Positions 1 through 64,000 of a DNA stretch of 64,000 nucleotides are shown here, in pieces. This stretch comes from Mycobacterium sherrisii (GTDB taxonomy: Bacteria > Actinomycetota > Actinomycetes > Mycobacteriales > Mycobacteriaceae), in NCBI RefSeq assembly GCF_002102355.1, contig NZ_LQPT01000040.1, positions 124,001 to 188,000 on the forward strand, read 5' to 3'. Position numbers and translations under genes: made by a program. Under the pieces are notes generated by a model. It was not told the DNA's origin. It ran no database searches and saw only the letters and a list, made by a program, of their open reading frames with translations. Positions within the stretch are counted from its first letter, which is position 1, and each line of letters begins with the position of its first letter.

Positions 1-1275
1 CTGCCGGAACTCTGCGATGCGATCCTCGACCACGATCGGCCCATTCACGTGCCCTGTGACGACTCCGTGGTGCGCGTCGTAAGGGACGACGCCGAAGGCA
101 GCGAACTCCCGCTGCGCCGGTCCCGCGGCTACGCACCGCTGCCGATCGACCTGAACCTCGATGGGCGCATCGACGCGCGACGGGCCCCCAGCGTCCTGGC
201 GGTGGGCGGGGAACTGAAGAACACCTTCTGTCTCACCGACGGTGCGCTCGCCTACCTGTCCGGTCATATCGGGGACATGGCTACCTGGGAGACCCTGCGT
301 GCATTCGAGCGGGCGGTTGGTCAACTCAGCGAGATCCGAGGCACCCCAACACGATTCGCGGCCGACCTGCATCCGGGGTATCACACCCGCAATTGGGCCG
401 AGCGCCACGGCGGCGGCAGGCCACTGGATCTGATCCAACACCACCACGCGCACGTCGTGTCGCTGTTGGCCGAACACGGGCGCATCGGCGAACCTGTCGT
501 GGGCGTGGCCTTCGACGGCACCGGCTACGGTCCCGATCACACCATCTGGGGCGGGGAGATTCTCACCCTCGGGCCGGACAGCCACCGCTTCGCGCGGGCG
601 GCCCACCTGCGTCCGGCGCCACTGCCCGGCGGCGACTCGGCGATCCGCAATCCATGGCGGGCGGCACTGTCCCAGTTATGGATCGCCGGCATCGACTTCG
701 GCGGCGACCTCGCACCGGTCGCCGCAGCCACCCCGGACGAACTACGGCTGGTCCGCTCGCAATTGGAAACCGGTGCGGGATGTGTCCCGTGTTCCAGCGT
801 GGGGCGGCTGTTCGACGCGGTCGCGTCGCTACTCGGGGTGCGACACCGCGTCGACTACGAAGGCCAGGCCGCGATCGAACTCGAGGCACTCGCCGAACGC
901 GCCGACGGCCCCGTTCCCTCGCTACCGCTGCCGGTCCGTCCCAACGGGGTGATCGACCCAACCACCCTGATCCAAACGATGGTCTCGGCGCTGTACGCCG
1001 GTACCCCACCCGCGCGGCTGGCCGCCGCGTTTCACCGGGCGATCGCGGCCGCGGTCGCCAAGGCAGTCTCGCTGGTGGCCGGGCCCACCCGACTGGTCGG
1101 CCTTACTGGCGGCGTGTTCCAGAACGTACTGCTGCTACGCCTATGTCGGGAATTGTTGCAAAACAACGGCTTTGAGGTGCTGAGCCACCACTTGGTGCCA
1201 CCTAACGACGGCGGACTGGCGTTGGGACAGGCAGTGATCTCGATGCTGACCGCGCTCGAGGAGGCAAAGACATGA
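1..1275 (+). CDS. hypF: Carbamoyltransferase HypF, C-terminal part (cut by window edge)
   Basis: HypF makes the thiocarboxamide on HypE that becomes the cyanide ligands of the [NiFe]-hydrogenase active site, from carbamoyl phosphate and ATP. The frame is open from base 1, so the acylphosphatase, zinc-finger and most of the YrdC-like part lie outside the window. Visible are the end of the YrdC-like domain (PCDDSVVRVV, then RSRGYAP) and the complete Kae1-like domain: ELKNTFCL, DLHPGYHTR, the metal-binding HHHAH, GGVFQN and NDGGLALGQ near the C-terminus. The apparent ATG at base 49 is internal. The next gene overlaps its end by 4 bases, so it is translated as part of the hyp operon. Identification is firm. 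Confidence 0.96.
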   Translation: MPELCDAILDHDRPIHVPCDDSVVRVVRDDAEGSELPLRRSRGYAPLPIDLNLDGRIDARRAPSVLAVGGELKNTFCLTDGALAYLSGHIGDMATWETLRAFERAVGQLSEIRGTPTRFAADLHPGYHTRNWAERHGGGRPLDLIQHHHAHVVSLLAEHGRIGEPVVGVAFDGTGYGPDHTIWGGEILTLGPDSHRFARAAHLRPAPLPGGDSAIRNPWRAALSQLWIAGIDFGGDLAPVAAATPDELRLVRSQLETGAGCVPCSSVGRLFDAVASLLGVRHRVDYEGQAAIELEALAERADGPVPSLPLPVRPNGVIDPTTLIQTMVSALYAGTPPARLAAAFHRAIAAAVAKAVSLVAGPTRLVGLTGGVFQNVLLLRLCRELLQNNGFEVLSHHLVPPNDGGLALGQAVISMLTALEEAKT

Positions 1276-2000
1276 CACCCATCGCCGCGATCGACCGCGG
1301 ACTGAGCGCCGGGCTGGCCGCCGAACTAACCGACGACCTGGCCGCCACGGCCTTCACCGTGGCGAAGCGATTCGCCGCGGGCGCCACCATGTGGTCGATC
1401 GCCCCGTCCTGGGAACCGCATGCCCTGCACATCGCGGTCGAATTCGTCCATCCGGTGATCATGGGCAAACGGGCGTTACCGGCGGTCGCGCTCACCGGAC
1501 CGGATCTGGTGGACCTGGCGCGAGTGTCGGTGCAGCCCGGCGACGTCGTGATCGCCGTTGCCGGCGCCGACGACGCGCAGGCACGTTCGGTGCTGCGCCG
1601 AGCCCCGGCATGGGGAGCCACCACGATCTGGATCGGCAGCGGCGCCCGGCCGCCGGCCGGTGCCGCCGATCACGTGCTCTGGCTCGACGATCCCGATCCG
1701 CGGGTGCCGGCAACCGGCGGATTCGTGCTGTTTTACCACCTGCTGTGGGAGCTCACCCATGTCTGTTTCGAGCACTCCGGGCTGCTCAAACCCGAATGCG
1801 CCGAAGACATTTGCCTCACCTGCAGCGACGAAGGCCGGCTGGGCGAGGTCGTGGGCCCCTCGACCGGCGGGCAGGCCGCGGTCCGCACGGCCCGCGGGGT
1901 GCAGAACGTGATCACGACGCTGGTCGAGCCGGTCGCCGCCGGCGACCTGGTGCTGGTGCACGCAGGCACGGCAATCAGCAAGATCCAGGAGGGTCTTTGA
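1272..2000 (+). CDS. SIS-like domain fused to a HypC/HupF chaperone domain
   Basis: This 242-residue protein has two parts. Residues 1-165 look like a degenerate sugar-isomerase (SIS)-type fold. Residues about 175-242 are a HypC-like beta-barrel: ICLTCSDEGRLGEVV followed by a hydrophobic core and VHAGTAISKI, the usual HypC end (VHVGFAxxKI). Free HypC uses its N-terminal Cys2 to carry the Fe(CN)2CO unit to the large subunit; here the equivalent Cys is internal, beside a second Cys, and cannot become N-terminal without cleavage. The start overlaps hypF by 4 bases and the stop overlaps the next ATG. It is a hydrogenase-maturation protein by context, but the role of the fused SIS part is unknown to me. 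A canonical HypC is encoded 1.8 kb downstream. Confidence 0.85.
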   Translation: MTPIAAIDRGLSAGLAAELTDDLAATAFTVAKRFAAGATMWSIAPSWEPHALHIAVEFVHPVIMGKRALPAVALTGPDLVDLARVSVQPGDVVIAVAGADDAQARSVLRRAPAWGATTIWIGSGARPPAGAADHVLWLDDPDPRVPATGGFVLFYHLLWELTHVCFEHSGLLKPECAEDICLTCSDEGRLGEVVGPSTGGQAAVRTARGVQNVITTLVEPVAAGDLVLVHAGTAISKIQEGL

Positions 2001-2665
2001 TGAGCGACGAACCCACCAACTTCCTCTACCCCTTCATCGACGCCGAAGAGAGCGACCCACCCTCGCTGCTCGCCGACCTGGCCGCATCAGCACAGGCCAA
2101 GGCGGCCGAGAGCCTGGCGTTGCGGCGCTCAACCCTGCAGGCCAATGCGGAACTGCTGGAGCTGGCGGGCGCCGAGACGGCGCGCCGCTTCGCCGCCGGC
2201 GGCCGGATGTTCACCTTCGGAAACGGCGGCAGCTGTACGGATGCCACCACCCTCGCGAGCTTGTTCGCCAGGCCGCCGACCGGCGGATCGCTGCCGGCCT
2301 GGTCGCTGACCGCCGACCAGGCCATCATGACCGCTCTGGGCAACGACGTCGGATTCGAGCTGGTGTTCGCCCGCCAGCTGATCGCCCGCGCGAAAGCCGG
2401 CGACGTCGCGATCGCGATATCCACCAGCGGCAACTCGCCGAACCTGCTCACCGCGCTGGCCGAGGCGCACCAACGTGGCCTCTACACAATCGGTTTCGCC
2501 GGCTATGACGGCGGCGCCTTCGTGGACAACCCGAACGTGAACGCCGGCTTCATCGTTCATTCGCAAAGTGTGCACCGGATCCAGGAATCGCAAGCGCTGC
2601 TCGGTTACCAGCTGTGGCTGACCGTCCACAAACGACTCGACAACCACGGTGTGGGGGCCGCATGA
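2000..2665 (+). CDS. GmhA-like SIS-domain protein in the hyp operon
   Basis: This 221-residue protein has a single SIS domain related to phosphoheptose isomerase GmhA: the phosphate-binding loop FGNGGSCTD (about residues 74-82), the second loop SGNSPN, and RIQESQALLGYQLW near the end, where GmhA has RIQExH. The histidines usual in the last helix of GmhA are replaced (ESQ, LGY), so isomerase activity is doubtful; that comparison is from memory of the family. It overlaps both neighbours by ATGA junctions, which indicates translational coupling to hydrogenase maturation rather than to heptose synthesis, and no heptose pathway gene is nearby. Automatic annotation would call it sedoheptulose-7-phosphate isomerase; I consider the function open. 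Confidence 0.85.
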   Translation: MSDEPTNFLYPFIDAEESDPPSLLADLAASAQAKAAESLALRRSTLQANAELLELAGAETARRFAAGGRMFTFGNGGSCTDATTLASLFARPPTGGSLPAWSLTADQAIMTALGNDVGFELVFARQLIARAKAGDVAIAISTSGNSPNLLTALAEAHQRGLYTIGFAGYDGGAFVDNPNVNAGFIVHSQSVHRIQESQALLGYQLWLTVHKRLDNHGVGAA

Positions 2666-3762
2666 ACAAGTACCTGGCATCGGGACCGCGCTTCGCCGAA
2701 GGCGAGGTTATCGAGCGGATCGAGTCATTCCGGCGGCGCCGGCCGCGGTTGCTCGACGATCACGTGACGCTAGCGCACGGCGCCGGCGGCAAAGCGTCGG
2801 CGGCATTGCTGGACGCCGTGTTTGTGCAAGCGTTCCGCAATCCGGCGCTGGAGTCACTGGGTGACGGCGCGGTGCTCACCTTGCCCGGCGGGCAGCGACT
2901 GGCCATGTCCACGGATTCGTTTGTCGTGCAGCCCAGGCGCTTTCCCGGCGGCTCCGTGGGTGCCCTCGCCGTGCACGGCACCTGCAACGACCTGGCGATG
3001 ACCGGCGCGGTGCCCGCCTGGATCTCGGCGGCATTCGTGCTCGAAGAGGGCTTCCCCATCGCCGAGTTGAAAGAGATCGTCGCCGATATGGCGACGGCGG
3101 CGGCCAATTGCGGCGTGCAGATCGTCACCGGCGACACCAAGGTGGTCCCGGCAGGCGCCGCCGACGGCCTGTTCGTCACCACCACCGGAGCCGGCGTGAT
3201 TCCGTCCGGGCGGACGCTGTCGGCCGATTCGGTTCGCGTCGGCGACAAACTGCTGCTCTCCGGGACTATGGGCGACCACGGCATGGCGGTCATGCTGGCC
3301 CGCGGCGATCTGGCCATCGACGCCGACATCCGCTCCGACACCGCCTCGCTGGGCCCGCTGGTGGAATTGCTGATGGCCGCGGCCCCGTCAACCCGTTGGA
3401 TGCGCGACGCCACCCGCGGCGGGGTCGGCACCGTGTGCAACGAGCTGGCCCAGGCGTGCGGCTTCGGAGTGCTGCTCGACGAGCGACGGCTTCCCGTACA
3501 GCCCACCGTGACCGGCGCGTGCGAGCTGCTCGGTATCGACCCGCTCTACGTGGCCAACGAGGGCAAGTTCGTCGCCGTCGTCGCGGCCGAGGAGGCCGAA
3601 CCCGGGTTGCGGGCGCTGCGGTCGCACCCGTTGGGCGCCGAGGCCGCCGAAGTAGGGGAAATCGTCGCCGAACCAGCCGAAAGCGTGGTGCTGCGAACCG
3701 GTTTCGGCGGCACTCGGATCGTCGACATGCTGGTCGGCGACCCGTTGCCGAGAATTTGCTAA
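2662..3762 (+). CDS. hypE: Hydrogenase maturation carbamoyl dehydratase HypE
   Basis: HypE receives a carbamoyl group from HypF on its C-terminal cysteine, dehydrates it with ATP to a thiocyanate and passes cyanide to the HypC-HypD complex. The protein of 366 residues has the AirS/PurM fold: LAHGAGGKAS (residues 38-46), STDSFVV, HGTCNDLAM, GDTKVV and RDATRGG. It ends exactly in the diagnostic PRIC, the cysteine being the carbamoylated residue. The start is the ATG at 2662, overlapping the stop of the SIS gene; an in-frame ATG 48 bases upstream lies inside that gene and is unlikely. Confidence 0.97.
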   Translation: MNKYLASGPRFAEGEVIERIESFRRRRPRLLDDHVTLAHGAGGKASAALLDAVFVQAFRNPALESLGDGAVLTLPGGQRLAMSTDSFVVQPRRFPGGSVGALAVHGTCNDLAMTGAVPAWISAAFVLEEGFPIAELKEIVADMATAAANCGVQIVTGDTKVVPAGAADGLFVTTTGAGVIPSGRTLSADSVRVGDKLLLSGTMGDHGMAVMLARGDLAIDADIRSDTASLGPLVELLMAAAPSTRWMRDATRGGVGTVCNELAQACGFGVLLDERRLPVQPTVTGACELLGIDPLYVANEGKFVAVVAAEEAEPGLRALRSHPLGAEAAEVGEIVAEPAESVVLRTGFGGTRIVDMLVGDPLPRIC

Positions 3763-3790
3763 GCCGCAGACCGCAAGGAGGTGCGCCCAC

Positions 3791-4063
3791 ATGTGTCTTG
3801 GCATTCCAGGACGAATCGTCGAAATCACCGACCCCGCCAACTATCTGGCGAAGGTCGACGTCAGCGGCGTGCAACGGACAATCAGCGTGCGGCTGCTGCA
3901 AAACGACATGCCGGACCCCGACGAGTGGGTGCTAGTCCACGTGGGCTTCGCGATGGCCAAGATCGACGAGACCGAGGCGATGCGCACCCTGGCCGCGATC
4001 CAGAAGCTCGGCGACGCCTACACCACCGAGATGGCGGCCTTCGACTCGTCGGCGATCGGCTAA
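3791..4063 (+). CDS. hypC: Hydrogenase assembly chaperone HypC
   Basis: This 90-residue HypC/HupF family chaperone shuttles the iron unit between HypD and the hydrogenase large-subunit precursor. It begins MCLGIPGRIVEI with the essential Cys2 exposed after Met removal, and contains the conserved VLVHVGFAMAKID. The start is supported by a strong AGGAGGTG ribosome site 5-10 bases upstream (about 3776-3783). It lies 28 bases after hypE and 11 before hypD, the only non-overlapping junctions of the cluster, and both are led by strong ribosome sites, perhaps to raise HypC and HypD expression. It is the standard copy beside the SIS-fused HypC domain upstream. Confidence 0.97.
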   Translation: MCLGIPGRIVEITDPANYLAKVDVSGVQRTISVRLLQNDMPDPDEWVLVHVGFAMAKIDETEAMRTLAAIQKLGDAYTTEMAAFDSSAIG

Positions 4064-4074
4064 GGAGGATCGAC

Positions 4075-5205
4075 GTGAAATTTGTTGACGAATTCCGCGA
4101 TCCCGCCGCAGCGCGAAAGCTACTCGTGGCCATCGAACACCTGGCCGGAACCGACGGCGAACACTTCAAGTTCATGGAGGTGTGCGGCGGGCACACGCAC
4201 ACCATCTACCGGCACGGCATCGAGCACCTGTTGCCCGAAACCGTCGAACTGGTGCACGGCCCGGGATGCCCGGTCTGCGTGATCCCGATGGGCCGCATCG
4301 ACGACGCGATGTGGCTGGCCGCGCAGCCGGGCGTGACCTTCACCTGCTTCGGCGACATGATGCGGGTGCCCGGATCGAACGGAAGTCTGTTGGACGCCAG
4401 AGCCCGCGGCGCCGATGTGCGGTTCGTGTACTCCCCGCTGGACGCGCTGAAGGTTGCGATCGACAACCCGGACAAACACGTCGTGTTCTTCGCAATCGGG
4501 TTCGAGACCACCGCCCCGTCGACTGCGGTCACGCTGGTGCGGGCGCGCGAGCTGGGGCTGGCCAACTTCACTGTGTTCTGCAACCACGTCACGATCGTCC
4601 CGCCGATCAAGGCGATCCTGGAATCACCGGATCTGCGGCTGTCGGGCTTCATCGGACCCGGGCACGTGTCGACGGTGGTGGGCAATCGCCCCTACCGGTT
4701 CGTTCCTGAGGTATACCGAAAGCCGTTGGTAGTGGCCGGGTTCGAGCCACTGGACATCCTGGCGTCGGTCACGATGCTACTCCGTCAGATTCGTGACGGC
4801 CGCTGCGAGGTGGAGAATCAATACCAGCGGGTGGTGCCCGAGCACGGCAACCCCGCCGCCCTGGCCCTGATGGGCAAGGTGTTCGCGCTGCGGCCGCACT
4901 TCGAATGGCGCGGCCTGGGCTTCATCTCCCAAAGCGCGCTGCGGCTGCACGACGATTTCGCGGAATACGACGCCGAGCTGCGCTTCGCGATGCCGGGCGT
5001 GCGGGTCGCCGACCCGAAGGCCTGTCAGTGCGGCGAGGTCCTCAAGGGTGTGCTCAAGCCTTGGGAATGCAAGGTTTTCGGCACCGCCTGCACGCCGGAG
5101 ACCCCGATCGGCACCTGCATGGTATCCCCCGAGGGCGCATGCGCGGCCTACTACAACTTCGGCCGGATGCATCGAGACGCCGTCAAACTTGTGGGGCGCA
5201 CTTGA
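4075..5205 (+). CDS. hypD: Hydrogenase iron-ligand assembly protein HypD
   Basis: HypD is the [4Fe-4S] scaffold on which Fe(CN)2CO is assembled with HypC and HypE. The 376-residue protein starts KFVDEFRD, typical of the family, and carries CGGHTHTIYRHG (residues 37-48), GPGCPVC (62-68), IGFETTAPS and a C-terminal cysteine set in CQCGEV, WECKVFGTAC and GTCMVSPEGAC that holds the cluster. The start is GTG at 4075, led by TAAGGAGGA, where the TAA is the hypC stop. Length and motifs are complete. It overlaps the next gene by a TTGA junction. Confidence 0.97.
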   Translation: MKFVDEFRDPAAARKLLVAIEHLAGTDGEHFKFMEVCGGHTHTIYRHGIEHLLPETVELVHGPGCPVCVIPMGRIDDAMWLAAQPGVTFTCFGDMMRVPGSNGSLLDARARGADVRFVYSPLDALKVAIDNPDKHVVFFAIGFETTAPSTAVTLVRARELGLANFTVFCNHVTIVPPIKAILESPDLRLSGFIGPGHVSTVVGNRPYRFVPEVYRKPLVVAGFEPLDILASVTMLLRQIRDGRCEVENQYQRVVPEHGNPAALALMGKVFALRPHFEWRGLGFISQSALRLHDDFAEYDAELRFAMPGVRVADPKACQCGEVLKGVLKPWECKVFGTACTPETPIGTCMVSPEGACAAYYNFGRMHRDAVKLVGRT

Positions 5206-5945
5206 GCGACACGACAATCCGGCGCGGCGCGGACATGTTCGCCCGCTACGCGCATGCGCCCAACGCGCTGGGCTATTGCGGCCCACCACTGGGAGCGACA
5301 TTGCGCGCCGGCTCGGTCGCCCAGATACGCGCTGCGGCGGCAAAGTTCTCCGGAGCCTGGCCGTACCTGCGGGTGCTGGCCAGCCTGAGCGGGATCGACG
5401 ACCCGCTGGACTACCGGGTCGTCGAATCGTACTGGCTGGGCGGCGGGATCGGTGCAGCGCTGGACCCGGCCCAGTTCCTCGACGCGTTGCTGGCGATCAT
5501 CGGCCCGCAGGCCGGCCACTACTGGTCGCACCTCACGCCGGACCTGGCCCGCGAGGCCGCCGGCAATCACTGCTTCCACGTCTTCGGCGTCTATCCGTGG
5601 ACGCGATTTCTCGGTCGGGGCGCCGATCAGCATCCGCTGGACGTGCTGGACAATTGCCGAATAGCTTGGGGCACCGTGGTTTCCCGCACCGGCGACACGG
5701 TCGAACTACGGTGCCGGCGGTTGGTCTGCGACGGTGACGGTCTCGCGCTGGGCGAACCGGCGGTGCGCACCTTGGACGTCTGCGCCGACGGGCACAGCGC
5801 GCTGCCCGGGGTGGCCGTCGGCGACGAGGTCGCGGTGCACTGGGACCGGTTGTGCGGCCGGCTGGACGCCGAGCAGGCACGCAGACTCGCCGACAGCACC
5901 CACCGCCAATTGCGGGTGACCAGCCGGCGGCTGGCCCGAGTCTAG
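5202..5945 (+). CDS. Conserved hyp-operon protein, DUF6390-like
   Basis: This protein of about 247 residues starts at a TTG overlapping the hypD stop; an ATG 33 bases later (FARYAHAPNALGYCGPP) is the alternative. I recognise it as the actinobacterial DUF6390-type family that accompanies hydrogenase maturation genes; no enzymatic motif is known to me. Visible features are a conserved N-terminal YAHAPNALGYCGPP, a central NHCFHVFGVYPWTRFL rich in His and aromatics, and a C-terminal region (GVAVGDEVAVHWDRLCG) that resembles a small beta-barrel of HypC/HupF style. There is no signal peptide or membrane span. A cytosolic accessory in hydrogenase assembly is an inference from coupling to hypD. Confidence 0.75.
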   Translation: MSDTTIRRGADMFARYAHAPNALGYCGPPLGATLRAGSVAQIRAAAAKFSGAWPYLRVLASLSGIDDPLDYRVVESYWLGGGIGAALDPAQFLDALLAIIGPQAGHYWSHLTPDLAREAAGNHCFHVFGVYPWTRFLGRGADQHPLDVLDNCRIAWGTVVSRTGDTVELRCRRLVCDGDGLALGEPAVRTLDVCADGHSALPGVAVGDEVAVHWDRLCGRLDAEQARRLADSTHRQLRVTSRRLARV

Positions 5946-5964
5946 GCCCTGCCAGACTGGGCCC

Positions 5965-7107
5965 ATGTCTGGTCCAGCGCCCGGTTCCCTGTGTGATGTG
6001 CTGCCCGCGAGTGCCGCACTGCTCGGGATTGCGGGCAGCGCCGACCGGTTAGGCGTGACGGAATCGGTTGCCGCGCAGGTGGATCGGGTCGCGGTGCTGC
6101 TGGTCGACGGCCTCGGCTGGCACCTATTGCCACAGCTAGCGCCCAGCGCGCCGCTGCTTGCCTGCGTGCTGGGCGGCGGCACCGGACGGCTGACCCGGCT
6201 GGAGTGCACCTTCCCGTCCACCACGCCGAGCAGCCTGGTGTCGCTGGGTACCGGCACGCCACCGGGCGCGCACGGCATCCTCGGCTTCACCGTCAACGTC
6301 CCGGGCACCGATCGGGTGCTGACCCACATCTATTGGCGCTCGGACTCACCCGGGGCCCCGCCGCACGCCCAATGGCAGCCGGTGCCGACCTGGTTCGAGC
6401 GGCTCGAGCGGTCCGGGGTGGCCACCCGGGCGGTGCTGCCGCAGCTGTTTGTGGGCAGCGGGCTGACCGACGCGGCGTATCGCGGCGCCACCGTGCGCCC
6501 GGCGAGCCCGACCGACGACTATGCCCAACTGATGATCGACGAACTGCACGCCGCGCCGGGGCTAGTCTACGGCTACATCGCCGACCTGGACACCGCCGCA
6601 CACGTCTTCGGCATTGGATCGCCGCACTGGCATCAGGCGGCCGCACGCGTCGACATGCTGCTGACCCGCCTGGTCGACGCATTACCCGCGAACACCACAC
6701 TGCTGGTCACCGCCGACCACGGCGGCCTGAACGTGCCGCCGCAGGCCCGCGTCGACCTGGACACCGACCCACGGCTGAGCGCGGGAATCCGGGTGGTCGC
6801 GGGGGAACCGCGGGTGCGCTACCTGCACACCGAACCGGGTGCCGCCGCCGATGTGCGCGCGGCGTGGAGCGAGGTGCTCGACGGCCGGGCCGTGGTCTAC
6901 ACCCGCGAACAGGCGGTCGCCACCGGCATGTTCGGGCCGGTCGATCCGCGGCATCTGGCGCGAATCGGTGACATCGTCGTCATCTGCACCGGCGACACGG
7001 CGGTACTGGCGACCGAGCACGAGCCCCCGGAAGCGGCCCGCCTTGTCGGTTTTCACGGCGGTGCCACGCCCGTCGAAATGGACATACCGCTCATCGTGTT
7101 CGAATAG
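5965..7107 (+). CDS. Alkaline phosphatase superfamily / type I phosphodiesterase-like protein
   Basis: A 380-residue protein of the alkaline-phosphatase superfamily close to nucleotide pyrophosphatase/phosphodiesterases. Metal and nucleophile motifs are in the family order: VLLVDGLGW (residues 44-52) with the first metal Asp, PSTTPSS (84-90) with the likely Thr nucleophile, YIADLDTAAH, VTADHGG and a final GFHGG. There is no signal peptide, so it is probably cytosolic. It follows the DUF6390-like gene by 19 bases and could belong to the same transcript, but its family has no known link to hydrogenase and the substrate cannot be told from sequence. Confidence 0.88.
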   Translation: MSGPAPGSLCDVLPASAALLGIAGSADRLGVTESVAAQVDRVAVLLVDGLGWHLLPQLAPSAPLLACVLGGGTGRLTRLECTFPSTTPSSLVSLGTGTPPGAHGILGFTVNVPGTDRVLTHIYWRSDSPGAPPHAQWQPVPTWFERLERSGVATRAVLPQLFVGSGLTDAAYRGATVRPASPTDDYAQLMIDELHAAPGLVYGYIADLDTAAHVFGIGSPHWHQAAARVDMLLTRLVDALPANTTLLVTADHGGLNVPPQARVDLDTDPRLSAGIRVVAGEPRVRYLHTEPGAAADVRAAWSEVLDGRAVVYTREQAVATGMFGPVDPRHLARIGDIVVICTGDTAVLATEHEPPEAARLVGFHGGATPVEMDIPLIVFE

Positions 7108-7277
7108 CAGGCGACGTGCCGATTAGGCACGGCACAAGCTCGGGATCGCGGTCGCACAACGCGAATCACGGCACACATTCGCAGTGTTTCGCTCGCCGGA
7201 ACCCACAACGGACTCCGACCTTTCTCACAGCTTTGGTCAGCTGACGAGCAAGGTTCGTCGGCTACAGTCTGACCACT

Positions 7278-7730
7278 GTGAACGGGCACGGTGGCAAGAA
7301 CTTTCGGCGGTGGCAGCCCGCCATCGCGATTGTGGCGGCATTGAGCCTGTTCGTCAGTCTCGTCGCGGGTGATGCGTTGCGATCCCAGTTTTCTGCGGCC
7401 TCCCTCCCCGAACCGGCGGCCTGGTTGCACGCCACCCCGGACACCGAGGGCCACGCCGCACAGCAGGCAGCCGACGGCAATGCGGCGGCCCACGTGCAAC
7501 ATGCGTCGTGGGGAGCGTCCCCCCAGCACAAGAAGCCGTTCCACAGCACCTGGATGACACACGGCCGGCCGGATACCTGGCCGCGCATGCAAACCGCGCT
7601 ACTGTGGCCGGCGCTCCCGGCTTCCTTTGCTAACAACACTTTTCACCCAGGCGAGGGTGATGTCGGCCCGCCCCAGACCCAGCATCCCGACCAGGACATT
7701 CTTGCCCTGAACTGTATCGCTCGTCGCTGA
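7278..7730 (+). CDS. Small exported or membrane-anchored hypothetical protein
   Basis: I do not recognise a family for this 150-residue protein. It starts at a GTG (7278) and has a basic N-terminus followed by a hydrophobic stretch at about residues 14-32, consistent with a signal peptide or anchor. The middle is rich in Ala, His and Gln (GHAAQQAADGNAAAHVQHASW), the rest in Pro and Trp, with no catalytic motif and one Cys near the end. The 170 bases before it show no clear feature. Codon usage has the normal high-GC third position, which favours a real gene. Function unknown. Confidence 0.55.
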   Translation: MNGHGGKNFRRWQPAIAIVAALSLFVSLVAGDALRSQFSAASLPEPAAWLHATPDTEGHAAQQAADGNAAAHVQHASWGASPQHKKPFHSTWMTHGRPDTWPRMQTALLWPALPASFANNTFHPGEGDVGPPQTQHPDQDILALNCIARR

Positions 7731-7885
7731 TCCCGCGCCACCAGCCGGTCGGCACCTCCCTTTGCCCTACGCGGCGAATGAGGCCGTGCCGGTCAGCACC
7801 AAGGCAGTGGTCGTTCTCAGCATCGATGCTTTGAAGGGAAATTTATGTTTTCGTGTCATTTCGCCAGCAAAAGAGCGAGGTAGCA

Positions 7886-8839
7886 GTGGATTTCGCAACG
7901 CTGCCACCGGAGACCAATTCCGCCCGCATGTACACCGGCCCCGGCGCGAGATCGTTGATGGACGCCGCAATCGCCTGGGAGGGGCTGGCGGGACGGCTGC
8001 GCCGGACAGCGGCGCAATACGACGCGGTGATGATGCCGAGCCGAGCCGCGGCAGCCTACGTCCATTGGCTGCAGGTTCTTGCCGAGCATGCCGAACAGAC
8101 CGCAGACCGGGCCAGGGCGGCCGCCTCGGCCTACGAACTCGCCCTGGCGGCCACGGTGCATCCCTCGGCCGTCGCCGCCAACCGCAGCCTGCGGACATGG
8201 CTGGCGGAGACGAATCATCTGGCTCAAGCGAGCCCGGCGATCGCCGACGCCGAGGCCGACTACGACCAGATGTGGGCTCAGGACGCCGCCACCATGTATG
8301 CCTACGCCGCGTTCTCCGCCGAGGTGGTGACCGACACCCCCTTCCCGCCGCCGCCGGGCTCGGGTATCACACCCGACGACACACCAGGCAGCTGGGAGTT
8401 GACGTCCGCACCGGAGGTGGTCGCGACCGGCGACGCCGTGATTTCGGCGATCTGCGACACCCTGACTGCCCTGGCCACGTCGCCGCGAACCGCCTTCGAA
8501 AGTTCCCTCGCCCCGGTGACCGTCCCCCTGTCGAAACTCGGTTCGCTGTGCGGAGATTCGGATTTCGCGATCAACCGCCTCAGTTATCTGAACAAGCAGG
8601 CGACGCTGGCCAACGCGGCGGCGCTGCTCGCGCTGTTACCGAACCGGGAACGCGCCGCGAATGCGGGGGCGGGGCTGGGACGCGCGGTGTCCGTCGGGAG
8701 CCTGTCGGCGCCCCGGGGCTGGATGGCCGCGACGCCATTGCCGGCCGCCGCCGAATGGCCCAGCGCCGTCAACGCCGAGACACGCTACCGATTCGCGCAT
8801 TCGAGGCGTACGAGTTCGCGGCCTCGACAATCGCGTTGA
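7886..8839 (+). CDS. PPE family protein, solitary, lacking WxG and with an atypical C-terminus
   Basis: The start is GTG at 7886 with a GCGAGG ribosome site, giving DFATLPPETNSARMY, the canonical PPE opening, in a protein of about 317 residues. The approximately 180-residue PPE helical domain is present (MWAQDAATMYAY), followed by a linker and the PPE-SVP-like motif GSLSAPRGW. At the helix turn where PPE proteins carry WxG (for example SSWFGPA in the PPE at 40232-41311), this one reads MMPSRAA with no Trp. No PE partner is adjacent. The last 71 bases overlap the end of a convergent gene and encode an Arg/Ser-rich tail that looks like fortuitous read-through. Secretion by an ESX system is therefore uncertain. 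Confidence 0.85.
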   Translation: MDFATLPPETNSARMYTGPGARSLMDAAIAWEGLAGRLRRTAAQYDAVMMPSRAAAAYVHWLQVLAEHAEQTADRARAAASAYELALAATVHPSAVAANRSLRTWLAETNHLAQASPAIADAEADYDQMWAQDAATMYAYAAFSAEVVTDTPFPPPPGSGITPDDTPGSWELTSAPEVVATGDAVISAICDTLTALATSPRTAFESSLAPVTVPLSKLGSLCGDSDFAINRLSYLNKQATLANAAALLALLPNRERAANAGAGLGRAVSVGSLSAPRGWMAATPLPAAAEWPSAVNAETRYRFAHSRRTSSRPRQSR

Positions 8840-9530
8840 ACAGGCGCAGGTCGTCGAGAAACTGTTCGGGATGCCACTGCACCGCGACGGCGAAGTTGGC
8901 ACCGGGCACTTCCAGACCCTCGACCACGCCGTCGGCGTCCCGGGCGCTGACGATCAGGCCGTCGCCGACCTGGTCGACGGCCTGATGGTGGTAGCACCAC
9001 GCGTCGGCGGAATCGCCCAACAACGCGGCCAGCCGGGTGCCGGCCACCGTGCGAACCGCCAACTTGGTGAACCGGCCGTAGCCCGCATGATGGCCGCGGT
9101 GGCCCAGGACATCGGGCAGATGCTGATGCAACGTGCCGCCGAACGCGACGTTGAGCAGCTGCGTGCCGCGGCAGATGCCCAGGACCGGTAGGCCCCGAAC
9201 CAGCGCACCTCGCAACAGCGCGAGCTCGAACGTGTCGCGCAGGGTGCGCGGTGGGTCGGTCTTGGGGTGCGGCCGCTGGCCGTAGGTCGCCGGGTCCAGG
9301 TCGTAGCCACCGGTGATCACCAGCCCGTCCAGGCTGTCGAGCAGGTTTTCGACGATGTCGTCATCCACCGGTTGGGGCGGCAGCAGCACCGCGACGCCAC
9401 CCGCCTTGATCACGCCCTCGAAATAGTTCGCGCCCAGATATCCGGCCGGGATGTCCCAGCCGTCGGACTGCACTTGCTCCAGATAACTGGTCAGACCGAT
9501 GACGGGCCGACCGATCCCCGAGGCGTTCAC
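8769..9530 (-). CDS. Class I glutamine amidotransferase, peptidase C26 / gamma-glutamyl-GABA hydrolase type
   Basis: This 253-residue enzyme of the PuuD type hydrolyses gamma-glutamyl amides. It shows VITGGYDLDP (residues 71-80), the nucleophile elbow GICRGTQ with Cys120, and QWHPEQ with the catalytic His and Glu. The start is GTG at 9530, preceded by AAGGAAAGGA; the frame runs open further upstream only because it shadows the next gene. It matches M. tuberculosis Rv2859c, which sits beside glnA4 and aldC; here those partners are absent and the neighbours are a PPE gene and a hydrolase-like gene. The 3' end overlaps the convergent PPE gene. Confidence 0.9.
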   Translation of the reverse strand: MNASGIGRPVIGLTSYLEQVQSDGWDIPAGYLGANYFEGVIKAGGVAVLLPPQPVDDDIVENLLDSLDGLVITGGYDLDPATYGQRPHPKTDPPRTLRDTFELALLRGALVRGLPVLGICRGTQLLNVAFGGTLHQHLPDVLGHRGHHAGYGRFTKLAVRTVAGTRLAALLGDSADAWCYHHQAVDQVGDGLIVSARDADGVVEGLEVPGANFAVAVQWHPEQFLDDLRLFNAIVEAANSYASNARIGSVSRR

Positions 9531-9636
9531 GCCGCACGCATCCTTTCCTTGACTGCGCGACCACCTTGTCGCCCAAGCTGTCGCCCACGCTCGTCGCGGC
9601 GGGTACCGCGACTGCCGATATTCGTTGACCGGGTTA

Positions 9637-10200
9637 TTACCAGGTGCTGGTACGCAAGACGATTTCGGCCGCCAACTGCGCGGTCGACTCCTGCGGATTG
9701 CGCCGGCCGAGCAGATCGACCGTGCGGTAGTCCGCGTACACAAACCGCTGGCTGTTGCTGGCCACCTCGCGCCCGTTCGGGCTGCTGACCAGCACGGTGG
9801 TGCCAATCTCCACGGGCGGGCAATGATCGTCGCGGACCTCGCCGTTGATGTCGGCCACCCGCGGATGGCCGCGATCGATGACGACCAGTCCGACGAACCG
9901 GCCCAACTTCGTGGCTGCCAGTTCCCAGGCGAGGTCGCCGCCCGCCCGGTCACCGACCACGACTGCCCAGCCGATGCCCAGGCCGTCGAGGATGCCGATC
10001 ACCGATTTGGGGGTCAGCCGGGGGTCGAGGCCGATGACGACGGTGCGAACGGACGCGGTGTGCAGCCGCTCGCACACCGCGTCATATGCGGCCAGCTCCC
10101 GCCGCTCGTCGCCGAGGATCACGACGACGACGCCGTTCTCGGGACCGGACACGCCGACGGGGACGGGAAACCCGTCGAGCGTGGTCATCATCGAGGGCAC
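9637..10200 (-). CDS. Alpha/beta-hydrolase-like protein of unknown substrate (Rv2854-like)
   Basis: A 187-residue protein resembling a truncated alpha/beta hydrolase. At the position of the nucleophile elbow it has VVVGDRAGG, with Asp rather than Ser, and later VVIDRGHPR. No clear catalytic His can be assigned, and it is shorter than a full hydrolase, so it may be inactive or a minimal form. The start is a GTG at 10200 or either ATG 9-12 bases inside. It resembles M. tuberculosis Rv2854, a conserved hypothetical. It lies 65 bases downstream of cobQ on the same strand and 106 upstream of the amidotransferase. Confidence 0.7.
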   Translation of the reverse strand: MPSMMTTLDGFPVPVGVSGPENGVVVVILGDERRELAAYDAVCERLHTASVRTVVIGLDPRLTPKSVIGILDGLGIGWAVVVGDRAGGDLAWELAATKLGRFVGLVVIDRGHPRVADINGEVRDDHCPPVEIGTTVLVSSPNGREVASNSQRFVYADYRTVDLLGRRNPQESTAQLAAEIVLRTSTW

Positions 10201-10265
10201 TTACGCACGCTACAGCCAATATTGAGACCGCGCGAGGTCTCTTCGCGTCCCGACAGCGGAACCGA

Positions 10266-11768
10266 TCACGGCGCCAGCCGGGTTGCGATATGCGGGCGCG
10301 GGGGCGGTGGCCCAGCGAGCAGGCCGAGCACGGCGTCCAGGTCGAGGTGAGCCGCCAGCAGCTCGGCCACCAGGTCCAGCTGAGCATCCCGTCGCGCCGC
10401 GACGTCGGTGTCCGCAGCCACAACGAATCCGGGACGACCGGCCGCGGCTGCGACGGCGGTGAGCCAGTCGCGCCGGAACTCGTCGTTGTCCAGCAGGCCG
10501 TGCCAGTGTGTGCCGAAGACCGCGCCCCGCGCGATGCCGTGCGGCTGCCCCTCGACCGCGCACCAGGCCGCCTCGTCGCAGCGAATCAGCCGCCCGTGAT
10601 GGATCTCGTAACCACTCAGCGGCTGCCCCAGGCGCCGCACCGTTTTCGGCTCGGCGAAGACGATGTCGGCATCCAACAGCCCCAACCCGGCCACTTCCCC
10701 ACACTTGGATTCCAGCTGGTCCTCGATGCGCCGGCACAGCATCTGCAGGCCCCCGCAGATCCCCAGCACCGGCTTGCCCGCCCGGGCGTGCCCGACGACC
10801 GCGTCGGCCAGCCCGCGCTCGCGCAGCCACTGCAGGTCGGCGACCGTCGCCTTGCTGCCCGGCAGCACGACCAGGTCGGCGTCGTGCAGGTCGGCCGGGT
10901 CGGTGACCCAGCGGACCAGCACGCCCGGCTCGCAAGCCAGCGCCTCGATGTCGGTGGAGTTGGAGATCCGCGGCAACCGGACGGCGGCCACCGTGAGCCA
11001 CTCGCTGCCCCGCGGCGGCGCCGGCCGACCCACCACGCGGTGGGCGATGACCGACAGCGAGTCCTCGGCGTCCAGCCACAGGTCGTCGGCGTAGGGCAGC
11101 ACACCGTAGGTGGGACGGCCGGTCAACTCGGCGAGCCGGCGCAAACCCGGCTCCAGCAGTCCGGGATCGCCGCGGAACTTGTTGACGATGAAACCCGCGA
11201 TCAGCGCCTGGTCGTCCGTCTCGAGCACCGCGACCGTCCCGAACAGGTGAGCCAGCAGGCCGCCCCGGTCGATGTCGCCGACCAGAACCACCGGCAGGTT
11301 CGCGGACCGGGCCAACCCCATGTTGGCCAAATCGGTTGCCCGGAGATTGATTTCGGCCGGAGAGCCGGCTCCCTCACAGATCACCGCGTCGAATTCTTCA
11401 CGCAGCGCCGCCAAATCGTCGGCGATGATGCCGGCGAGCCGGTCGCGATGCTTGAAATAGCTTGTCGCGCTGACGGAATCGGCGACACGTCCCCGGACCA
11501 CCAGCTGCGAAGTGCGGTCACTGCCGGGTTTGAGCAGGATCGGATTGAACCGGACGCTGGGCTCCAGGCCCGCGGCCCTGGCCTGAATCGCCTGCGCCCG
11601 CCCGATTTCGCCGCCCTCGACGGTGACCGCGGAGTTGTTGGACATGTTCTGGGCCTTGAACGGCGCCACCCGAATACCCTTGCGGGCCAACAACCGGCAC
11701 AGCCCGGCGACCACCACGGACTTGCCGGCGTCGGAACTGGTGCCCGCAACCAGCAGCGCGCCGCTCAC
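10266..11768 (-). CDS. cobQ: Cobyric acid synthase
   Basis: CobQ amidates four peripheral carboxylates of adenosylcobyrinic acid a,c-diamide with glutamine and ATP in B12 synthesis. The 500-residue protein has the dethiobiotin-synthetase-like ATP domain first ([11 protein letters not shown] at residues 7-17, GDIDRGG) and then the class I glutaminase domain ([12 protein letters not shown], nucleophile in GICGGLQML, His in [12 protein letters not shown]). The start is GTG at 11768, 15 bases after map. In M. tuberculosis the equivalent gene (cobQ1, Rv0255c) lies elsewhere on the chromosome, so this position is a rearrangement or lineage difference. Confidence 0.96.
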
Positions 11769-11783
11769 GTGTGCGAACGCGGC

Positions 11784-12641
11784 TCAGACGACCGTGAGGA
11801 TCTCGGCGCCAGTGTCAGTGACCAGCAGGGTGTGCTCGAACTGCGCGGTCCACTTGCGGTCCTTGGTAACCACCGTCCAGCCGTCGTCCCAGATTTCGTA
11901 GTCCAGCGCGCCGAGGTTGATCATCGGCTCGATGGTGAACGTCATGCCCGGCGTGATTTCGGTGGTGACCGACGGCTGGTCGTAGTGCAGCACCACCAGT
12001 CCGTTGTGGAACGTGGTGCCGATGCCGTGGCCGGTGAAATCACGAACAACGTTGTACCCGAATCGGTTTGCGTATGCCTCGATGACGCGGCCGACCACCG
12101 ACAGGGCGCGGCCCGGCTTGACGGCGTTGATCGCCCGCATGGTGGCCTCCCGGGTGCGCTCCACCAGCAGGCGGTGCTCCTCGGCGACATTGCCCGCCAA
12201 GAAGGTCGCGTTGGTATCGCCGTGCACCCCGTCGATGTAGGCGGTGACGTCGATGTTGACGATGTCGCCGTCCTCGATCACCGTCGAGTCCGGGATGCCG
12301 TGGCAGATGACCTCGTTCAGCGAGGTGCAGCAGGACTTCGGATACCCCTTGTAGCCCAGCGTCGACGGGTAGGCGCCGTGATCAATCATGTACTCGTGCG
12401 CGATCCGGTCGAGTTCGTCGGTGGTCACGCCCGGCGCGACGGCCTTACCCGCCTCCTGCAGTGCGCCCGCCGCGATCCGGCCGGCCACGCGCATCTTCTC
12501 GATGACCTCCGGCGTCTGCACCCACGGCTCGGTGCCTTCCTTGGCCGTGGGCTTGCCGACGTACTCGGGACGCGGGATGCGGCTGGGCACCGGCAGAGTC
12601 GGTGATACCACCCCGGGTGATAGCGCGGTGCGAACAGGCAT
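11784..12641 (-). CDS. map: Methionine aminopeptidase, MapB type with N-terminal extension
   Basis: The enzyme removes the initiator Met from nascent proteins with a dinuclear metal centre. Metal ligands are visible in order: [16 protein letters not shown] (two Asp), GHGIGTTFH (His), TIEPMI (Glu) and FEHTLLV (Glu). Residues 1-40 are a proline-rich extension ([11 protein letters not shown]) as in the type Ic MetAP of mycobacteria (Rv2861c), thought to contact the ribosome. Length 285 residues matches the family. It heads a possible two-gene unit with cobQ. Confidence 0.96.
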
Positions 12642-12701
12642 GACGCCCAGCTTAATCGCCGCAGCTCGACACCGGACACGCTCGGCCGGTGACCGAGGGG
12701 C

Positions 12702-13286
12702 TCAGGCGCGGCGGCGGGGCAGAATCGAGCGTCGCGGGCCCCGGATGGTCACCGAACCGCAGATCACCCGTCCGGTCAGCACGACGTGCGGCCTGCCTTC
12801 GCCGGGGGCATCCCTGCGGCGATCGCGGGCGCTGCCGCCGTACACCTCGACGTCGTCGATGGAGGCGCTGGCGCCGTCGGGCAGCCAGATGTCGACCGAA
12901 CCGAACCGCACGTCGAGTTCCACCGCCACCACCGGCCCGGCGAACCGGGCCTTGGTGAGCTCGAGCTTGACCGACCCCAGCCGGCGGACCAGCGCCAATC
13001 GGGTAGGCACCGTCCATTCGCCGTGCCGCCGCAGCGAGCCGGCCCAGCCGCGTAGCTCGACGCGGTCGGCCGCCGAGGTGACGATCGCACCCGGCCCGGG
13101 CAGGTCGCCGACCAAACCGTCGAGCTCGCCCTGGGTGCGCGCGTAGGACACCCGCGAGGACCGCTGTTCGAACTCGTCGATATCAATCAGCCCGAGCGCA
13201 ACCGCATTGTGCAGTCGTCGCATGGTGCCGTTGCGGTCCGCATCGGAGACGCGCAATGTCACCATGTCGCCGCCGGAATCCGTCAT
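12702..13286 (-). CDS. DUF1707 protein (Rv2862c-like)
   Basis: A 194-residue actinobacterial protein. The N-terminal 60 residues are a DUF1707 domain: RVSDADRNGTMRRLHNAV, LIDIDEFEQRSSRVSYARTQGEL and a DLPG end. The rest is a beta-rich region (SVDIWLPDGASASIDDVEVYG) resembling the cell-wall-active antibiotics response fold found in LiaF-type proteins. No signal peptide or membrane span is seen, and it ends in an Arg-rich tail. It fits Rv2862c in length and position between map and the penicillin-binding lipoprotein. Function unknown. Confidence 0.8.
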   Translation of the reverse strand: MTDSGGDMVTLRVSDADRNGTMRRLHNAVALGLIDIDEFEQRSSRVSYARTQGELDGLVGDLPGPGAIVTSAADRVELRGWAGSLRRHGEWTVPTRLALVRRLGSVKLELTKARFAGPVVAVELDVRFGSVDIWLPDGASASIDDVEVYGGSARDRRRDAPGEGRPHVVLTGRVICGSVTIRGPRRSILPRRRA

Positions 13287-13320
13287 GTTCGCAATTTACC
13301 GCGGTCGCGGGCACGGCGTT

Positions 13321-15150
13321 TCAGGTCAGATAACCGGGCGGCATCGACTCGAACATGAATTTGGTCATCCGGACCGCCCATTCCGAGCTGCCGCCCCCGA
13401 CGATCAGCGCCGCGAAGGCCAAGTCGCCGCGGTAGCCGGCGAACCAGGAATGCGATCCGCCCGGGAACTCGGCCTCTCCGGTCTTCCCGTAGATCTCGCC
13501 GCAGCCGTTGATCTCCTTGGCCGTGCCATTGGTCACCACCAGCCGCATCATCGGCCGCAACGCATCGATCACCTTCGGGCTGACCGGGGTCGTTTCCCCC
13601 TCGACGGCGGTCGGCCTGCCCGAAATCAGTTGCGGCACCGGGGTTTTCCCGGCAGCGACGGTGGCGGCCACCAGCGCCATGCCGAACGGGCTGGCCAGCA
13701 CGCGGCCCTGGCCGAACCCGTCTTCGGTGCGCTCGGCCAGGTCCACCGTCGGCGGCACCGAGCCGGTCACGGTGGTGATGCCGTCCACCGTGTAGTCCAG
13801 CCCGATGCCGTATTGCGAGGCGGTCTGGGTCAGGCCGCGGGGCGGCATCTTGCTGCTCAGCTCGGCGAACGTGGTGTTGCACGAACTGGCAAACGCACGC
13901 GACATGGACACCACGCCGAGGTCGAAGCCGCCGTAGTTGGGGATGGTGCGGTGCCCGATGTCGAGGTGGCCCGGGCAGCCCACCATCGAGTTGGGTGTGG
14001 CCATGTCCCGGTCGACGGCCGCCCCGGCGGTGATCATCTTGAACGTCGACCCGGGCGGGAACAGGCCGTTGGTCGCGGGCAGGCCGTCCGCGTCGGCCGC
14101 GCCGTTTTGGGCGATGGCCAGGATCTCCCCCGTCGACGGCTTGATCGCGACGATCATCGCCTTGCCGCCCTTGTTGTCCACCGCCCGCTGGGCGGCGTTC
14201 TGCACCACCCGGTCCAGCGTGATCGTCACCGACGGCGCCGGTGATCCCTCGACCTCGTGCAGCACCGCGACGTCGACGTTGTTCTGGTTGACACTGACCA
14301 CCCGCCAGCCGGCCTGGCCGTCCAGTTCGTCGATCACTTCCTTTTTCACCTCGCTGATCACGGCCGGCGCGAAATGCGGGTCGGTGGCCAGCATGTCGGC
14401 CTGCGGCGTGACCACGATGCCCGGCAGCCGCCCGAGCAACGGGAACACCTTGTCGTTGTCCGCGGGCAGCAGCGTGACACCCAGGTCTACCTGGTGCGGT
14501 GTCGAGCTGGCCTCCTCGGCCAGCAGCTGCGGGTCGGTCAGCGCGTCGTTGAACGGCCGCAACACGTCGACGATCGAGTGGGTGGTGAAGCTCAGCGACT
14601 GCGGCGGTCCGGCCTTGCCGGCGTCCAGCGTGTAGTGGTAACGGAAGCCCGGCGTCAGCACGTCGCTACCGCCGAGCTCGTTCACCGACGCACGCCGCGG
14701 TCGGTCGGCGCGCAGCGCGAACGTTTGGTGCTCGCCGAGGCGGGGATGCAGATCGTTGGGTGCCCACCGAACCTCCCAACGCCCCTCGTCGCGGGCCATC
14801 CGCAGCTGGCCGTCATAGCTCCAAGTGCGGTTCTTCGGCAGGTGCCAGGTGAAGCGGTAGCTGACCATGCCGGTGTCCTCGGCGTACTTGGAGCTGAGGA
14901 TCTGCGCGTCCAGATGCGTGGCCTGCAGCCCGGCCCAGGCCGCGTTGAGCGCCTCGCGCGCATCGCTGGGGCTGTCGCTGAGCTGGGCTGCCGCCGCGGT
15001 ATCCCCGATGCTGAGGGCGCGGAAGAACTTTTCCGCTGCCGGGCTCGGGCCGTCGGGCCGCGGCGTGCAACCGGATAACGCCACCGAGGCGACGAGCAGC
15101 ACTCCCGCAACAACTGAAACGCCTGATACTGCTGAGGCTTTTGTGACCAT
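13321..15150 (-). CDS. Class B penicillin-binding lipoprotein (Rv2864c-like)
   Basis: A 609-residue cell-wall transpeptidase. The N-terminus is a lipoprotein signal with lipobox ALSGC at about residues 24-28. An NTF2-like MecA_N domain follows (AEKFFRALSIGD), then a PBP dimerization region and the transpeptidase domain with the three active-site motifs STFK (PPGSTFKM), SSCN and KTG (YGKTGEAEF). The start is the ATG at 15150; an earlier in-frame ATG would bury the signal peptide. It corresponds to Rv2864c. Between this gene and the next the relFG toxin-antitoxin genes known from M. tuberculosis are absent: only 129 bases remain. Confidence 0.93.
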   Translation of the reverse strand: MVTKASAVSGVSVVAGVLLVASVALSGCTPRPDGPSPAAEKFFRALSIGDTAAAAQLSDSPSDAREALNAAWAGLQATHLDAQILSSKYAEDTGMVSYRFTWHLPKNRTWSYDGQLRMARDEGRWEVRWAPNDLHPRLGEHQTFALRADRPRRASVNELGGSDVLTPGFRYHYTLDAGKAGPPQSLSFTTHSIVDVLRPFNDALTDPQLLAEEASSTPHQVDLGVTLLPADNDKVFPLLGRLPGIVVTPQADMLATDPHFAPAVISEVKKEVIDELDGQAGWRVVSVNQNNVDVAVLHEVEGSPAPSVTITLDRVVQNAAQRAVDNKGGKAMIVAIKPSTGEILAIAQNGAADADGLPATNGLFPPGSTFKMITAGAAVDRDMATPNSMVGCPGHLDIGHRTIPNYGGFDLGVVSMSRAFASSCNTTFAELSSKMPPRGLTQTASQYGIGLDYTVDGITTVTGSVPPTVDLAERTEDGFGQGRVLASPFGMALVAATVAAGKTPVPQLISGRPTAVEGETTPVSPKVIDALRPMMRLVVTNGTAKEINGCGEIYGKTGEAEFPGGSHSWFAGYRGDLAFAALIVGGGSSEWAVRMTKFMFESMPPGYLT

Positions 15151-15279
15151 CGGTGCTGATGTTAAGAACTGAGGTGGGCCGGGCGGCGCCGACACACCGA
15201 GACCCAACCGTGATGTAACGCGGTGGACATTCCCGGCCGAGCGCCGCCGGGCCGGTGGGGCGCCCCGACAACCGGCCCG

Positions 15280-16134
15280 TCAGTCGAGCAGCACGGTGGC
15301 GAAGGTGCCGACCTCGGCGAAACCCACCCGGGCGTAGGCGGCGCGGGCCACCGTGTTGAAGTCGTTGACGTACAGGCTGGCGATGCGGCCGCTGCCGATG
15401 ATCACCGCGGCCAGCATCGCGGTCCCGCGGGCGCCCAAGCCCAGTCCGCGCCACTCCGGATGCACCCAGACGCCCTGGATCTGGCCGACGCCGGGCGATT
15501 GCGAACCCACCTCGGCCTTGAACACCACCTGGCCCCCCTCGAAACGGGCCCAGGCCCGCCCGGCGGCGATCAGGCTGGCCACCCGGCGGCGATAACCGCG
15601 GCCGCCGTCGCCGAGCCGCGGGTCGATGCCGACCTCGCCGATGAACATGTCGACCGCGGCCACCAGATACGCGTCCAGCTCCTCGGGCCGCACCTGACGC
15701 ACCTCCGGATCGAGGTCGCACATCGGGTGCTTGTCCAGCGCCATCAGCGGCTGGCGTTCGCGGACGTCGCGCGCCGGCCCCCACGCGGTTTCCAGGCGCT
15801 CCCACATCGGCAGGACCAGGCTGGCCCGCCCGACCAGTGAAGAACAGCGCCGGGTGGCGCTCATCGCCTCGTCGGCGAAGGCGTTGAGGTCGGCGGGCAA
15901 CCCGCGCAACGGAATCAGGTTGGCCCCGGCGAAGCACAGCGACTCGTCGGCGCCGCGACGGGTCCACAGTTCGCCGCCGATCGCGCCCGGGTCGATCCCG
16001 TGATCGGCGACGCGGGAAGCCACCATGCAGGAACCGATCGGGTCTTCGTCCAACACCCGCCACACCGCGGCGGCGTCGCGCACCACGGAGACCCGTCTGT
16101 CGCCGACCAGGCGGAAAAGCGGCGGAGCCGACAT
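15280..16134 (-). CDS. GNAT family N-acetyltransferase with DUF4081-like N-terminus
   Basis: A 284-residue protein matching Rv2867c in length and place. The C-terminal half is a GNAT fold with the acetyl-CoA loop HPEWRGLGLGARGTA; the N-terminal half (FRLVGDRRVSVVRDAAAVWRV) is a DUF4081-like region seen in mycobacterial acetyltransferases. The start is ATG at 16134, giving MSAPPLFRLV. The substrate is unknown. It sits 56 bases downstream of ispG on the same strand and may share its transcript. Confidence 0.88.
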   Translation of the reverse strand: MSAPPLFRLVGDRRVSVVRDAAAVWRVLDEDPIGSCMVASRVADHGIDPGAIGGELWTRRGADESLCFAGANLIPLRGLPADLNAFADEAMSATRRCSSLVGRASLVLPMWERLETAWGPARDVRERQPLMALDKHPMCDLDPEVRQVRPEELDAYLVAAVDMFIGEVGIDPRLGDGGRGYRRRVASLIAAGRAWARFEGGQVVFKAEVGSQSPGVGQIQGVWVHPEWRGLGLGARGTAMLAAVIIGSGRIASLYVNDFNTVARAAYARVGFAEVGTFATVLLD

Positions 16135-16190
16135 CTGGCGAACTCTCTGTGGTGCGAACCGACGGTCGATAACGGTGAAAGAAGTCCTAC

Positions 16191-17357
16191 TCAGCTTACG
16201 GTCACAATCGGCGCACCGCTTGGTGTTGAGCCAGGACCGTTGTCGGTTCCCATATCGGACGCCAACCGCATGGCCTCCTCGATCAGGGTCTCGACGATCT
16301 GCGCCTCGGGGACGGTCTTGATGACCTCGCCGCGAACGAATATCTGGCCCTTGCCATTTCCGGACGCCACGCCGAGGTCGGCCTCGCGCGCTTCCCCCGG
16401 CCCGTTGACCACACAGCCCATCACCGCGACCCGCAGCGGCACGTCGAGGCCGTCCAGACCCGCCGAGACCGCGTTGGCCAGCGTGTAGACGTCGACCTGG
16501 GCGCGCCCGCAGGACGGGCACGAGACGATCTCGAGCCCGCGCGGCCGCAGGTTCAGCGATTCGAGGATCTGGATGCCGACCTTGACCTCCTCGACCGGCG
16601 GCGCCGACAGGGACACCCGGATGGTGTCGCCGATCCCGCGGGACAGCAGCGCGCCGAACGCCACCGCCGACTTGATGGTGCCCTGGAACGCCGGCCCGGC
16701 CTCGGTGACGCCGAGGTGCAGCGGGTAGTCACACTGCGCGGCCAGCTGCTCGTAGGCCGCGACCATCACGACCGGGTCGTTGTGCTTGACGCTGATCTTG
16801 ATGTCGGAAAAGCCGTGCTCGGAGAACAGTGAGGCCTCCCACAGCGCGGACTCGACCAGCGCCTCGGGGGTGGCCTTGCCGTACTTCTCCAGGAATCGCT
16901 TGTCCAGCGAGCCGGCGTTGACGCCGATGCGGATCGGGATGCCGGCGGCGGCCGCCGCCCTCGCGACCTCACCGACACGGCCGTCGAACTCCTTGATGTT
17001 GCCCGGATTCACCCGCACCGCAGCACATCCGGCGTCGATGGCCGCGAAGATGTACTTCGGCTGGAAGTGGATGTCGGCGATCACCGGTATCTGGCTGTGC
17101 CGGGCGATTGCGGCCAGCGCGTCGGCGTCCTCCTGACGCGGGCAGGCCACCCGGACGATGTCGCAGCCCGCCGCGGTCAGCTCGGCGATCTGTTGCAGCG
17201 TCGCGTTGACGTCGTGCGTTTTGGTGGTGCACATCGACTGCACCGAGATCGGATACTCGCTGCCGACCCCGACGTCGCGGACCATCAACTGTCGCGTGGT
17301 CCGCCGGGGGGCGAGCGTGGGCGCCGGAGCCTCCGGCATGCCCAAGCCAATCGTCAC
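16191..17357 (-). CDS. ispG: 4-hydroxy-3-methylbut-2-enyl diphosphate synthase
   Basis: IspG (GcpE) reduces methylerythritol cyclodiphosphate to HMBPP in the MEP isoprenoid pathway, using a [4Fe-4S] cluster. The 388-residue protein has the TIM-barrel part ([39 protein letters not shown]) and the cluster-binding end with CPSCGR and [11 protein letters not shown]. The start is GTG at 17357, giving [12 protein letters not shown] as in M. tuberculosis GcpE. It lies 23 bases after rip1, in the conserved dxr-rip1-ispG array that places two MEP-pathway enzymes around a protease. Confidence 0.97.
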
Positions 17358-17380
17358 TGTTCCCCCTCTCGCTGGGTTGG

Positions 17381-18604
17381 TTACTGGAAGAGCCGGATGG
17401 GGTTGACCAGGTCGGCCGTCACCGTCAGCAGCATGTAGCCGACCACGAAGACCAGGACCACGTAGGTGGCCGGCATCAGCTTCAGGTAGTTCACCGGCGC
17501 GGCCGCGACCATGCCCCGGGCCGAGCGGACCAGGTTGCGGATCTTTTCGAACACCGCGACGGCGATGTGGCCGCCGTCGAACGGCAGCAACGGCAGCAGG
17601 TTGATCGCGCCCAGGATCAGGTTCAGCTGGGCCAGGAAGAACCAGAACGCCACCCACAACCCGTGGTCGACGGTGTCGCCGCCGATGATGCTGGCTCCCA
17701 CCACGCTCATCGGGGTCTCCGGGTCGCGCTGACCGCCGCCGATGGCGTGCACCAGGGCACCCACCTTGGTCGGGATGGTGATCAGCGCCCTGCCCACCTC
17801 GACGGTCAGGTCACCGGTGAAGGCGAAGGTGGCGGGAACCGCGGCCAACACGCCGTATCGCGTCGGCTCCACCTTGACCGCACCGACACCCATGGCCCCG
17901 ACCGTCGACGCGACCGGCTTGCCGTCCTGGCCGTTGCCGCCGGCGCTCACGAAGCGCTGGGTCGGGGTGATGTCGACGTAGGCGGTGATCGGTTTGCCGT
18001 TGCGCTCGACGACGATCGGCACGGTGCCGTGCAGCTTGCGCACCGCGGCGGCCATCTCCTCGAAGGTGTTCACCGGGGTGTTGCCGACCTTGACCACGAC
18101 ATCGCCGGCCCGGATACCGGCCAGCGCGGCGGGACCGGGGCCGGTGCAGTCACCGATCTTGCCCGGCGCCACTTCCGGTGCGATGCACGCGGTTTCACCG
18201 ACGATCGCCTGGGTGGGCGGGTGCAGGTTGGGCAGGCCCCAAATCAGCGCGATGACGTAGATCAGGGCCACGCAGATGACGAAGTTCATCCCCGGGCCAG
18301 CGAACAGTACCGCCACCCGCTTCCAGGTGGTCTGCTTGTACATCGCCCGCTCGGTTTCGTCGGGCGTCAACTCCTCGACCGGGGTCATCCCGGCGATGTC
18401 GCAGAAGCCGCCCAGCGGCACGGCCTTGACGCCGTATTCGGTCTCCCCGCGGCGGGTGGACCACAGGGTGGGGCCGAACCCGACGAAGTAGCGCCGCACC
18501 TTCATGCCGGTGGCGCGCGCGACCCACATGTGGCCGCATTCGTGCAGGGCCACCGAGATCAGGATGGCCAGCGCGAACAGCACAATCCCGAGTGCGAACA
18601 TCAT
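17381..18604 (-). CDS. rip1: Site-2 zinc metalloprotease Rip1 (M50)
   Basis: An intramembrane protease that cleaves anti-sigma factors within the membrane. The 407-residue protein has the zinc motif HECGH at residues 21-25 in the first membrane helix, a central PDZ domain ([16 protein letters not shown]), the third zinc ligand in LLPFDGGH, and a final transmembrane helix ending [14 protein letters not shown] and FVGFGPT are typical of this family. The start uses the first of two overlapping ATGs (MMFALG). It lies 40 bases after dxr and 23 before ispG. Confidence 0.96.
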
Positions 18605-18644
18605 CAGGCGCTAGGACCTTTCTAAGACCGTTCCCGACACCTTG

Positions 18645-19838
18645 TCAGGGGACTCCCGCGGGGGCTGCGGTTGCCGTCTGGATCGCGCGCTGCGCGCGCT
18701 CCCGCGCCCAGCGCTGCGCGTCCAGTACCTCATCCACGTTAGCCGGTGTTTCGGCCCATTGGTCGGCGGCGCTCAGCACGTCGGCGATTGTTTTGACAAT
18801 GGTCGGAAAGCTGACACGGCCGGCCAGGAACGCCGCGGCGGCCTCCTCGTTGGCGGCGTTGTACACCGCCGTCAGGCAGCCGCCGGTCTCACCGGCATGC
18901 CGGGCGAGTTCGACGGCGGGGAAAACCTCGCTGTCCAGCGGTTCGAATTCCCAGCTAGAGGCGGTGGTGAAGTCGCAGGCGGACGCGGCGCCGCCGACCC
19001 GGCGCGGCCAGCCCAGCGCCAGCGAGATGGGCAGCTTCATGTCGGGCGGGCTGGCCTGGGCGATCGTCGAGCCGTCGATGAAGGTGACCATCGAATGAAC
19101 GATCGATTGGGGGTGCACCACGACCTCGATGCGGTCATATGGGATGCCGAACAGCAAATGGGTTTCGATGAGTTCCAGACCCTTGTTGACCAGCGACGCC
19201 GAGTTCAGCGTGTTCATCGGGCCCATCGACCAGGTCGGATGGGCGCCGGCCTGGGCGGGCGTGACGGTTTCCAGGGCGGCGGCGGACCAGCCGCGGAACG
19301 GCCCGCCCGACGCGGTGAGCACCAGCTTGGCGACCTCGTCGGGTTCGCCGCCGCGCAGACACTGGGCCAGGGCGGAGTGCTCCGAATCGACCGGCACGAT
19401 CTGCCCGGGCTGCGCCGCTTCGAGCACCAGCGGTCCGCCGGCGATCAGCGATTCCTTGTTGGCCAGGGCCAGCCGGGCACCGGACTGCAGTGCCGCCAGG
19501 GTCGGTCGCAGGCCCAGCGCCCCAACCAGGGCGTTGAGGACGACGTCGGCCTCGGTCTCCTCGACCAGGCGGGTCACCGCGTCGGGGCCGCAGAATGCGA
19601 CGTCGCCGAGGGCGGCGGCCACCCGCTCGTCGGTGACGGCGACGTTGCGCACCCCGGTTTCGGCGCGCTGCCGCTGCAAGGTGTCCGGGTTCGACCCGCC
19701 GGCGGCCAGCCCGACCACCTCGAAGCGGTCCGGGTTTGCGGCGATGACGTCCAACGCCTGGGTGCCGATGGAGCCGGTGCTGCCCAACACGAGCACGCGG
19801 ATGCGGCGTTCGGCCTGCGTGGTGGTCGGGGCGGTCAC
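18645..19838 (-). CDS. dxr: 1-deoxy-D-xylulose 5-phosphate reductoisomerase
   Basis: Dxr converts DXP to MEP with NADPH, the first committed step of the MEP pathway. The 397-residue protein has the Rossmann motif [10 protein letters not shown] near residue 14, [20 protein letters not shown] with the metal Asp, the flexible-loop segment TASGGPFR, and [14 protein letters not shown]. The start is GTG at 19838. It is the first gene of the dxr-rip1-ispG array. Upstream, the M. tuberculosis genes vapBC43, mpt83, dipZ and mpt70 are not present; a DUF2631 gene follows directly on the other strand. Confidence 0.97.
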
Positions 19839-19951
19839 TTACTCATTGTGCCGCTCGGTTGCCGCTGCGGGCCATCACCCGAGCCGCGCCGGCCGATCCG
19901 GGCGTGTGCCAGAATCTGAGCAGAAGCCGATCCGATCCGAAAGGAATCGCC

Positions 19952-20206
19952 GTGGCCAGTACCGAGGTGGAGCACTACAACGGCGTCGACCCCGCCGAAG
20001 TGCCGTCCGCTGCCTGGGGATGGAGCAAGATCAACGTCCGCACCTGGCACGCGGTCGGCGTGTTCGCGATCGTGTTTTTGCTGGCCATGCTGCGCGGCAA
20101 CCACGTCGGCCACGTCGAGGACAACTTCCTGATCGGGTTCGCCGTCCTGGCCCTGTTCGTCCTGATCCGCGACTGGTGGGGACGTCGCCGCGGCTGGATT
20201 CGGTAG
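19952..20206 (+). CDS. DUF2631 small membrane protein (Rv2876-like)
   Basis: An 84-residue protein with one or two hydrophobic spans (about residues 32-46 and 57-72) separated by RGNHVGHVED, ending in RDWWGRRRGWIR. This matches the mycobacterial DUF2631 family. The start is GTG at 19952 behind AAAGGAATC; the open frame extends upstream without a good ribosome site. It ends one base before the convergent CcdA-like gene. Function unknown. Confidence 0.85.
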   Translation: MASTEVEHYNGVDPAEVPSAAWGWSKINVRTWHAVGVFAIVFLLAMLRGNHVGHVEDNFLIGFAVLALFVLIRDWWGRRRGWIR

Positions 20207-21073
20207 CTAGCGCGCCCGTCGACGCCGGACGCCCACCAGCGCGGCCCCAACCAGCAGCGCCACCAGCGCCGCGATCCAGGGCCACAAGCCATGCTGGTGC
20301 ACCCAGCCCGCCAATGCACCCTGCAGACGGCCCGCCGCAGCGATCACCGCGTCGCGGGGGTCGCCCGTCGCGCTCAACAGCCGCACCTCGTAGCGGCCGT
20401 AGTAGCCCACGTACAACCCGACCAGCACCAGCAGCGCGCCGCCGATCCGGTTGACGAACGGCAGCATCCGCCGCAACCGATCGGCCAGCGCCGAACTCGC
20501 GGTCGCCGCCGCGATCGCGAGCACGCCGACAACCAGGGTCAGGCCCGCGACGTAGGCGAGATAGATCGACACGCCGATGACCGCCGACCCGCTGCGCAAC
20601 CCGGCGCCGGTGACTGCCAGAAACGGTCCGACCGTGCAGGACAGCGAGGCGATCGCGTAGCTGATCCCGTACCCGTACATGCCGAGCAGCCGCGACCCCC
20701 GGCCGGTCGGCGCCCAGCGCGGCCCCAGCGGGCGGGGCGTCAGGGCCGTCAGCTGCCGCCCGGACACCAGCCAAATCCCCAGGGCCACCAGCACGAGGCC
20801 GATCGCCACCGTGGCGTACGGCACATACCGCTGCACGGTCGTGGCCGCCGACACGGTCAGCACACCGAACAGCCCGAACACCGTCACAAAGGCCAGCGCC
20901 ATGCCCGCGGTGGCGGCCAGCGCGCGACCCGCCCCGGCCAGCGGATGCGCGCGTTCGCCGTCCCGGCCGCGCACCACCAGCAGCAGGTAGGCGGGCAGCA
21001 TCGCGAACCCGCACGGGTTCAGGGCCGCCACCAGTCCGGCGGCGAAGGCCAGCCCGACCAGACCTTGGTTCAC
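20207..21073 (-). CDS. CcdA/DsbD-type thiol-disulfide transmembrane transporter
   Basis: A 288-residue inner-membrane protein of the cytochrome c biogenesis CcdA/DsbD family (Rv2877c-like). Membrane helices cover most of its length. The two conserved redox cysteines sit in NPCGFAMLPAYL (about residue 22) and SLSCTVGPFLAV (about residue 145). It should carry reducing equivalents outward to a secreted thioredoxin-like partner, which is probably the MPT53-type protein encoded 3 bases upstream on the same strand. The start is GTG at 21073. It is sometimes annotated as a mercury transporter (MerT); I see no support for that. Confidence 0.9.
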   Translation of the reverse strand: MNQGLVGLAFAAGLVAALNPCGFAMLPAYLLLVVRGRDGERAHPLAGAGRALAATAGMALAFVTVFGLFGVLTVSAATTVQRYVPYATVAIGLVLVALGIWLVSGRQLTALTPRPLGPRWAPTGRGSRLLGMYGYGISYAIASLSCTVGPFLAVTGAGLRSGSAVIGVSIYLAYVAGLTLVVGVLAIAAATASSALADRLRRMLPFVNRIGGALLVLVGLYVGYYGRYEVRLLSATGDPRDAVIAAAGRLQGALAGWVHQHGLWPWIAALVALLVGAALVGVRRRRAR

Positions 21074-21076
21074 GGC

Positions 21077-21577
21077 CTAGCGCAGCGCGGCGACCCGGCC
21101 GGCCAGCTCCTGCTGGGACATCGCCGCGGTCGGGGTGTTGACGAACGTCGAGCTGCCGTCCGCCTTGTAGAACACGTAGGCCGGCTGCCAGGGCACGTTG
21201 TAGCGCGCCCAGATGGCGCCGTCGGCGTCGTTGAGGTTGGTGAAGTTCAGGCCGTATTTGGACACGAACGCCTGCTCGGCCCCGGCGTCGGAGTGTCCGG
21301 CGATGCCGACGAACGTCACCCCGGGATTGGCGGCCGCCACTTGCGCCACGCCGGGTGCTTCGGCATTACAGAACGGGCAGAACGGCGCCCAGAACCACAG
21401 CACCGCCGGCTTACCCTGCAGGCTGGCACCGTTGAACGGCGCGCCGGCCAGCGTCGTCCCGGTGAATTGCAGCCGGTCGTCGGCGGCCACCGCGCGGGGC
21501 ACGGCGGCCGACATCAGCACCGCCGCCACGCAAGCCACGGCAAACAGCTTCGCGAGCGACACCAGACGAACGATCAT
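21077..21577 (-). CDS. mpt53: Secreted thioredoxin-like protein MPT53 (DsbE-like)
   Basis: A 166-residue exported thiol oxidoreductase. A signal peptide covers about residues 1-31 (cleavage after AVAA). The thioredoxin fold carries the active site WAPFCPFC with Cys67 and Cys70, and the cis-Pro region is VPWQPAYVFY. M. tuberculosis MPT53 (Rv2878c) has the same CPFC motif and is described as an oxidising DsbE-like protein. The gene is immediately followed by the CcdA-like membrane partner, forming a two-gene redox relay. Confidence 0.93.
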   Translation of the reverse strand: MIVRLVSLAKLFAVACVAAVLMSAAVPRAVAADDRLQFTGTTLAGAPFNGASLQGKPAVLWFWAPFCPFCNAEAPGVAQVAAANPGVTFVGIAGHSDAGAEQAFVSKYGLNFTNLNDADGAIWARYNVPWQPAYVFYKADGSSTFVNTPTAAMSQQELAGRVAALR

Positions 21578-21659
21578 TCCCCACTCCCTTGTGCTGGACT
21601 TCTATCTCACACGACGGAGTAGCCGGGCAACGGGTTCAGCAACCTCGACGCGATGCTGG

Positions 21660-22769
21660 CTAGACGTTCTGGGCGGCCAGCTGTCCGCACGCGGCGTTGA
21701 TCTCGCGGCCCCGGGTGTCGCGCACCGTGCACGACACCCCCTTGGCCCGCACCCGGCGGACGAACTCGCGTTCGGCGTCCTTGGGGCTGGCGTCCCAATC
21801 ACTGCCCGGGGTCGGGTTGAGCGGGATCAGGTTGACGTGGGCCAGCGGGCCGAGGGCGCCATGCAACCGCTTGCCGAGCAGGTCGGCGCGCCAGGGCTGG
21901 TCGTTGACGTCGCGAATCAGCGCGTACTCGATCGACACCCGCCGTCCGGTCGCGTCGCCGTAATACCGCGCGGCGTCCAGCACCTCGGCGACCTTCCACC
22001 GGTTGTTGACCGGGACCAGCGTGTCGCGCAGTTCGTCGTCCGGCGCGTGCAGCGACAGCGCCAGCGTGACGCCCAGCCGTTCGTCGGCCAGCTTGCGGAT
22101 GGCCGGGGCCAGACCGACGGTGGACACCGTCACCGAGCGGGCCGAGATGCCGAATCCGTGCGGGGGTGCGGCGGTGATGCGCCGCACCGCGGCCAGCACC
22201 CGGGCGTAGTTGGCCAGCGGCTCCCCCATGCCCATGAACACCACATTGGACAACCGGTGCTGGGCGGGACCGAACTCGTCGCGCAGGGCGACCGCAGCGG
22301 CCCGCACCTGTTCCAGAATCTCTGCGGTCGACAGGTTGCGGGTCAATCCGCCCTGGCCGGTCGCGCAGAACGGGCACGCCATGCCGCAGCCGGCCTGCGA
22401 CGAGATGCAGACGGTGTTGCGCTGCGGGTAGCGCATCAGCACCGATTCGAAGGTGGTGCCCGGGTCGTTGACGGCCCGCCACAGCGTCTTTCGCGTCTGA
22501 CCCGCGTCGCAGGTGATTTCCTTGACGGCGGTGAGCAGGTCAGGGAACAGGGCGTCGGCGATCGCCTCGCGAACGGCCACCGGGAGGTCGGTCATCTCGC
22601 GTGGGTCGGCGATCAGCCGGCCGTAGTACTGCGCGGCGAGCTGCTTGGCCCGAAACGCCGGCAACCCCAGCTCGGCGACGGACGCGGCGGCGGCCTGCGC
22701 GTCCAGGTCGGCGAGGTGGCGCGGCGGCCGTTTCGCCCGCGGCGCTTCGAACACCAGTTGTTGGGCCAT
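21660..22769 (-). CDS. rlmN: 23S rRNA/tRNA adenine-C2 methyltransferase RlmN
   Basis: A radical-SAM enzyme that methylates A2503 of 23S rRNA and A37 of some tRNAs. The 369-residue protein has the cluster motif CGMACPFC (Cys128, 132, 135), the SAM-binding [11 protein letters not shown], and a C-terminal Cys in NAACGQLAA needed for the methyl-Cys mechanism. The frame is intact and full length. In M. tuberculosis H37Rv this region is annotated as two adjacent genes (Rv2879c and Rv2880c); here there is no break. Confidence 0.96.
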
Positions 22770-22806
22770 GATCTTCCCAGTATCGGCCTCGACTTGACCG
22801 GGCGGC

Positions 22807-23733
22807 CTAGCCGGGCAGCAGCGTCAGCACGATCCAGGTCGCCACCGCGGCGGGCAGCACCCCGTCCAGCCGGTCCATCAGGCCGCCGTGACCGGGCAGC
22901 AGCCGCCCCATGTCCTTGATGCCGAGATCCCGTTTCACCTGGGACTCCACCAGGTCACCGAGCGTGCAGGTGAGCACCAGCACCACGCCGAGCACCGCGC
23001 CCACCCAGGGCGCCTTGCCGGCCAGAAACGTCGCGGTCAGGGTGGTCGCGGTGACACCGAAGACCAGTGAGCCGACGAATCCCTCCCACGACTTTTTCGG
23101 GCTGATCGCCGGGACCATCGGGTGCTTGCCCCACAACACGCCCACCGTGTAGCCGGCGACGTCGGAGGCGACGACGGCGATCATCAGGCAGAACACCCGG
23201 CCCGCGCCGTCGTGCTCGTAGACGAGCATGGCGCCGAACGAGGCGAACAGCGGCACCCAGGCCGCCAGGAAGATGGTCGCCGACGTATCGCGCAGGTAGT
23301 TCGAGGACGACCCGGCGGCCGTGGCGCGCCGGCCCGGATCGGCCATGAACAATCGCCAGATCATGCAGAGCACGACCATCGCGCCGAAGCCGGCCAGCGC
23401 CCCGGCCGCCCGGTAGGGCCAGGTCAGCCAGATGGTGAGTTGGCCGCCGGCCAGCAGCGGGATGATCGGGATGATGTATCCGGCCTCGCGCAGCCGGCGC
23501 ACCACTTCATGGCTGGCGACGAAGATCGCGATGGCGACGATCAACACCCAGAACCGCGGCGCGAAGACGAGCGTCGCGATCAGCAGCCCGCCGATCGCCG
23601 CGCCGACCGCGATCGCCGCCGGCAGGTCGCGTCCCGCGCGGGAGGTCTTTTTGGCGGATGGGTTCGGGGTGTGCCCGGTGCCCCGCGCCGACTCGTCCGG
23701 CGGGGTGCCTGGGCCGGCGTCAGAGGTTGCCAC
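22807..23733 (-). CDS. cdsA: Phosphatidate cytidylyltransferase
   Basis: CdsA makes CDP-diacylglycerol from phosphatidic acid and CTP, feeding synthesis of phosphatidylinositol, cardiolipin and phosphatidylethanolamine. The 308-residue protein has a polar N-terminus of about 35 residues, several membrane helices, and the signature [12 protein letters not shown] together with [17 protein letters not shown] and [12 protein letters not shown]. The start is GTG at 23733 (ATSDAGPG), 22 bases after frr. The order pyrH-frr-cdsA-rlmN is the conserved actinobacterial arrangement. Confidence 0.95.
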
Positions 23734-23755
23734 AGACTTGGTTGCTGAGCGGCCC

Positions 23756-24313
23756 CTAGACCTCCAGCAGCTCGCCTTCTTTGTGCTTGACCAGCTCGTC
23801 GATCTGGTTGACGTACTGCTGGGTGGTCTTGTCCAGGTCCTTCTCGGCGCGGCCGACCTCGTCCTCACCGGCCTCCCCGTCCTTGCGAATGCGGTGCAGT
23901 TCCTCCATCGCCTTGCGACGGATGTTGCGCACCGAGACCTTGGCGTCTTCCCCTTTGCCCTTGGCCTGCTTGACCAGCTCTCGGCGGCGTTCCTCGGTCA
24001 GCTGGGGCACCGCCACCCGGATCAGGGTGCCGTCGTTGGTGGGGTTCACCCCGAGATCGGAGTTGCGGATCGCCGTCTCGATCGCATGCAGCTGGCCGGC
24101 CTCGTACGGTTTGATCACGACGAGGCGCGCCTCGGGCACGTTGATGCTGGCCAACTGGGTGATCGGGGTGTTCGTCCCGTAGTAGTCGATGACGATCCGG
24201 GAGAACATGCCCGGGTTGGCGCGGCCGGTCCGGATGGTCGACAGGTCGTCGCGTGCCACCGACACGGCCTTTTCCATTTTCTCTTCGGCGTCGAAGAGAG
24301 CCTCGTCAATCAT
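23756..24313 (-). CDS. frr: Ribosome recycling factor
   Basis: RRF splits post-termination ribosomes with EF-G. The 185-residue protein is full length, with [13 protein letters not shown], the YYGTNTPI hinge region, and the conserved [20 protein letters not shown]. It sits 77 bases after pyrH on the same strand, the usual partner. Confidence 0.97.
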
Positions 24314-24390
24314 GTGCGCCGCTCCTTCTTATGGCACGCCCCGCATCCCGTGACCGGTTTGGGTCAGCGCCGATCATTCGCGTCTGTCCG

Positions 24391-25164
24391 TCAAGTCGTA
24401 ACCAGCGTTCCGATCTTCTCACCAGCGACCGCCCGGGCGATATTGCCGTCGGTCAGCAGGTTGAACACCAAGATCGGCATGCCATTGTCCATACAGAGGC
24501 TGAACGCGGTGGCATCGGCCACCCGCAGCCCGCGGTCGATGACTTCCCGATGGCTGATCACGGTGAGCAACTCCGCATCGGGGTCCTGCCGCGGATCCGC
24601 GGTGAACACACCGTCGACCGCCTTGGCCATCAGGACCACGTCGGCCCCGATCTCCAGGGCACGCTGCGCCGCGGTGGTGTCGGTGGAGAAATACGGCAGT
24701 CCCATGCCGGCACCGAAGATGACGACGCGGCCCTTCTCCAGGTGGCGAACGGCCCGCAGCGGGATGTACGGCTCGGCGACCTGACCCATGGTGATCGCGG
24801 TCTGGACCCGGGTGTCGATACCTTCCTTTTGCAGAAAGTCTTGCAGCGCAAGGCTGTTCATCACGGTGCCGAGCATGCCCATGTAGTCCGACCGGGTGCG
24901 TTCCATCCCCCGCTGCTGCAGTTGTGCACCGCGGAAAAAGTTGCCCCCGCCGATCACCACGGCGACCTGTACACCGTCGCGGACCACCTCGGCGATCTGG
25001 CGCGCCACCTGCGCCACGACGTCGGGATCCAGGCCGACCTGCCCGCCGCCGAACATCTCGCCACCCAACTTCAGCAAGACCCTCGAATAGGTGGACGGCC
25101 GCTGTTGGTGGCCGGTCGACGATGCCGGCACGCCGTTAGCGCTGGTGGGCTCGGGCTGCGTCAT
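24391..25164 (-). CDS. pyrH: Uridylate kinase
   Basis: UMP kinase phosphorylates UMP to UDP. The 257-residue protein has the amino-acid-kinase fold: [36 protein letters not shown] and [11 protein letters not shown]. The start is ATG at 25164, preceded by GAGGAG; the first 25 residues ([11 protein letters not shown]) are a disordered extension typical of mycobacteria. A 323-base non-coding region separates it from the divergent CsbD-like gene. Confidence 0.96.
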
Positions 25165-25360
25165 CAGACTCCTCGCATGACAGTGCCATCCCGGGCGACT
25201 CCACCCGGAACGGCAGTTCATATCCTGCCCCATCGCAGCACAATCCGGGGCCGGCGGGGTGCATTATCCGCCCGGTTGGCGGGCCCGGTACCGGACCGGC
25301 CGCGTCGCCGCCACTATCCCCGACGTGGGGATGGTCACGAGTTCGCCTCCGGGGCCCGAT

Positions 25361-25386
25361 GTTTGAGTGTTCGATCCGTTGGGAAT
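25361..25386 (+). promoter_or_regulatory. Candidate SigF-type promoter for the CsbD-like gene
   Basis: The sequence reads GTTT (25361-25364), 16 bases, then GGGAAT (25381-25386), close to the mycobacterial SigF pattern GNTT-N15-17-GGGTAT. It would give a leader of about 95 bases to the ATG at 25488. CsbD is a general-stress protein under SigB in Bacillus, which fits. This is the only feature I see in the 25165-25487 gap. Without start-site mapping it remains a candidate. Confidence 0.5.
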
Positions 25387-25487
25387 CAAGTCCCAGCACG
25401 GCGGTACGGCTTGGTCTTGAGAACGAGGACCAGTACCCGCCCGGACAACAAATCGACGGAACGCTCACGCCACGGAGGCATCAGATC

Positions 25488-25727
25488 ATGGCGGACCACG
25501 AAAACTCCGGACCCGCGGAAGCCGTCAAGGGCGTCGTCGAGGACGTCAAGGGCAAGGCCAAGGAGGCCGTCGGCGCCCTGGCCGGTCGCGACGACCTCAC
25601 CCGCGAGGGACAAGCTCAGCAGGACAAGGCGGAAGCCCAGCGCGACGCCGCCAAGAAAGAGGCCGAGGCCGAAGCCGCGCGCGGCAGCGCCAAGGCGGCC
25701 GAGGAGCGCCAGAAGGCCAACCAGTAG
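25488..25727 (+). CDS. CsbD-like stress protein
   Basis: A 79-residue highly charged helical protein with AVKGVVEDVKGKAKEAVGAL, the core of the CsbD / microaggregate-binding-protein-1-like family, followed by a Lys/Glu/Ala-rich tail (QQDKAEAQRDAAKKEAEA). The start is ATG at 25488 behind GGAGG. It is soluble and probably intrinsically flexible. Related proteins are induced in general stress, and a SigF-like promoter lies upstream and a hairpin terminator downstream, so it appears to be a monocistronic stress gene. Its molecular role is unknown. Confidence 0.88.
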   Translation: MADHENSGPAEAVKGVVEDVKGKAKEAVGALAGRDDLTREGQAQQDKAEAQRDAAKKEAEAEAARGSAKAAEERQKANQ

Positions 25728-25753
25728 GCCAACCCGTAGCTTGACGGAAGGAT

Positions 25754-25793
25754 GGGTCCGGCCCGTGTCGACGGGCCGGACCCGTCGACTTTT
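25754..25793 (+). terminator. Strong hairpin terminator after the CsbD-like gene
   Basis: A perfect 13-base-pair inverted repeat: GGGTCCGGCCCGT at 25754-25766, loop GTCG, and ACGGGCCGGACCC at 25771-25783. A short run of four T residues follows at 25790-25793, 27 bases after the CsbD stop. It is one of the clearest intrinsic-terminator-like structures in the window, though its T-tract is short as usual in mycobacteria. Confidence 0.75.
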
Positions 25794-25976
25794 GCCCGTC
25801 AGCCAGCCGAAATCATCTCCATCTGCCGACCCGTCGGGTGCGCATTCCGCCGAATCCGGGTTACAAAGTTGGCATAGTTGTAGCCCTAATGGGGTATCCA
25901 GCGCTGCGCTAACGGCCGCCTTGGGCGCGGTGGCCGCGCGGCCGGGGGCGGCGCCGGACCCCCATGAGGTTTGGAG

Positions 25977-26702
25977 ATGTGTTTGGACGTTCTACTGCTT
26001 TCCGACGCGGACGACTTCGCCGCCGCGCTGCCGACGCTGGAGTCGTTGACGCAGACGATTCGGCGCGTTCCGCTCTCGGAAAACCTCGACGGCCAATGCG
26101 ACGGCGCCGATGTCGCGATCATCGACGCCCGCAGCGACGTGGCGGCCGCCCGCAGCGCCTCGCGCGGCCTGACGGCCAGCGCCCCGACCGTCGCGGTGGT
26201 CGCGGTGGTCGCCGCGGCCCACTTCTCGGCGGTCGACGTCGACTGGCGCCTCGACGACGTGGTGCTGCCCGCGGCCGGTGCGGCCGAACTCGAGGCGCGG
26301 TTACGTCTGGCGATCAAGCGCCGCCGCAACGCCGTGGACGGATCGCTGAAGTTCGGCGACGTCGTCCTGCACCCGTCGAGTTTCGCCGCGTCACTGCGCG
26401 GCAACGACCTCAACCTCACGGTCACCGAATTCAAATTGCTGAATTTCCTTGTGCAACATGCGGGTCGGGCATTCAGCCGGACCCGGCTGATGCACGAAGT
26501 GTGGGGGTATGACTCCAACGGGCGGGTGCGCACCGTCGATGTTCACGTGCGACGGCTCCGCGCCAAGCTCGGCCGCGAGCACGAATCCATGGTGGACACG
26601 GTGCGCGGGGTGGGGTACATGGCGGTGACGCCGCCACACCCCGAGTGGGTATTCGACAAACCGGGCAGCCTCGTGCGGCGCAATGGCGCTGCGCAGCACT
26701 GA
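25977..26702 (+). CDS. OmpR/GlnR-type orphan transcriptional regulator (Rv2884-like)
   Basis: A 241-residue protein with an N-terminal receiver-like domain and a C-terminal winged helix of the OmpR/PhoB class: LTVTEFKLLNFLVQHAGRAFSR, LMHEVWGYDSNGRVRTVDVHVRRLRAKL, VRGVGYM. The receiver is poorly conserved: IIDAR may hold the equivalent Asp, but the acidic pair and the Lys are not evident, suggesting phosphorylation-independent action as in GlnR. No histidine kinase is adjacent. The start is ATG at 25977 with GAGG upstream (a TTG two codons earlier is possible). It corresponds to Rv2884. Targets unknown. Confidence 0.9.
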   Translation: MCLDVLLLSDADDFAAALPTLESLTQTIRRVPLSENLDGQCDGADVAIIDARSDVAAARSASRGLTASAPTVAVVAVVAAAHFSAVDVDWRLDDVVLPAAGAAELEARLRLAIKRRRNAVDGSLKFGDVVLHPSSFAASLRGNDLNLTVTEFKLLNFLVQHAGRAFSRTRLMHEVWGYDSNGRVRTVDVHVRRLRAKLGREHESMVDTVRGVGYMAVTPPHPEWVFDKPGSLVRRNGAAQH

Positions 26703-26726
26703 TGCGCCCCTTGGCGTTTCGTCTCC

Positions 26727-27662
26727 TCAAGCAAAGAGCGGCAGCGCCCGCTTGCGGGCCAGAGCATCCATTCCGCGCTGGATGCTGTCCTGCACTTCCC
26801 GGTACTTGCGGTCGACGTAATCGTCGTCGTCCGCGCGCGCGGGGTCGTGCTCGAGCTCGACGGCGGGCATGAAACGCGTCCTGATCTTGGCCGGCAGCGG
26901 CAGCTGCGGAAGCGCCGCCGGTGCGATGCCCCACGGCAACGCAACAGCTAGCGGAAAAACCTTGAGCCGCAACATCTTATCGAGCCGCAACGCCTTCGAC
27001 AGGCGGTCGCCCCGGAACAGCACCGGCATGGCGTCCGCGCCGCCGACCGTCGCGATCGGCACGATGGGCACCCCGGCCCGAATCGCCATCTTCACAAAGC
27101 CTTTGCGGCCGGCGAGGTTGGCGCGGTCCCGCTCCGCCCAGGGCCGCAACGAATCCACTTCGCCGCCCGGCCACAACGCCACGTCGCGCCCCTCGGCCAA
27201 TGCCGTGGCGATGGCGTCCGGAGCAGCGGGCAGCACACCCATGGCACGGAAATAACGGCCGAACAGCGGGATGGCCATCAACGCGTCGTGCGCGGTGCCG
27301 TGCAGCGTCCGCTCCGGGCCGAAACGCCGCCACCATTGCAACCCGACGGTCCACGCATCCCAGACGAACGGTGCGCCCGAGTGGATCCCGACCAACAAGG
27401 TCGGCGGGCTGGGGATGTTCTCCCACCCGTCGATCTCCATGCGAAACCAATAGTCGACCAACAGATTCCAGAAGAATTTCTGGCGCTGCAGGGTGGTCTC
27501 GTCCTGGCCGCGCAGGTCCCACTGGCCGGCGCGCTCCGCCACCCAGCCGCTGATTCCGCCCTGCTGTTCGCGACGGCGTTCGTCCATCGTGTCGCGGGCC
27601 TCTTCGGCCTGCCGCTGTGCCTGGGCTCGCACGTCCGAGCGTCTGTGATCCGCGTAACTCAT
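26727..27662 (-). CDS. Lysophospholipid acyltransferase-like (DGAT2/MGAT-type) protein
   Basis: A 311-residue putative acyltransferase. The likely active region is VGIHSGAPFVWDAW (about residue 90), followed by GTAHDALMAIPLFGRYFRAMGV, a WPGGEVDS substrate motif and VPIVPIATVGG, the order found in the LPLAT superfamily. Residues 1-40 are a charged, coiled-coil-like region (RAQAQRQAEEARDTMDERRRE). It may acylate glycerolipid or a cell-envelope lipid; the acceptor is unknown. The start is ATG at 27662 (MSYADHRRSD). The frame continues upstream but without homology. Confidence 0.82.
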   Translation of the reverse strand: MSYADHRRSDVRAQAQRQAEEARDTMDERRREQQGGISGWVAERAGQWDLRGQDETTLQRQKFFWNLLVDYWFRMEIDGWENIPSPPTLLVGIHSGAPFVWDAWTVGLQWWRRFGPERTLHGTAHDALMAIPLFGRYFRAMGVLPAAPDAIATALAEGRDVALWPGGEVDSLRPWAERDRANLAGRKGFVKMAIRAGVPIVPIATVGGADAMPVLFRGDRLSKALRLDKMLRLKVFPLAVALPWGIAPAALPQLPLPAKIRTRFMPAVELEHDPARADDDDYVDRKYREVQDSIQRGMDALARKRALPLFA

Positions 27663-27729
27663 GTCTTGCGGGTACCCAGGCCGGTCGCGTCCAATTCGCG
27701 TTGTTTCTACCGAAATCCTTGGGACGCAG

Positions 27730-27763
27730 AACTCCCCGCGCCACGGGTGTGACGCGGGGAGTT
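27730..27763 (-). terminator. Hairpin between the MPT63-like gene and the acyltransferase gene
   Basis: An 11-base-pair inverted repeat, AACTCCCCGCG at 27730-27740 and CGCGGGGAGTT at 27753-27763, lies just downstream of the MPT63-like stop (27796) on the minus strand. A second GC palindrome (about 27774-27790) is adjacent. There is no U-tract, so it may act as a weak terminator or RNA 3' stabiliser. Confidence 0.5.
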
Positions 27764-27795
27764 CGTGGCTGCGGGCCCGGGCCGGGCCCAACGGC

Positions 27796-28404
27796 TTAGG
27801 TGCCCTCGGGTGCCGGTAGCGTGCCCGGGGCCGGGGCCGGGCTCGAGTTCGGGGCCGCACCGGGGACCGCACCAGGCGCCACGCCCGGCGCCGCGCCAGG
27901 CTGGGTGCCGCCCGGGATGTTCGACGTCCAGATCAGGATGTCCTGGGTGCCCTCGTTGTAGACCACGCCGTTCGGCGGCGCGCCGGTCACGTCGAAGTAC
28001 AGCGTGCCGGTGGACTCGCTGCCCTGCGGGATCGGTGCCGGGTTCAGGCTGCCGGGGGCCTGCACGTGGTCGATCACCCGGTAGTTCTGACCGTTGGGTC
28101 CGCGGGCGATGAAGTCGTTGACCATCGGGGTCACCAGGCCGCCCTCGGACCGCACGGTGACGTCCGCCTGGTACAGCGTGCCCTTGGGCGTGTAGCCCGG
28201 GATCGACGCGTTACTGGGCTGCAGATTGCTCACCGTGTAGCTGGTGACCAGCGGCCCCTGCACAAGTTGTTGGCTGGTGCCGAAGCCCTGAATGTTGGGC
28301 GCCGCGGTGGCAGTCGCCGCGGTGAAAAGACCGGCGGCAGCAATCGCGGCGGCTCCGATCGCCGATTTCATAGCATTTTTCATAGCATTGGAAGTGACCT
28401 TCAT
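27796..28404 (-). CDS. Secreted MPT63-like protein (DUF1942) with proline-rich tail
   Basis: A 202-residue secreted protein. The signal peptide runs to about residue 35 (AATATAAPN). The mature domain follows the immunoglobulin-like MPT63 pattern: VTSYTVSNLQPSNASIPGY, ADVTVRSEGGLVTPMVNDF, GQNYRVIDHV, PQGSESTGTLYFDVTG and DILIWTSN. Unlike MPT63 it continues with about 40 residues rich in Pro, Ala and Gly (PGAAPGVAPGAVPGAAP). The start is ATG at 28404 behind GGAGAGGA. A short DNA duplication (ATGCTATGAAA twice) yields two further in-frame Met codons in the signal region. Function unknown; MPT63 itself is an antigen. Confidence 0.88.
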   Translation of the reverse strand: MKVTSNAMKNAMKSAIGAAAIAAAGLFTAATATAAPNIQGFGTSQQLVQGPLVTSYTVSNLQPSNASIPGYTPKGTLYQADVTVRSEGGLVTPMVNDFIARGPNGQNYRVIDHVQAPGSLNPAPIPQGSESTGTLYFDVTGAPPNGVVYNEGTQDILIWTSNIPGGTQPGAAPGVAPGAVPGAAPNSSPAPAPGTLPAPEGT

Positions 28405-28657
28405 GCTAAATCCTCTCCGTACGATGATTGTTTCTCCGCGAGATTTCCCCCGGCATGGGTTATCACGGCACCTTCGCCACATAGCCATCGTCCAATGGGT
28501 TCAAACATTGGCGTTTTGAACTGGGGTAAATCCATTTCTGCGCAGATCCATTTCGCCCCATGGACCTCAAATGCCACAGCCGACAACCAAAGTCTTCGGG
28601 GAATCTATTTGCTCCCAATCGGCGCTTGGCGTAAATACCCACCCGCCCGAGCGCCCT

Positions 28658-28682
28658 GATTAGCCCTCGACGGTGCGGGTAG
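28658..28682 (+). promoter_or_regulatory. Candidate SigF-type promoter for the SDR gene
   Basis: GATT (28658-28661), 15 bases, GGGTAG (28677-28682): a good fit to the mycobacterial SigF pattern GNTT-N15-17-GGGTA. Transcription would start near 28690, inside the five-unit 11-bp repeat, giving a leader of about 80 bases. The remaining part of the 28405-28771 gap is relatively AT-rich and shows no gene. Confidence 0.5.
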
Positions 28683-28684
28683 CG

Positions 28685-28739
28685 CTAACAACGACCCAAC
28701 GGCGACCTAACGGCGACCTAACGGCGACCTGACAGCGGC
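28685..28739 (+). repeat. Five tandem 11-bp units in the SDR leader
   Basis: Five units at exact 11-base steps: CTAACAACGAC, CCAACGGCGAC, CTAACGGCGAC, CTAACGGCGAC, CTGACAGCGGC. The consensus is CTAACGGCGAC and the YNAC step recurs at 28686, 28697, 28708, 28719 and 28730. The period of one helical turn puts every copy on the same DNA face, as in multi-site OmpR-class regulator binding, and the array begins three bases after the SigF-like -10. It ends 32 bases before the SDR start. Confidence 0.85.
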
Positions 28740-28771
28740 CCAGGCGGCCGGGCGCCCCGGAAAGGACGAGA

Positions 28772-29611
28772 ATGAGCTTCGCACCGCAACAACAGGATCC
28801 ACCCGGCGTGCAGGCACGGATGCAGCCCGTTCCCGATTGCGGCGAGGCCAGCTATCGCGGTTCAGGCAGATTGCGCGGCAAGCGGGCCGTCATCACCGGC
28901 GGCGACAGCGGCATCGGACGCGCGGTCGCAATCGCCTTCGCCCGCGAGGGCGCCGACGTCCTGATCTCCTACCTCAACGAGCACGACGACGCGAAGGACG
29001 TCGCCCGCTATGTCGAAGAGGCGGGACGCAGGTGCGTGTTGGTGCCCGGCGACCTCTCCGAGCCCGCGCACTGCCGGACGGTCATCGACCAGGCGGTTGC
29101 CCAGTTCGGTGGGATCGACATCCTGGTGAACAACGCCGCCTACCAGATGATGCGCCAGCACTTGGAAGACATCAGCGACGAGGAATGGGACTACACGTTC
29201 CGGCTGAACGTCGGCGCGTACTTCTACCTCGTCAAGGCCGCCCTGCCACACCTGAGCCCCGGCGCATCGATCATCGGCAGTTCGTCGGTGAATTCGGATT
29301 CCCCCAACCCCACCCTGGCGCCGTACGCCGCCACCAAGGCCGCGATCGCCAACCTGTCCGCAAGCCTGGCACAGTTGCTCGGCGACAAGGGGATTCGCGT
29401 CAACAGCGTAGCGCCCGGCCCCATCTGGACGCCGCTGATCCCGTCGACGATGCCACCGGAGAGCGTGCAGTCCTTCGGCGACAACACCCCGCTCGGGCGC
29501 GCGGGGCAACCGGCCGAGTTGGCGCCGGTCTATGTGCTGCTCGCCTCGGACGAGGCGAGCTACGTCTCCGGTGCCCGGGTGGCGGTCACCGGGGGCCGTC
29601 CGATCCTGTAG
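28772..29611 (+). CDS. Short-chain dehydrogenase/reductase, YghA/YhdG-like
   Basis: A 279-residue NAD(P)-dependent oxidoreductase. The N-terminal extension (MQPVPDCGEASYRGSGRL) precedes the Rossmann motif VITGGDSGIGRAVA; NNAAYQM, the catalytic Ser in GSSSVNS and the YAATKAA Tyr/Lys pair follow, ending with SYVSGARVAVTGGRPIL. This architecture matches general-stress SDRs such as E. coli YghA. The start is ATG at 28772 behind AAAGGACGAG. The substrate is unknown. A SigF-like promoter and a phased repeat array lie upstream. Confidence 0.92.
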   Translation: MSFAPQQQDPPGVQARMQPVPDCGEASYRGSGRLRGKRAVITGGDSGIGRAVAIAFAREGADVLISYLNEHDDAKDVARYVEEAGRRCVLVPGDLSEPAHCRTVIDQAVAQFGGIDILVNNAAYQMMRQHLEDISDEEWDYTFRLNVGAYFYLVKAALPHLSPGASIIGSSSVNSDSPNPTLAPYAATKAAIANLSASLAQLLGDKGIRVNSVAPGPIWTPLIPSTMPPESVQSFGDNTPLGRAGQPAELAPVYVLLASDEASYVSGARVAVTGGRPIL

Positions 29612-29619
29612 TGCCGCCG

Positions 29620-30033
29620 TCAGCGCCCGCGGACCCGGCGGTTCTCCCTTTGGATGGCGTCGACCAACTCCGCTTTGCTCATCGTCGACCTGCCGCGCAC
29701 GTCGAGCCGGCGCGCGACGTCCAGCAGATGCTTCTTACTGGCATTTGCGTCGACGCCCTCGGCCGACGGCGCGGTGTTGTGCAGGCCGCCACGTTCGGCG
29801 CGGTTGTCCGAGGGCCCCTTCCGGGCCTTTTGTTCCCAGTGGTCGCCCACCTTTTCGAAGCTGTGTTTGACGGCGGCATAGGCCACCCGATGCGCCCGCT
29901 GCTCACTGCCATACTCCTGCGCCGCCGAGTCGTGGGCCTTGGCAAACGTACGCTGCGCCTTGGGACTCGAACGCCGCAGCGTGCTGGGTAGTTCGTCTTT
30001 CTTGGCGGCGCCGCTTTTGGTCGTCTTCGGCAT
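29620..30033 (-). CDS. ChaB-like protein with C-terminal Rho N-like domain
   Basis: A 137-residue basic protein. Residues about 10-70 are a ChaB domain (LPSTLRRSSPKAQRTFAKAHDSA, HRVAYAAVKHSFEKVGDHWEQK). The C-terminus (KHLLDVARRLDVRGRSTMSKAELVDAIQ) is a Rho N-terminal/SAP-like helical motif that may bind nucleic acid. The start is ATG at 30033 with the strong site GAGGAGGTG. It converges with the SDR gene 8 bases away and is divergent from the MarR gene. In mycobacteria related genes belong to stress responses; a SigF-like promoter lies just upstream. Confidence 0.87.
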   Translation of the reverse strand: MPKTTKSGAAKKDELPSTLRRSSPKAQRTFAKAHDSAAQEYGSEQRAHRVAYAAVKHSFEKVGDHWEQKARKGPSDNRAERGGLHNTAPSAEGVDANASKKHLLDVARRLDVRGRSTMSKAELVDAIQRENRRVRGR

Positions 30034-30068
30034 CACACCTCCTCGTTGCTGTCGACTTGCGACGTCGA

Positions 30069-30093
30069 CTACCCGGCGTCGACGCATTCAATC
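30069..30093 (-). promoter_or_regulatory. Candidate SigF-type promoter for the ChaB-like gene
   Basis: On the minus strand GATT (30093-30090), 15 bases, GGGTAG (30074-30069), the same box sequences and spacing as upstream of the SDR gene. The start site would lie near 30062, about 30 bases before the ATG. The match is short and needs 5' end mapping. Confidence 0.5.
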
Positions 30094-30153
30094 TCCGACG
30101 ACGCGCTGGCATTGGCGTCCGGCAGCCGCGCCCGATATGTCAAGATCGCTGAC

Positions 30154-30573
30154 ATGGGTCACACCGACGATGCGCCGCTTGGCTATCTGTTGTACCGGGT
30201 GGGCGCCGCGCTGCGGCCCGAGGTTTCCGCAGCGTTGGGCGGGCTCGGCCTGACCCTGCCCGAATTCGTTTGTCTGCGCTTGCTTTCGATGTCGCCGGGC
30301 CTGTCGAGCGCCGAGCTATCGCGCAGCACCAACGTAACACCGCAGGCGATGAACACCGTACTGCGCCGACTGGAAGAGGTGGGCGCCGTCGAACGGCCGA
30401 CGTCGGTGTCGTCGGGGCGTGCGCTGCCCGCCACCCTGACCAGCCCGGGACGCACGTTGTTGAAACGAGCGGAAACCGCTGTGCGGGAAGCAGATTCGCG
30501 GATCCTGAACAAGCTGACCGCGGCGCAGCAGCGCGAGTTCAAGCGGATGCTGGAAAAGCTGGGCAGTGACTGA
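30154..30573 (+). CDS. MarR family transcriptional regulator (Rv2887-like)
   Basis: A 139-residue winged-helix repressor with LYRVGAALRPEV, LTLPEFVCLRLL, LSSAELSRSTNVTPQAMNTVLRRLEEVGAVER and the wing PTSVSSGRALPATLT, ending EFKRMLEKLGSD. Length and sequence match M. tuberculosis Rv2887, which represses a drug-modifying methyltransferase locus (Rv0560c). The start is ATG at 30154. It is divergent from the ChaB-like gene with a 120-base shared promoter region. Confidence 0.92.
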   Translation: MGHTDDAPLGYLLYRVGAALRPEVSAALGGLGLTLPEFVCLRLLSMSPGLSSAELSRSTNVTPQAMNTVLRRLEEVGAVERPTSVSSGRALPATLTSPGRTLLKRAETAVREADSRILNKLTAAQQREFKRMLEKLGSD

Positions 30574-30623
30574 CTAACGGTGATCGCGAGGGCGGCGAAG
30601 CCGGGCGAGGCGGGTCGCCGCCG

Positions 30624-32048
30624 TCAAGTTAACCCGACCGCTTGGATCTTGGCCCACGGCCTGGCTTCTTCGAGTTCGTAGGCCAATTCCAGCAGCAGCG
30701 CTTCTTGGCCCAGGTCGGCGGCGAGCATCATGCCGACGGGCATGCCGTCGCCGGATTGAGCCAGCGGCAACGAGATGGCGGGATCGCCGGTGACGTTCTG
30801 CAGCGGCGTGAAGGCGACCCAATCGATCAGCCGATCCATGACATGCTCGTAGTCGGTGGGGGCCAGGTGACCGACGGGCACCGTCTGGTCGGCGAGCGTC
30901 GGGGTGAGCAGCGCGTCGTAGCTGCGGTAGAACTCGGCGCTGCGCTTGCGCATCCGGCGCAGCCGCACGATCACGCCCGGCAGCCGGTGCAGGTTGCGGC
31001 CGGTGTGGCGTTCCAGGCCCAGCGTCAGGGCGTCCAGACGGGTGCGGTCGAAGGTGTTGCCGAACAGCCGCCGCCCGGCCCGCACCTGCATCAGCGCCAG
31101 AAATCCCCAGTACAAGACGAAGTCGTCGACGAAGCTGTCCGGCACCGGGTGTTGTTCGAGGTGCTCGACGCGGTGTCCCAGCTCTTCGAGCACACCGGCG
31201 GTCTTGAGGGTCAGCTCGCGCAATTCCGGGGCGCACTCACGGCGCAGCGAACTCGTCGCGACGGCGATGCGCAGCCGTTGTCGGCCCGGCCCGGTGACGT
31301 CGCCGATCGGCGCGAGTTTGGGGTTGCGCCACAGCCGTTCGGCCTCCCGGTAGAAGGCCGCGGTGTCGCGCACGGAGCGGGTCAGCACGCCGTTGGCGAC
31401 GATGCCCACCGGCATGCGGCGCAGCTCCGCGTCCAACGGCAACCTGCCGCGCGACGGCTTGAGGCCGACGATGCCGTTGCAGGAGGCCGGAATTCGTATC
31501 GAGCCGCCGCCGTCGTTGGCGTGCGCGATCGGCACCACCCCGGCCGCGACGAACGCACCCGACCCGGACGACGACGCGCCGGCGGTGTAGTCGGTGTCCC
31601 ACGGATTGCGCACCGGCCCCAGCCGGGGATGCTCGGCGGCGGCGCTGAACCCGAACTCCGACATCTGGGTCTTGCCCAGCGAGATCGGGCCGGTGGCCAG
31701 AAACAGCCGGGTGAACTCCCCGTCGCTGACCGCGTTGCGCGGCGCCCAAGCGTCGGCGCCCCGCATGGTCGGCTGGCCGGCGACGTCGACGTTGTCCTTG
31801 ACGAACGTCGGGACGCCCTCGAAGAACCGGGCCGGCCCGCTCGGCGGCGCGCCCGCCGCGGCCGTGCGGGCCTGCTCGAATGCCTTGTACGCCAAGCCAT
31901 TCAGCATGGGGTTGACGGCCTCGGCCCGCGCGATCGCGGCCTCGACGACTTCGGATCTGCTGACCCAACCCGCTCGGAGCGCCTCGCTGAGGCCGATTGC
32001 ATCGAGTTCGCCGAGGGCATCGTCGCCGAAAGCGTGCACGCGTCGCAT
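30624..32048 (-). CDS. amiC: Amidase (AmiC-type, amidase signature family)
   Basis: A 474-residue amidohydrolase. The Ser-cisSer-Lys triad is visible: Lys84 in FVKDNVD, the cis-Ser in GASSSGSGA (about residue 160) and Ser182 in DGGGSIRIPAS. It corresponds in place to amiC (Rv2888c). Substrates of this family range from short aliphatic amides to aryl amides and cannot be predicted. There is no signal peptide. It ends 51 bases from the MarR gene (convergent). Confidence 0.93.
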   Translation of the reverse strand: MRRVHAFGDDALGELDAIGLSEALRAGWVSRSEVVEAAIARAEAVNPMLNGLAYKAFEQARTAAAGAPPSGPARFFEGVPTFVKDNVDVAGQPTMRGADAWAPRNAVSDGEFTRLFLATGPISLGKTQMSEFGFSAAAEHPRLGPVRNPWDTDYTAGASSSGSGAFVAAGVVPIAHANDGGGSIRIPASCNGIVGLKPSRGRLPLDAELRRMPVGIVANGVLTRSVRDTAAFYREAERLWRNPKLAPIGDVTGPGRQRLRIAVATSSLRRECAPELRELTLKTAGVLEELGHRVEHLEQHPVPDSFVDDFVLYWGFLALMQVRAGRRLFGNTFDRTRLDALTLGLERHTGRNLHRLPGVIVRLRRMRKRSAEFYRSYDALLTPTLADQTVPVGHLAPTDYEHVMDRLIDWVAFTPLQNVTGDPAISLPLAQSGDGMPVGMMLAADLGQEALLLELAYELEEARPWAKIQAVGLT

Positions 32049-32096
32049 GACGTCGACGCTAGCCGGTCACCGCACGCGCGCAGCAAACGCCCCGGG

Positions 32097-32933
32097 CTAG
32101 GCCTGGCCGACCTCGAAGCGGACGAACCGGGTCACCGTGACACCGGCCTCGTCGAGCAGGGCCTTGACCGTCTTCTTGTTGTCGGACACCGACGGCTGCT
32201 CGAGCAGCACGGCGTCCTTGAAGAAGCCGCCCAGCCGGCCCTCGACGATCTTGGGCAACGCCTGCTCCGGCTTGCCCTCCGCCTTCGCGGTCTCCTCGGC
32301 GATGCGCCGCTCGCTGGCCACGACGTCCTCGGGCACGTCGTCGCGCGAGAGGTAGCGCGCCTTGAGCGCCGCGATTTGCAAGGCCACCGCGTGCGCCGCG
32401 TCGGCCGCGGATTGCCGGGCGCCGGTGTATTCGACGAGCACACCCACCGCGGGCGGCAGGTCGGCAGACCGCTTGTGCAGGTAGGTCTCGACGGTGCCGT
32501 CGAAGTAGGCGACGCGGCGCAGCTCGAGCTTCTCGCCGATCTTGGCCGACAGGGCGGCAACGGCTTCCTCGACGGTGCCGTTGCGCGACCCCCTGGAAAC
32601 CTCAGCGGACTTGAGCGCATCGACGTCATTGGCTTTTGAAGCCGCCGCGGCGACGACGATCTCGTCGGCAAGCTGCTGGAATTCGGCGTTTTTGGCGACG
32701 AAGTCGGTCTCACAGTTGAGCTCGATCAGCGCGCCGTCCTTGGCCGCGACCAAACCCTCGGCGGTCGCACGCTCGGCACGCTTGCCGACGTCCTTGGCGC
32801 CCTTGATCCGCAGGGCCTCGACTGCCTTGTCGAAGTCGCCGTCGCTTTCGGCCAGTGCGTTCCTGCAATCGAGCATGCCGGCACCGGTGAGCTCGCGCAG
32901 ACGCTTGACGTCGGCAGCGGTGAAGTTCGCCAT
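32097..32933 (-). CDS. tsf: Elongation factor Ts
   Basis: EF-Ts is the nucleotide-exchange factor of EF-Tu. The 278-residue protein opens with [26 protein letters not shown] and contains the TDFVAKN motif that contacts EF-Tu. It has the short single-core architecture usual in actinobacteria. The gene starts one base after rpsB stops, so the two are co-transcribed. Confidence 0.97.
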
Positions 32934-32934
32934 T

Positions 32935-33780
32935 TCAGCCTTCCGTGGGTGTTGATTCGGGTGCGCCCGCAGCGGCGTCGTTGCCAGCGGTGGGGGCGGC
33001 GGTTGCGGTTGCGGAGGCCAACAGTTCCTGCTCCCACTCGGCCAGCGGCTCGGCGGCTTCCGCCTCGGGCTTGCCGTCGCCGCGGCCCACGCCGGCGCGA
33101 GCCTGCAGGCCCTCGGCGACCGCGGAGGCGATCACCTTGGTCAGCAGCGCGGCCGAGCGGATGGCGTCGTCATTGCCCGGGATCGGGTAGTCGACCTCGT
33201 CGGGGTCGCAGTTGGTGTCCAGGATCGCGATGACCGGGATGCCCAGCTTGCGGGCCTCGCCGACGGCGATGTGCTCCTTGTTGGTGTCGACGACCCACAC
33301 CGCCGAGGGCACCTTGGCCATGTCGCGGATACCGCCGAGGCTGCGCTCCAGCTTGTTCTTCTCGCGGGTCAGGCCCAGGATTTCCTTCTTGGTGCGGCCC
33401 TCGAAGCCACCGGTCTGCTCCATGGCCTCCAGCTCCTTGAGGCGCTGCAGCCGCTTGTGCACGGTGGAGAAGTTGGTGAGCATGCCGCCCAGCCAGCGCT
33501 GGTTCACGTACGGCATGCCGACGCGGGTGGCCTCGGCGGCGACGGACTCCTGCGCCTGCTTCTTGGTGCCGACGAACAGCACGGTGCCGCCGTGCGCGAC
33601 GGTCTCCTTGACGAACTCGTACGCCTTGTCGATGAACGTCAGCGTCTGCTGCAGGTCGATGATGTAGATGCCGTTGCGGTCGGTGAAGATGAACCGCTTC
33701 ATCTTGGGATTCCAGCGCCGGGTCTGGTGCCCGAAGTGGGTGCCGCTGTCCAGCAGCTGTTTCATGGTCACGACGGCCAT
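32935..33780 (-). CDS. rpsB: 30S ribosomal protein S2
   Basis: A 281-residue S2 protein: [22 protein letters not shown] at the start, [22 protein letters not shown] and [21 protein letters not shown]. The C-terminal approximately 50 residues form an Ala/Glu-rich extension typical of actinobacteria. It heads the rpsB-tsf operon and has a long structured upstream region. Confidence 0.97.
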
Positions 33781-33849
33781 GGTGATGCCATTCCTTTGTT
33801 TCGGTTGCCGCCCGGCGACGGGTGAAGCCGGGCCCTGGCGCCTGCTGCG

Positions 33850-33881
33850 ATGCCGGACCCTGTTACGGGACCGCCCGGCAT
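33850..33881 (-). promoter_or_regulatory. Hairpin in the rpsB leader region
   Basis: The 316-base gap between rpsB and the divergent M23 gene holds an inverted repeat, ATGCCGG (33850-33856) and CCGGCAT (33875-33881), with an inner CCC/GGG pairing, 70-100 bases before the rpsB start. Further upstream the minus strand has TAAACT (about 33964-33959), a possible -10 box. Leader structures upstream of rpsB are often targets of S2 autoregulation; here that is inference. Confidence 0.45.
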
Positions 33882-34096
33882 GCGATGCGTTCTCCTAGGG
33901 ACACCAGAGACGCGAGGCAGACGCGCGAAGTCAGCCCGCGAACGAGCTGCGTCGAGCAGTTTACACCGATTCAGCTGGTGGTTTTGCACGCCGGGTGGCG
34001 GGCCGCCCTCGGTGCCGGTGTCCACACCGCGGCGTCGGTGCACAGCTCGGGCGTACCCGAGTGGTCGAGTCGCCGGTGCCGGGGTGAGCTGGGCGG

Positions 34097-34612
34097 GTGC
34101 GACGGGCGGCGCTGATCCTGGGCTTGACCCTGGCCGGGGTGCTGACCTGCACGGTTTCGGCGACGGCGAACCCTGACGTGTCCCAGGTTCGGCTGCAGTG
34201 GCCGCTGCGCCCGGCCCCGGGCGTCGTGCGCGGATTCGATGCGCCGTCGCCGAACTGGCGGCCCGGGCACCGCGGGGTGGATCTGGCCGGGCGGGCCGGT
34301 CAGCCGGTATACGCCGCGGGACGTGCGACCGTCGTGTTCGCCGGGTTGCTGGCGGGACGCCCGGTGGTATCGCTGGCCCACCCGGGTGGGCTACGCACCA
34401 GCTACGAGCCGGTCCGGGCGGTGGTGCAGGCCGGGCAGCAGGTCACGGCCCGGACGGTGCTGGGCGAATTGATCGCCGGGCACCCCGGCTGCCCCGCCGC
34501 GGCATGTCTGCACTGGGGCGCGATGTGGGGCCCGGCCTCGGCCGCGGATTACGTCGACCCGGTGGGCCTGCTGGCGTCCACGCCGGTGCGGCTCAAACCG
34601 CTGGACGGCTGA
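34097..34612 (+). CDS. Exported M23-family (LytM-like) protein, Rv2891-like
   Basis: A 171-residue protein with a signal peptide to about residue 24 (VSATA) and a LytM fold: GHRGVDLAG with the first zinc His and Asp, a core of RATVVFAGLLAGRPVVSL and a final ACLHWGAMWG. Active M23 enzymes have HxH at the last site; here the first His is replaced by Cys (CLH), keeping only the zinc ligand. The protein may therefore be a non-hydrolytic peptidoglycan-binding or activator protein. The start is GTG at 34097. It lies divergent from rpsB. Confidence 0.88.
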   Translation: MRRAALILGLTLAGVLTCTVSATANPDVSQVRLQWPLRPAPGVVRGFDAPSPNWRPGHRGVDLAGRAGQPVYAAGRATVVFAGLLAGRPVVSLAHPGGLRTSYEPVRAVVQAGQQVTARTVLGELIAGHPGCPAAACLHWGAMWGPASAADYVDPVGLLASTPVRLKPLDG

Positions 34613-34712
34613 CGAGTGTGCTTGCGGTGGCGAGTGTGCGCCGGCGGCGGCCCGCCGCGGCGCGTCGGCACCCTGGGCGGACACTCGACGCCGGCGATGC
34701 ACACGCAATGCG

Positions 34713-35609
34713 TCAGGCCCGCGGGTGGGCCTGATCGTGCACGGCCCGCAGCCGCGACACCGCGACATGGGTGTAGAGCTGGGTGGTCGCCAGGCTCGAA
34801 TGACCCAGCAGCTCCTGCACCACCCGCAGGTCGGCCCCGCCCTCGAGCAGATGCGTGGCGGCGCTGTGCCGCAGCCCGTGCGGGCCCATGTCGGGTGCAC
34901 CGTGCACCGCCGCGATGGTCTGGTGCACCACGGTGCGCGCCTGGCGCACGTCCAGCCGGCGACCTCGCGCGCCGAGCAGTAGCGCCGGACCGGACTGTGC
35001 GGTCGCCAGCGCGGGACGCCCGTCGGTCAGCCAGGTGTGCAGCGCGTCGGCCGCCGGCACCCCGAATGGCGCGGTGCGCTGCTTGTTGCCCTTGCCGAGC
35101 ACCCGCACCACCCGCTGCCGAGCGTCGACGTCGTCGACGTCCAAGCCGCACAGCTCACTGACCCGGATGCCGGTCGCATAGAGCATCTCCACGATCAGCC
35201 GGTCCCGCAACGCCAGCGGATCGCCTTGCTCGGCACCGGATTTCGCGGCCGCCATGGCGTCCAGGGCCTGATCTTGGCGCAGCACCGCCGGCAGGGTGCG
35301 GTGCGCCTTAGGTACCTGCAGGCGCACGGCGGGATCCGACGTCAACAATCCGCGCCGCACCGCCCAGGCGGTGAACGCCTTGATCGCCGAGGTGCGACGG
35401 GCCAGCGTGGTGCGGGCGGCCCCGGTCGCCGCCCCGCTGGACAACCACGACCGCAGCAGCGGCAGGCTCAGGCCGTCCAGCCCCGCGTCGTGGCGTTGCA
35501 GATAGGCGAACAGTGAGCGCAGATCGCCCAGGTAGCCACGGCGGGTGTGCGCGGACCGGCCGCACTGCAGATTCAGGTATTCGTCGAACTCGTCGAGGAT
35601 CGCCTGCAC
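34713..35609 (-). CDS. xerC: Tyrosine recombinase XerC
   Basis: XerC resolves chromosome dimers at dif with XerD. The 298-residue protein has the SAM-like N-terminal domain ([22 protein letters not shown]) and the catalytic domain with Arg in [23 protein letters not shown] (His and Arg) and [15 protein letters not shown] (His and nucleophile Tyr). The start is GTG at 35609, with GGGGGAG just upstream. In M. tuberculosis a PPE gene (Rv2892c) lies close by; here it is absent. Confidence 0.95.
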
Positions 35610-35642
35610 TCCCCCACGGTGGCAGCGCGACAAGCCCGCGCT

Positions 35643-36803
35643 CTAGTCGACGCGCCGAAGCGTGTCCGGGGTGAGATCTTTGAGCGTGGGATAACCGTCG
35701 ACGGCCATGATGAGGTCCGCTTCGGCCAGGATCGAGCGCAGCACGTGCACGATGCCGTCGACGCCGCCGAGCGCCAGCCCGTAGGCGTACGGTCGGCCGA
35801 CGCCCACCGCGGTCGCCCCCAGCGCCAGCGCCTTGACGACGTCGGCGCCGTTGCGGATCCCCGAGTCGAACAGCACCGGCAGCCCGTCGGCCGCTTCGAC
35901 CACGCCGGGCAGGCAGTCCAGCGCGGGCAGACCGCCGTTGGCCTGGCGACCGCCGTGCGTGGAGCAGTAGATGCCGTCGACACCGCCGTCGCGGGCGCGG
36001 CGCGCGTCGTCGGGATGGCAGATGCCCTTGATGATTAGGGGCAGGTCGGTCAGCGACCGAAGCCAGGCGAGGTCGTCCCAGGTCAACGGGTTCCCGAACG
36101 TCGTGATCCACTGCAGCACGGCGGCTTGCGGGTCCTCCTCGGGCGGGCGCGCCAGGCTGGCACGGAAGACCGGATCGCTGGTGTAGTTGCTCAGGCAGTG
36201 CCCCCGCAGCTGAGGGAAGTTGGCCGTGCTCAGGTCGCGGGGACGCCATCCCGGAATCCAGGTGTCCAGGGTGACGATGATGCCCTTGAACCCGGCGGCT
36301 TCGGCGCGTTGCACAAGGCTGGCGGCCAGCTCCCGGTCCTTCGGCGTGTACAGCTGGAAGAAGCCGGGGGTGTCGCCGAATTCGGCGGCGACGTCCTCCA
36401 GCGGGTCGGCGGTCAGGGTGGAAACCACCATGGGGACCCCGGTGGCGGCGGCCGCGCGCGCGGTGGCCAGGTCGCCGTGACCGTCCTGCGCGCAGATGCC
36501 GATGACGCCGATCGGCGCCAGGAACACCGGCGACGGCAGGGTCAGGCCGAACAACTCCACCGAGAGGTCACGCTCGGCGGCGCCGACGAACATGCGCGGT
36601 ATCAAGCCCCAGCGATCGAACGCCTCCCGGTTGGCCCGCTGCGTGCGCTCATCGCCGGCACCGCCGGTGACGTAGGACCACACCGACGGCGGCATCGCCC
36701 GCTCGGCGCGCGTCTCCAACTCCGCGAACGCCATCGGCAGCGCGGGCGCCACCCCACCCAGTCCCTTGAAGTAGATCTCGTTCTGGTAGTCGCCGTATGC
36801 CAT
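35643..36803 (-). CDS. Lactate 2-monooxygenase-like FMN alpha-hydroxy-acid oxidase
   Basis: A 386-residue flavoenzyme. It strongly resembles mycobacterial lactate 2-monooxygenase, which converts lactate to acetate and CO2 using O2: [21 protein letters not shown] at the start, [58 protein letters not shown] (catalytic His and Arg) and [20 protein letters not shown]. One change in the active loop is STHGG where many members have SNHGG. The start is ATG at 36803. It precedes xerC by 33 bases on the same strand. Confidence 0.93.
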
Positions 36804-36827
36804 GCGTAGAGAATGCCAGCCGGGCCG

Positions 36828-37691
36828 TCAGGCTTTCGCCGACTGTGCCCCGGATTCCGACTCGGCCAGTTCCTTCTTCCATTGCCGGAAGGTCTCCTCG
36901 GTGCGGCCGCGGCGCCAGTAGCCCGAGATCGACGACGACCACTTGGCGTCGATGCCGCGCTCCTTGCGGATGAACGGCCGCAGATTGTGCATGACGGTTT
37001 GGGCTTCCCCGTGGATGAAGACATGCACCTGCCCGGGCAACCACAGCGTGGTCGTGACCGCCTCGATCAGCGGGGCGAAGTCGCCGGCACGGTCCTCGGT
37101 CACCAGGTCGGCCCGGCCGCCGCGGTACACCCAGTTCACCTGCATGCCGTCCGGGGCGGTCAACGGGATCTCGTCTTCGGGACTGGCCACTTCGATGAAT
37201 GTCTTGCCGACTGCGTTGGGCGGCAATGCCTCCAGCGCGGTGGCGATGGCCGGCAGCGCCGACTCGTCACCGGCCAGCAGATGCCAGTCGGCCGCGGGAT
37301 CCGGCGTGTAGGCCCCGCCGGGACCCATCAGATAGATCACCTGACCGGGCTGTGCCGACGCCGCCCAGACGCCGGCGACGCCGTGCTCGCCGTGCACGAC
37401 GATGTCCAGCGCGATCCGGCGGGCGGCGGGGTCGACCTTGCGGACGGTGAGGGTCCGCACGGACGGCCGCTTCTCGGGCGGAAGCACGGAGAAACTGTCC
37501 AGGGTCAACGGCTGCGGCAGCGCGGCGACGTCGATGTCGTCGGCGGCGAAGACCAGCTTGACGTACGAATCGGTGAACTTGCTCGGAACAAAGGTGTCGA
37601 ACTGGTCGCTGCCCAGCGTCACGCGCACCATATGCGGCGCGATCTGCTCAGTACCGACGACTTCGAAACGTTGAAGGGGTCGACCTGCCAC
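36828..37691 (-). CDS. viuB: Siderophore-interacting flavoprotein (ViuB-like, Rv2895c)
   Basis: A 287-residue FAD-dependent reductase of the siderophore-interacting family, which releases iron from ferric siderophores in the cytosol. It has the FAD domain (VRTLTVRKVDPAARRIALDIVVHG), AQPGQVIYLMGPGG, the nucleotide-binding HLLAGDESALPAIA and the C-terminal KWSSSISGYWRRGRTEE. The start is GTG at 37691 preceded by AGGAGGACAC. Mycobactin or carboxymycobactin is the likely substrate by family. It is 24 bases upstream of the lactate monooxygenase gene. Confidence 0.92.
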   Translation of the reverse strand: MAGRPLQRFEVVGTEQIAPHMVRVTLGSDQFDTFVPSKFTDSYVKLVFAADDIDVAALPQPLTLDSFSVLPPEKRPSVRTLTVRKVDPAARRIALDIVVHGEHGVAGVWAASAQPGQVIYLMGPGGAYTPDPAADWHLLAGDESALPAIATALEALPPNAVGKTFIEVASPEDEIPLTAPDGMQVNWVYRGGRADLVTEDRAGDFAPLIEAVTTTLWLPGQVHVFIHGEAQTVMHNLRPFIRKERGIDAKWSSSISGYWRRGRTEETFRQWKKELAESESGAQSAKA

Positions 37692-37812
37692 GTGTCCTCC
37701 TGTCCAGACCCGGCCCCAGCCGACTATACGAGCCGGCCCGTCGCCGCAGGTCGGCCGCCACGGCGGTACGCAAATGCGCCGTGCGGCGGGGCCAAACCGG
37801 GACAATGGACAG

Positions 37813-38643
37813 ATGAGCGAGGGAGAGCTGAGCGACGCCGAGAGCTTGCACATTCCACCGCTGGCGCCGTCGCGGACCCTGTCCGCGGGGATGAAGCCGT
37901 TGCTGGTCTTGGCGAAGATTCGCGGCATCATGGACGCCTTTACGCTGTCGGAACCCGAGTTGACGCTCAGCGAAATCCGCACCCGGACCGGGTATCCGAC
38001 GTCGACGGTGCAGCGGCTGGTGGCCAATCTGGTGGCCGAGGAGTTTCTCGATCGGGTCGACGACCGGTTCCGGATCGGCGCACGGGTCGCCTACTGGGCG
38101 GCCCCGGTGGCCAGCAGCATGGGCCTGCTCGATGCGGTGACGCCGGCGTTGGAGTCGCTGCGCGACGCCAGCGGGGAGACGGCGTGCTTCTTCCGTCGCG
38201 AGGGACCGTTCCGGGTGTGTGTCGCACTCGCGGAGACGCGGCACGGGATCCGCCGCGAGATGCATATCGGCAAGATCATCCCGCTGCATGTTGGCTCGGC
38301 CGGCCGGGTCCTGATGGCCTGGGACGACGACGCGCTCACCGAGGTGCTCGGTTCGAGGCTGGTCCAATTCACCGACGCGACCGTCGTCGATCCGGATGTG
38401 TTGCGCAGCAAGGTCGATGAGACGCGCCGGATGGGTTTCGCGATCACCAGCGGCGAACGTGACGAGGGGGCGACCGGTGTCGCGGCCCCGGTGTTCGACT
38501 CGCACGGCCATGTACTGGGCGCGTTGATGATCAGCGGGCCCAGCTTCCGGTTCTCCCCCGAACTCGCCGGACGGTGGGCCGACAACGTCGTAGGGGCCGC
38601 CGATCAGGTGACGCGCACCCTGGGCGGCCGGCTCCCGTACTGA
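37813..38643 (+). CDS. IclR family transcriptional regulator
   Basis: A 276-residue regulator with an N-terminal winged helix (LSEIRTRTGYPTSTVQRLVANLVAEEFLDRVDD) and the IclR effector domain (GLLDAVTPALESLRDASGETACFF, HVGSAGRVLMAW, GFAITSGERDEGATGVAAPVFD). IclR proteins commonly control catabolism of organic acids. It marks the left border of a block not present at this site in M. tuberculosis; the MFS, CoA-transferase and lyase genes 3-6 kb away are plausible targets, with a PPE-PE-PPE operon in between. Confidence 0.92.
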   Translation: MSEGELSDAESLHIPPLAPSRTLSAGMKPLLVLAKIRGIMDAFTLSEPELTLSEIRTRTGYPTSTVQRLVANLVAEEFLDRVDDRFRIGARVAYWAAPVASSMGLLDAVTPALESLRDASGETACFFRREGPFRVCVALAETRHGIRREMHIGKIIPLHVGSAGRVLMAWDDDALTEVLGSRLVQFTDATVVDPDVLRSKVDETRRMGFAITSGERDEGATGVAAPVFDSHGHVLGALMISGPSFRFSPELAGRWADNVVGAADQVTRTLGGRLPY

Positions 38644-38652
38644 GTGCGGGCG

Positions 38653-39852
38653 CTAGCCGGCGGCGGGCGGCCGGGCGACGACGGTGGGACGCACGCCGTA
38701 CCGGGGTGCCCTAGCGCCTCCGGCGCCCACCCCGGTTCCGGCGAGCGGCATGCCGCCGAAGACGTTGCCGGCGGGCGCGTCCGGGGCCTCCCTGATGTTG
38801 CTGACCGCCGGCAGCACAGCCCCGTGGGATGGTTCGGCCAACACGTTCTCGCCCCACCGGGCCGGAACCGATAGACGACCGACGGAGGTCGCGCCGCCCA
38901 ACGCTCCTGCGACCGGAGCCCCCAGCCCGGACAGCCCGAGTCCCGCTGCCGGTGGAGCGGCGATCGCCGGTGCGGCCGCCGCCCCCGCACCCGCCGCGCC
39001 GCCCAGTGTGCCTGCGGATTTCGCGATCGTGACGAAGGTGTTGGCGATGCCGGCCGAGAAGAAGGGCAGGCCCTCGGTGTTGTAGAACGTGGTGGAAAAC
39101 GGCGCGTAGTAGGTCAACAGGTCACCCAGCCATCCCAGCGGACCCGAGGTTAGCGCGTCCTTCACCGGGTCCCCCGGTGCCGCAGCCTGCGCACCGGTGG
39201 ACAACTTCCCCAGCGCCGAGATGATCTGGCTCATCCTGCTGCGCAACGTGTTTTGCGCCGTGCCCGCCGTCGTACCAGTCGCCGCGGCGACCGAGTTGCT
39301 TTGCTGGGCCGCACCATCCGGGTTCGTCGCCTGGGGCGCAGAGGTAAATGGCTTGACCGCCGCGCTGCTCGCGGATCGACCCGCATAGTTGTACATCGTC
39401 GCCGAGTCGGTGGCCCACATCTCTGCGTACCGGGCTTCCAAAGCTGCTATGGCCGCGGCATTTTGGCCCAGAACGTTCATGGAGAGCAGCTTCGTCAGAT
39501 TGCGACGGTTGGCCGCGATCACGGGCGGCGGCACGACGGTGGCATGCGCCGTCTCGAACGCCGTCGCGGCGGACATGGCTTGGCTGGCCGCATCCTCCAC
39601 CGCGGCGGCAGTGGTTCGCATCCATTCCACATAGGGGGTCACGGCTTGCACCATCGATGTCGACGCCTGCCCCAACCACTCCTCGCTGGACAGCGTGTTC
39701 AGCACCCTGTCGTAGCCCAGGGCTGCCGAATTCAGCTCGGCGGCAAGGGTATTCCACGCAGCGGCCGCTCCCGTCATCGACGCCGAGCCGGGACCGGCGT
39801 ACATCAGCCCCGAGTTGATCTCCGGTGTCAACGCCCCGAAGTCGAGCACCAT
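38653..39852 (-). CDS. PPE family protein (PPE-SVP subfamily), third gene of PPE-PE-PPE operon
   Basis: A 399-residue protein opening with VLDFGALTPEINSGLMY, so the signature is TPE rather than PPE. WLGQA supplies the WxG motif, MWATDSATMYNYAG ends the helical domain, and GRLSVPARW is the SVP motif. The extreme C-terminus YGVRPTVVARPPAAG closely resembles that of the first PPE of the operon. The start lies 6 bases after the PE stop, so PE and this PPE are probably co-translated partners exported by ESX-5. Confidence 0.94.
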   Translation of the reverse strand: MVLDFGALTPEINSGLMYAGPGSASMTGAAAAWNTLAAELNSAALGYDRVLNTLSSEEWLGQASTSMVQAVTPYVEWMRTTAAAVEDAASQAMSAATAFETAHATVVPPPVIAANRRNLTKLLSMNVLGQNAAAIAALEARYAEMWATDSATMYNYAGRSASSAAVKPFTSAPQATNPDGAAQQSNSVAAATGTTAGTAQNTLRSRMSQIISALGKLSTGAQAAAPGDPVKDALTSGPLGWLGDLLTYYAPFSTTFYNTEGLPFFSAGIANTFVTIAKSAGTLGGAAGAGAAAAPAIAAPPAAGLGLSGLGAPVAGALGGATSVGRLSVPARWGENVLAEPSHGAVLPAVSNIREAPDAPAGNVFGGMPLAGTGVGAGGARAPRYGVRPTVVARPPAAG

Positions 39853-39858
39853 GCCCCC

Positions 39859-40158
39859 TTAACCGGCTGCGATCGCGTTGGCGGCCTCGGTCGCCGCGTA
39901 CGATCCGGAACTGAAAGCCAAAGCGCTGACGAACATTTCGTGAATCACCATCGCTTGTGCGCTGACCTGTTGATACAGCTGCGCGTGGGCCGCAAACTGC
40001 GCCGCGGTCAGTATTGAAACTTGGTCCGCGGCAGCGGGAATCACCTCGGTGGTCGGTACTGCCACCGCCGCGTTCTGGGCCGCGAGCCCATCGCCGATGG
40101 CGCGCAATGCGCCAGCGGCTTCCGTCAATGCTTCGGGTTGCGCGGTAACAAAGGACAT
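39859..40158 (-). CDS. PE family protein
   Basis: A 99-residue protein consisting only of the PE domain: SFVTAQPEALTEAAGALRAIG, a two-helix hairpin, and the ESX export motif YxxxE in SYAATEAANA. There is no PGRS or C-terminal extension. The start is ATG at 40158 behind AAGGAGATC. It lies between two PPE genes; by position the 3' PPE is its likely dimer partner. Confidence 0.95.
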   Translation of the reverse strand: MSFVTAQPEALTEAAGALRAIGDGLAAQNAAVAVPTTEVIPAAADQVSILTAAQFAAHAQLYQQVSAQAMVIHEMFVSALAFSSGSYAATEAANAIAAG

Positions 40159-40231
40159 ATGATCTCCTTACTCGATTATCTCCGGTCTCCAGGAGCACTC
40201 TGGTGTTCGAAGTATGTTGCGGCTCAGTTAG

Positions 40232-41311
40232 TTACCCGGCCGATGGCGGACGGACGGTGAAGCGGGGGCGAAATCCGTATTCACGGGGCGGCAGGCCGCC
40301 GCGGTCACGTCTGCCACGCGCCGGCGCCAGTTGGCGCAGCAGCGCTTCCGGGCCGTTCGACGGGCCGCTAACGCCCCCGGTGTTGATCGCGTGGACGATG
40401 GGGTGTTCTGCTGCCGTGGGCGTCGTCGCGGACCAGCCCGGTGGAACCGACAGCGAACCGACCTTGGTTGACGAAGCCAGACTTGCCGAGATCAGCCCGC
40501 CCCCGAGACCGACGGGGGCCGCGAGGGCGGGCGGTGCGGCCAAGCCCACCGCGGCGGCACCGACCAGATGCTCGGGCCACAGCGCGCCCATTTGCAAGAA
40601 AATCAGGGATCCCGCATAGACCATCGGCCAGTAGATGACGTCCAAGGGACCGAACAGAAGTCCCTTAACCTGGCTGGACAAGCTGTTGACCAGGTCGGTC
40701 AGCGATGCCGGCGGCGTCGACGGCGCGCCAGTCCCGGTCGCCGCCGCGGCAACCGCCGCGTGCTGTTGGGTCAGTCCGGCCTGGTCGGTGGTTTGTTGCG
40801 GCTCGGCGAACGGGACGAGCTGGGCGGCCGTCGACGCCAGGCCGGCATAGCCGTTCATGGCCGCGGCGTCCTGGGCCCACATCTGCGCGTAGGCGGCCTC
40901 GGTGGCCGCGATGGCCGCGGTGTTCTGTCCCAAGATGTTGGTCGCGATGAGCGCCAGCAGCTGCGCGCGGTTCTCGGCGATCACCGGCGGCGGGACCGTC
41001 ATCGCAAAGGCCGTATCGAACGCCGAGGCGACGCTTTTGGCCTGGATGCTGGTTTGTTCGGCCAGCGCCGCGGCCGCGCTGAGCCAGGAGATGTAGGGCG
41101 TGGCGGCCGCCAGCATGGAGCGCGACGCCGGGCCGAACCAAGACGAGCTGGTCAGCTCGGCCGTCACCGCCGAATAGCTGGCCGCGCTCGAGGACAGCTC
41201 GGCCGCCAGGTAATCCCAGGCCGCGGCCGCGGCCATCATGGGTCCCGGCCCGGCACCGGCGTACATGCGGGCCGAGTTGATCTCCGGCGGTAGTGCCCCG
41301 AAATCGATCAC
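40232..41311 (-). CDS. PPE family protein (PPE-SVP subfamily), first gene of PPE-PE-PPE operon
   Basis: A 359-residue protein starting IDFGALPPEINSARMYAG (GTG at 41311). The WxG motif is SSWFGPA, the helical domain ends MWAQDAAAMNGYAG, and GSLSVPPGW is the SVP motif. The C-terminus YGFRPRFTVRPPSAG mirrors the other PPE of the operon. It precedes the PE gene by 73 bases, the reverse of the usual PE-then-PPE order, and follows the MFS gene by 16 bases on the same strand, so both may share a transcript. Confidence 0.95.
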   Translation of the reverse strand: MIDFGALPPEINSARMYAGAGPGPMMAAAAAWDYLAAELSSSAASYSAVTAELTSSSWFGPASRSMLAAATPYISWLSAAAALAEQTSIQAKSVASAFDTAFAMTVPPPVIAENRAQLLALIATNILGQNTAAIAATEAAYAQMWAQDAAAMNGYAGLASTAAQLVPFAEPQQTTDQAGLTQQHAAVAAAATGTGAPSTPPASLTDLVNSLSSQVKGLLFGPLDVIYWPMVYAGSLIFLQMGALWPEHLVGAAAVGLAAPPALAAPVGLGGGLISASLASSTKVGSLSVPPGWSATTPTAAEHPIVHAINTGGVSGPSNGPEALLRQLAPARGRRDRGGLPPREYGFRPRFTVRPPSAG

Positions 41312-41327
41312 CGTTGCTCCCGGGCCG

Positions 41328-42698
41328 TCATGTCGGGTTGATTTCCTCGAGACTGCGGCGCGAGGTCCGCGGACCCAGCGTCAGGACGGCGACGATGACG
41401 ACGACCAGCGCGGTTGCCACCACGGTGAACATCACGCCGGCGCCGTGCCGGTCCAGGATCGGGATGAGAACGAAAGGTGCTGCCCCACTGGATAATCGGG
41501 ATAACGAGTAGGTCCAACCGACCGCGGTGGCGCGCACGCTCGTCGGGAAGATCTCCGCCTGGTACACGTGGTAGACGTTGGAGAAGACGTTGCTGGTGGC
41601 GGTGGTCAAAAAGCCGAAGAACACGATCGCCACGGCCGATGACTGCGTCGCGAACAGCAGTCCGAAGACGGCCAGGGCGACGACCGAGCCGACGAGCAGG
41701 AACTTGCGTTCGAACCTGGCCAGCAATGGGATGGCCGTCAGTGAGCCGATGGGATAGCCGAGAAACGACAACGCGCTGAACAACATCGACGACGTGACGG
41801 TGTAGCCGCGACTGACCAGCACCAGCGCGGCCAGGGTGCCGAACCCGTAGTAGCCGAAGGTCTGAAACAGGTGGAACACGATCAGCATCGCCACCCGGCG
41901 GTGGTAGGGGGCGCGCCGCAGCAGCGCCGGTTCCCGACGAGGTTCGGCGCGGGAGTCGTCGGTCACCGCATCGATTCGCAGGGCGGGCACATTCGACCCG
42001 GCGGCGAAGATATTCAAGGCCCGCTGGGCCTCGTCGATTCGTCCGGCATACACCAGCCAGCGCGGCGATTCCACGAGCCAGCGCTTGAGGGCGAACACGA
42101 TGACGACCCCGCCGGAACCCAGGGCCAGCAGCCACCGCCACCCCGCGATGCCGAGCGGCGAGTGCTGGGTCAACCACCACGCCAGAAAGCCGACGAAGGG
42201 TACGGCGAGAAACGAACACGTGTAGGCGTAAGAGGCCAGCCGGCCACGGTGTTCTTTGGGTAAAACGTCGGCCAGATAGGAGTCGGCGACCGGATAGACG
42301 GCGCCGATGCCCACCCCGGCCAACAAACGCGCGAGTACCAGCAACGCGGGCGACGGCGCGAACGCGCCGGCCAGCGAGCAGGCGGAAAACCAGCCGAGGC
42401 CGAGCAGGAATGCTTTGCGGCGACCCATCCGATCGGCGAGGCGACCGAAAAATGCTGCGCCGAAGAACATTCCGATGAACGATGACGCCAGAACCAGCTT
42501 GAGCGCGGCGCCCCGCACGCCGAAGTCGTGGCTGAGCGTGGCGCTCATGGTGCTGGACAAGAAGATCTCGTAGATCTCGAAGAACAAGCCGAGTCCGACC
42601 GCCACGACGAGCTTGCGGTGCACCGCACCCACCGGCAAGCCGTCCAGCTGGGCGCCCACGGAATGTCCACTCCCGGTCCTGGTCGGTGCTGTGGTCAT
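41328..42698 (-). CDS. MFS transporter, metabolite:H+ symporter type
   Basis: A 456-residue membrane protein with twelve predicted helices. Motif A of the major facilitator family appears as GRLADRMGRRKAF between helices 2 and 3; ARLLAGVGIGAVYPVADSYLADVLPKEHRGR and PTSVRATAVGWTYSLSRL are typical of the sugar/aromatic-acid:H+ symporters. A 154-base region separates it from the divergent CoA-transferase gene. By context it may import the acid that the CoA-transferase and lyase process. Confidence 0.9.
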   Translation of the reverse strand: MTTAPTRTGSGHSVGAQLDGLPVGAVHRKLVVAVGLGLFFEIYEIFLSSTMSATLSHDFGVRGAALKLVLASSFIGMFFGAAFFGRLADRMGRRKAFLLGLGWFSACSLAGAFAPSPALLVLARLLAGVGIGAVYPVADSYLADVLPKEHRGRLASYAYTCSFLAVPFVGFLAWWLTQHSPLGIAGWRWLLALGSGGVVIVFALKRWLVESPRWLVYAGRIDEAQRALNIFAAGSNVPALRIDAVTDDSRAEPRREPALLRRAPYHRRVAMLIVFHLFQTFGYYGFGTLAALVLVSRGYTVTSSMLFSALSFLGYPIGSLTAIPLLARFERKFLLVGSVVALAVFGLLFATQSSAVAIVFFGFLTTATSNVFSNVYHVYQAEIFPTSVRATAVGWTYSLSRLSSGAAPFVLIPILDRHGAGVMFTVVATALVVVIVAVLTLGPRTSRRSLEEINPT

Positions 42699-42748
42699 GC
42701 CGCCCTCTCGTCGTCGAGAGCCCGCCGCCCGAGCGCCGGGTCTACAAA

Positions 42749-42861
42749 GTGGGTTGTCATCCGCATTGTGAGCAAAACGACAAGAACTGACTGTAGCGGG
42801 TCACGTCACGGGATGAAAGAGTCATTTCCCATATTGTGGGTTCTAATGCACGATGTGGGTT
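42749..42861. promoter_or_regulatory. Repeated GTGGGTT elements in the MFS/CoA-transferase divergent region
   Basis: GTGGGTT occurs at 42749-42755, 42836-42842 and 42855-42861; the last two are part of TGTGGGTT copies 19 bases apart, about two helical turns. CCCA(N5)TGGG (about 42828-42840) forms a small inverted repeat around the middle copy. Such repeats could be regulator-binding sites for the nearby IclR protein; this is inference only. Confidence 0.35.
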
Positions 42862-42873
42862 ATGGAGGCAGAC

Positions 42874-44118
42874 GTGGGTAAGGGAGGAGGCAACGGATTG
42901 GATAAGGGACCGCTCGATCGGATACGGGTTCTCGAGCTGGGCAACTACATCGCCGCGCCGACCGCGGGACGGTTGTTAGCCGATTTCGGTGCCGAGGTGA
43001 TCAAGGTCGAGCGGCCGGTGACCGGCGACGAGCTACGGACGTGGCGGCTGTACTCGGGTACGACCTCGATGCTGTTTCGCACCATCAACCGCAACAAGAA
43101 GTCCGTGGTGATCGACCTCAGCAGCGAATACGGCCAGGCGAGGGTGCGCGAGTTGGCCCGGGGCTGCGACATCGTGCTGGAGAACTTCCGGCCGGGCACC
43201 GTGGAGCGGTGGGGCATCGGCCCCGCCGAGTTGTGCGCGCAGAATCCGGACCTGATCTTCGTCCGCGTCTCGGCCTACGGGCAGACCGGACCGCGTCGGC
43301 ACGAACCGGGTTTCGCCGCGGTGGCCGAAGCGATGGCAGGTCTGCGGGCACTCACCGGCGAACCGGACCGTCCGCCGGCACGCACTGGCGTGTCGATCGG
43401 CGACTCCATCGCCGGCATCTATGCCGCCTTCGGCGCGCTCGTCGCCGTGCACCGACGCCAAAAAGACCGGGTCGCAGGGCGATTGACGTCGATCGCCGAC
43501 CGCACCGTGGACGTCGCGCTGACCGAGGCGGTCTTCTCGGTGATGGAGTCGCTGGTGCCCGAGTACGACGCCTACCAGGTGACCCGGACCCGTACCGGCG
43601 GTCGCATGGAGGGGATCGCCCCCTCGAATGCCTACCGATGCGCCGACGACCGCTGGCTGGTGATCGCCGGCAACGGCGACGGCATCTACCGCCGCTTGAT
43701 GAACGTGATCGGCCGGCCGGACCTGGCCGAAAGCCCCCGCCTGGCCAACAACGCCCAGCGTTGGCAGGCCCGCGACGAGCTGGACGAGGCGATCAGCGCG
43801 TGGACAGCCACCAGGACTGCGCGCGAAGCACTTTCGGCGCTGGGGGCCGCCGCAGTTCCGGCCGGTCCGATCAACACGGCCGCCGACATCAAGGCCGATG
43901 AGCAGTTTCGGGCGCGCGGCATGATCCAGCACCTGCCGGTGTCGACCGGCACCGAGGTCCTGCCCGCCGTGGCGTTCCCCGGCATCGTGCCCCGCATCGG
44001 TGACCACGCCGCGGCGATCCGCAGCCTCGGACCGGATCTCGGTGAGCACACCGAGGAGATCCTCGGCGCCCTGCCGCCGGACATTCGCACACTCGACATC
44101 AAGGAGGCGGTCCGATGA
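42874..44118 (+). CDS. Class III (CaiB/BaiF) CoA-transferase
   Basis: A protein of about 414 residues that transfers CoA between carboxylic acids through an Asp-bound mixed anhydride. Typical motifs are PLDRIRVLELGNYIAAPTAGRLLADFGAEVIKVE, NRNKKSVVIDL, ENFRPGTVERWG, VSAYGQTGP and RTVDVALTEA (catalytic Asp region). Starts are ambiguous: GTG at 42874 (behind GGAGG), TTG at 42898 (behind GGGAGGAGG), or ATG at 42853/42862. It overlaps the lyase gene by 4 bases. Family members of the SUGCT type activate hydroxymethylglutarate, glutarate or itaconate; the linked lyase makes a methyl-branched dicarboxylate most likely. Confidence 0.9.
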   Translation: MGKGGGNGLDKGPLDRIRVLELGNYIAAPTAGRLLADFGAEVIKVERPVTGDELRTWRLYSGTTSMLFRTINRNKKSVVIDLSSEYGQARVRELARGCDIVLENFRPGTVERWGIGPAELCAQNPDLIFVRVSAYGQTGPRRHEPGFAAVAEAMAGLRALTGEPDRPPARTGVSIGDSIAGIYAAFGALVAVHRRQKDRVAGRLTSIADRTVDVALTEAVFSVMESLVPEYDAYQVTRTRTGGRMEGIAPSNAYRCADDRWLVIAGNGDGIYRRLMNVIGRPDLAESPRLANNAQRWQARDELDEAISAWTATRTAREALSALGAAAVPAGPINTAADIKADEQFRARGMIQHLPVSTGTEVLPAVAFPGIVPRIGDHAAAIRSLGPDLGEHTEEILGALPPDIRTLDIKEAVR

Positions 44119-45029
44119 CGACCCCGGTGCGGCTACGCGATGTGACCTTGCGTGACGGTTTGCAACTCACCGGCCAGCTGCTCGATGCGCGCACGAAGGT
44201 CGGGCTGGCGCGGTTCCTGCTCGGCGCCGGCATCGACGAGCTGGAGATCGGGGCGATGGCCCGCCCGGATCTGGTGCCGCCGATGGCCAATACCGTCGAG
44301 GTCATCGAGGCGTTGACACCCGAAGAGCGGCAACGGTGTTGGGTGTGGACGGCAACCCCACGCGGCATCGCCCGCGCGGTGGCGGCCGGCGCGCAGAACG
44401 TCCAGTACTGCCTGTCGGTCAGCGACGCACACAACCGCGCCAACGTGGGCCGCGCCACCACGCAGAGCATGGCCGCATTGCCCGAGGCCATCGATATCGC
44501 GGCGCTGGGCGGCGCGCGGGTGCAGCTCACCCTGGCGACCGCCTTCACGTGTCCGTATCGCGGCGCGGTCGACCCGCAGCACGTCGTCAACTTGGTGAGC
44601 GACAACCGGACGGCGGGCATCTCGAGCGTGGTGCTGTGTGACACCTTGGGGCAAGCCACGCCCGACCAAGTGCGGCAACTTGTTTCGCGCGTGCACGAGG
44701 TGGCACCCGAGCACGAGATCGTCTTCCACGGGCACGACACCTGGGGGCTGGGGGTGGCCAACACCATGGCCGCGATCCAGGCCGGGGCGGCCGTGGTCGA
44801 CGGCGCGCTCGGCGGCCTGGGCGGTTGCCCGTTCGCCCCGGGTGCCAGCGGTAACACGTCGACCGAAGACCTGTTGTTCGCGCTGCAACCGGCGTGGCTG
44901 ACCCCCTCGGTGTTCTCCGACGTCGTCACGGCCGGCGCGCAGATCCTGGCCCGGCTCGGCGAACCCAACCGGTCCCGGGCGGCCGAGGGCGCACGCTCGA
45001 CGGCCGACGTGTTCCCCTGGGTCACCTAG
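44115..45029 (+). CDS. Hydroxymethylglutaryl-CoA lyase-like enzyme
   Basis: A 304-residue TIM-barrel lyase of the HMGL family. It has RDVTLRDGLQ at residues 8-17 (metal Asp and catalytic Arg), the HGHDTWGLGVANT metal site and the GGLGGCPFAPGASGN signature with the catalytic Cys. HMG-CoA lyases cleave 3-hydroxy-3-methylglutaryl-CoA to acetyl-CoA and acetoacetate; citramalyl-CoA is an alternative substrate for relatives. Coupled by ATGA to the CoA-transferase, it completes an activate-and-cleave module. Its stop overlaps the dprA stop by 4 bases. Confidence 0.92.
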   Translation: MTTPVRLRDVTLRDGLQLTGQLLDARTKVGLARFLLGAGIDELEIGAMARPDLVPPMANTVEVIEALTPEERQRCWVWTATPRGIARAVAAGAQNVQYCLSVSDAHNRANVGRATTQSMAALPEAIDIAALGGARVQLTLATAFTCPYRGAVDPQHVVNLVSDNRTAGISSVVLCDTLGQATPDQVRQLVSRVHEVAPEHEIVFHGHDTWGLGVANTMAAIQAGAAVVDGALGGLGGCPFAPGASGNTSTEDLLFALQPAWLTPSVFSDVVTAGAQILARLGEPNRSRAAEGARSTADVFPWVT

Positions 45030-46180
45030 CCCCCTCCCGTGCGGGCGCGGCGGGCCCGCACGATGCGCCATCGCCCGTCGTCGCGTTCGGCCAGCCCGCT
45101 CAGCTCGAGGATCGCCAACGGGCCCAGCACCTGCTCGGGCATCAGGCTTGCGGCGACGGCTATTTCGTCGACGGAGACCGCACCGCGACCGGGCAGCGCC
45201 TCGTACACCCGGCGCTCGGACTCGCCCAGCCCGTCGAGCTCGGTGGCCGGCCGCTCCTCGTCGCCGGCGAGTTCGCCGATCCGCCCGACCAGCTCGACGA
45301 TGTCGTCGGCGCGGGTGATCAGCTCGGCCCCGTTGCGCAGCAGCGCGTGACACCCCGCCGACGCCGACGAGGTGATTGGGCCCGGCACTGCGGCCACCAC
45401 CCGGCCCAGCGCACGGGCCCAGGCCGCGGTGTTTGCGGCCCCGCTGCGCAAGCCGGCCTCCACCACCACGGCGGCCCCGGCCACGGCGGCGACCAGGCGA
45501 TTGCGGGTCAGGAACCGGTACCGCGCCGGACGCGTGCCGGGCGGATACTCGCTGAACAGCAACCCGTGCTGGCCGATGCGGTGCAGCAATGCCGAATGCC
45601 CTGCCGGATAAGGGATGTCGATGCCGCCGGCCAGCACCGCCACCGTGATCCCCTCGCACCGCAACGCCGCGCGGTGCGCCGCACCGTCGATACCGTAGGC
45701 GCCGCCGGAGACCACCGCGATGTCGCGCTGGACCAGCCCCGCCGCCAGATCCCCCGCGATGTGCTCGCCGTAGGCCGTGGCCGCCCGGGTACCGACCAGC
45801 GCGGCCGCGCGCGGTGTCACCTCGTCCAGGCGCGCCGGGCCCAGCGCCCACAACACCAGCGGTGGTGCGCCCTGCGGTCGGGCCGCGGCACCGCCGAACG
45901 CCGAGAACGCCAGCGCCGGCCACTCCGGGCAATCCGGGGTGAGCAACCGGCCGCCGCGACGGCCGAGCAGCTCGAGATCGGCGGCGGCGTTGTCGATGTC
46001 GCGTCTGGCCGCGGTGCGCCGGAGCAGGTCGTCGCCGACCAGTCCGCGCCGCACCCGATCGGCCGCCTCCACCGGGCCGACGCAGTGCACCAGGGCCGCC
46101 AGTGGCGGGCACGGCGGTTCGGCCACGCGTGACAGATATGCCCAGGCCCGGGCCGTCGGATCGGTGCTGGTCGCGGTCAT
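45026..46180 (-). CDS. dprA: DNA-processing protein DprA
   Basis: A 384-residue Rossmann-like DprA/Smf protein (Rv2896c-like), which loads RecA on single-stranded DNA in transformable bacteria. Core motifs are ALVGTRAATAYGEHIAGDLA, VVSGGAYGIDGAAHRAAL, VLAGGIDIPYPAGH and RNRLVAAVAGAAVVVEAG; the C-terminus is a winged-helix. The start is ATG at 46180 overlapping the comM stop. Mycobacteria have no proven natural competence through this system, so the role is unclear. Confidence 0.93.
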   Translation of the reverse strand: MTATSTDPTARAWAYLSRVAEPPCPPLAALVHCVGPVEAADRVRRGLVGDDLLRRTAARRDIDNAAADLELLGRRGGRLLTPDCPEWPALAFSAFGGAAARPQGAPPLVLWALGPARLDEVTPRAAALVGTRAATAYGEHIAGDLAAGLVQRDIAVVSGGAYGIDGAAHRAALRCEGITVAVLAGGIDIPYPAGHSALLHRIGQHGLLFSEYPPGTRPARYRFLTRNRLVAAVAGAAVVVEAGLRSGAANTAAWARALGRVVAAVPGPITSSASAGCHALLRNGAELITRADDIVELVGRIGELAGDEERPATELDGLGESERRVYEALPGRGAVSVDEIAVAASLMPEQVLGPLAILELSGLAERDDGRWRIVRARRARTGGG

Positions 46181-47688
46181 CGGTGCGCCCCGAACTGCCG
46201 GAAACTCAACGCCGCGGCCACCTCGTCGGGGCCGGGCGCGGTCCGGCCCGCCAAGTCGGCCAGGCTCCACGCGACGCGCAACGTGCGATCGAGCCCGCGA
46301 ATGCTGAGCAGCCCGCGATCGACCGCCCGGCGCAGCGGATCCATGGCCTGGCCGCCGGGCCGGAACTTTCGGCGCAGCAGCGTCCCGCTGACCTCGGCGT
46401 TGGTCCGAAACCCGTGCGGGCGCCACCGCGCCGCGGCCGTCTCGCGGGCCTGCGCCACCCGGTGGCGTACCCGAGCCGACGATTCGCCATCGGCCGCCGC
46501 GAACGCCTCCGCCCGTACCGGATTCATCTGCACCCGCAGGTCCACCCGGTCGAGCAGCGGGCCCGAAAGCTTGCCCAGGTAACGGCGTTTGGTCAGCGCC
46601 GGGCAGATGCAATCCTGCGGATCGGCCGGCGCACACGGACACGGATTCGCGGCCAGCACCAGCTGGAACCGGGCCGGGTAGCACGCCACGCCGTCGCGAC
46701 GGGCCAGGCGAATGGCCCCGTCTTCCAGCGGTGTGCGCAGCGCCTCCAGCGCGCTGACGCTGATTTCGGCGCATTCGTCGAGAAACAGCACACCGCGGTG
46801 GGCCCGGCTCACCGCGCCCGGGCGGGCCATCCCCGACCCCCCGCCGACCAGTGCGGCCACGCTCGAACTGTGGTGCGGGGCCACGAATGGCGGCCGGGTG
46901 ATCAGCGGCGTGTCCCCCGACAACAAACCCGCCACCGAATGGATCGCGGTGACCTCGAGGGCCTCATCGTCGGTCAGCCGGGGTAACAGTCCCGGAAGAC
47001 GTTGCGCCAGCATGGTTTTGCCCACGCCCGGCGGCCCGGTCAGCATCAGGTGGTGCGCGCCGGCGGCCGCCACCTCCACCGCGAAACGTGCTTGGGCCTG
47101 CCCCACCACGTCGGCCAGATCCTCCGCCGGCTCCGGGCCGGCGCCGGGAGCGGTGATCCGCGCGTCCAACCGCACCGACCCGGCCAGCCAACCCTGCAAT
47201 TGCCGCAGCGTGCGCACGCCCCAGACGTCGATGCCGTCGACCAGGCTGGCCTCGGCAAGATTGTCCACCGGGACCACGACGGCGGGCCAGCCGTCGCGCT
47301 TGGCGGCCAGCACCGCGGGCAACACGCCGCGCACCGACCGGACCCGGCCGTCCAGCGACAGCTCGCCGAGCAGCACCGTCTTCTCCAGGCGTTCCCAGGG
47401 GTTCCTGCGCTGGGCCGAAAGCACGGCCGACGCCAGCGCGATGTCGTAGACGGAACCCATCTTCGGCAGCGTCGCCGGGGACAAGGCGAGCGTAAGGCGG
47501 GCCGTGGGCCAGTTGTTCCCGCAGTTGGCGACGGCGGCGCGGACCCGATCCCGCGACTCCTGCAGCGCGGCGTCGGGCAAGCCGACGAGGTGGACGCCGG
47601 GCAGTCCCGAGCTGATGTCGGCCTCGATCTCCACGATCTGCCCATCCAGCCCGCGCACGGCCACCGAGAACGCGCGCCCCAGCGCCAT
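46177..47688 (-). CDS. comM: YifB/ComM-type Mg-chelatase-like AAA+ ATPase
   Basis: A 503-residue protein (same length as Rv2897c). The N-terminal domain (GRAFSVAVRGLDGQIVEIEADISSG) is Lon-like, followed by the AAA+ part with Walker A GPPGVGKT, Walker B LFLDECAE and the cysteine-rich NPCPCAPADPQDCICP insertion, and the C-terminal Mg-chelatase domain. ComM is a helicase promoting branch migration during transformation in Vibrio. The gene overlaps both neighbours by ATGA, forming a tight operon UPF0102-comM-dprA. Confidence 0.94.
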   Translation of the reverse strand: MALGRAFSVAVRGLDGQIVEIEADISSGLPGVHLVGLPDAALQESRDRVRAAVANCGNNWPTARLTLALSPATLPKMGSVYDIALASAVLSAQRRNPWERLEKTVLLGELSLDGRVRSVRGVLPAVLAAKRDGWPAVVVPVDNLAEASLVDGIDVWGVRTLRQLQGWLAGSVRLDARITAPGAGPEPAEDLADVVGQAQARFAVEVAAAGAHHLMLTGPPGVGKTMLAQRLPGLLPRLTDDEALEVTAIHSVAGLLSGDTPLITRPPFVAPHHSSSVAALVGGGSGMARPGAVSRAHRGVLFLDECAEISVSALEALRTPLEDGAIRLARRDGVACYPARFQLVLAANPCPCAPADPQDCICPALTKRRYLGKLSGPLLDRVDLRVQMNPVRAEAFAAADGESSARVRHRVAQARETAAARWRPHGFRTNAEVSGTLLRRKFRPGGQAMDPLRRAVDRGLLSIRGLDRTLRVAWSLADLAGRTAPGPDEVAAALSFRQFGAHR

Positions 47689-48065
47689 CAGCCGATCCCC
47701 TGCAGGTGGGAGATCTCCGGGGCGCGGCGGCGGCCGACCCGCACGCCGATCACGTCGATGCGCACCGCGGCCCAGCGTTCGTCCTGGGCGGCCAGCCACA
47801 GTCCGGCCAGCCGGCGCAGCCGCCGGACCTTGCGGGGGGTGACCGCGTGCGCCAATCCCCCGAATCCGTCCCCGGTGCGGGTCTTGACCTCGACGAACAC
47901 CACCGTGTGGGTGGCGTCGTCGGCGGCGATCACATCCAGCTCGCCGTAGCGGGATCGCCAGTTGCGGTCCAGGATCCGCAAGCCGGTGCGGGTCAGAAAG
48001 TCCACGGCCAGGGCCTCGCCCATGGCCCCCAGCTCGATCCGGGTCGGGGTCTTCGCAGTCGTCAT
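47688..48065 (-). CDS. UPF0102 (YraN-type) endonuclease-like protein
   Basis: A 125-residue protein with the PD-(D/E)XK nuclease-like motif: GAMGEALAVDFL, NWRSRYGELDVIAAD, TVVFVEVKTRTGDGFG and AVTPRKVRRLRRLA. The Glu, Asp and ExK residues of the fold are conserved. The start is ATG at 48065. It begins the operon with comM and dprA, suggesting DNA processing. Cellular substrate unknown. Confidence 0.92.
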   Translation of the reverse strand: MTTAKTPTRIELGAMGEALAVDFLTRTGLRILDRNWRSRYGELDVIAADDATHTVVFVEVKTRTGDGFGGLAHAVTPRKVRRLRRLAGLWLAAQDERWAAVRIDVIGVRVGRRRAPEISHLQGIG

Positions 48066-48187
48066 GCGGCCGACGCTGCCCGGCGGTCCCGACATCCCGG
48101 GCCGCGGCGCGCGGTCAGACCCGCGCGCGACCAACCGTCATCCCCAGCCGGGCGTCCATCCACAGCGGCAACCGGCCGCCGCAGCGA

Positions 48188-49009
48188 TCAGGCGATCCGG
48201 TCCGGGCGGGTGTAGACGTTCATCGAATCCTGGCGCAGGAACGCCACCAGCGTGAGCCCCGACTCCTCGGCCAGCGACACCGCCAGCGACGACGGCGCGG
48301 ACACCGCGGCCAGCACCGGAATCCCGGCCAGCACCGCCTTCTGCGTCAGCTCGAACGACGCCCGGCCGCTGACCAGCAGCACCGCGCCGCTCAACGGTAT
48401 GCGCTGCTGTTCCAGCGCCCAACCGATCACCTTGTCGACGGCGTTGTGCCGGCCGATGTCCTCACGGACCACCAGCATCGACCCCGCGGCGTCGAACAGC
48501 GCGGCGGCGTGCAATCCGCCGGTGCTGTCGAAAACCTTTTGCGCACTGCGCAATCGGCCGGGCAGCGCCTTGAGGGTGTCGGCGCCGACCACAACCGGGT
48601 CGTCCCCCGGCGGAAAACGGCTGATCACCCGCACCGCGTCCAGCGACGCCTTGCCGCACACGCCGCACGAGGAGGTGGTGTAGAAATTGCGGGTCACGTC
48701 GAGACCGGGCGGCTGCACGCCCGCGGCCAACGTCACGTCCACCACGTTGTAGGTGTTGGCGCCATCGGGCCCGCGACCACCGCAGTAGCGAATGGTCTGC
48801 ACGTCGCCGCGGCGGGCGATGACGCCTTCGGTGAGCAAAAAGCCTTGGGCGAGTTCGAAGTCCGAGCCCGGCGTCCGCATCGTCACCGTCACCGGGGTGC
48901 CGTTGACACGCAGTTCCAGCGGCTCCTCCACCGCCAGCGTTTCCGGCCGGCTGACGGCCTGACCCGCGTTCAGATGCAGGGCGCGCCGGCGCGCGGTCAC
49001 GTTCCCCAC
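48188..49009 (-). CDS. fdhD: Formate dehydrogenase accessory sulfurtransferase FdhD
   Basis: FdhD transfers sulfur from a cysteine desulfurase to the bis-MGD molybdenum cofactor before insertion into formate dehydrogenase. The 273-residue protein has [28 protein letters not shown], the essential CGVCG loop (Cys115 and Cys118), [14 protein letters not shown] and [11 protein letters not shown]. The start is GTG at 49009. In M. tuberculosis the formate dehydrogenase gene fdhF (Rv2900c) follows; in this window it is absent and an epimerase occupies the place. Confidence 0.95.
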
Positions 49010-49047
49010 GGCATTAACCTCACCAGGTCAAACTACCCGGCGGGCGG

Positions 49048-50028
49048 TCACACCGCCGAGGCCAGCGCCTCCAGCGCCTCCGCCGAGGAGTACAGCGGCC
49101 GCCAGCCCAGCTGCGTGCGCGCCTTGGTGGTGTCCATCACGACCGATGTCCGGGTGGCGTGCAGCCATTCCAAAGCCGACGGGACGAACGGCACCCGCGC
49201 CAGGGCCGCCGACGCGGCCGTCGCGGCCGCGCCGGGAACGCGGACCGGCCGGCCGCCCAGCGCCCTGGCCACCTCGGCGATCGTCACCAGGCCGTCACCG
49301 GCGATGTTGTAGGCCCCCGGCGGCACCGGGGCGGTCGCGGCCAGCGCGATCGCGGCGGCGACGTCGTCGTGGTGCACCAGCTGCAACGCGAAACCGGGGT
49401 CGGGCACGACGGGCTTGAGCATCGGCACCGCCTTGACCACGGCACGCACCGGGCCCGGTAGCTGATTCCACGGCATCGCGTCGGCCAGCGCGGGCGCGTT
49501 CGGCCCGGCCACGACGCAGGGCCGCAGCACGAACACCTCCAGCGGGCAATCCGCGACGATGTCGGCGAGCATCGCCTCGCAGGCCGCCTTCTGGGCGGAG
49601 TAGTAATGCTCCGGGGACCCCCGGGTCGGCACCTGCTCGGTGAGGGGCACCGGGTTGTCAGCGTGATAGCCGTAGGCCGCCACCGACGAGCAGTACACCA
49701 GGCGCCGCGGGCCGGGCTGCGTCACGGTCGCCTCGAACACGTTTCGCGTGCCCTGCAGGTTGATACGCTCGCTCTCCTCCCGCGAACCCATCACGATGAA
49801 CGCCAGGTGGATCACCACGTCGGCCGGTGCCACCAGGTCGTCCACGGCCGCGCGATCCAGGATGTCGCCCTGCCGGTAGCTGGTCTTCTGCCAGCCGCGC
49901 GACGCCGGGTCGAACGGCCGGCGGGCCATCCCGATGATCGCGTCGACCGCGGGTTCGCGCTCCAGCGCCGTCACCGCGGAGACACCGATCTCTCCGGTCG
50001 GCCCGGTCACGGCAACGGTAAGCCCCAT
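49048..50028 (-). CDS. NAD-dependent epimerase/dehydratase family protein
   Basis: A 326-residue extended SDR. The N-terminal nucleotide motif is VAVTGPTGEIGVSAV (GxxGxxG), with VIHLAFIVMG, YCSSVAAYG and the YYSAQKAACE Tyr/Lys pair. It may act on a nucleotide sugar or a quinone/hydroxysteroid-like substrate; the sequence does not decide. The start is ATG at 50028 behind TGAGG. It sits between fdhD and a GAF-ANTAR regulator, a position occupied by fdhF in M. tuberculosis. Confidence 0.87.
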   Translation of the reverse strand: MGLTVAVTGPTGEIGVSAVTALEREPAVDAIIGMARRPFDPASRGWQKTSYRQGDILDRAAVDDLVAPADVVIHLAFIVMGSREESERINLQGTRNVFEATVTQPGPRRLVYCSSVAAYGYHADNPVPLTEQVPTRGSPEHYYSAQKAACEAMLADIVADCPLEVFVLRPCVVAGPNAPALADAMPWNQLPGPVRAVVKAVPMLKPVVPDPGFALQLVHHDDVAAAIALAATAPVPPGAYNIAGDGLVTIAEVARALGGRPVRVPGAAATAASAALARVPFVPSALEWLHATRTSVVMDTTKARTQLGWRPLYSSAEALEALASAV

Positions 50029-50229
50029 CCTCAGATGCTTCCCGGTCGCGTCGCCGGCAAACCGTCAGCGCCGAAAGTCGGTGGTGAACGGGCCGCTTGC
50101 TCTAGGGTCGACTTGGCTTGCCGGTGGCCGGCGAGTGCGGGGAAACACAGCGAGTACGGCCTGGTGTGCCGCCGGCGATCGCCGCGGCTTACCGTGGGCG
50201 AGACGGCGACATCGCCGGGGAGGCACGAC

Positions 50230-50988
50230 ATGGCAGAACCGCAGGACGGGACACGCACCGCGACACCGGGCGGGGAGAAGGCCGACCTGGCGACGGTCTT
50301 CGCGGCGCTGGCCGAAATCTTCTATCAGGGCTCGGACGCCAAGGAGATGTACGCGGCCATCTGCATCGCCGCGACCCTGACCGTCCGCGGTTGTGATCAC
50401 GCCAGCTTGCTGATGCTGGAAAACGACCACTACGTCACCGTCGGCGCCAGCGACGAGCTGGCCAAGAAGATCGATCAGATGGAGCTCGAGGCCGGCGACG
50501 GGCCGTGCCTGGACGCCATCGAGGAGGAAACCCCGCAGCTCGACACCGACCTGACCACGCCGTCGCACTGGCCAAAGCTGGCGGCCCGGCTGGTCGCGGA
50601 GACGCCGGTGCGCGGCGCGATGGGATTCCGGCTGCTGGTCAACAAGCGCAAAGGCGCGGCGCTCAACCTGTTCAGCGACACCCCCAACCTGTTCGACAAC
50701 GAATCCGCCGGGCGCGCGGCGGTGCTGGCCGCGTTCGCCAGCGTGGCCATCAACGCGGTGGCCAAGGGGGAAGACGCCGCCAGCCTGCGGCGCGGCCTGC
50801 TCAGCAACCGGGAGATCGGCAAGGCGGTCGGAATGCTGATGCTGCTGCACGACATGACCGAGGAGCAGGCGTTCGACCTGCTGCGCCGGCACTCGCAAGC
50901 CCTGAACATCAAGCTGGCCGACGTGGCGCGCGAGGTCATCGAGCGGCGCGGAAGCCTGCCGTCCAACGGCGAGCAACTACTCGGGTAG
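50230..50988 (+). CDS. GAF-ANTAR RNA-binding antiterminator-like regulator
   Basis: A 252-residue protein with a GAF sensor domain (residues about 20-170; DHASLLMLENDHYVTVGASDELA, LEAGDGPCLDAI) and a C-terminal ANTAR domain (LLSNREIGKAVGMLMLLHDMTEEQAFDLLRRHSQ). ANTAR proteins bind tandem RNA hairpins to prevent termination. The GAF ligand and RNA targets are unknown. The start is ATG at 50230 behind GGGAGG. Its last 12 bases overlap the convergent DUF2469 gene. No such gene occurs at this position in M. tuberculosis as I recall. Confidence 0.93.
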   Translation: MAEPQDGTRTATPGGEKADLATVFAALAEIFYQGSDAKEMYAAICIAATLTVRGCDHASLLMLENDHYVTVGASDELAKKIDQMELEAGDGPCLDAIEEETPQLDTDLTTPSHWPKLAARLVAETPVRGAMGFRLLVNKRKGAALNLFSDTPNLFDNESAGRAAVLAAFASVAINAVAKGEDAASLRRGLLSNREIGKAVGMLMLLHDMTEEQAFDLLRRHSQALNIKLADVAREVIERRGSLPSNGEQLLG

Positions 50989-51282
50989 CCGCAACTCGGG
51001 CTTCTCGACCTCTTCGATGTTGACGTCCTTGAAGGTGACCACCCGCACCTGCTTGACGAACCGCGCCGGCCGGTACATGTCCCACACCCAGGCGTCGGAC
51101 AGGCGCAGCTCGAAGTACACCTCGCCGTCGGCGTTGCGCGGCACCATCTCCACGCTGTTGGCCAGGTAGAAGCGGCGCTCGGTCTCCACCACGTAGCTGA
51201 ACTGGCCGACGATGTCCTTGTATTCGCGGTACAGCGAGAGCTCCATCTCGGTTTCGTACTTTTCGAGATCCTCCGCGCTCAT
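50977..51282 (-). CDS. DUF2469 protein (Rv2901c-like)
   Basis: A 101-residue actinobacterial protein: SAEDLEKYETEMELSLYREYKDIVGQFSYVVETERRFYLAN, EVYFELRLSDAWVWDMYRP and RVVTFKDVNIEEVEKPEL. Acidic, soluble and strongly conserved next to rnhB-lepB-rplS. Function unknown. The start is ATG at 51282 behind AGGTG. Confidence 0.92.
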   Translation of the reverse strand: MSAEDLEKYETEMELSLYREYKDIVGQFSYVVETERRFYLANSVEMVPRNADGEVYFELRLSDAWVWDMYRPARFVKQVRVVTFKDVNIEEVEKPELRLPE

Positions 51283-51391
51283 CTGCCATTCACCTGCTCA
51301 GACGTCCTTTTCCCTGCCAGTGTCCCGACTCCGCCGCGGGACCGCTGCTGCCAGCATGACCGCCCCGCCAGGAGTCTGCATCCATCTTTCC

Positions 51392-52123
51392 TCACAGGTA
51401 TTCGGCCCGCTCGGCCGGTAGGTCCGGTTTGCATTCGGCGACCACCCGGGTGCCCGAGCCGTCCCCGGACGGCGAGGCCACCCGGCGGACGTTGATGAAC
51501 GAAAAGCGGTGCTCGGGGCAGGGGCCCAAGTCGTGCAGCGCGCGGCCGTGCGCCGGGGTGCTGTAGCCCTTGTGCTCGGCGAAGCCGTAGCCGGGATGCT
51601 CGGCATCCATTTTCACCATCAGCCGGTCGCGGCTCACCTTCGCCAGCACGCTGGCCGCGGCGATGCAGGCCGCGGCGGCGTCGCCGCCGACGACCGGAAG
51701 CGACGGCATCGGCAGACCGGGCACCCGGAAGCCGTCGCTCAGCACGTAACCGGGCCGCACCGACAGTCCCGCCACCGCGCGCCGCATACCCTCGATGTTG
51801 GCGACGTGCACGCCGCGGCGGTCCACTTCGACCGACGGGATGAACACCACGTGATAGGCCAGCGCGTAGCGGCAGATCAACGGGAACAGCTTCTCCCGCA
51901 TCTTCTCGGTGAGCTTCTTCGAATCATCAAGGGCGGCAAGGCTTTCCAGCCGATTCGGGCTGAGGACGCAGGCCGCCACCACCAGCGGGCCGGCGCAGGC
52001 GCCGCGGCCCACCTCGTCCACCCCCGCCACCGGGCCCAGGCCGTTGCGGTGCAGCGCGGACTCCAGGGTACGCAGTCCGGACGCTTTGCGGATGACCGTG
52101 CGCGGCGGCCACGTGGTGGCCAC
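51392..52123 (-). CDS. rnhB: Ribonuclease HII
   Basis: RNase HII cuts RNA in RNA-DNA hybrids and removes single ribonucleotides from DNA. The 243-residue protein has [51 protein letters not shown] and [14 protein letters not shown], with the four acidic ligands in place. The C-terminal tail is variable and short. The start is GTG at 52123, two bases after lepB ends. Confidence 0.95.
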
Positions 52124-52125
52124 GG

Positions 52126-53034
52126 CTACTGGCCTTGCTGGGGGTTCGTCGAACCCACGCCACCCCATCGTGTCGGCGGCCAGACGATGAACCTGGCCTT
52201 GCCGATGACGTTGGCCACCGGCACCGTCCCCGACATCGGATCACCGGTACACAGAACGCCTTTGAGCGCGTCGGCCGGAACGCTGGTGCAGTGGGCCCGC
52301 GAGTCGGCGGAGTGGGTGCGGTTGTCCCCCATCACCCAAAGCCGTCCCGCCGGCACCGTCACCGGGCCGAATTCGCTTCCCAGACAGGGATATACGGTCG
52401 GATCGGCCATCATCGTGGCCGGGTTCAGGTACGGCTCCCGGAGCGGCCTGCCGTCGACCGTCAATCCGGTGTCGGCCCGGCACTGCACCGTCTGCCCGCC
52501 GACGGCGATGACCCGCTTGACCAGATCGTTCTCGTCGGGCGGCACAAACCCGATGAACGACAACGCATTCTGGACCCAGCGCAGCGCGGTGTTGCTCGAG
52601 CGGATGGACTTGTACCCGACGTTCCAGGACGGCGGTCCCTTGAAGACGACAACGTCGCCGGGGTGCACGGAGCCGAAGCGATAGGTGAGCTTGTCGACCA
52701 TGATCCGGTCGCCGACGCATCCGGTGCACCCGTGCAGGGTGGGTTCCATCGACTCCGACGGGATCAAATACGGGCGCGCCACGAACGTCAGCATCACGTA
52801 GTAGAGCAGGATCGCCGTGGCGGCCAGCACCGCCAGCTCGCGCAGCGCCGACTTCTTCTTGGGCTCCGGCGTTTCCGTGTCGGTCGTACCGTCGGTCCCC
52901 GCGCCGACCGGGTCCGGCGCGGCGGTCGCGTCGTCGACGTCACCCAGCGGTGTCTCGGGGGTGCGGGTGGAGACCTTCGGCTCGGACTGAGCAGGGTCGG
53001 ACTGGGGCTCGGGTGAGTCCGTGGAATCCGTCAC
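52126..53034 (-). CDS. lepB: Signal peptidase I
   Basis: LepB removes signal peptides at the outer face of the membrane. The 302-residue protein has a long acidic cytoplasmic N-terminus (about 60 residues rich in Thr, Pro, Asp), one transmembrane helix (about 66-86), the nucleophile Ser95 in [10 protein letters not shown], the Lys173 base in [10 protein letters not shown] and [17 protein letters not shown]. It is in the order rplS-lepB-rnhB, all on the minus strand. Confidence 0.96.
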
Positions 53035-53124
53035 GAGATCAGCGTAGTCAGCGCGGCGCGCGGGCCGTCGAGGCGTCGCCGCGGCCGGCCGGGCGAACCG
53101 CCGACATCGCCGCGACGGGCGCGG

Positions 53125-53466
<342 letters not shown>

Positions 53467-53492
53467 GTGAGAGACACTTCCTTGCGGTCACG

Positions 53493-53515
53493 GCGTGCGG
53501 CAACTGCCCGCACGC
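53493..53515 (-). promoter_or_regulatory. Hairpin in the rplS leader
   Basis: Perfect inverted repeat GCGTGCGG (53493-53500) and CCGCACGC (53508-53515) with a 7-base loop, 27 bases before the rplS start codon. Its position just upstream of the ribosome site is compatible with translational control of L19, as in known L19 leaders of other phyla; no homology is claimed. Confidence 0.5.
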
Positions 53516-53598
53516 AGGGGTGGTCGGCAAGCCATTGGGGCTTCGGGGGCGCGTCTCGCGGCGGGCGCAAACCGCCCAGCCGCTGAAGACAACTGGTC

Positions 53599-53610
53599 AA
53601 TTGTGCCAGA
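53599..53610 (-). promoter_or_regulatory. Shared ribosomal upstream 12-mer, rplS copy
   Basis: On the minus strand TCTGGCACAATT lies 133-144 bases before the rplS start. The same 12-mer occurs 140-151 bases before rpsP. CACAAT inside it may be a -10 box with the preceding TGG as extension; no strong -35 is visible. The rest of the 53467-53815 gap has no gene. Confidence 0.5.
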
Positions 53611-53769
53611 CGCCCCGCGTGCATTGAAAATCACAGGTAAACGCCGCGGTTTGCGCCGCGCCGAAGCCGCTGGTGAGTGGTACATATGACTGGGGTCGTC
53701 CCGCGCTTGTCAACCCGAACTCAACGCGGACTCAATGATGCCCGGGCAGATTGCAGGTAGACGCCGACT

Positions 53770-53792
53770 TAACAGCAGACCTAACAGCAGAC
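53770..53792 (+). repeat. Direct repeat TAACAGCAGAC upstream of lppW
   Basis: Two identical copies of TAACAGCAGAC at 53770-53780 and 53782-53792, period 12, lie 24 bases before the lppW start. The unit resembles the 11-bp units of the SDR leader (CTAACGGCGAC), so the two regions may share a regulator. It could alternatively be a chance slippage duplication. Confidence 0.6.
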
Positions 53793-53815
53793 GTCGGAGA
53801 ACTGGGAGAACAGGG

Positions 53816-54760
53816 ATGGGTGTCCGTCCGCTCACCGCTCTCGCCGCGATCGCGGCGGTGACGCTGGTGCTGGCCGGATGCGACGAGGCCCGGCCGGGCG
53901 CGCGGCCGCCCAAACCGTCGGGCAAGGGCGCTGCCGGCTCCTCGCAGCTGGTGCAACTGCTGCTGGACACCAACCCGGACACCGAAAATCTGGCCGGGGC
54001 GCCGATGGCCGGTTTCAACGGGCTGCAGGCGCGCATCCAGCAGGCCACCGAGCAGGCCGCCGCGAGCGGGGCCACGCTCTCGGTGGGCATTCTCGACCGC
54101 AGGACGCATGAGCTGGTCTCCAACGGCAATCCGCTGATCGTCGGCACCGCGTCGGTGGCCAAGCTGTTCATCGCCGACGATCTGCTGCTGGCCGAGGCAC
54201 AGGGCAAGATCCGGCTGTCCCCGCAGGACCGTCAGTCGCTCGACGTCATGTTGCAGTCGTCCGACGACGGTGCGGCCGAACGGTTCTGGGATCAGGGCGG
54301 CGGCAGCAGCATCATCAGCCAGGTCGCCAGCCGCTACGGGCTGTCGTCCACCACTCCGCCACCCGACGGCCGCTGGTGGAACACGATGAGCTCGCTGCCC
54401 GACCTGATCCATTACTACGACGAGCTGCTCGACGGCACCGGCGGGCTGCCCGCGGAGCGGGCCAAGATCATCGTCAACGACCTGGCCCAGTCGACCCCCA
54501 ACGGAGTCGACGGCTACCCGCAGCGGTTCGGCATCCCCGACGGCCTGTTCGCCGAGCCGGTGGCGGTCAAGCAGGGCTGGATGTGCTGCATCGGCACAGA
54601 GTGGATGCACCTGTCGACGGGCGTGGTGGGCGCCGACCGGCGCTACATCATGGTGGTCGAGTCGCTGCAGTCCTCCGACGACGCGACGGCACGGGACACG
54701 ATCACCCAGGCCGTCAAGACGATGTTCCCCAACGGCCGGATCGGCTCCGGCGGCTTCTAG
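53816..54760 (+). CDS. lppW: Lipoprotein LppW, beta-lactamase-like
   Basis: A 314-residue exported lipoprotein with lipobox VLAGC (Cys22). The mature part resembles serine beta-lactamases: SVAK at residues 113-116 (SxxK), QSSDDGAAERFW at the SxN position, and VKQGW in place of KTG. The altered second and third motifs suggest it lacks beta-lactamase activity, as assumed for LppW (Rv2905). The start is ATG at 53816. It converges with trmD, 5 bases apart. Confidence 0.9.
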   Translation: MGVRPLTALAAIAAVTLVLAGCDEARPGARPPKPSGKGAAGSSQLVQLLLDTNPDTENLAGAPMAGFNGLQARIQQATEQAAASGATLSVGILDRRTHELVSNGNPLIVGTASVAKLFIADDLLLAEAQGKIRLSPQDRQSLDVMLQSSDDGAAERFWDQGGGSSIISQVASRYGLSSTTPPPDGRWWNTMSSLPDLIHYYDELLDGTGGLPAERAKIIVNDLAQSTPNGVDGYPQRFGIPDGLFAEPVAVKQGWMCCIGTEWMHLSTGVVGADRRYIMVVESLQSSDDATARDTITQAVKTMFPNGRIGSGGF

Positions 54761-54765
54761 GGTCG

Positions 54766-55467
54766 TCAGGCGCCGGGCTCACCCCGGCCGAGATCGGGAC
54801 GGCGCTCCCGGGTCCGCCGCAGCGACACCTCGCGGCGCCAGGCGGCGATGCGCGCGTGGTCGCCGGACAGCAGTACCTCGGGGACGTCGAGACCCCGCCA
54901 GCTCGGCGGCCGGGTGTAGCTGGGCCCCTCGAGCAGCCCGCCCAGCGTCGGGGAGTGCGAATCTTCCCGGTGCGACGCCGGATTGCCCAACACCCCCGCG
55001 ACAAGCCGCAGCACCGCTTCGATCATCACCACGGCCGCCGACTCCCCGCCCGGCAGCACGTAGTCGCCGATCGAGACTTCTTCGACCCGCATCCGGCGGC
55101 CGGCGTCCTCGACGACGCGCTGGTCGATGCCCTCGTAACGACCGCAGGCGAATACCAGATGCCGCTGTCCGCTCCAGCGCTGGGCGGTGGCTTGCTTGAA
55201 CAGCTCACCCGCCGGCGTCGGAACCACCAATAGTGTCTCGTCAGAACAGATTTCATCGAGCGCCTCGCCCCAGACGGGCGCCTTCATCACCATGCCGGGG
55301 CCGCCGCCGTAGGGGGCGTCGTCGACAGAGCGATGCACGTCGTGCGTCCACCGGCGCAGGTCGTGCACCTCGATATCGACCAGACCCGCCTCGATCGCCT
55401 TGCCGGGCAGCGATTGCCGCAGCGGATCCAGGTAGGCCGGGAAAATCGTGATCACGTCGATCCTCAT
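54766..55467 (-). CDS. trmD: tRNA (guanine37-N1)-methyltransferase
   Basis: TrmD methylates G37 of tRNAs reading CCN/CUN/CGG codons and prevents frameshifting. The 233-residue SPOUT protein has [45 protein letters not shown] and [20 protein letters not shown]. It is the last gene of the rpsP-khpA-rimM-trmD operon. Confidence 0.97.
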
Positions 55468-55484
55468 GCCGATGCGCGCCCCAT

Positions 55485-56018
55485 CTACGCCAAGTCCAGC
55501 AGACCCTCGGGCGGATCGATTTCGACCGTCTGGTCGTCCAGCGACACCGACGTGACGATGGCGGTCACGAACGGCACCAAGACTTCCCGGCCGTCGCCGC
55601 CCTCGCCTCGGCGCACCGCCAGCAACTCCCCCGCCGCGGTGTGCAGCACTTCGGCGACGACGCCGACATCGTGCCCGGTGGTGGTGCGCACGTGCAGGCC
55701 TTCGAGCTGATGGTCGTAGTAGGTGTCCGGCTCGTCGATCGGCGGCAGGTCATCGGAGTCCACCACGAACAGGTTGCCGCGCAACCCATCCGCGGCGTCG
55801 CGGTCCTGCACCCCGGCCAGCCGCACCAGCAGCCGGCCGCCGTGTTCCCGCACGGTGTCGACGACGAAGCTGCGCGGCTCCGCGTTGCCGCGAGGGGGCT
55901 TGGCGCGCAACGTATTACCCGGGGCGAAACGCAGGGCGGGGTCGTCGGTGTGCACCTCCACCACCAGTTCGCCGGCGATGCCGTGTGCTTTCACGACGCG
56001 CCCGACGAGCAGCTCCAT
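55485..56018 (-). CDS. rimM: 16S rRNA processing protein RimM
   Basis: A 177-residue assembly factor for the 30S head, binding S19. The RimM domain ([23 protein letters not shown]) is followed by a PRC-barrel ([47 protein letters not shown]). It starts 12 bases after khpA and precedes trmD by 17 bases. Confidence 0.95.
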
Positions 56019-56030
56019 GGGGGAAAAGAC

Positions 56031-56273
56031 CTACTGGTCGGTGTCCACCACGTCGACCCGGATACCGCGGCCACCGATGCCGGCGACCAGCGTGCGCAGC
56101 GCGGTCGCCGTGCGTCCGCCGCGACCGATCACCTTGCCCAAATCGTCGGGGTGGACGTGCACCTCGACCGTCCGCCCGCGCCGGCTTGTCACCAGGTCGA
56201 CCCGGACATCGTCCGGGTTGTCCACGATGCCGCGGACCAGATGCTCGACTGCGTCGACGACGACGGTACTCAT
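56031..56273 (-). CDS. khpA: KH-domain RNA-binding protein KhpA
   Basis: An 80-residue protein of one type II KH domain: VDAVEHLVRGIVDNPDDVRVDL, EVHVHPDDLGKVIGRGGRTATALRTLV with the GxxG loop. The start is ATG at 56273; a GTG two codons upstream is possible. It lies 8 bases after rpsP, in the conserved actinobacterial order. Confidence 0.94.
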   Translation of the reverse strand: MSTVVVDAVEHLVRGIVDNPDDVRVDLVTSRRGRTVEVHVHPDDLGKVIGRGGRTATALRTLVAGIGGRGIRVDVVDTDQ

Positions 56274-56281
56274 TGCCACGG

Positions 56282-56818
56282 TCAGCTTTCGGTCGCGGAC
56301 TCGGCTTCGGCCGCACCGGCCGGGGCGGTTTCAGCGGCCGCAGGCGCCTCAGGGGCCTCACCGGTTTCAGGCGCCTCAGGGGCCTGCTCGCCCTTCTCGG
56401 CGCCCTTGGCGGCCTTCTTGGCCCCCGCAGTCGACGCCTTCTTCTTCGGCTTGGTGGCCTCGGCGGTCGGGCCGCCTTCGGCCTCGGCGAGTGCGGCGTT
56501 GAACAGCTCCAGCTTGCTCGGCTTCGGCGCGGCGACCTGCAGGGTGCCCTCCGCGCCGGGCAGACCCTTGAACTTCTGCCAGTCACCGGTGATCTTCAAC
56601 AGCTTGAGGACCGGCTCGGTCGGCTGCGCGCCGACGGACAACCAGTACTGGGCCCGCTCCGAGTTGATCTCGATCAGGCTGGGCTCTTCCTTGGGGTGGT
56701 AGCGGCCGATCACCTCGATCGAGCGGCCGTCGCGGCGGGTGCGCGCGTCGGCCACGGCGATGCGGTACTGGGGGTTGCGGATCTTGCCAAGCCGGGTGAG
56801 CTTGATCTTGACAGCCAT
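56282..56818 (-). CDS. rpsP: 30S ribosomal protein S16 with long acidic/Ala tail
   Basis: A 178-residue S16: [61 protein letters not shown]. The S16 core ends near residue 80; the remaining ~95 residues are an Ala/Pro/Glu/Lys-rich, probably disordered extension ([29 protein letters not shown]), longer than in M. tuberculosis (162 residues as I recall). The start is ATG at 56818 behind AGGAGAA. Confidence 0.96.
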
Positions 56819-56957
56819 GAGTAAGCGAATTCTCCTGTGTGTGTCACGCTGCAATTCAGCGATCCGGGCGGGATGCCGAGATCCGGTTTTGCCTCGCGTG
56901 TGTGACCGCCGAACAAGCACCCCGGATGCGGGGCGGGTCGCGCGGCGGACAGCCGCT

Positions 56958-56969
56958 AATTGTGCCAGA
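56958..56969 (-). promoter_or_regulatory. Shared ribosomal upstream 12-mer, rpsP copy
   Basis: TCTGGCACAATT on the minus strand, 140-151 bases before the rpsP start, identical to the copy upstream of rplS at a comparable distance. A promoter -10 region or other transcription element is the simplest reading; no strong -35 is seen. Confidence 0.5.
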
Positions 56970-57016
56970 ACGAGGGCCGTGGACAGAAATTCGTCCGGCC
57001 GCAACGCCCGACGCCG

Positions 57017-57463
57017 TCACATCACCTTCTGGAAGACCTTCGTCTCGACCCGGCGGGTCATCCGCCAACCCTGCGGCGTACGCACGAACTCGTCGTCGTA
57101 CCAGAGGCCGCAGAACATCACCTGGTCTCCCGGTTTACCCGAGTCGCTGGGAAAGACCATCGGGTTGAAGCAGATCACCCGTGACGAGGCCTTATCCCCG
57201 TCGATCTGCACCGAGAAATTGCCGAGCATGTGCGCATACACCGGAAAGTTCGGCAGCACCTCCGACAGCCACTTCTTCACCTCGGGATAACGACCCTCGA
57301 TTCCGCCGAGGGCCGTGTAATCGATGTAGGCGTCCTCGGTGAACACCTTGTCCAGATCGTCGAATCGTCGCTGGTCGATCGCGGTGGAGTAGTCCACCAT
57401 CAGCTGCTGGATCTCCAGACGGTCAGAAATTTCGGCCAGGCTCAACATGCATCGATTGAACAC
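57017..57463 (-). CDS. SnoaL/NTF2-like protein (Rv2910c-like)
   Basis: A 148-residue protein (or 143 from the ATG at 57448) of the SnoaL-like fold: IQQLMVDYSTAIDQRRFDDLDKVFTEDAYIDYTALGG, HMLGNFSVQIDGDKASSRVICF, GLWYDDEFVRTPQGWRMTRRVE. This fold includes cyclases, isomerases and dehydratases; the Tyr/Asp/His pocket is present but the reaction is unknown. No clear ribosome site favours either start; a short leader is possible. Confidence 0.86.
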   Translation of the reverse strand: MFNRCMLSLAEISDRLEIQQLMVDYSTAIDQRRFDDLDKVFTEDAYIDYTALGGIEGRYPEVKKWLSEVLPNFPVYAHMLGNFSVQIDGDKASSRVICFNPMVFPSDSGKPGDQVMFCGLWYDDEFVRTPQGWRMTRRVETKVFQKVM

Positions 57464-57542
57464 GATCTATCGCCGCGTTTTAACGCGCCCGCCCCCGGTT
57501 ACCAAACCCGCGTAGCCGTCGACCGACAGTGGGGACAACCAA

Positions 57543-57965
57543 ATGAGCGAGCAAGCCGATTTCAACGAGCGCAATATCGCCGAATTTCGGGCCAATCACG
57601 GTCGGGTCGGCGGCCAATTCGAGGGGGCGCCACTGCTCATCCTGCACACCGTCGGCGCGCGCAGCGGCAAGCCGCGGACCAACATCATGATGTATCTATC
57701 CGACGGCGACCGGTATCTGGTGTTCGCGTCGAAGGCCGGCGCCGACGACAACCCCGCCTGGTACTGGAACCTCAGGGCCAACCCCGACACCCGCATCGAG
57801 GTCGGGGACGACGTCGTCGACGTGCACGCCACGGAGCTGCACGGTGCCGAGCGCGACGAGAAGTACGCGCTGCAGGCCCAGCGGTATCCGGGATTCGCCG
57901 ACTACCAGCGCAAGACGTCGCGGACCATCCCCGTGGTCGCGCTCACCCCGGTCGCGGCGTCGTAG
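57543..57965 (+). CDS. Deazaflavin (F420)-dependent nitroreductase family protein
   Basis: A 140-residue FDOR-A (Ddn-like) protein: FNERNIAEFRANHGRVGG, LILHTVGARSGKPRTNIMMYL, FASKAGADDNPAWYWNLRANP and YPGFADYQRKTSRTIPVVAL. Relatives use F420 to reduce quinones or activate nitroimidazole prodrugs. The start is ATG at 57543. It is inserted between the SnoaL-like gene and dacB2 relative to M. tuberculosis as I recall that order. Confidence 0.9.
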   Translation: MSEQADFNERNIAEFRANHGRVGGQFEGAPLLILHTVGARSGKPRTNIMMYLSDGDRYLVFASKAGADDNPAWYWNLRANPDTRIEVGDDVVDVHATELHGAERDEKYALQAQRYPGFADYQRKTSRTIPVVALTPVAAS

Positions 57966-58022
57966 TCGACGCCCCGTGACGGACCGGGAGTCGAACAGGT
58001 CCGGAAGTTACACTTTGCGGCC

Positions 58023-58907
58023 ATGCGGAATTTCCTCGCCGCAGCTGCCGCGCTGCTCACGGTCGCCGGACTCACCCTGGGTACGGCCACCGCCCCGGCC
58101 GCCCGCGCCGACGACATGCAGCCGGTCGGCTCCGTGCCGATCCCCGACGGCCCCGCCCAAACCTGGATCCTGGCCGACCTGGACAGCGGCCAGGTGCTGG
58201 CCGCGCGCGACCAGTATGTGCAGCACCCGCCCGCGAGCACGATCAAGGTGCTGTTGGCGCTGGTGGTCCTCGACGAGGTGCCCCTGGACTCGACCGTGGT
58301 CGCCGACGCCGCCGACACCCAGGTGGAGTGCAACTGCGTCGGGATCAAGCCCGGCCGCGTCTATACCGCGCGCCAGCTGCTCGACGGTCTGCTGCTGGTG
58401 TCGGGTAACGATGCCGCCAACACGCTGGCGCATCTGCTGGGCGGTGCCGATGCCACGGTGGCCAAGATGAACGCGAAGGCCGCCGCCCTGGGGGCGACGG
58501 CCACCCACGCGGCCACCCCGTCCGGCCTGGACGGACCGGGCGGCTCCGGCGCCTCGACCGCCCACGACCTGGCCGTCATCTTTCGGGCCGCCATGGCCAA
58601 CCCGACGTTCGCCCACATCACCGCCGAACCGTCGGCGATGTTCCCCAGCGATGCCGGCGATCAGCCGATCACCAACCAGGACGAGCTGCTGACCCGCTAC
58701 CCGGGGGCCATCGGCGGCAAGACCGGATTCACCAACGCCGCGCGAAAGACGTTCGTCGGCGCCGCGTCCCGCGGCGGACGGCGCCTGGTGGTCGCCATGA
58801 TGTACGGGCTGGTGCAGCCGGGTGGCCCGACGTACTGGGACCAAGCGGGCAGCCTGTTCGACTGGGGTTTCGCGCTAAACCCGTCGGCCAGCATCGGCTC
58901 ACTGTAA
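58023..58907 (+). CDS. dacB2: D-alanyl-D-alanine carboxypeptidase DacB2-like
   Basis: A 294-residue low-molecular-weight penicillin-binding protein that trims stem pentapeptides. A signal peptide ends near residue 29 (AARAD). Active-site motifs are STIK (residues 72-75), SGN (127-129) and KTG in IGGKTGFTNA. It lacks a C-terminal anchor helix. It corresponds to Rv2911. No strong ribosome site precedes the ATG. Confidence 0.93.
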   Translation: MRNFLAAAAALLTVAGLTLGTATAPAARADDMQPVGSVPIPDGPAQTWILADLDSGQVLAARDQYVQHPPASTIKVLLALVVLDEVPLDSTVVADAADTQVECNCVGIKPGRVYTARQLLDGLLLVSGNDAANTLAHLLGGADATVAKMNAKAAALGATATHAATPSGLDGPGGSGASTAHDLAVIFRAAMANPTFAHITAEPSAMFPSDAGDQPITNQDELLTRYPGAIGGKTGFTNAARKTFVGAASRGGRRLVVAMMYGLVQPGGPTYWDQAGSLFDWGFALNPSASIGSL

Positions 58908-58914
58908 ACCGTTG

Positions 58915-59517
58915 CTAGGCAAGCTCATTGGGGACGAGCCCGGTTACCAACTTGGATAGCAATACGATTCGCTGCTCCTCGATATCGGGCTCCGGGAAGA
59001 TTCCGCGCACCAGCGCCGCCCCGTCGAAGACGTTGGTCAGCAATGCCACCAGCACCGGGAACGTCTCCTCGCCGACGACCTCGACGCCCGGCAGCGCCCG
59101 CGCGGCGTCCAGAATCTTGGCGGTGTACTGCGCCATGACGTCGCGCAGGTGGGCGCCCAGCTTCTCGTCGGTACGGGCGGCGACCATCAGTTCGTAGAGC
59201 ACCGCGTTGGTGGGGCTGGCGGTGATGTCACGCAGAATCGTCAGGGCCGCTTCGAATGCCGGGCGGTCGGCCGGGATCTGGGCGACCCGCTTGGTGAACG
59301 ACTCCACCTGGCGGCGCAACACCTCCGAGGCCGTCGCCGCCATGAAGTCGCTCATCGTCTCGAAGTGGCGGAACAGCGCGCCCACCGACACCCCGGCCCG
59401 CTTGGTGATGACGGCCGCGGATGCCCGGGCGTAGCCGACCTCGATGATGCTGGCAATACCGGCTTCGAGGAGACGGCCGACGGTCTCCTCGCGGCGCTGC
59501 TGCTGGGTCCTGGCCAT
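58915..59517 (-). CDS. TetR family transcriptional regulator (Rv2912c-like)
   Basis: A 200-residue regulator with the N-terminal helix-turn-helix (RREETVGRLLEAGIASIIEVGYARASAAVITKRAGVSVGALFRHFETMSDFMAA). The ligand domain is variable. It follows the deacylase gene by 9 bases on the same strand and may regulate it. Effector unknown. Confidence 0.92.
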   Translation of the reverse strand: MARTQQQRREETVGRLLEAGIASIIEVGYARASAAVITKRAGVSVGALFRHFETMSDFMAATASEVLRRQVESFTKRVAQIPADRPAFEAALTILRDITASPTNAVLYELMVAARTDEKLGAHLRDVMAQYTAKILDAARALPGVEVVGEETFPVLVALLTNVFDGAALVRGIFPEPDIEEQRIVLLSKLVTGLVPNELA

Positions 59518-59526
59518 CGCGGCGGC

Positions 59527-61314
59527 TCAACCGACTGCGGCCGCCGCGCGCCGCGCCCGCTGTCCCGCCCGCAGGTAGCGGCCCGACTGCACGGTCTGCC
59601 CGTAGCCCTCGCGGAACTGGCCCGCCCGGAACACGACGGCGCCGCCCACCCCGGTGGCGAGGACGGCGGCGTCGTTGCGGTTGACCATCCGCCGCAACCC
59701 GCCGTAGAACGGGACCGCTTCTTCGTGGTAACTGTCGACCTGGTCGTTCAAGCCCTGCGGATCGATCACCACGAAGTCGGCCCGGTCGCCCTGGCGCAGG
59801 GTGCCGGCGTCGATGCCGAACCACTCGGCCAGTTCACCGGTCAACCGGTGCACGGCCCGCTCGGTGGTCATGAACGGCGCACCGGCGCGGTAGGCGTCCC
59901 GAGTCCGCTTGAGCAGCTTGAGCGGAAAGTTGTAAAAGGCCATGTTGCGCAGGTGCGCACCGGCATCCGAGAAACCCATGTGCACGCTTTCCTCGTCGGC
60001 CAGCGCGTTGAGCAGCTTGGGCCGGTGGTTGGCCACGACGGTGGTCCACCGAACGTTACGTTCGCCGTTTTCGACGAGCACGTCGAGGAACGCATCCAGC
60101 GGGTGCAGCCCGCGCTCGTCGGCGATCGCGCCAAAACTCTTGCCGATCAACGATTCATCGGGGCATTCGACGATGACGGCGTCGTGGAAGTCCCGGTGCC
60201 ACAGCGACGGCCCGAGCTTGATGCGGTCGAACTCTTTGCGGAATTCCCGGCGATAACCCTCGTCGGCCAGTAATTCGTTGCGCTGCAATTGGTCGCGCAG
60301 ATGCAGGGCGGCGGTGCCGGCGCCGAACTCCTCGAAGACCGGCAGATCGATTCCGTCGGAATACAACTCGAACGGCACCGGCAGGTGCTGAAACCGCACG
60401 CTGGACCTCAGCAGCTTGTTGGCCAGCCGGGTAGCCGGGCCGAACACGTAGACGGCCAGCGGCATCGACTTGGCGTCGGCCGACACTAACAGGCTCATCC
60501 GAACGCCCTTGCCGCGGTTGAAGATCCGGCTGCTGGCCAAAAAGAACATCAGCGCGGACGACGGACGGTCGACGTTGGGCGCGCTCTGCAGAATCCGGCC
60601 GCGCTTGCGCAGCACCTTGATCAGCTTGCGCCGCTCCCGCCAGGTCGCGAAGGTCGACGGCAGCGCCCGGGACCGGAACCGGTCGCCGTCCAGCTTGTCG
60701 ATCGCGGCGTCCATGCCGGACATGCCGAGCATCCCGGCATCGAGCGCCTCGTCGAGTAGCGTCGCCATCTTGGCCAGTTCGGCGTCGGTGGGCCTGACGG
60801 ACGCGTCGGTAGCGCGGTCCAGCCCCAGGACCGTGCTGCGCAGATCCGAATGCCCAAGCAGCGAACCGACATTCGGGCCGAGTGGAAGCGAGTCGATGGC
60901 CTTGATGTATTCCTCGGCGGTGGACCAGGTCCGGTTGCTTTCCAGCGCGCCCAGCACGAAGGGGCGTGGCACCGCCTCGACCCTGCTGAACAGGTCGGCG
61001 GCGTCCTCGGAGTCGGCGTAGACCGTCGACAGCGAGCACATGCCCAGCAGCACGGTGGTGACGCCGTGGCGCACCGACTCGCGCAGGCCGGGATCCAGCA
61101 GCACTTCGGCGTCGTAGTGCGTGTGCACGTCGATAAAGCCGGGCACCACCCATTTGCCGGCCGCGGCGATCACCTCCGGGCAGCCGGTCTCGTCGAGCGG
61201 CTCGGCCGAGACGGTGGCCACCACGCCGTCGCGGATGCCCAGCGTGCGGGTGTGCGGCGCGCTGCCCGTCCCGTCGAACCACAATCCGTCCCGGATGATC
61301 ACGTCGTAGGTCAC
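59527..61314 (-). CDS. N-acyl-D-amino-acid deacylase-like amidohydrolase (Rv2913c-like)
   Basis: A 595-residue amidohydrolase-superfamily protein of the D-aminoacylase type: YDVIIRDGLWFDGTG, FIDVHTHYDAEVL (HxH and Asp ligands), HGVTTVLLGMCSL, GHSDLRSTVLG, SDAGAHLRNMAF (metal Asp and His) and DFVVIDPQGL. The start is GTG at 61314. It could hydrolyse N-acylated D-amino acids or similar amides; the substrate is not known. It is followed on the same strand by the TetR gene. Confidence 0.91.
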   Translation of the reverse strand: MTYDVIIRDGLWFDGTGSAPHTRTLGIRDGVVATVSAEPLDETGCPEVIAAAGKWVVPGFIDVHTHYDAEVLLDPGLRESVRHGVTTVLLGMCSLSTVYADSEDAADLFSRVEAVPRPFVLGALESNRTWSTAEEYIKAIDSLPLGPNVGSLLGHSDLRSTVLGLDRATDASVRPTDAELAKMATLLDEALDAGMLGMSGMDAAIDKLDGDRFRSRALPSTFATWRERRKLIKVLRKRGRILQSAPNVDRPSSALMFFLASSRIFNRGKGVRMSLLVSADAKSMPLAVYVFGPATRLANKLLRSSVRFQHLPVPFELYSDGIDLPVFEEFGAGTAALHLRDQLQRNELLADEGYRREFRKEFDRIKLGPSLWHRDFHDAVIVECPDESLIGKSFGAIADERGLHPLDAFLDVLVENGERNVRWTTVVANHRPKLLNALADEESVHMGFSDAGAHLRNMAFYNFPLKLLKRTRDAYRAGAPFMTTERAVHRLTGELAEWFGIDAGTLRQGDRADFVVIDPQGLNDQVDSYHEEAVPFYGGLRRMVNRNDAAVLATGVGGAVVFRAGQFREGYGQTVQSGRYLRAGQRARRAAAAVG

Positions 61315-61404
61315 TGTTGCCTCCCGGCTCGTCGGTTGCGGCGACGCTACCAAAGTTAGCGAGTGATCGCAATCTTTTTGCCGATATCGGTTCCACCCCC
61401 GGGG

Positions 61405-63123
61405 TTACCGGCCCGGCCGACTGGACGCCGCGGGCGGCTTCGGGGTGTGCGAGGGAGCGACGGACACCGGTGGACTGCTCGGCTCCGGGACGGTCACCGG
61501 GTCCGGCACGTAGACGCCCGGCGGGGTGTCGGCCACCCGGTCCAGCCTGGCGGGAATGCGCACCACCGAGGCGCGCTGGGCGCACTCGTCGCTTTGCGCG
61601 ACAAGTTCCATCTCGCCGACCAGGTCGCCCTGCGGGTTGGGCCGCAGCACCAGCGTCTGAACCGTGGTCTGCGACTTGGCCGGCCCGCCGGACCCCGGGC
61701 ACGCCAACGGCACCGTCTCCGGACGCGACTGCCACTGGCCGTCTTCGAACCGGAAGACCACCGGGCGCCCACCCGTCGGCGCCAACTGGGTGTGATCGTT
61801 GTCGTCGAGCGGTACCGCGGCGGCCGAGCAGTACGACGGTGTGCACGACGAACGAAACGCCCACCAGCTGGTCAGGTCCGGGGGCTGCGGGCTGGGCGTG
61901 TAATCGAAGGTCTCCTTGGAGCGTTCGACGTCGAGGCGATAGGTGCCTTCCAGGGCGGCGGGCGGGGTCGACGAGGCGGTCGTCGGTGGCAGTGCCACCG
62001 CCGCGACGGAGGTGCTCGCCGGGGCACTGGCCGCCCGCTCGGCCGTCGACTCGATCTTGCGCCCGGTCAGGACGCCGACGGTGAACAGCCCCAGCAGCAC
62101 CGCGATCGCGGCGGCCGCCAGCACCGTCTTGCGGGGACGGCGCCTAATGGGCCGGCTGACCGACGGCACGGCGTCGGGGGCGGTCGCGCCGGCCGTCCCG
62201 TCGCCCGGGGCGGGCCGGGCGCCGGGGTGCTCGGGCCAGTTGTACTCCGGGTAGTCGAGAACCAGCACGCCGTCCGGACCGTGGCTGCCGGCCGCCTCGT
62301 TGAGGGCGTCGGCGAACGCGCGGCAGCTGGTGAACCGGTCCGCCGGCCGGGCTGCCAGTGCGCGGGCAAACACCTCGTCCAGGTGGGCCAGCTCGGGGCG
62401 CTGATCGCTCAGTTTCGGTGGGGCGCCGCGCAACAACTCGCGCAACGCGGTGGCCGCATTGCGGTACTCGGTCGGCGGCGCCCCGGTCAGCAGGTGAAAC
62501 GCCGTGGCCGCCAGCGCGTACTGATCCGCGCGTGGATCGATGTCGGCCCCCATCAACTGTTCGGGCGCGGCGTAGCCCACCGTTCCCGCCGGAACGTGCG
62601 GACCCACCACGCCCGTGTGCTCGCCGAGTTGTCGGGCTATGCCGAAGTCGCCCAACAGAATCCGTTGCTCACCCGCTGCCCTGCCGGTCAGCAGGATGTT
62701 GGCCGGCTTGACGTCGCGGTGCAGCAACCCGCGCTGGTGGGCGTGGTCCAGGGCGGCGGCGACGGCGCCGACAATCGTCAGCACCTCCCCGGTCGGCCAC
62801 ACCGCGGGAAACCGATCCCGCATCAACTGGGCGGCGCTGCTGCCCTCCACGTAGTCCATCGCGACCCACAGCAGTCCGTCGAAGTCACCGCGGTCGTGCA
62901 CTTCCACGATGTGCGGGTGATGCAGGCTCGTCACCGCCGGGGTTTCCTCGAGGAATCGGCGACGAAATCGGCTGTCCGACGACAGCGGCAGGGAGAGGAT
63001 CTTCAGCGCCTGCCAGCGCGCCGGACGTGGATCCTGAACGAGGTAGACCTCGCCGGTCTGTCCGGATCCCAGCTTCCGCGCGACGGTGTACTCGGCAAAA
63101 ACCGCGCCGCTGGCCAGTGCCAT
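61405..63123 (-). CDS. pknI: Serine/threonine protein kinase PknI
   Basis: A 572-residue membrane kinase. The kinase domain has the glycine loop GSGQTGEVY (residues 19-27), Lys41 in ALKIL, HRDVKPAN (135-142), DFG (159-161) and APE (186-188). A Pro-rich juxtamembrane region leads to a transmembrane helix at about 333-353. The extracytoplasmic part (about 220 residues) has several Cys (CTPSYC, ACPGSGG, ECAQ) and a Pro/Ser-rich end. It corresponds to PknI (Rv2914c). The start is ATG at 63123. Confidence 0.94.
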   Translation of the reverse strand: MALASGAVFAEYTVARKLGSGQTGEVYLVQDPRPARWQALKILSLPLSSDSRFRRRFLEETPAVTSLHHPHIVEVHDRGDFDGLLWVAMDYVEGSSAAQLMRDRFPAVWPTGEVLTIVGAVAAALDHAHQRGLLHRDVKPANILLTGRAAGEQRILLGDFGIARQLGEHTGVVGPHVPAGTVGYAAPEQLMGADIDPRADQYALAATAFHLLTGAPPTEYRNAATALRELLRGAPPKLSDQRPELAHLDEVFARALAARPADRFTSCRAFADALNEAAGSHGPDGVLVLDYPEYNWPEHPGARPAPGDGTAGATAPDAVPSVSRPIRRRPRKTVLAAAAIAVLLGLFTVGVLTGRKIESTAERAASAPASTSVAAVALPPTTASSTPPAALEGTYRLDVERSKETFDYTPSPQPPDLTSWWAFRSSCTPSYCSAAAVPLDDNDHTQLAPTGGRPVVFRFEDGQWQSRPETVPLACPGSGGPAKSQTTVQTLVLRPNPQGDLVGEMELVAQSDECAQRASVVRIPARLDRVADTPPGVYVPDPVTVPEPSSPPVSVAPSHTPKPPAASSRPGR

Positions 63124-63177
63124 CCGCAGATTCTATCCGCCGCCACCGCACCTCGCCCGTCCGGCGCCGGTGCCGCG

Positions 63178-64000
63178 CTAGGGCCGAAACGTGTTGCCGC
63201 GCAGCAGTACCAGGTCGGGTTGGCTCAATACGGACGGCCCCTTTCGGGGGTCCTCGGCGTAGCACACCAGATCGGCCGACGCGCCGTGGTCCAGGCCGGG
63301 GCGGCCCAGCCAGTCGCGGGCGTCCCAGCACGCGGCGCCCAGCGCGGCGGTGGGGCTCATCCCGATGCCCTTGAGCGCCTCGACCTCGTCGACGATGCGG
63401 CCGTGCGCGATCATCGGGCCGGCGTCACTTCCGGCGTAGATCGGCACCCCCGCCTCCGCGGCGGCCGCGATCCGACCGGGGCAGCCCGCGTACAGCTCGC
63501 GCATGTGGGCGGCGTAGGTCGGGTAGCGCGTTGCGGCGTCGGCGATGTTCGGGAAGTTCTCGACGATGTTGATCAGGGTGGGCACCAGGACCGTCTTGTG
63601 TTCGACCATCAGCGCGATGGTGTCGTCGGTGAGTCCGGTGCCGTGCTCGATGCAGTCGATCCCGGCCTTGATCAGCCCGGGCATCGCCTCGTCGCTGAAC
63701 ACGTGCGCGGTGACCCGGGCGCCGTGCGCGTGCGCGGTGTCGATCGCCTCCTTGAGCACCTCGTCGGACCACAGCGGCGCCAGATCACCGATGCTGCGGT
63801 CGATCCAGTCGCCGACGAGTTTGATCCAGCCGTCGCCGCGCTGCGCCTCCACGGCCACCGCGGCCGGCAGCTGTGACTCGTCTTCGAGTTCGACGGAAAA
63901 GCCGGCCGAGTACCGCTTGGGCCTGGCCAGGTGCTTGCCCGCGCGGATCAGGCGGGGCAGATCGTGGCGGTCGTCGAGACTTCGGGTGTCGGTCGGGGAA
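63178..64000 (-). CDS. Amidohydrolase family protein, C-terminal part (cut by window edge)
   Basis: The frame stays open to the right edge, so this is the C-terminal approximately 273 residues of an amidohydrolase (Rv2915c-like). Visible motifs are VTAHVFSDEAMPGLIKAGIDCIEHG (metal His), SDAGPMIAHG (metal Asp) and a beta-strand end PDLVLLRGNTFRP. The N-terminal HxH metal site lies outside. The apparent start at 63858 is internal. It resembles imidazolonepropionase/prolidase-type amidohydrolases; substrate unknown. Confidence 0.88.
   Translation of the reverse strand, partial: SPTDTRSLDDRHDLPRLIRAGKHLARPKRYSAGFSVELEDESQLPAAVAVEAQRGDGWIKLVGDWIDRSIGDLAPLWSDEVLKEAIDTAHAHGARVTAHVFSDEAMPGLIKAGIDCIEHGTGLTDDTIALMVEHKTVLVPTLINIVENFPNIADAATRYPTYAAHMRELYAGCPGRIAAAAEAGVPIYAGSDAGPMIAHGRIVDEVEALKGIGMSPTAALGAACWDARDWLGRPGLDHGASADLVCYAEDPRKGPSVLSQPDLVLLRGNTFRP

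Follow-up and report, generated by a model that had tools for sequence, protein, structure and literature searches.

Predicted division of a GmhA-type metal and phosphate site between two SIS proteins of a mycobacterial hydrogenase maturation operon

The analyzed stretch of 64,000 nucleotides (the window) contains a Mycobacterium group-1h-like hydrogenase locus including hypF, a gene fusing a SIS protein (SIS-A) to a HypC-like domain (HypC'), a second SIS gene (SIS-B), hypE, hypC, hypD, and a DUF6390 gene (Table 1). The gene order and coordinates given by a first-pass annotation were upheld, with the fusion at 1272-2000 and SIS-B at 2000-2665. The 4-base overlaps described there throughout the operon were found between hypF and the fusion (ATGA) and between SIS-B and hypE, but the fusion and SIS-B overlap by a single base (TGATG). 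The DUF6390 gene also adjoins Hhy operons lacking SIS genes (L145 and L147).

Table 1. Features of the SIS/hyp locus in the window. Row counts refer to the SIS alignment, in which 87/115 rows of each kind are from Mycobacterium and close relatives, some of them possibly the same species twice.
Feature	Position	Strand	Evidence
hypF, C-terminal part (N-terminus upstream of the window)	1..1275	+	Pfam HypF_C and HypF_C_2; TIGR00143 partial
SIS-A/HypC' fusion, 242 aa, ATGA overlap with hypF	1272..2000	+	ORF; HypC family match; GmhA-like fold of first ~170 residues
SIS-A H53 and E57 (GmhA H61 and E65), within HxxxEFxHP signature	1428..1442	+	Both kept in 115/115 SIS-A rows
SIS-A H156 (GmhA H183)	1737..1739	+	115/115 SIS-A rows
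HypC' domain, HypC barrel without N-terminal Met-Cys	1791..1997	+	Pfam HupF_HypC; solved HypC chains matched weakly (best E 0.058)
CLTC motif of HypC' (CxTC)	1812..1823	+	C.TC in 109/112 HypC', 0/184 HypC domains
SIS-B, 221 aa, GmhA-like	2000..2665	+	Pfam SIS_2; AlphaFold pLDDT 79.4; best fold match GmhA
SIS-B NGGS sugar/phosphate loop	2222..2233	+	N, G, G in 115/115 and S in 114/115 SIS-B rows
SIS-B STSG phosphate loop	2420..2431	+	T, S, G in 115/115, first S in 113/115 (2 Thr); intact in 0/115 SIS-A rows
SIS-B Q195 (GmhA Q175, metal ligand from neighboring subunit)	2582..2584	+	114/115 SIS-B rows; remaining row stops short of the position
hypE	2662..3762	+	TIGR02124 over cut-off
hypC, ordinary, MCLGIPG start	3791..4063	+	TIGR00074 over cut-off
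hypD, GTG start assumed, SIS-linked HypD group	4075..5205	+	TIGR00075 over cut-off; trees
DUF6390 gene	5235..5945	+	Pfam PF19927

Both proteins were of the SIS type, as first annotated, and SIS-A was recognized as such only by fold and alignment. SIS-B matched Pfam SIS_2 (E 1.5e-14) and the fusion matched the Pfam HypC family (E 4.7e-10); no SIS family was detected in the fusion by Pfam or in its first 183 residues by NCBIfam. The AlphaFold model of the fusion was of middling confidence (mean pLDDT 68.7) with GmhA structures ranking first in the fold search (E 8e-7), and GmhA structures were likewise the best Foldseek matches of the SIS-B model. Other fold matches of the models included the SIS regulators MurR, RccR, and NanR.

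The pair resembles the sedoheptulose-7-phosphate isomerase GmhA in its fold and, when both proteins are taken together, in the NGGS and STSG loops and the zinc ligands H61, E65, H183, and Q175. It is unlike GmhA in the division of these residues over two proteins, in an LYP motif before SIS-B, and in the replacement of Arg69 by Pro (115/115 SIS-A and 111/115 SIS-B rows), accompanied in SIS-A by a new EFxHP motif, the signature HxxxEFxHP being present in 115/115 SIS-A and 0/115 SIS-B rows. Against the NCBIfam GmhA equivalog cut-offs SIS-B reached 107.3 bits vs 276 and 100.7 vs 209.45, SIS-A gave no match, and the single SIS protein of C. necator reached 148 bits vs 209. An ordinary GmhA-type heptose enzyme placed in the operon by chance would agree with the gmhA annotation in M. 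smegmatis, S. erythraea, and At. ferrooxidans, but is highly improbable given these scores, the Arg69 substitution, the absence of a full site from either protein alone, and the linkage to hypD in several phyla. In M. smegmatis mc2 155 the gene so annotated is MSMEG_2706, next to hypE among the Hhy hyp genes. The heptose role, raised earlier as the counter-case to a hydrogenase function, was rejected on scores, residues, and context. The match in genome G347 was an ordinary GmhA-like gene.

The GmhA zinc ligands H61, E65, and H183 derive from one monomer and Q175 from its neighbor (PMC5387315), and in a model the substrate contacts N53, G55, S121, T122, S123, S126, and Q173 derive from one monomer and E66 from another (PMC7705670). 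SIS-A kept the one-subunit metal ligands H61, E65, and H183 in 115/115 aligned rows each, and an intact STSG phosphate loop was present in 0/115. The SIS-B rows had NGG, D58, and TSG in 115/115 and Q175 in 114/114 of those reaching that position, with H61 and E65 each in 0/115, and neither window protein held the full GmhA site (H61, E65, H183, Q175, and STSG) in one chain. The usual C-terminal His reported missing from the GmhA-like protein was indeed absent, H183 being Tyr in SIS-B, although H61 and E65 were also lost and all three are found on SIS-A. As most non-mycobacterial pairs still keep Q175 in SIS-A (23/115 rows) and H183 in SIS-B (26 rows), only H61/E65 and the phosphate loops were fully divided between the two proteins. 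Judged by these residues, SIS-A and SIS-B represent complementary halves of one GmhA-type metal-and-phosphate site, a complementarity that is new here, the gmhA gene label being already in print. The residue split gives a clear example from nature of duplicated subunits dividing between them the active site of a homo-oligomer. The alignment left out L094, L129-L138, and L144 as second copies of other loci, while L064 SIS-A and L086 SIS-B are missing from the rows, no ORF having been recovered. Two-domain ORFs were assigned by order (first domain A, second B); the first SIS of L121 was assigned to A by hand, and the first domains of L128 and L140 scored higher with the B model.

Several arrangements of the SIS genes were identified. 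Thermus and many actinobacterial loci encode A and B in a single ORF, which in L113 and L117 reads A-HypC'-B. The opened proteobacterial hyp operons had one SIS gene with all site residues in one chain (6/6), one of the six proteins having Ala instead of the loop's last Ser. In C. necator H16 the single SIS gene is H16_RS31885, part of the second hyp operon. In the one case without SIS-B adjoining SIS-A (G249, L149), HxxxE was lost from SIS-A and CVTC was kept in HypC'. Both models had DiaA, a GmhA-fold protein that binds DnaA, as one of their fold matches. A structural or DiaA-like scaffold, with the SIS pair merely holding HypC' and HypD together, would explain the fusion of a HypC paralogue to SIS-A and has a precedent in DiaA, in which the GmhA fold has another use and Ser stands in place of E65 (PMC7705670). 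DiaA lost this Glu, whereas the SIS pair keeps the ligands on the partner protein and the site as two complementary halves, and the single-SIS form keeps the site whole, which makes the scaffold unlikely.

The HypC barrel with an internal Cys noticed in the first-pass annotation was borne out by the Pfam HupF_HypC match at 39.9 bits vs a cut-off of 28.5 (profile positions 15-55 of 65), the domain being under the TIGR00074 subfamily cut-off (29.1 of 48). Like the HypC/HybG/HupF chaperones, HypC' belongs to this Pfam family and its model has small-barrel strands; unlike them, it has an internal CxTC, goes together with the SIS pair, fused or not, and is without the MC[LVI] start (absent from 111/112 HypC', present in 182/184 ordinary HypC). 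HypC' was present in 98/103 pair loci, 0/6 single-SIS loci, and 0/12 SIS-less hyp loci, and is on its sequence a distinct HypC paralogue accompanying the SIS pair. The CxTC motif and the many invariant His and Glu residues of SIS-A (H53, E57, H60, H156, E160, E167, and H168) could also suit a donor of iron (or another metal) to HypCD, carrying iron at both sites with phosphate binding as the switch. The abstract of one study calls the HypCD iron source unresolved, and its title reports evidence for the Isc machinery as the iron source in E. coli (PMC10847431). Iron donation would leave the sugar/phosphate loops of every SIS-B row unexplained and HypC' is in 0/6 single-SIS operons, such that this function has a slim chance of being correct.

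The fusion, by which the loci were fetched from other genomes and whose own presence in 80/80 follows from this, was adjoined by SIS-B in 80/80. Among 396 Actinomycetota genomes SIS-A occurred in 45/187 with HypD vs 3/209 without (p 5e-13, kinship ignored), with HypD present in 45/48 SIS-A genomes. Due to the 80/80 loci and this co-occurrence, the SIS/hyp arrangement was not ascribed to chance. In a HypD tree thinned by removal of L026, L068, and L072, a branch (90/88) set 26 SIS-linked HypDs (Actinomycetota, Pseudomonadota, Thermus, and Sulfobacillus) apart from all 5 HypX-linked HypDs. The SIS-less HypD of E. coli, whose branch is very long, was also placed with the SIS-linked ones; given this placement and the program's warning that long branches meet, one origin for the SIS-linked HypDs was not claimed. 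The association of the pair with one HypD group across phyla and its location inside hyp operons gave good contextual support to the earlier suggestion that the SIS pair serves hydrogenase maturation. In a study on Acidithiobacillus ferrooxidans, a GmhA counted among the maturation proteins of the group 2a operon was detected and rose with HypB1, HypE, HypC1, HypF, and HybD during anaerobic growth (PMC7735108); it is a presumed relative of the SIS family described here. The literature searches brought up no functional or mutant study of the SIS pair, and word searches of a published review of the field returned no mention of the SIS proteins.

Occurrence only with group 1h was rejected as Huc-like (2a) hydrogenase operons, so labeled here from subunit size and gene set, carry the SIS pair on an M. 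intracellulare plasmid and in Pseudonocardia. The Huc-like enzyme of the window genome itself lies near a SIS-less hyp cluster. Occurrence only in aerobes was not strict because SIS was present in 10/113 HypD-bearing genomes without a COX1 match (9 of the 10 from one family) and the At. ferrooxidans GmhA rose anaerobically.

Residue complementarity, operon context, the link to one HypD group, and the HypC' motif, all features of sequence, point to SIS-A/SIS-B as a moderately probable accessory enzyme that serves Fe(CN)2CO assembly and depends on metal and phosphate at a composite site. The two proteins would bind each other in a hetero-oligomer that arose from a GmhA-like homo-oligomer and, assuming GmhA geometry, each A/B interface would receive H61, E65, and H183 as metal ligands from SIS-A and the sugar/phosphate loops plus Q175 from SIS-B. 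One kind of composite site would be kept to bind metal and its mirror image lost, while the fused HypC' would tie the enzyme to the HypC/HypD/HypE assembly line of the same operon. The substrate is most likely a small phosphorylated metabolite, and the earlier idea of phosphosugar conversion gained support from the retained metal ligands and phosphate loops, but with these on opposite partners. Turnover by the pair would help in constructing or loading Fe(CN)2CO, with supply of the CO ligand as the most interesting form and iron delivery or a redox step as others.

Ligand binding at the conserved site could be regulatory instead of catalytic, and SIS domains often act as phosphosugar sensors. 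As a metabolite sensor, the A/B complex would bind a phosphosugar without turnover and gate HypC'/HypD, coupling assembly to carbon status; the SIS regulators among the fold matches and the lack of an obvious sugar-pathway partner enzyme in the operon are in favor of this function. A sensor needs no metal site, yet H61/E65/H183 are invariant in SIS-A, and sensing is therefore a secondary, rather improbable alternative to the accessory enzyme.

HypX is the known aerobic CO source, a formyl-THF-dependent CO synthase, and like the SIS pair it is an accessory gene of hyp operons in aerobes. HypX differs in having no domain in common with the pair, in which Pfam found only SIS_2/SIS and HypC and no HypX-type formyltransferase or enoyl-CoA hydratase domains, in accompanying other HypD groups, and in its absence from the fetched SIS loci (0/109). 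The 74 HypD-bearing genomes with haem-copper oxidase (COX1) included 0 with both, 35 with SIS, 10 with HypX, all of one genus, and 29 with neither (p 0.0011), and the association was absent over all 187 HypD-bearing genomes (p 0.47). The correlation with HypX that had been suggested as a check was thus seen in the SIS loci and the 74 genomes, and not in the full set. No HypX match was found in 23/33 Hhy-bearing genomes among the 74 surveyed (G013 counted as Hhy-bearing on two partial matches) or in the window genome, which has haem-copper oxidases. Neither SIS nor HypX was found in 3/33 (G038, G363, and G172), which encode Hhy without SIS, and the pair is therefore not needed for the Hhy class as such. 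Genome G083 has both SIS and HypX, on different contigs. Strict replacement of HypX by SIS was too strong a claim in view of the p value over 187 genomes, the single HypX genus, G083, and the three Hhy genomes with neither.

The nickel acireductone dioxygenase releases CO with O2. By a comparable but rather unlikely route, SIS-A/B may provide [NiFe]-hydrogenase in air with a second means of CO formation that is independent of HypX, in which a phosphosugar enediolate at the composite metal site would release CO (e.g., with O2) and the HypC' CxTC would pass CO or Fe-CO to HypCD. Because the 10 HypX genomes among the 74 were all of one genus, the association was absent over 187 genomes, and three of 33 Hhy genomes had neither gene, the earlier proposal that the SIS pair supplies the CO ligand is regarded as no more than possible. 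If true, CO-forming SIS-A/B would mark a whole HypD lineage across Actinomycetota, Pseudomonadota, Thermus, and Sulfobacillus with HypX as the alternative elsewhere. The pair might thereby bear on the open question of the origin of hydrogenase CO, and a conserved enzyme-like module with named residues makes this question approachable in organisms taking H2 from air. C. necator and Bradyrhizobium each carry one SIS operon and one HypX operon.

Downstream of hypF, the window carries genes for the SIS-A/HypC' fusion, SIS-B, HypE, HypC, HypD, and a DUF6390 protein, in that order. Upstream on the same contig were identified the hydrogenase genes HhyS and HhyL, termed group-1h-like from their likeness to M. 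smegmatis Hhy as described in PMC6883350, together with a NifU/Rieske-like HhyE, a hypA-like gene, the first hypC, and hypF; the intervening genes correspond, by position only, to those for DUF5947, DUF6084, an unknown protein, and a protease in the C. necator cluster. Loci were selected by similarity to the fusion, and among the best 80 of 198 candidates the closest relative was from M. paraense (86% identity across the fusion), SIS-B adjoined the fusion in all 80, and the stretches covered contained Hhy genes in 61, Huc-like genes in six, neither in 13, and HypX in none. The genome maintained a second hyp set (hypE-D-C-F plus hypA-B) adjoining RuBisCO-, aldolase-, and transketolase-like genes (identified from translations only) and about 13 kb from a Huc-like hydrogenase; no SIS match was found in the two stretches examined around them.

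Each active site of GmhA is made up of residues from several chains (PMC11056994), the zinc ligands being H61, E65, and H183 from one monomer and Q175 from its neighbour (PMC5387315), and a model places the sugar/phosphate contacts and the Gln on one monomer and the catalytic Glu on another (PMC7705670). In an alignment of 115 SIS-A and 115 SIS-B rows, Mycobacterium and its close relatives contributed 87 rows of each kind (79 in the best-80 fusion set plus eight more). SIS-A kept H61, E65, and H183 in every row, and no SIS-A row had its STSG loop intact. SIS-B rows all contained N52, G53, G54, D58, T121, S122, and G123, with Q175 in 114/114 reaching that position and H61 and E65 in 0/115. The signature HxxxEFxHP was likewise confined to SIS-A (115/115 versus 0/115), and LYP marked SIS-B (115/115 versus 2/115). 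As metal ligands and phosphate loops are kept on opposite partners, the alignment argues for a putative active site shared by SIS-A and SIS-B and against a mere scaffold. The split was fullest in mycobacteria, with Q175 replaced by Thr in SIS-A and H183 by Tyr in SIS-B; most non-mycobacterial families still had Q175 on SIS-A and H183 on SIS-B, and one-chain proteobacterial SIS proteins held the whole site in 6/6 and LYP in 5/6. The simplest history is duplication of a complete homo-oligomer whose site was then shared out between the copies; the reverse, separate halves merging later, is possible. A single natural check on the split site was provided by G249, a genome with a Huc-like hydrogenase, where the SIS-A part of the fusion lacked the HxxxE motif, the HypC' part was intact, and no SIS-B was present within the 20 kb examined.

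HMM sorting of HypC-like domains yielded 112 HypC' and 184 HypC, class sizes that are approximate with two seeds per model. CxTC occurred in 109/112 HypC' and 0/184 HypC, and a Met-Cys start in 1/112 and 182/184, respectively. HypC' was identified in 98 of 103 pair loci, was not found within the stretch covered of the other five (L128, L129, L134, L140, and L154), and was absent from six single-SIS and 12 SIS-less hyp loci.

Sixteen plasmid records carried a one-chain SIS gene with at least 60% identity to the C. necator protein, adjoining hypD in all six examined. Thermus and Sulfobacillus plasmids encoded SIS-A and SIS-B in one frame with HypC' as a free gene; the Sulfobacillus gene was unannotated and its frame was broken near the 3' end, by either sequencing error or decay. 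Uxx-star glutaredoxin-like genes, one annotated near the Thermus gene and two matched in actinobacterial loci, are listed below; an annotated glutaredoxin held the equivalent place in Sulfobacillus, and such a gene may encode a redox partner.

Coordinates of the operon genes and additional features
Feature	Locus or genome	Coordinates	Strand
SIS-A/HypC' fusion	window	1272..2000	+
SIS-B	window	2000..2665	+
PF01663 gene (type I phosphodiesterase/nucleotide pyrophosphatase), after DUF6390	window	5965-7104	
Frame resembling a PPE-family protein, consistent with Mycobacterium DNA	window	7853-8839	
Second hyp set	L006	G000:C20:24000-43900	
Uxx-star glutaredoxin-like (annotation)	L089 (Thermus)	15046-15306	
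Uxx-star glutaredoxin-like match	L131	10987-11208	
Uxx-star glutaredoxin-like match	L138	17761-17982	
Double-SIS gene	L090 (Sulfobacillus)	13818-14892	
"Hydrogenase expression protein HypE" just upstream of large subunit, at the small-subunit place; probably a misnamed small subunit	L088	9962-11017	
Same	L161	8241-9320	
Same	L165	10796-11857	
Second large subunit, match reading through one TGA	G301	C102:66437-68116	
Same	G385	C4:65424-67079	
Same	G365	C39:5255-6916	
Same	G329	C3:339407-341059	

Among 396 Actinomycetota genomes, HypD was identified in 187, SIS-A in 48 (45 with HypD), and HypX in 13 (11 with HypD). The 74 HypD-positive genomes with a haem-copper oxidase comprised 35 with SIS, ten with HypX, and 29 with neither; the 113 without it comprised SIS in ten, HypX in one, both in one (the same genome, G083), and neither in 103, an enrichment of SIS in the oxidase set (p 4e-9). 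All ten HypX genomes of that set belong to a single genus, taken for Streptomyces, so p-values overstate the SIS/HypX case; hypX is listed among the Hhy accessory genes of S. avermitilis (PMC4767420). HhyL at 60% identity or more was present in 33 of the 74, with SIS in 20, HypX in ten, and both in none. On the correlation with HypX raised in the first-pass annotation, tblastn found no HypX in 109 SIS loci (the 80 best of 198 plus 29 others, each covering roughly 4 to 40 kb), none of the 74 oxidase genomes had both, and three of the 33 Hhy genomes had neither. Eight genomes had HucL at 70% identity or more, three with SIS, none with HypX, and one of the other five with a decayed SIS form.

Identity to the window's HypD was 61-93% in SIS-linked operons, 70% in G249, and at most 52% in SIS-less operons, among them the genome's own second copy (49%). 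In a 39-row tree, taken as a guide only given the program's warning of long branches meeting, 26 SIS-linked rows fell on one side of a 90/88 branch with G249 and a long-branched E. coli, HypX-linked rows from C. necator, Bradyrhizobium, and Rhizobium formed a separate set (100/100), and a third (100/100) held eight SIS-less actinobacterial rows, two of them HypX-linked. Bradyrhizobium and C. necator plasmids each carried one HypX and one SIS operon with HypD from different groups, and in 9/42 plasmid records with HypX a one-chain SIS gene was also present, at a distance of 54-88 kb. A fair reading is that SIS and HypX are two accessory solutions tied to different Hyp lineages, some genomes having neither.

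The hyp neighbourhood of SIS genes is known in print as a gene label, including gmhA for MSMEG_2706 (PMC5445863) and SACE_3069/3071, with SACE_3073 as hypD (PMC3359211), and a 68-gene SIS cluster surrounding [NiFe] hydrogenases (PMC12727194); the GmhA in a GmhA-HypD-HypE association predicted in Clostridium (PMC3231954) may be related to this family. No functional study of a hydrogenase-linked SIS/gmhA was found among the open-licence papers listed, and one may exist in a subscription journal. CO supply by the pair would fit its setting, since it lies where other hyp operons have HypX, occurs mostly in aerobes, and has a HypC paralogue at hand, but this is one of several steps possibly served. 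In At. ferrooxidans proteomics, a GmhA that may belong to this SIS family was among hydrogenase maturation proteins rising together without oxygen (PMC7735108), and a strictly O2-linked role is therefore not favoured.

HypX-like proteins, roughly 50% identical to the C. necator protein, were identified in two loci of one family (L122 and L123), whose genomes (G049 and G214) gave no HypD match at the identity limit used, and in Mycetohabitans and Acaryochloris plasmids HypX lay apart from annotated hydrogenase genes within the stretch shown; a CO- or formyl-related function of HypX beyond hydrogenases is therefore possible. Four genomes displayed second large subunits with 36-39% identity to HhyL and one in-frame TGA, which may be selenocysteine [NiFeSe] enzymes.
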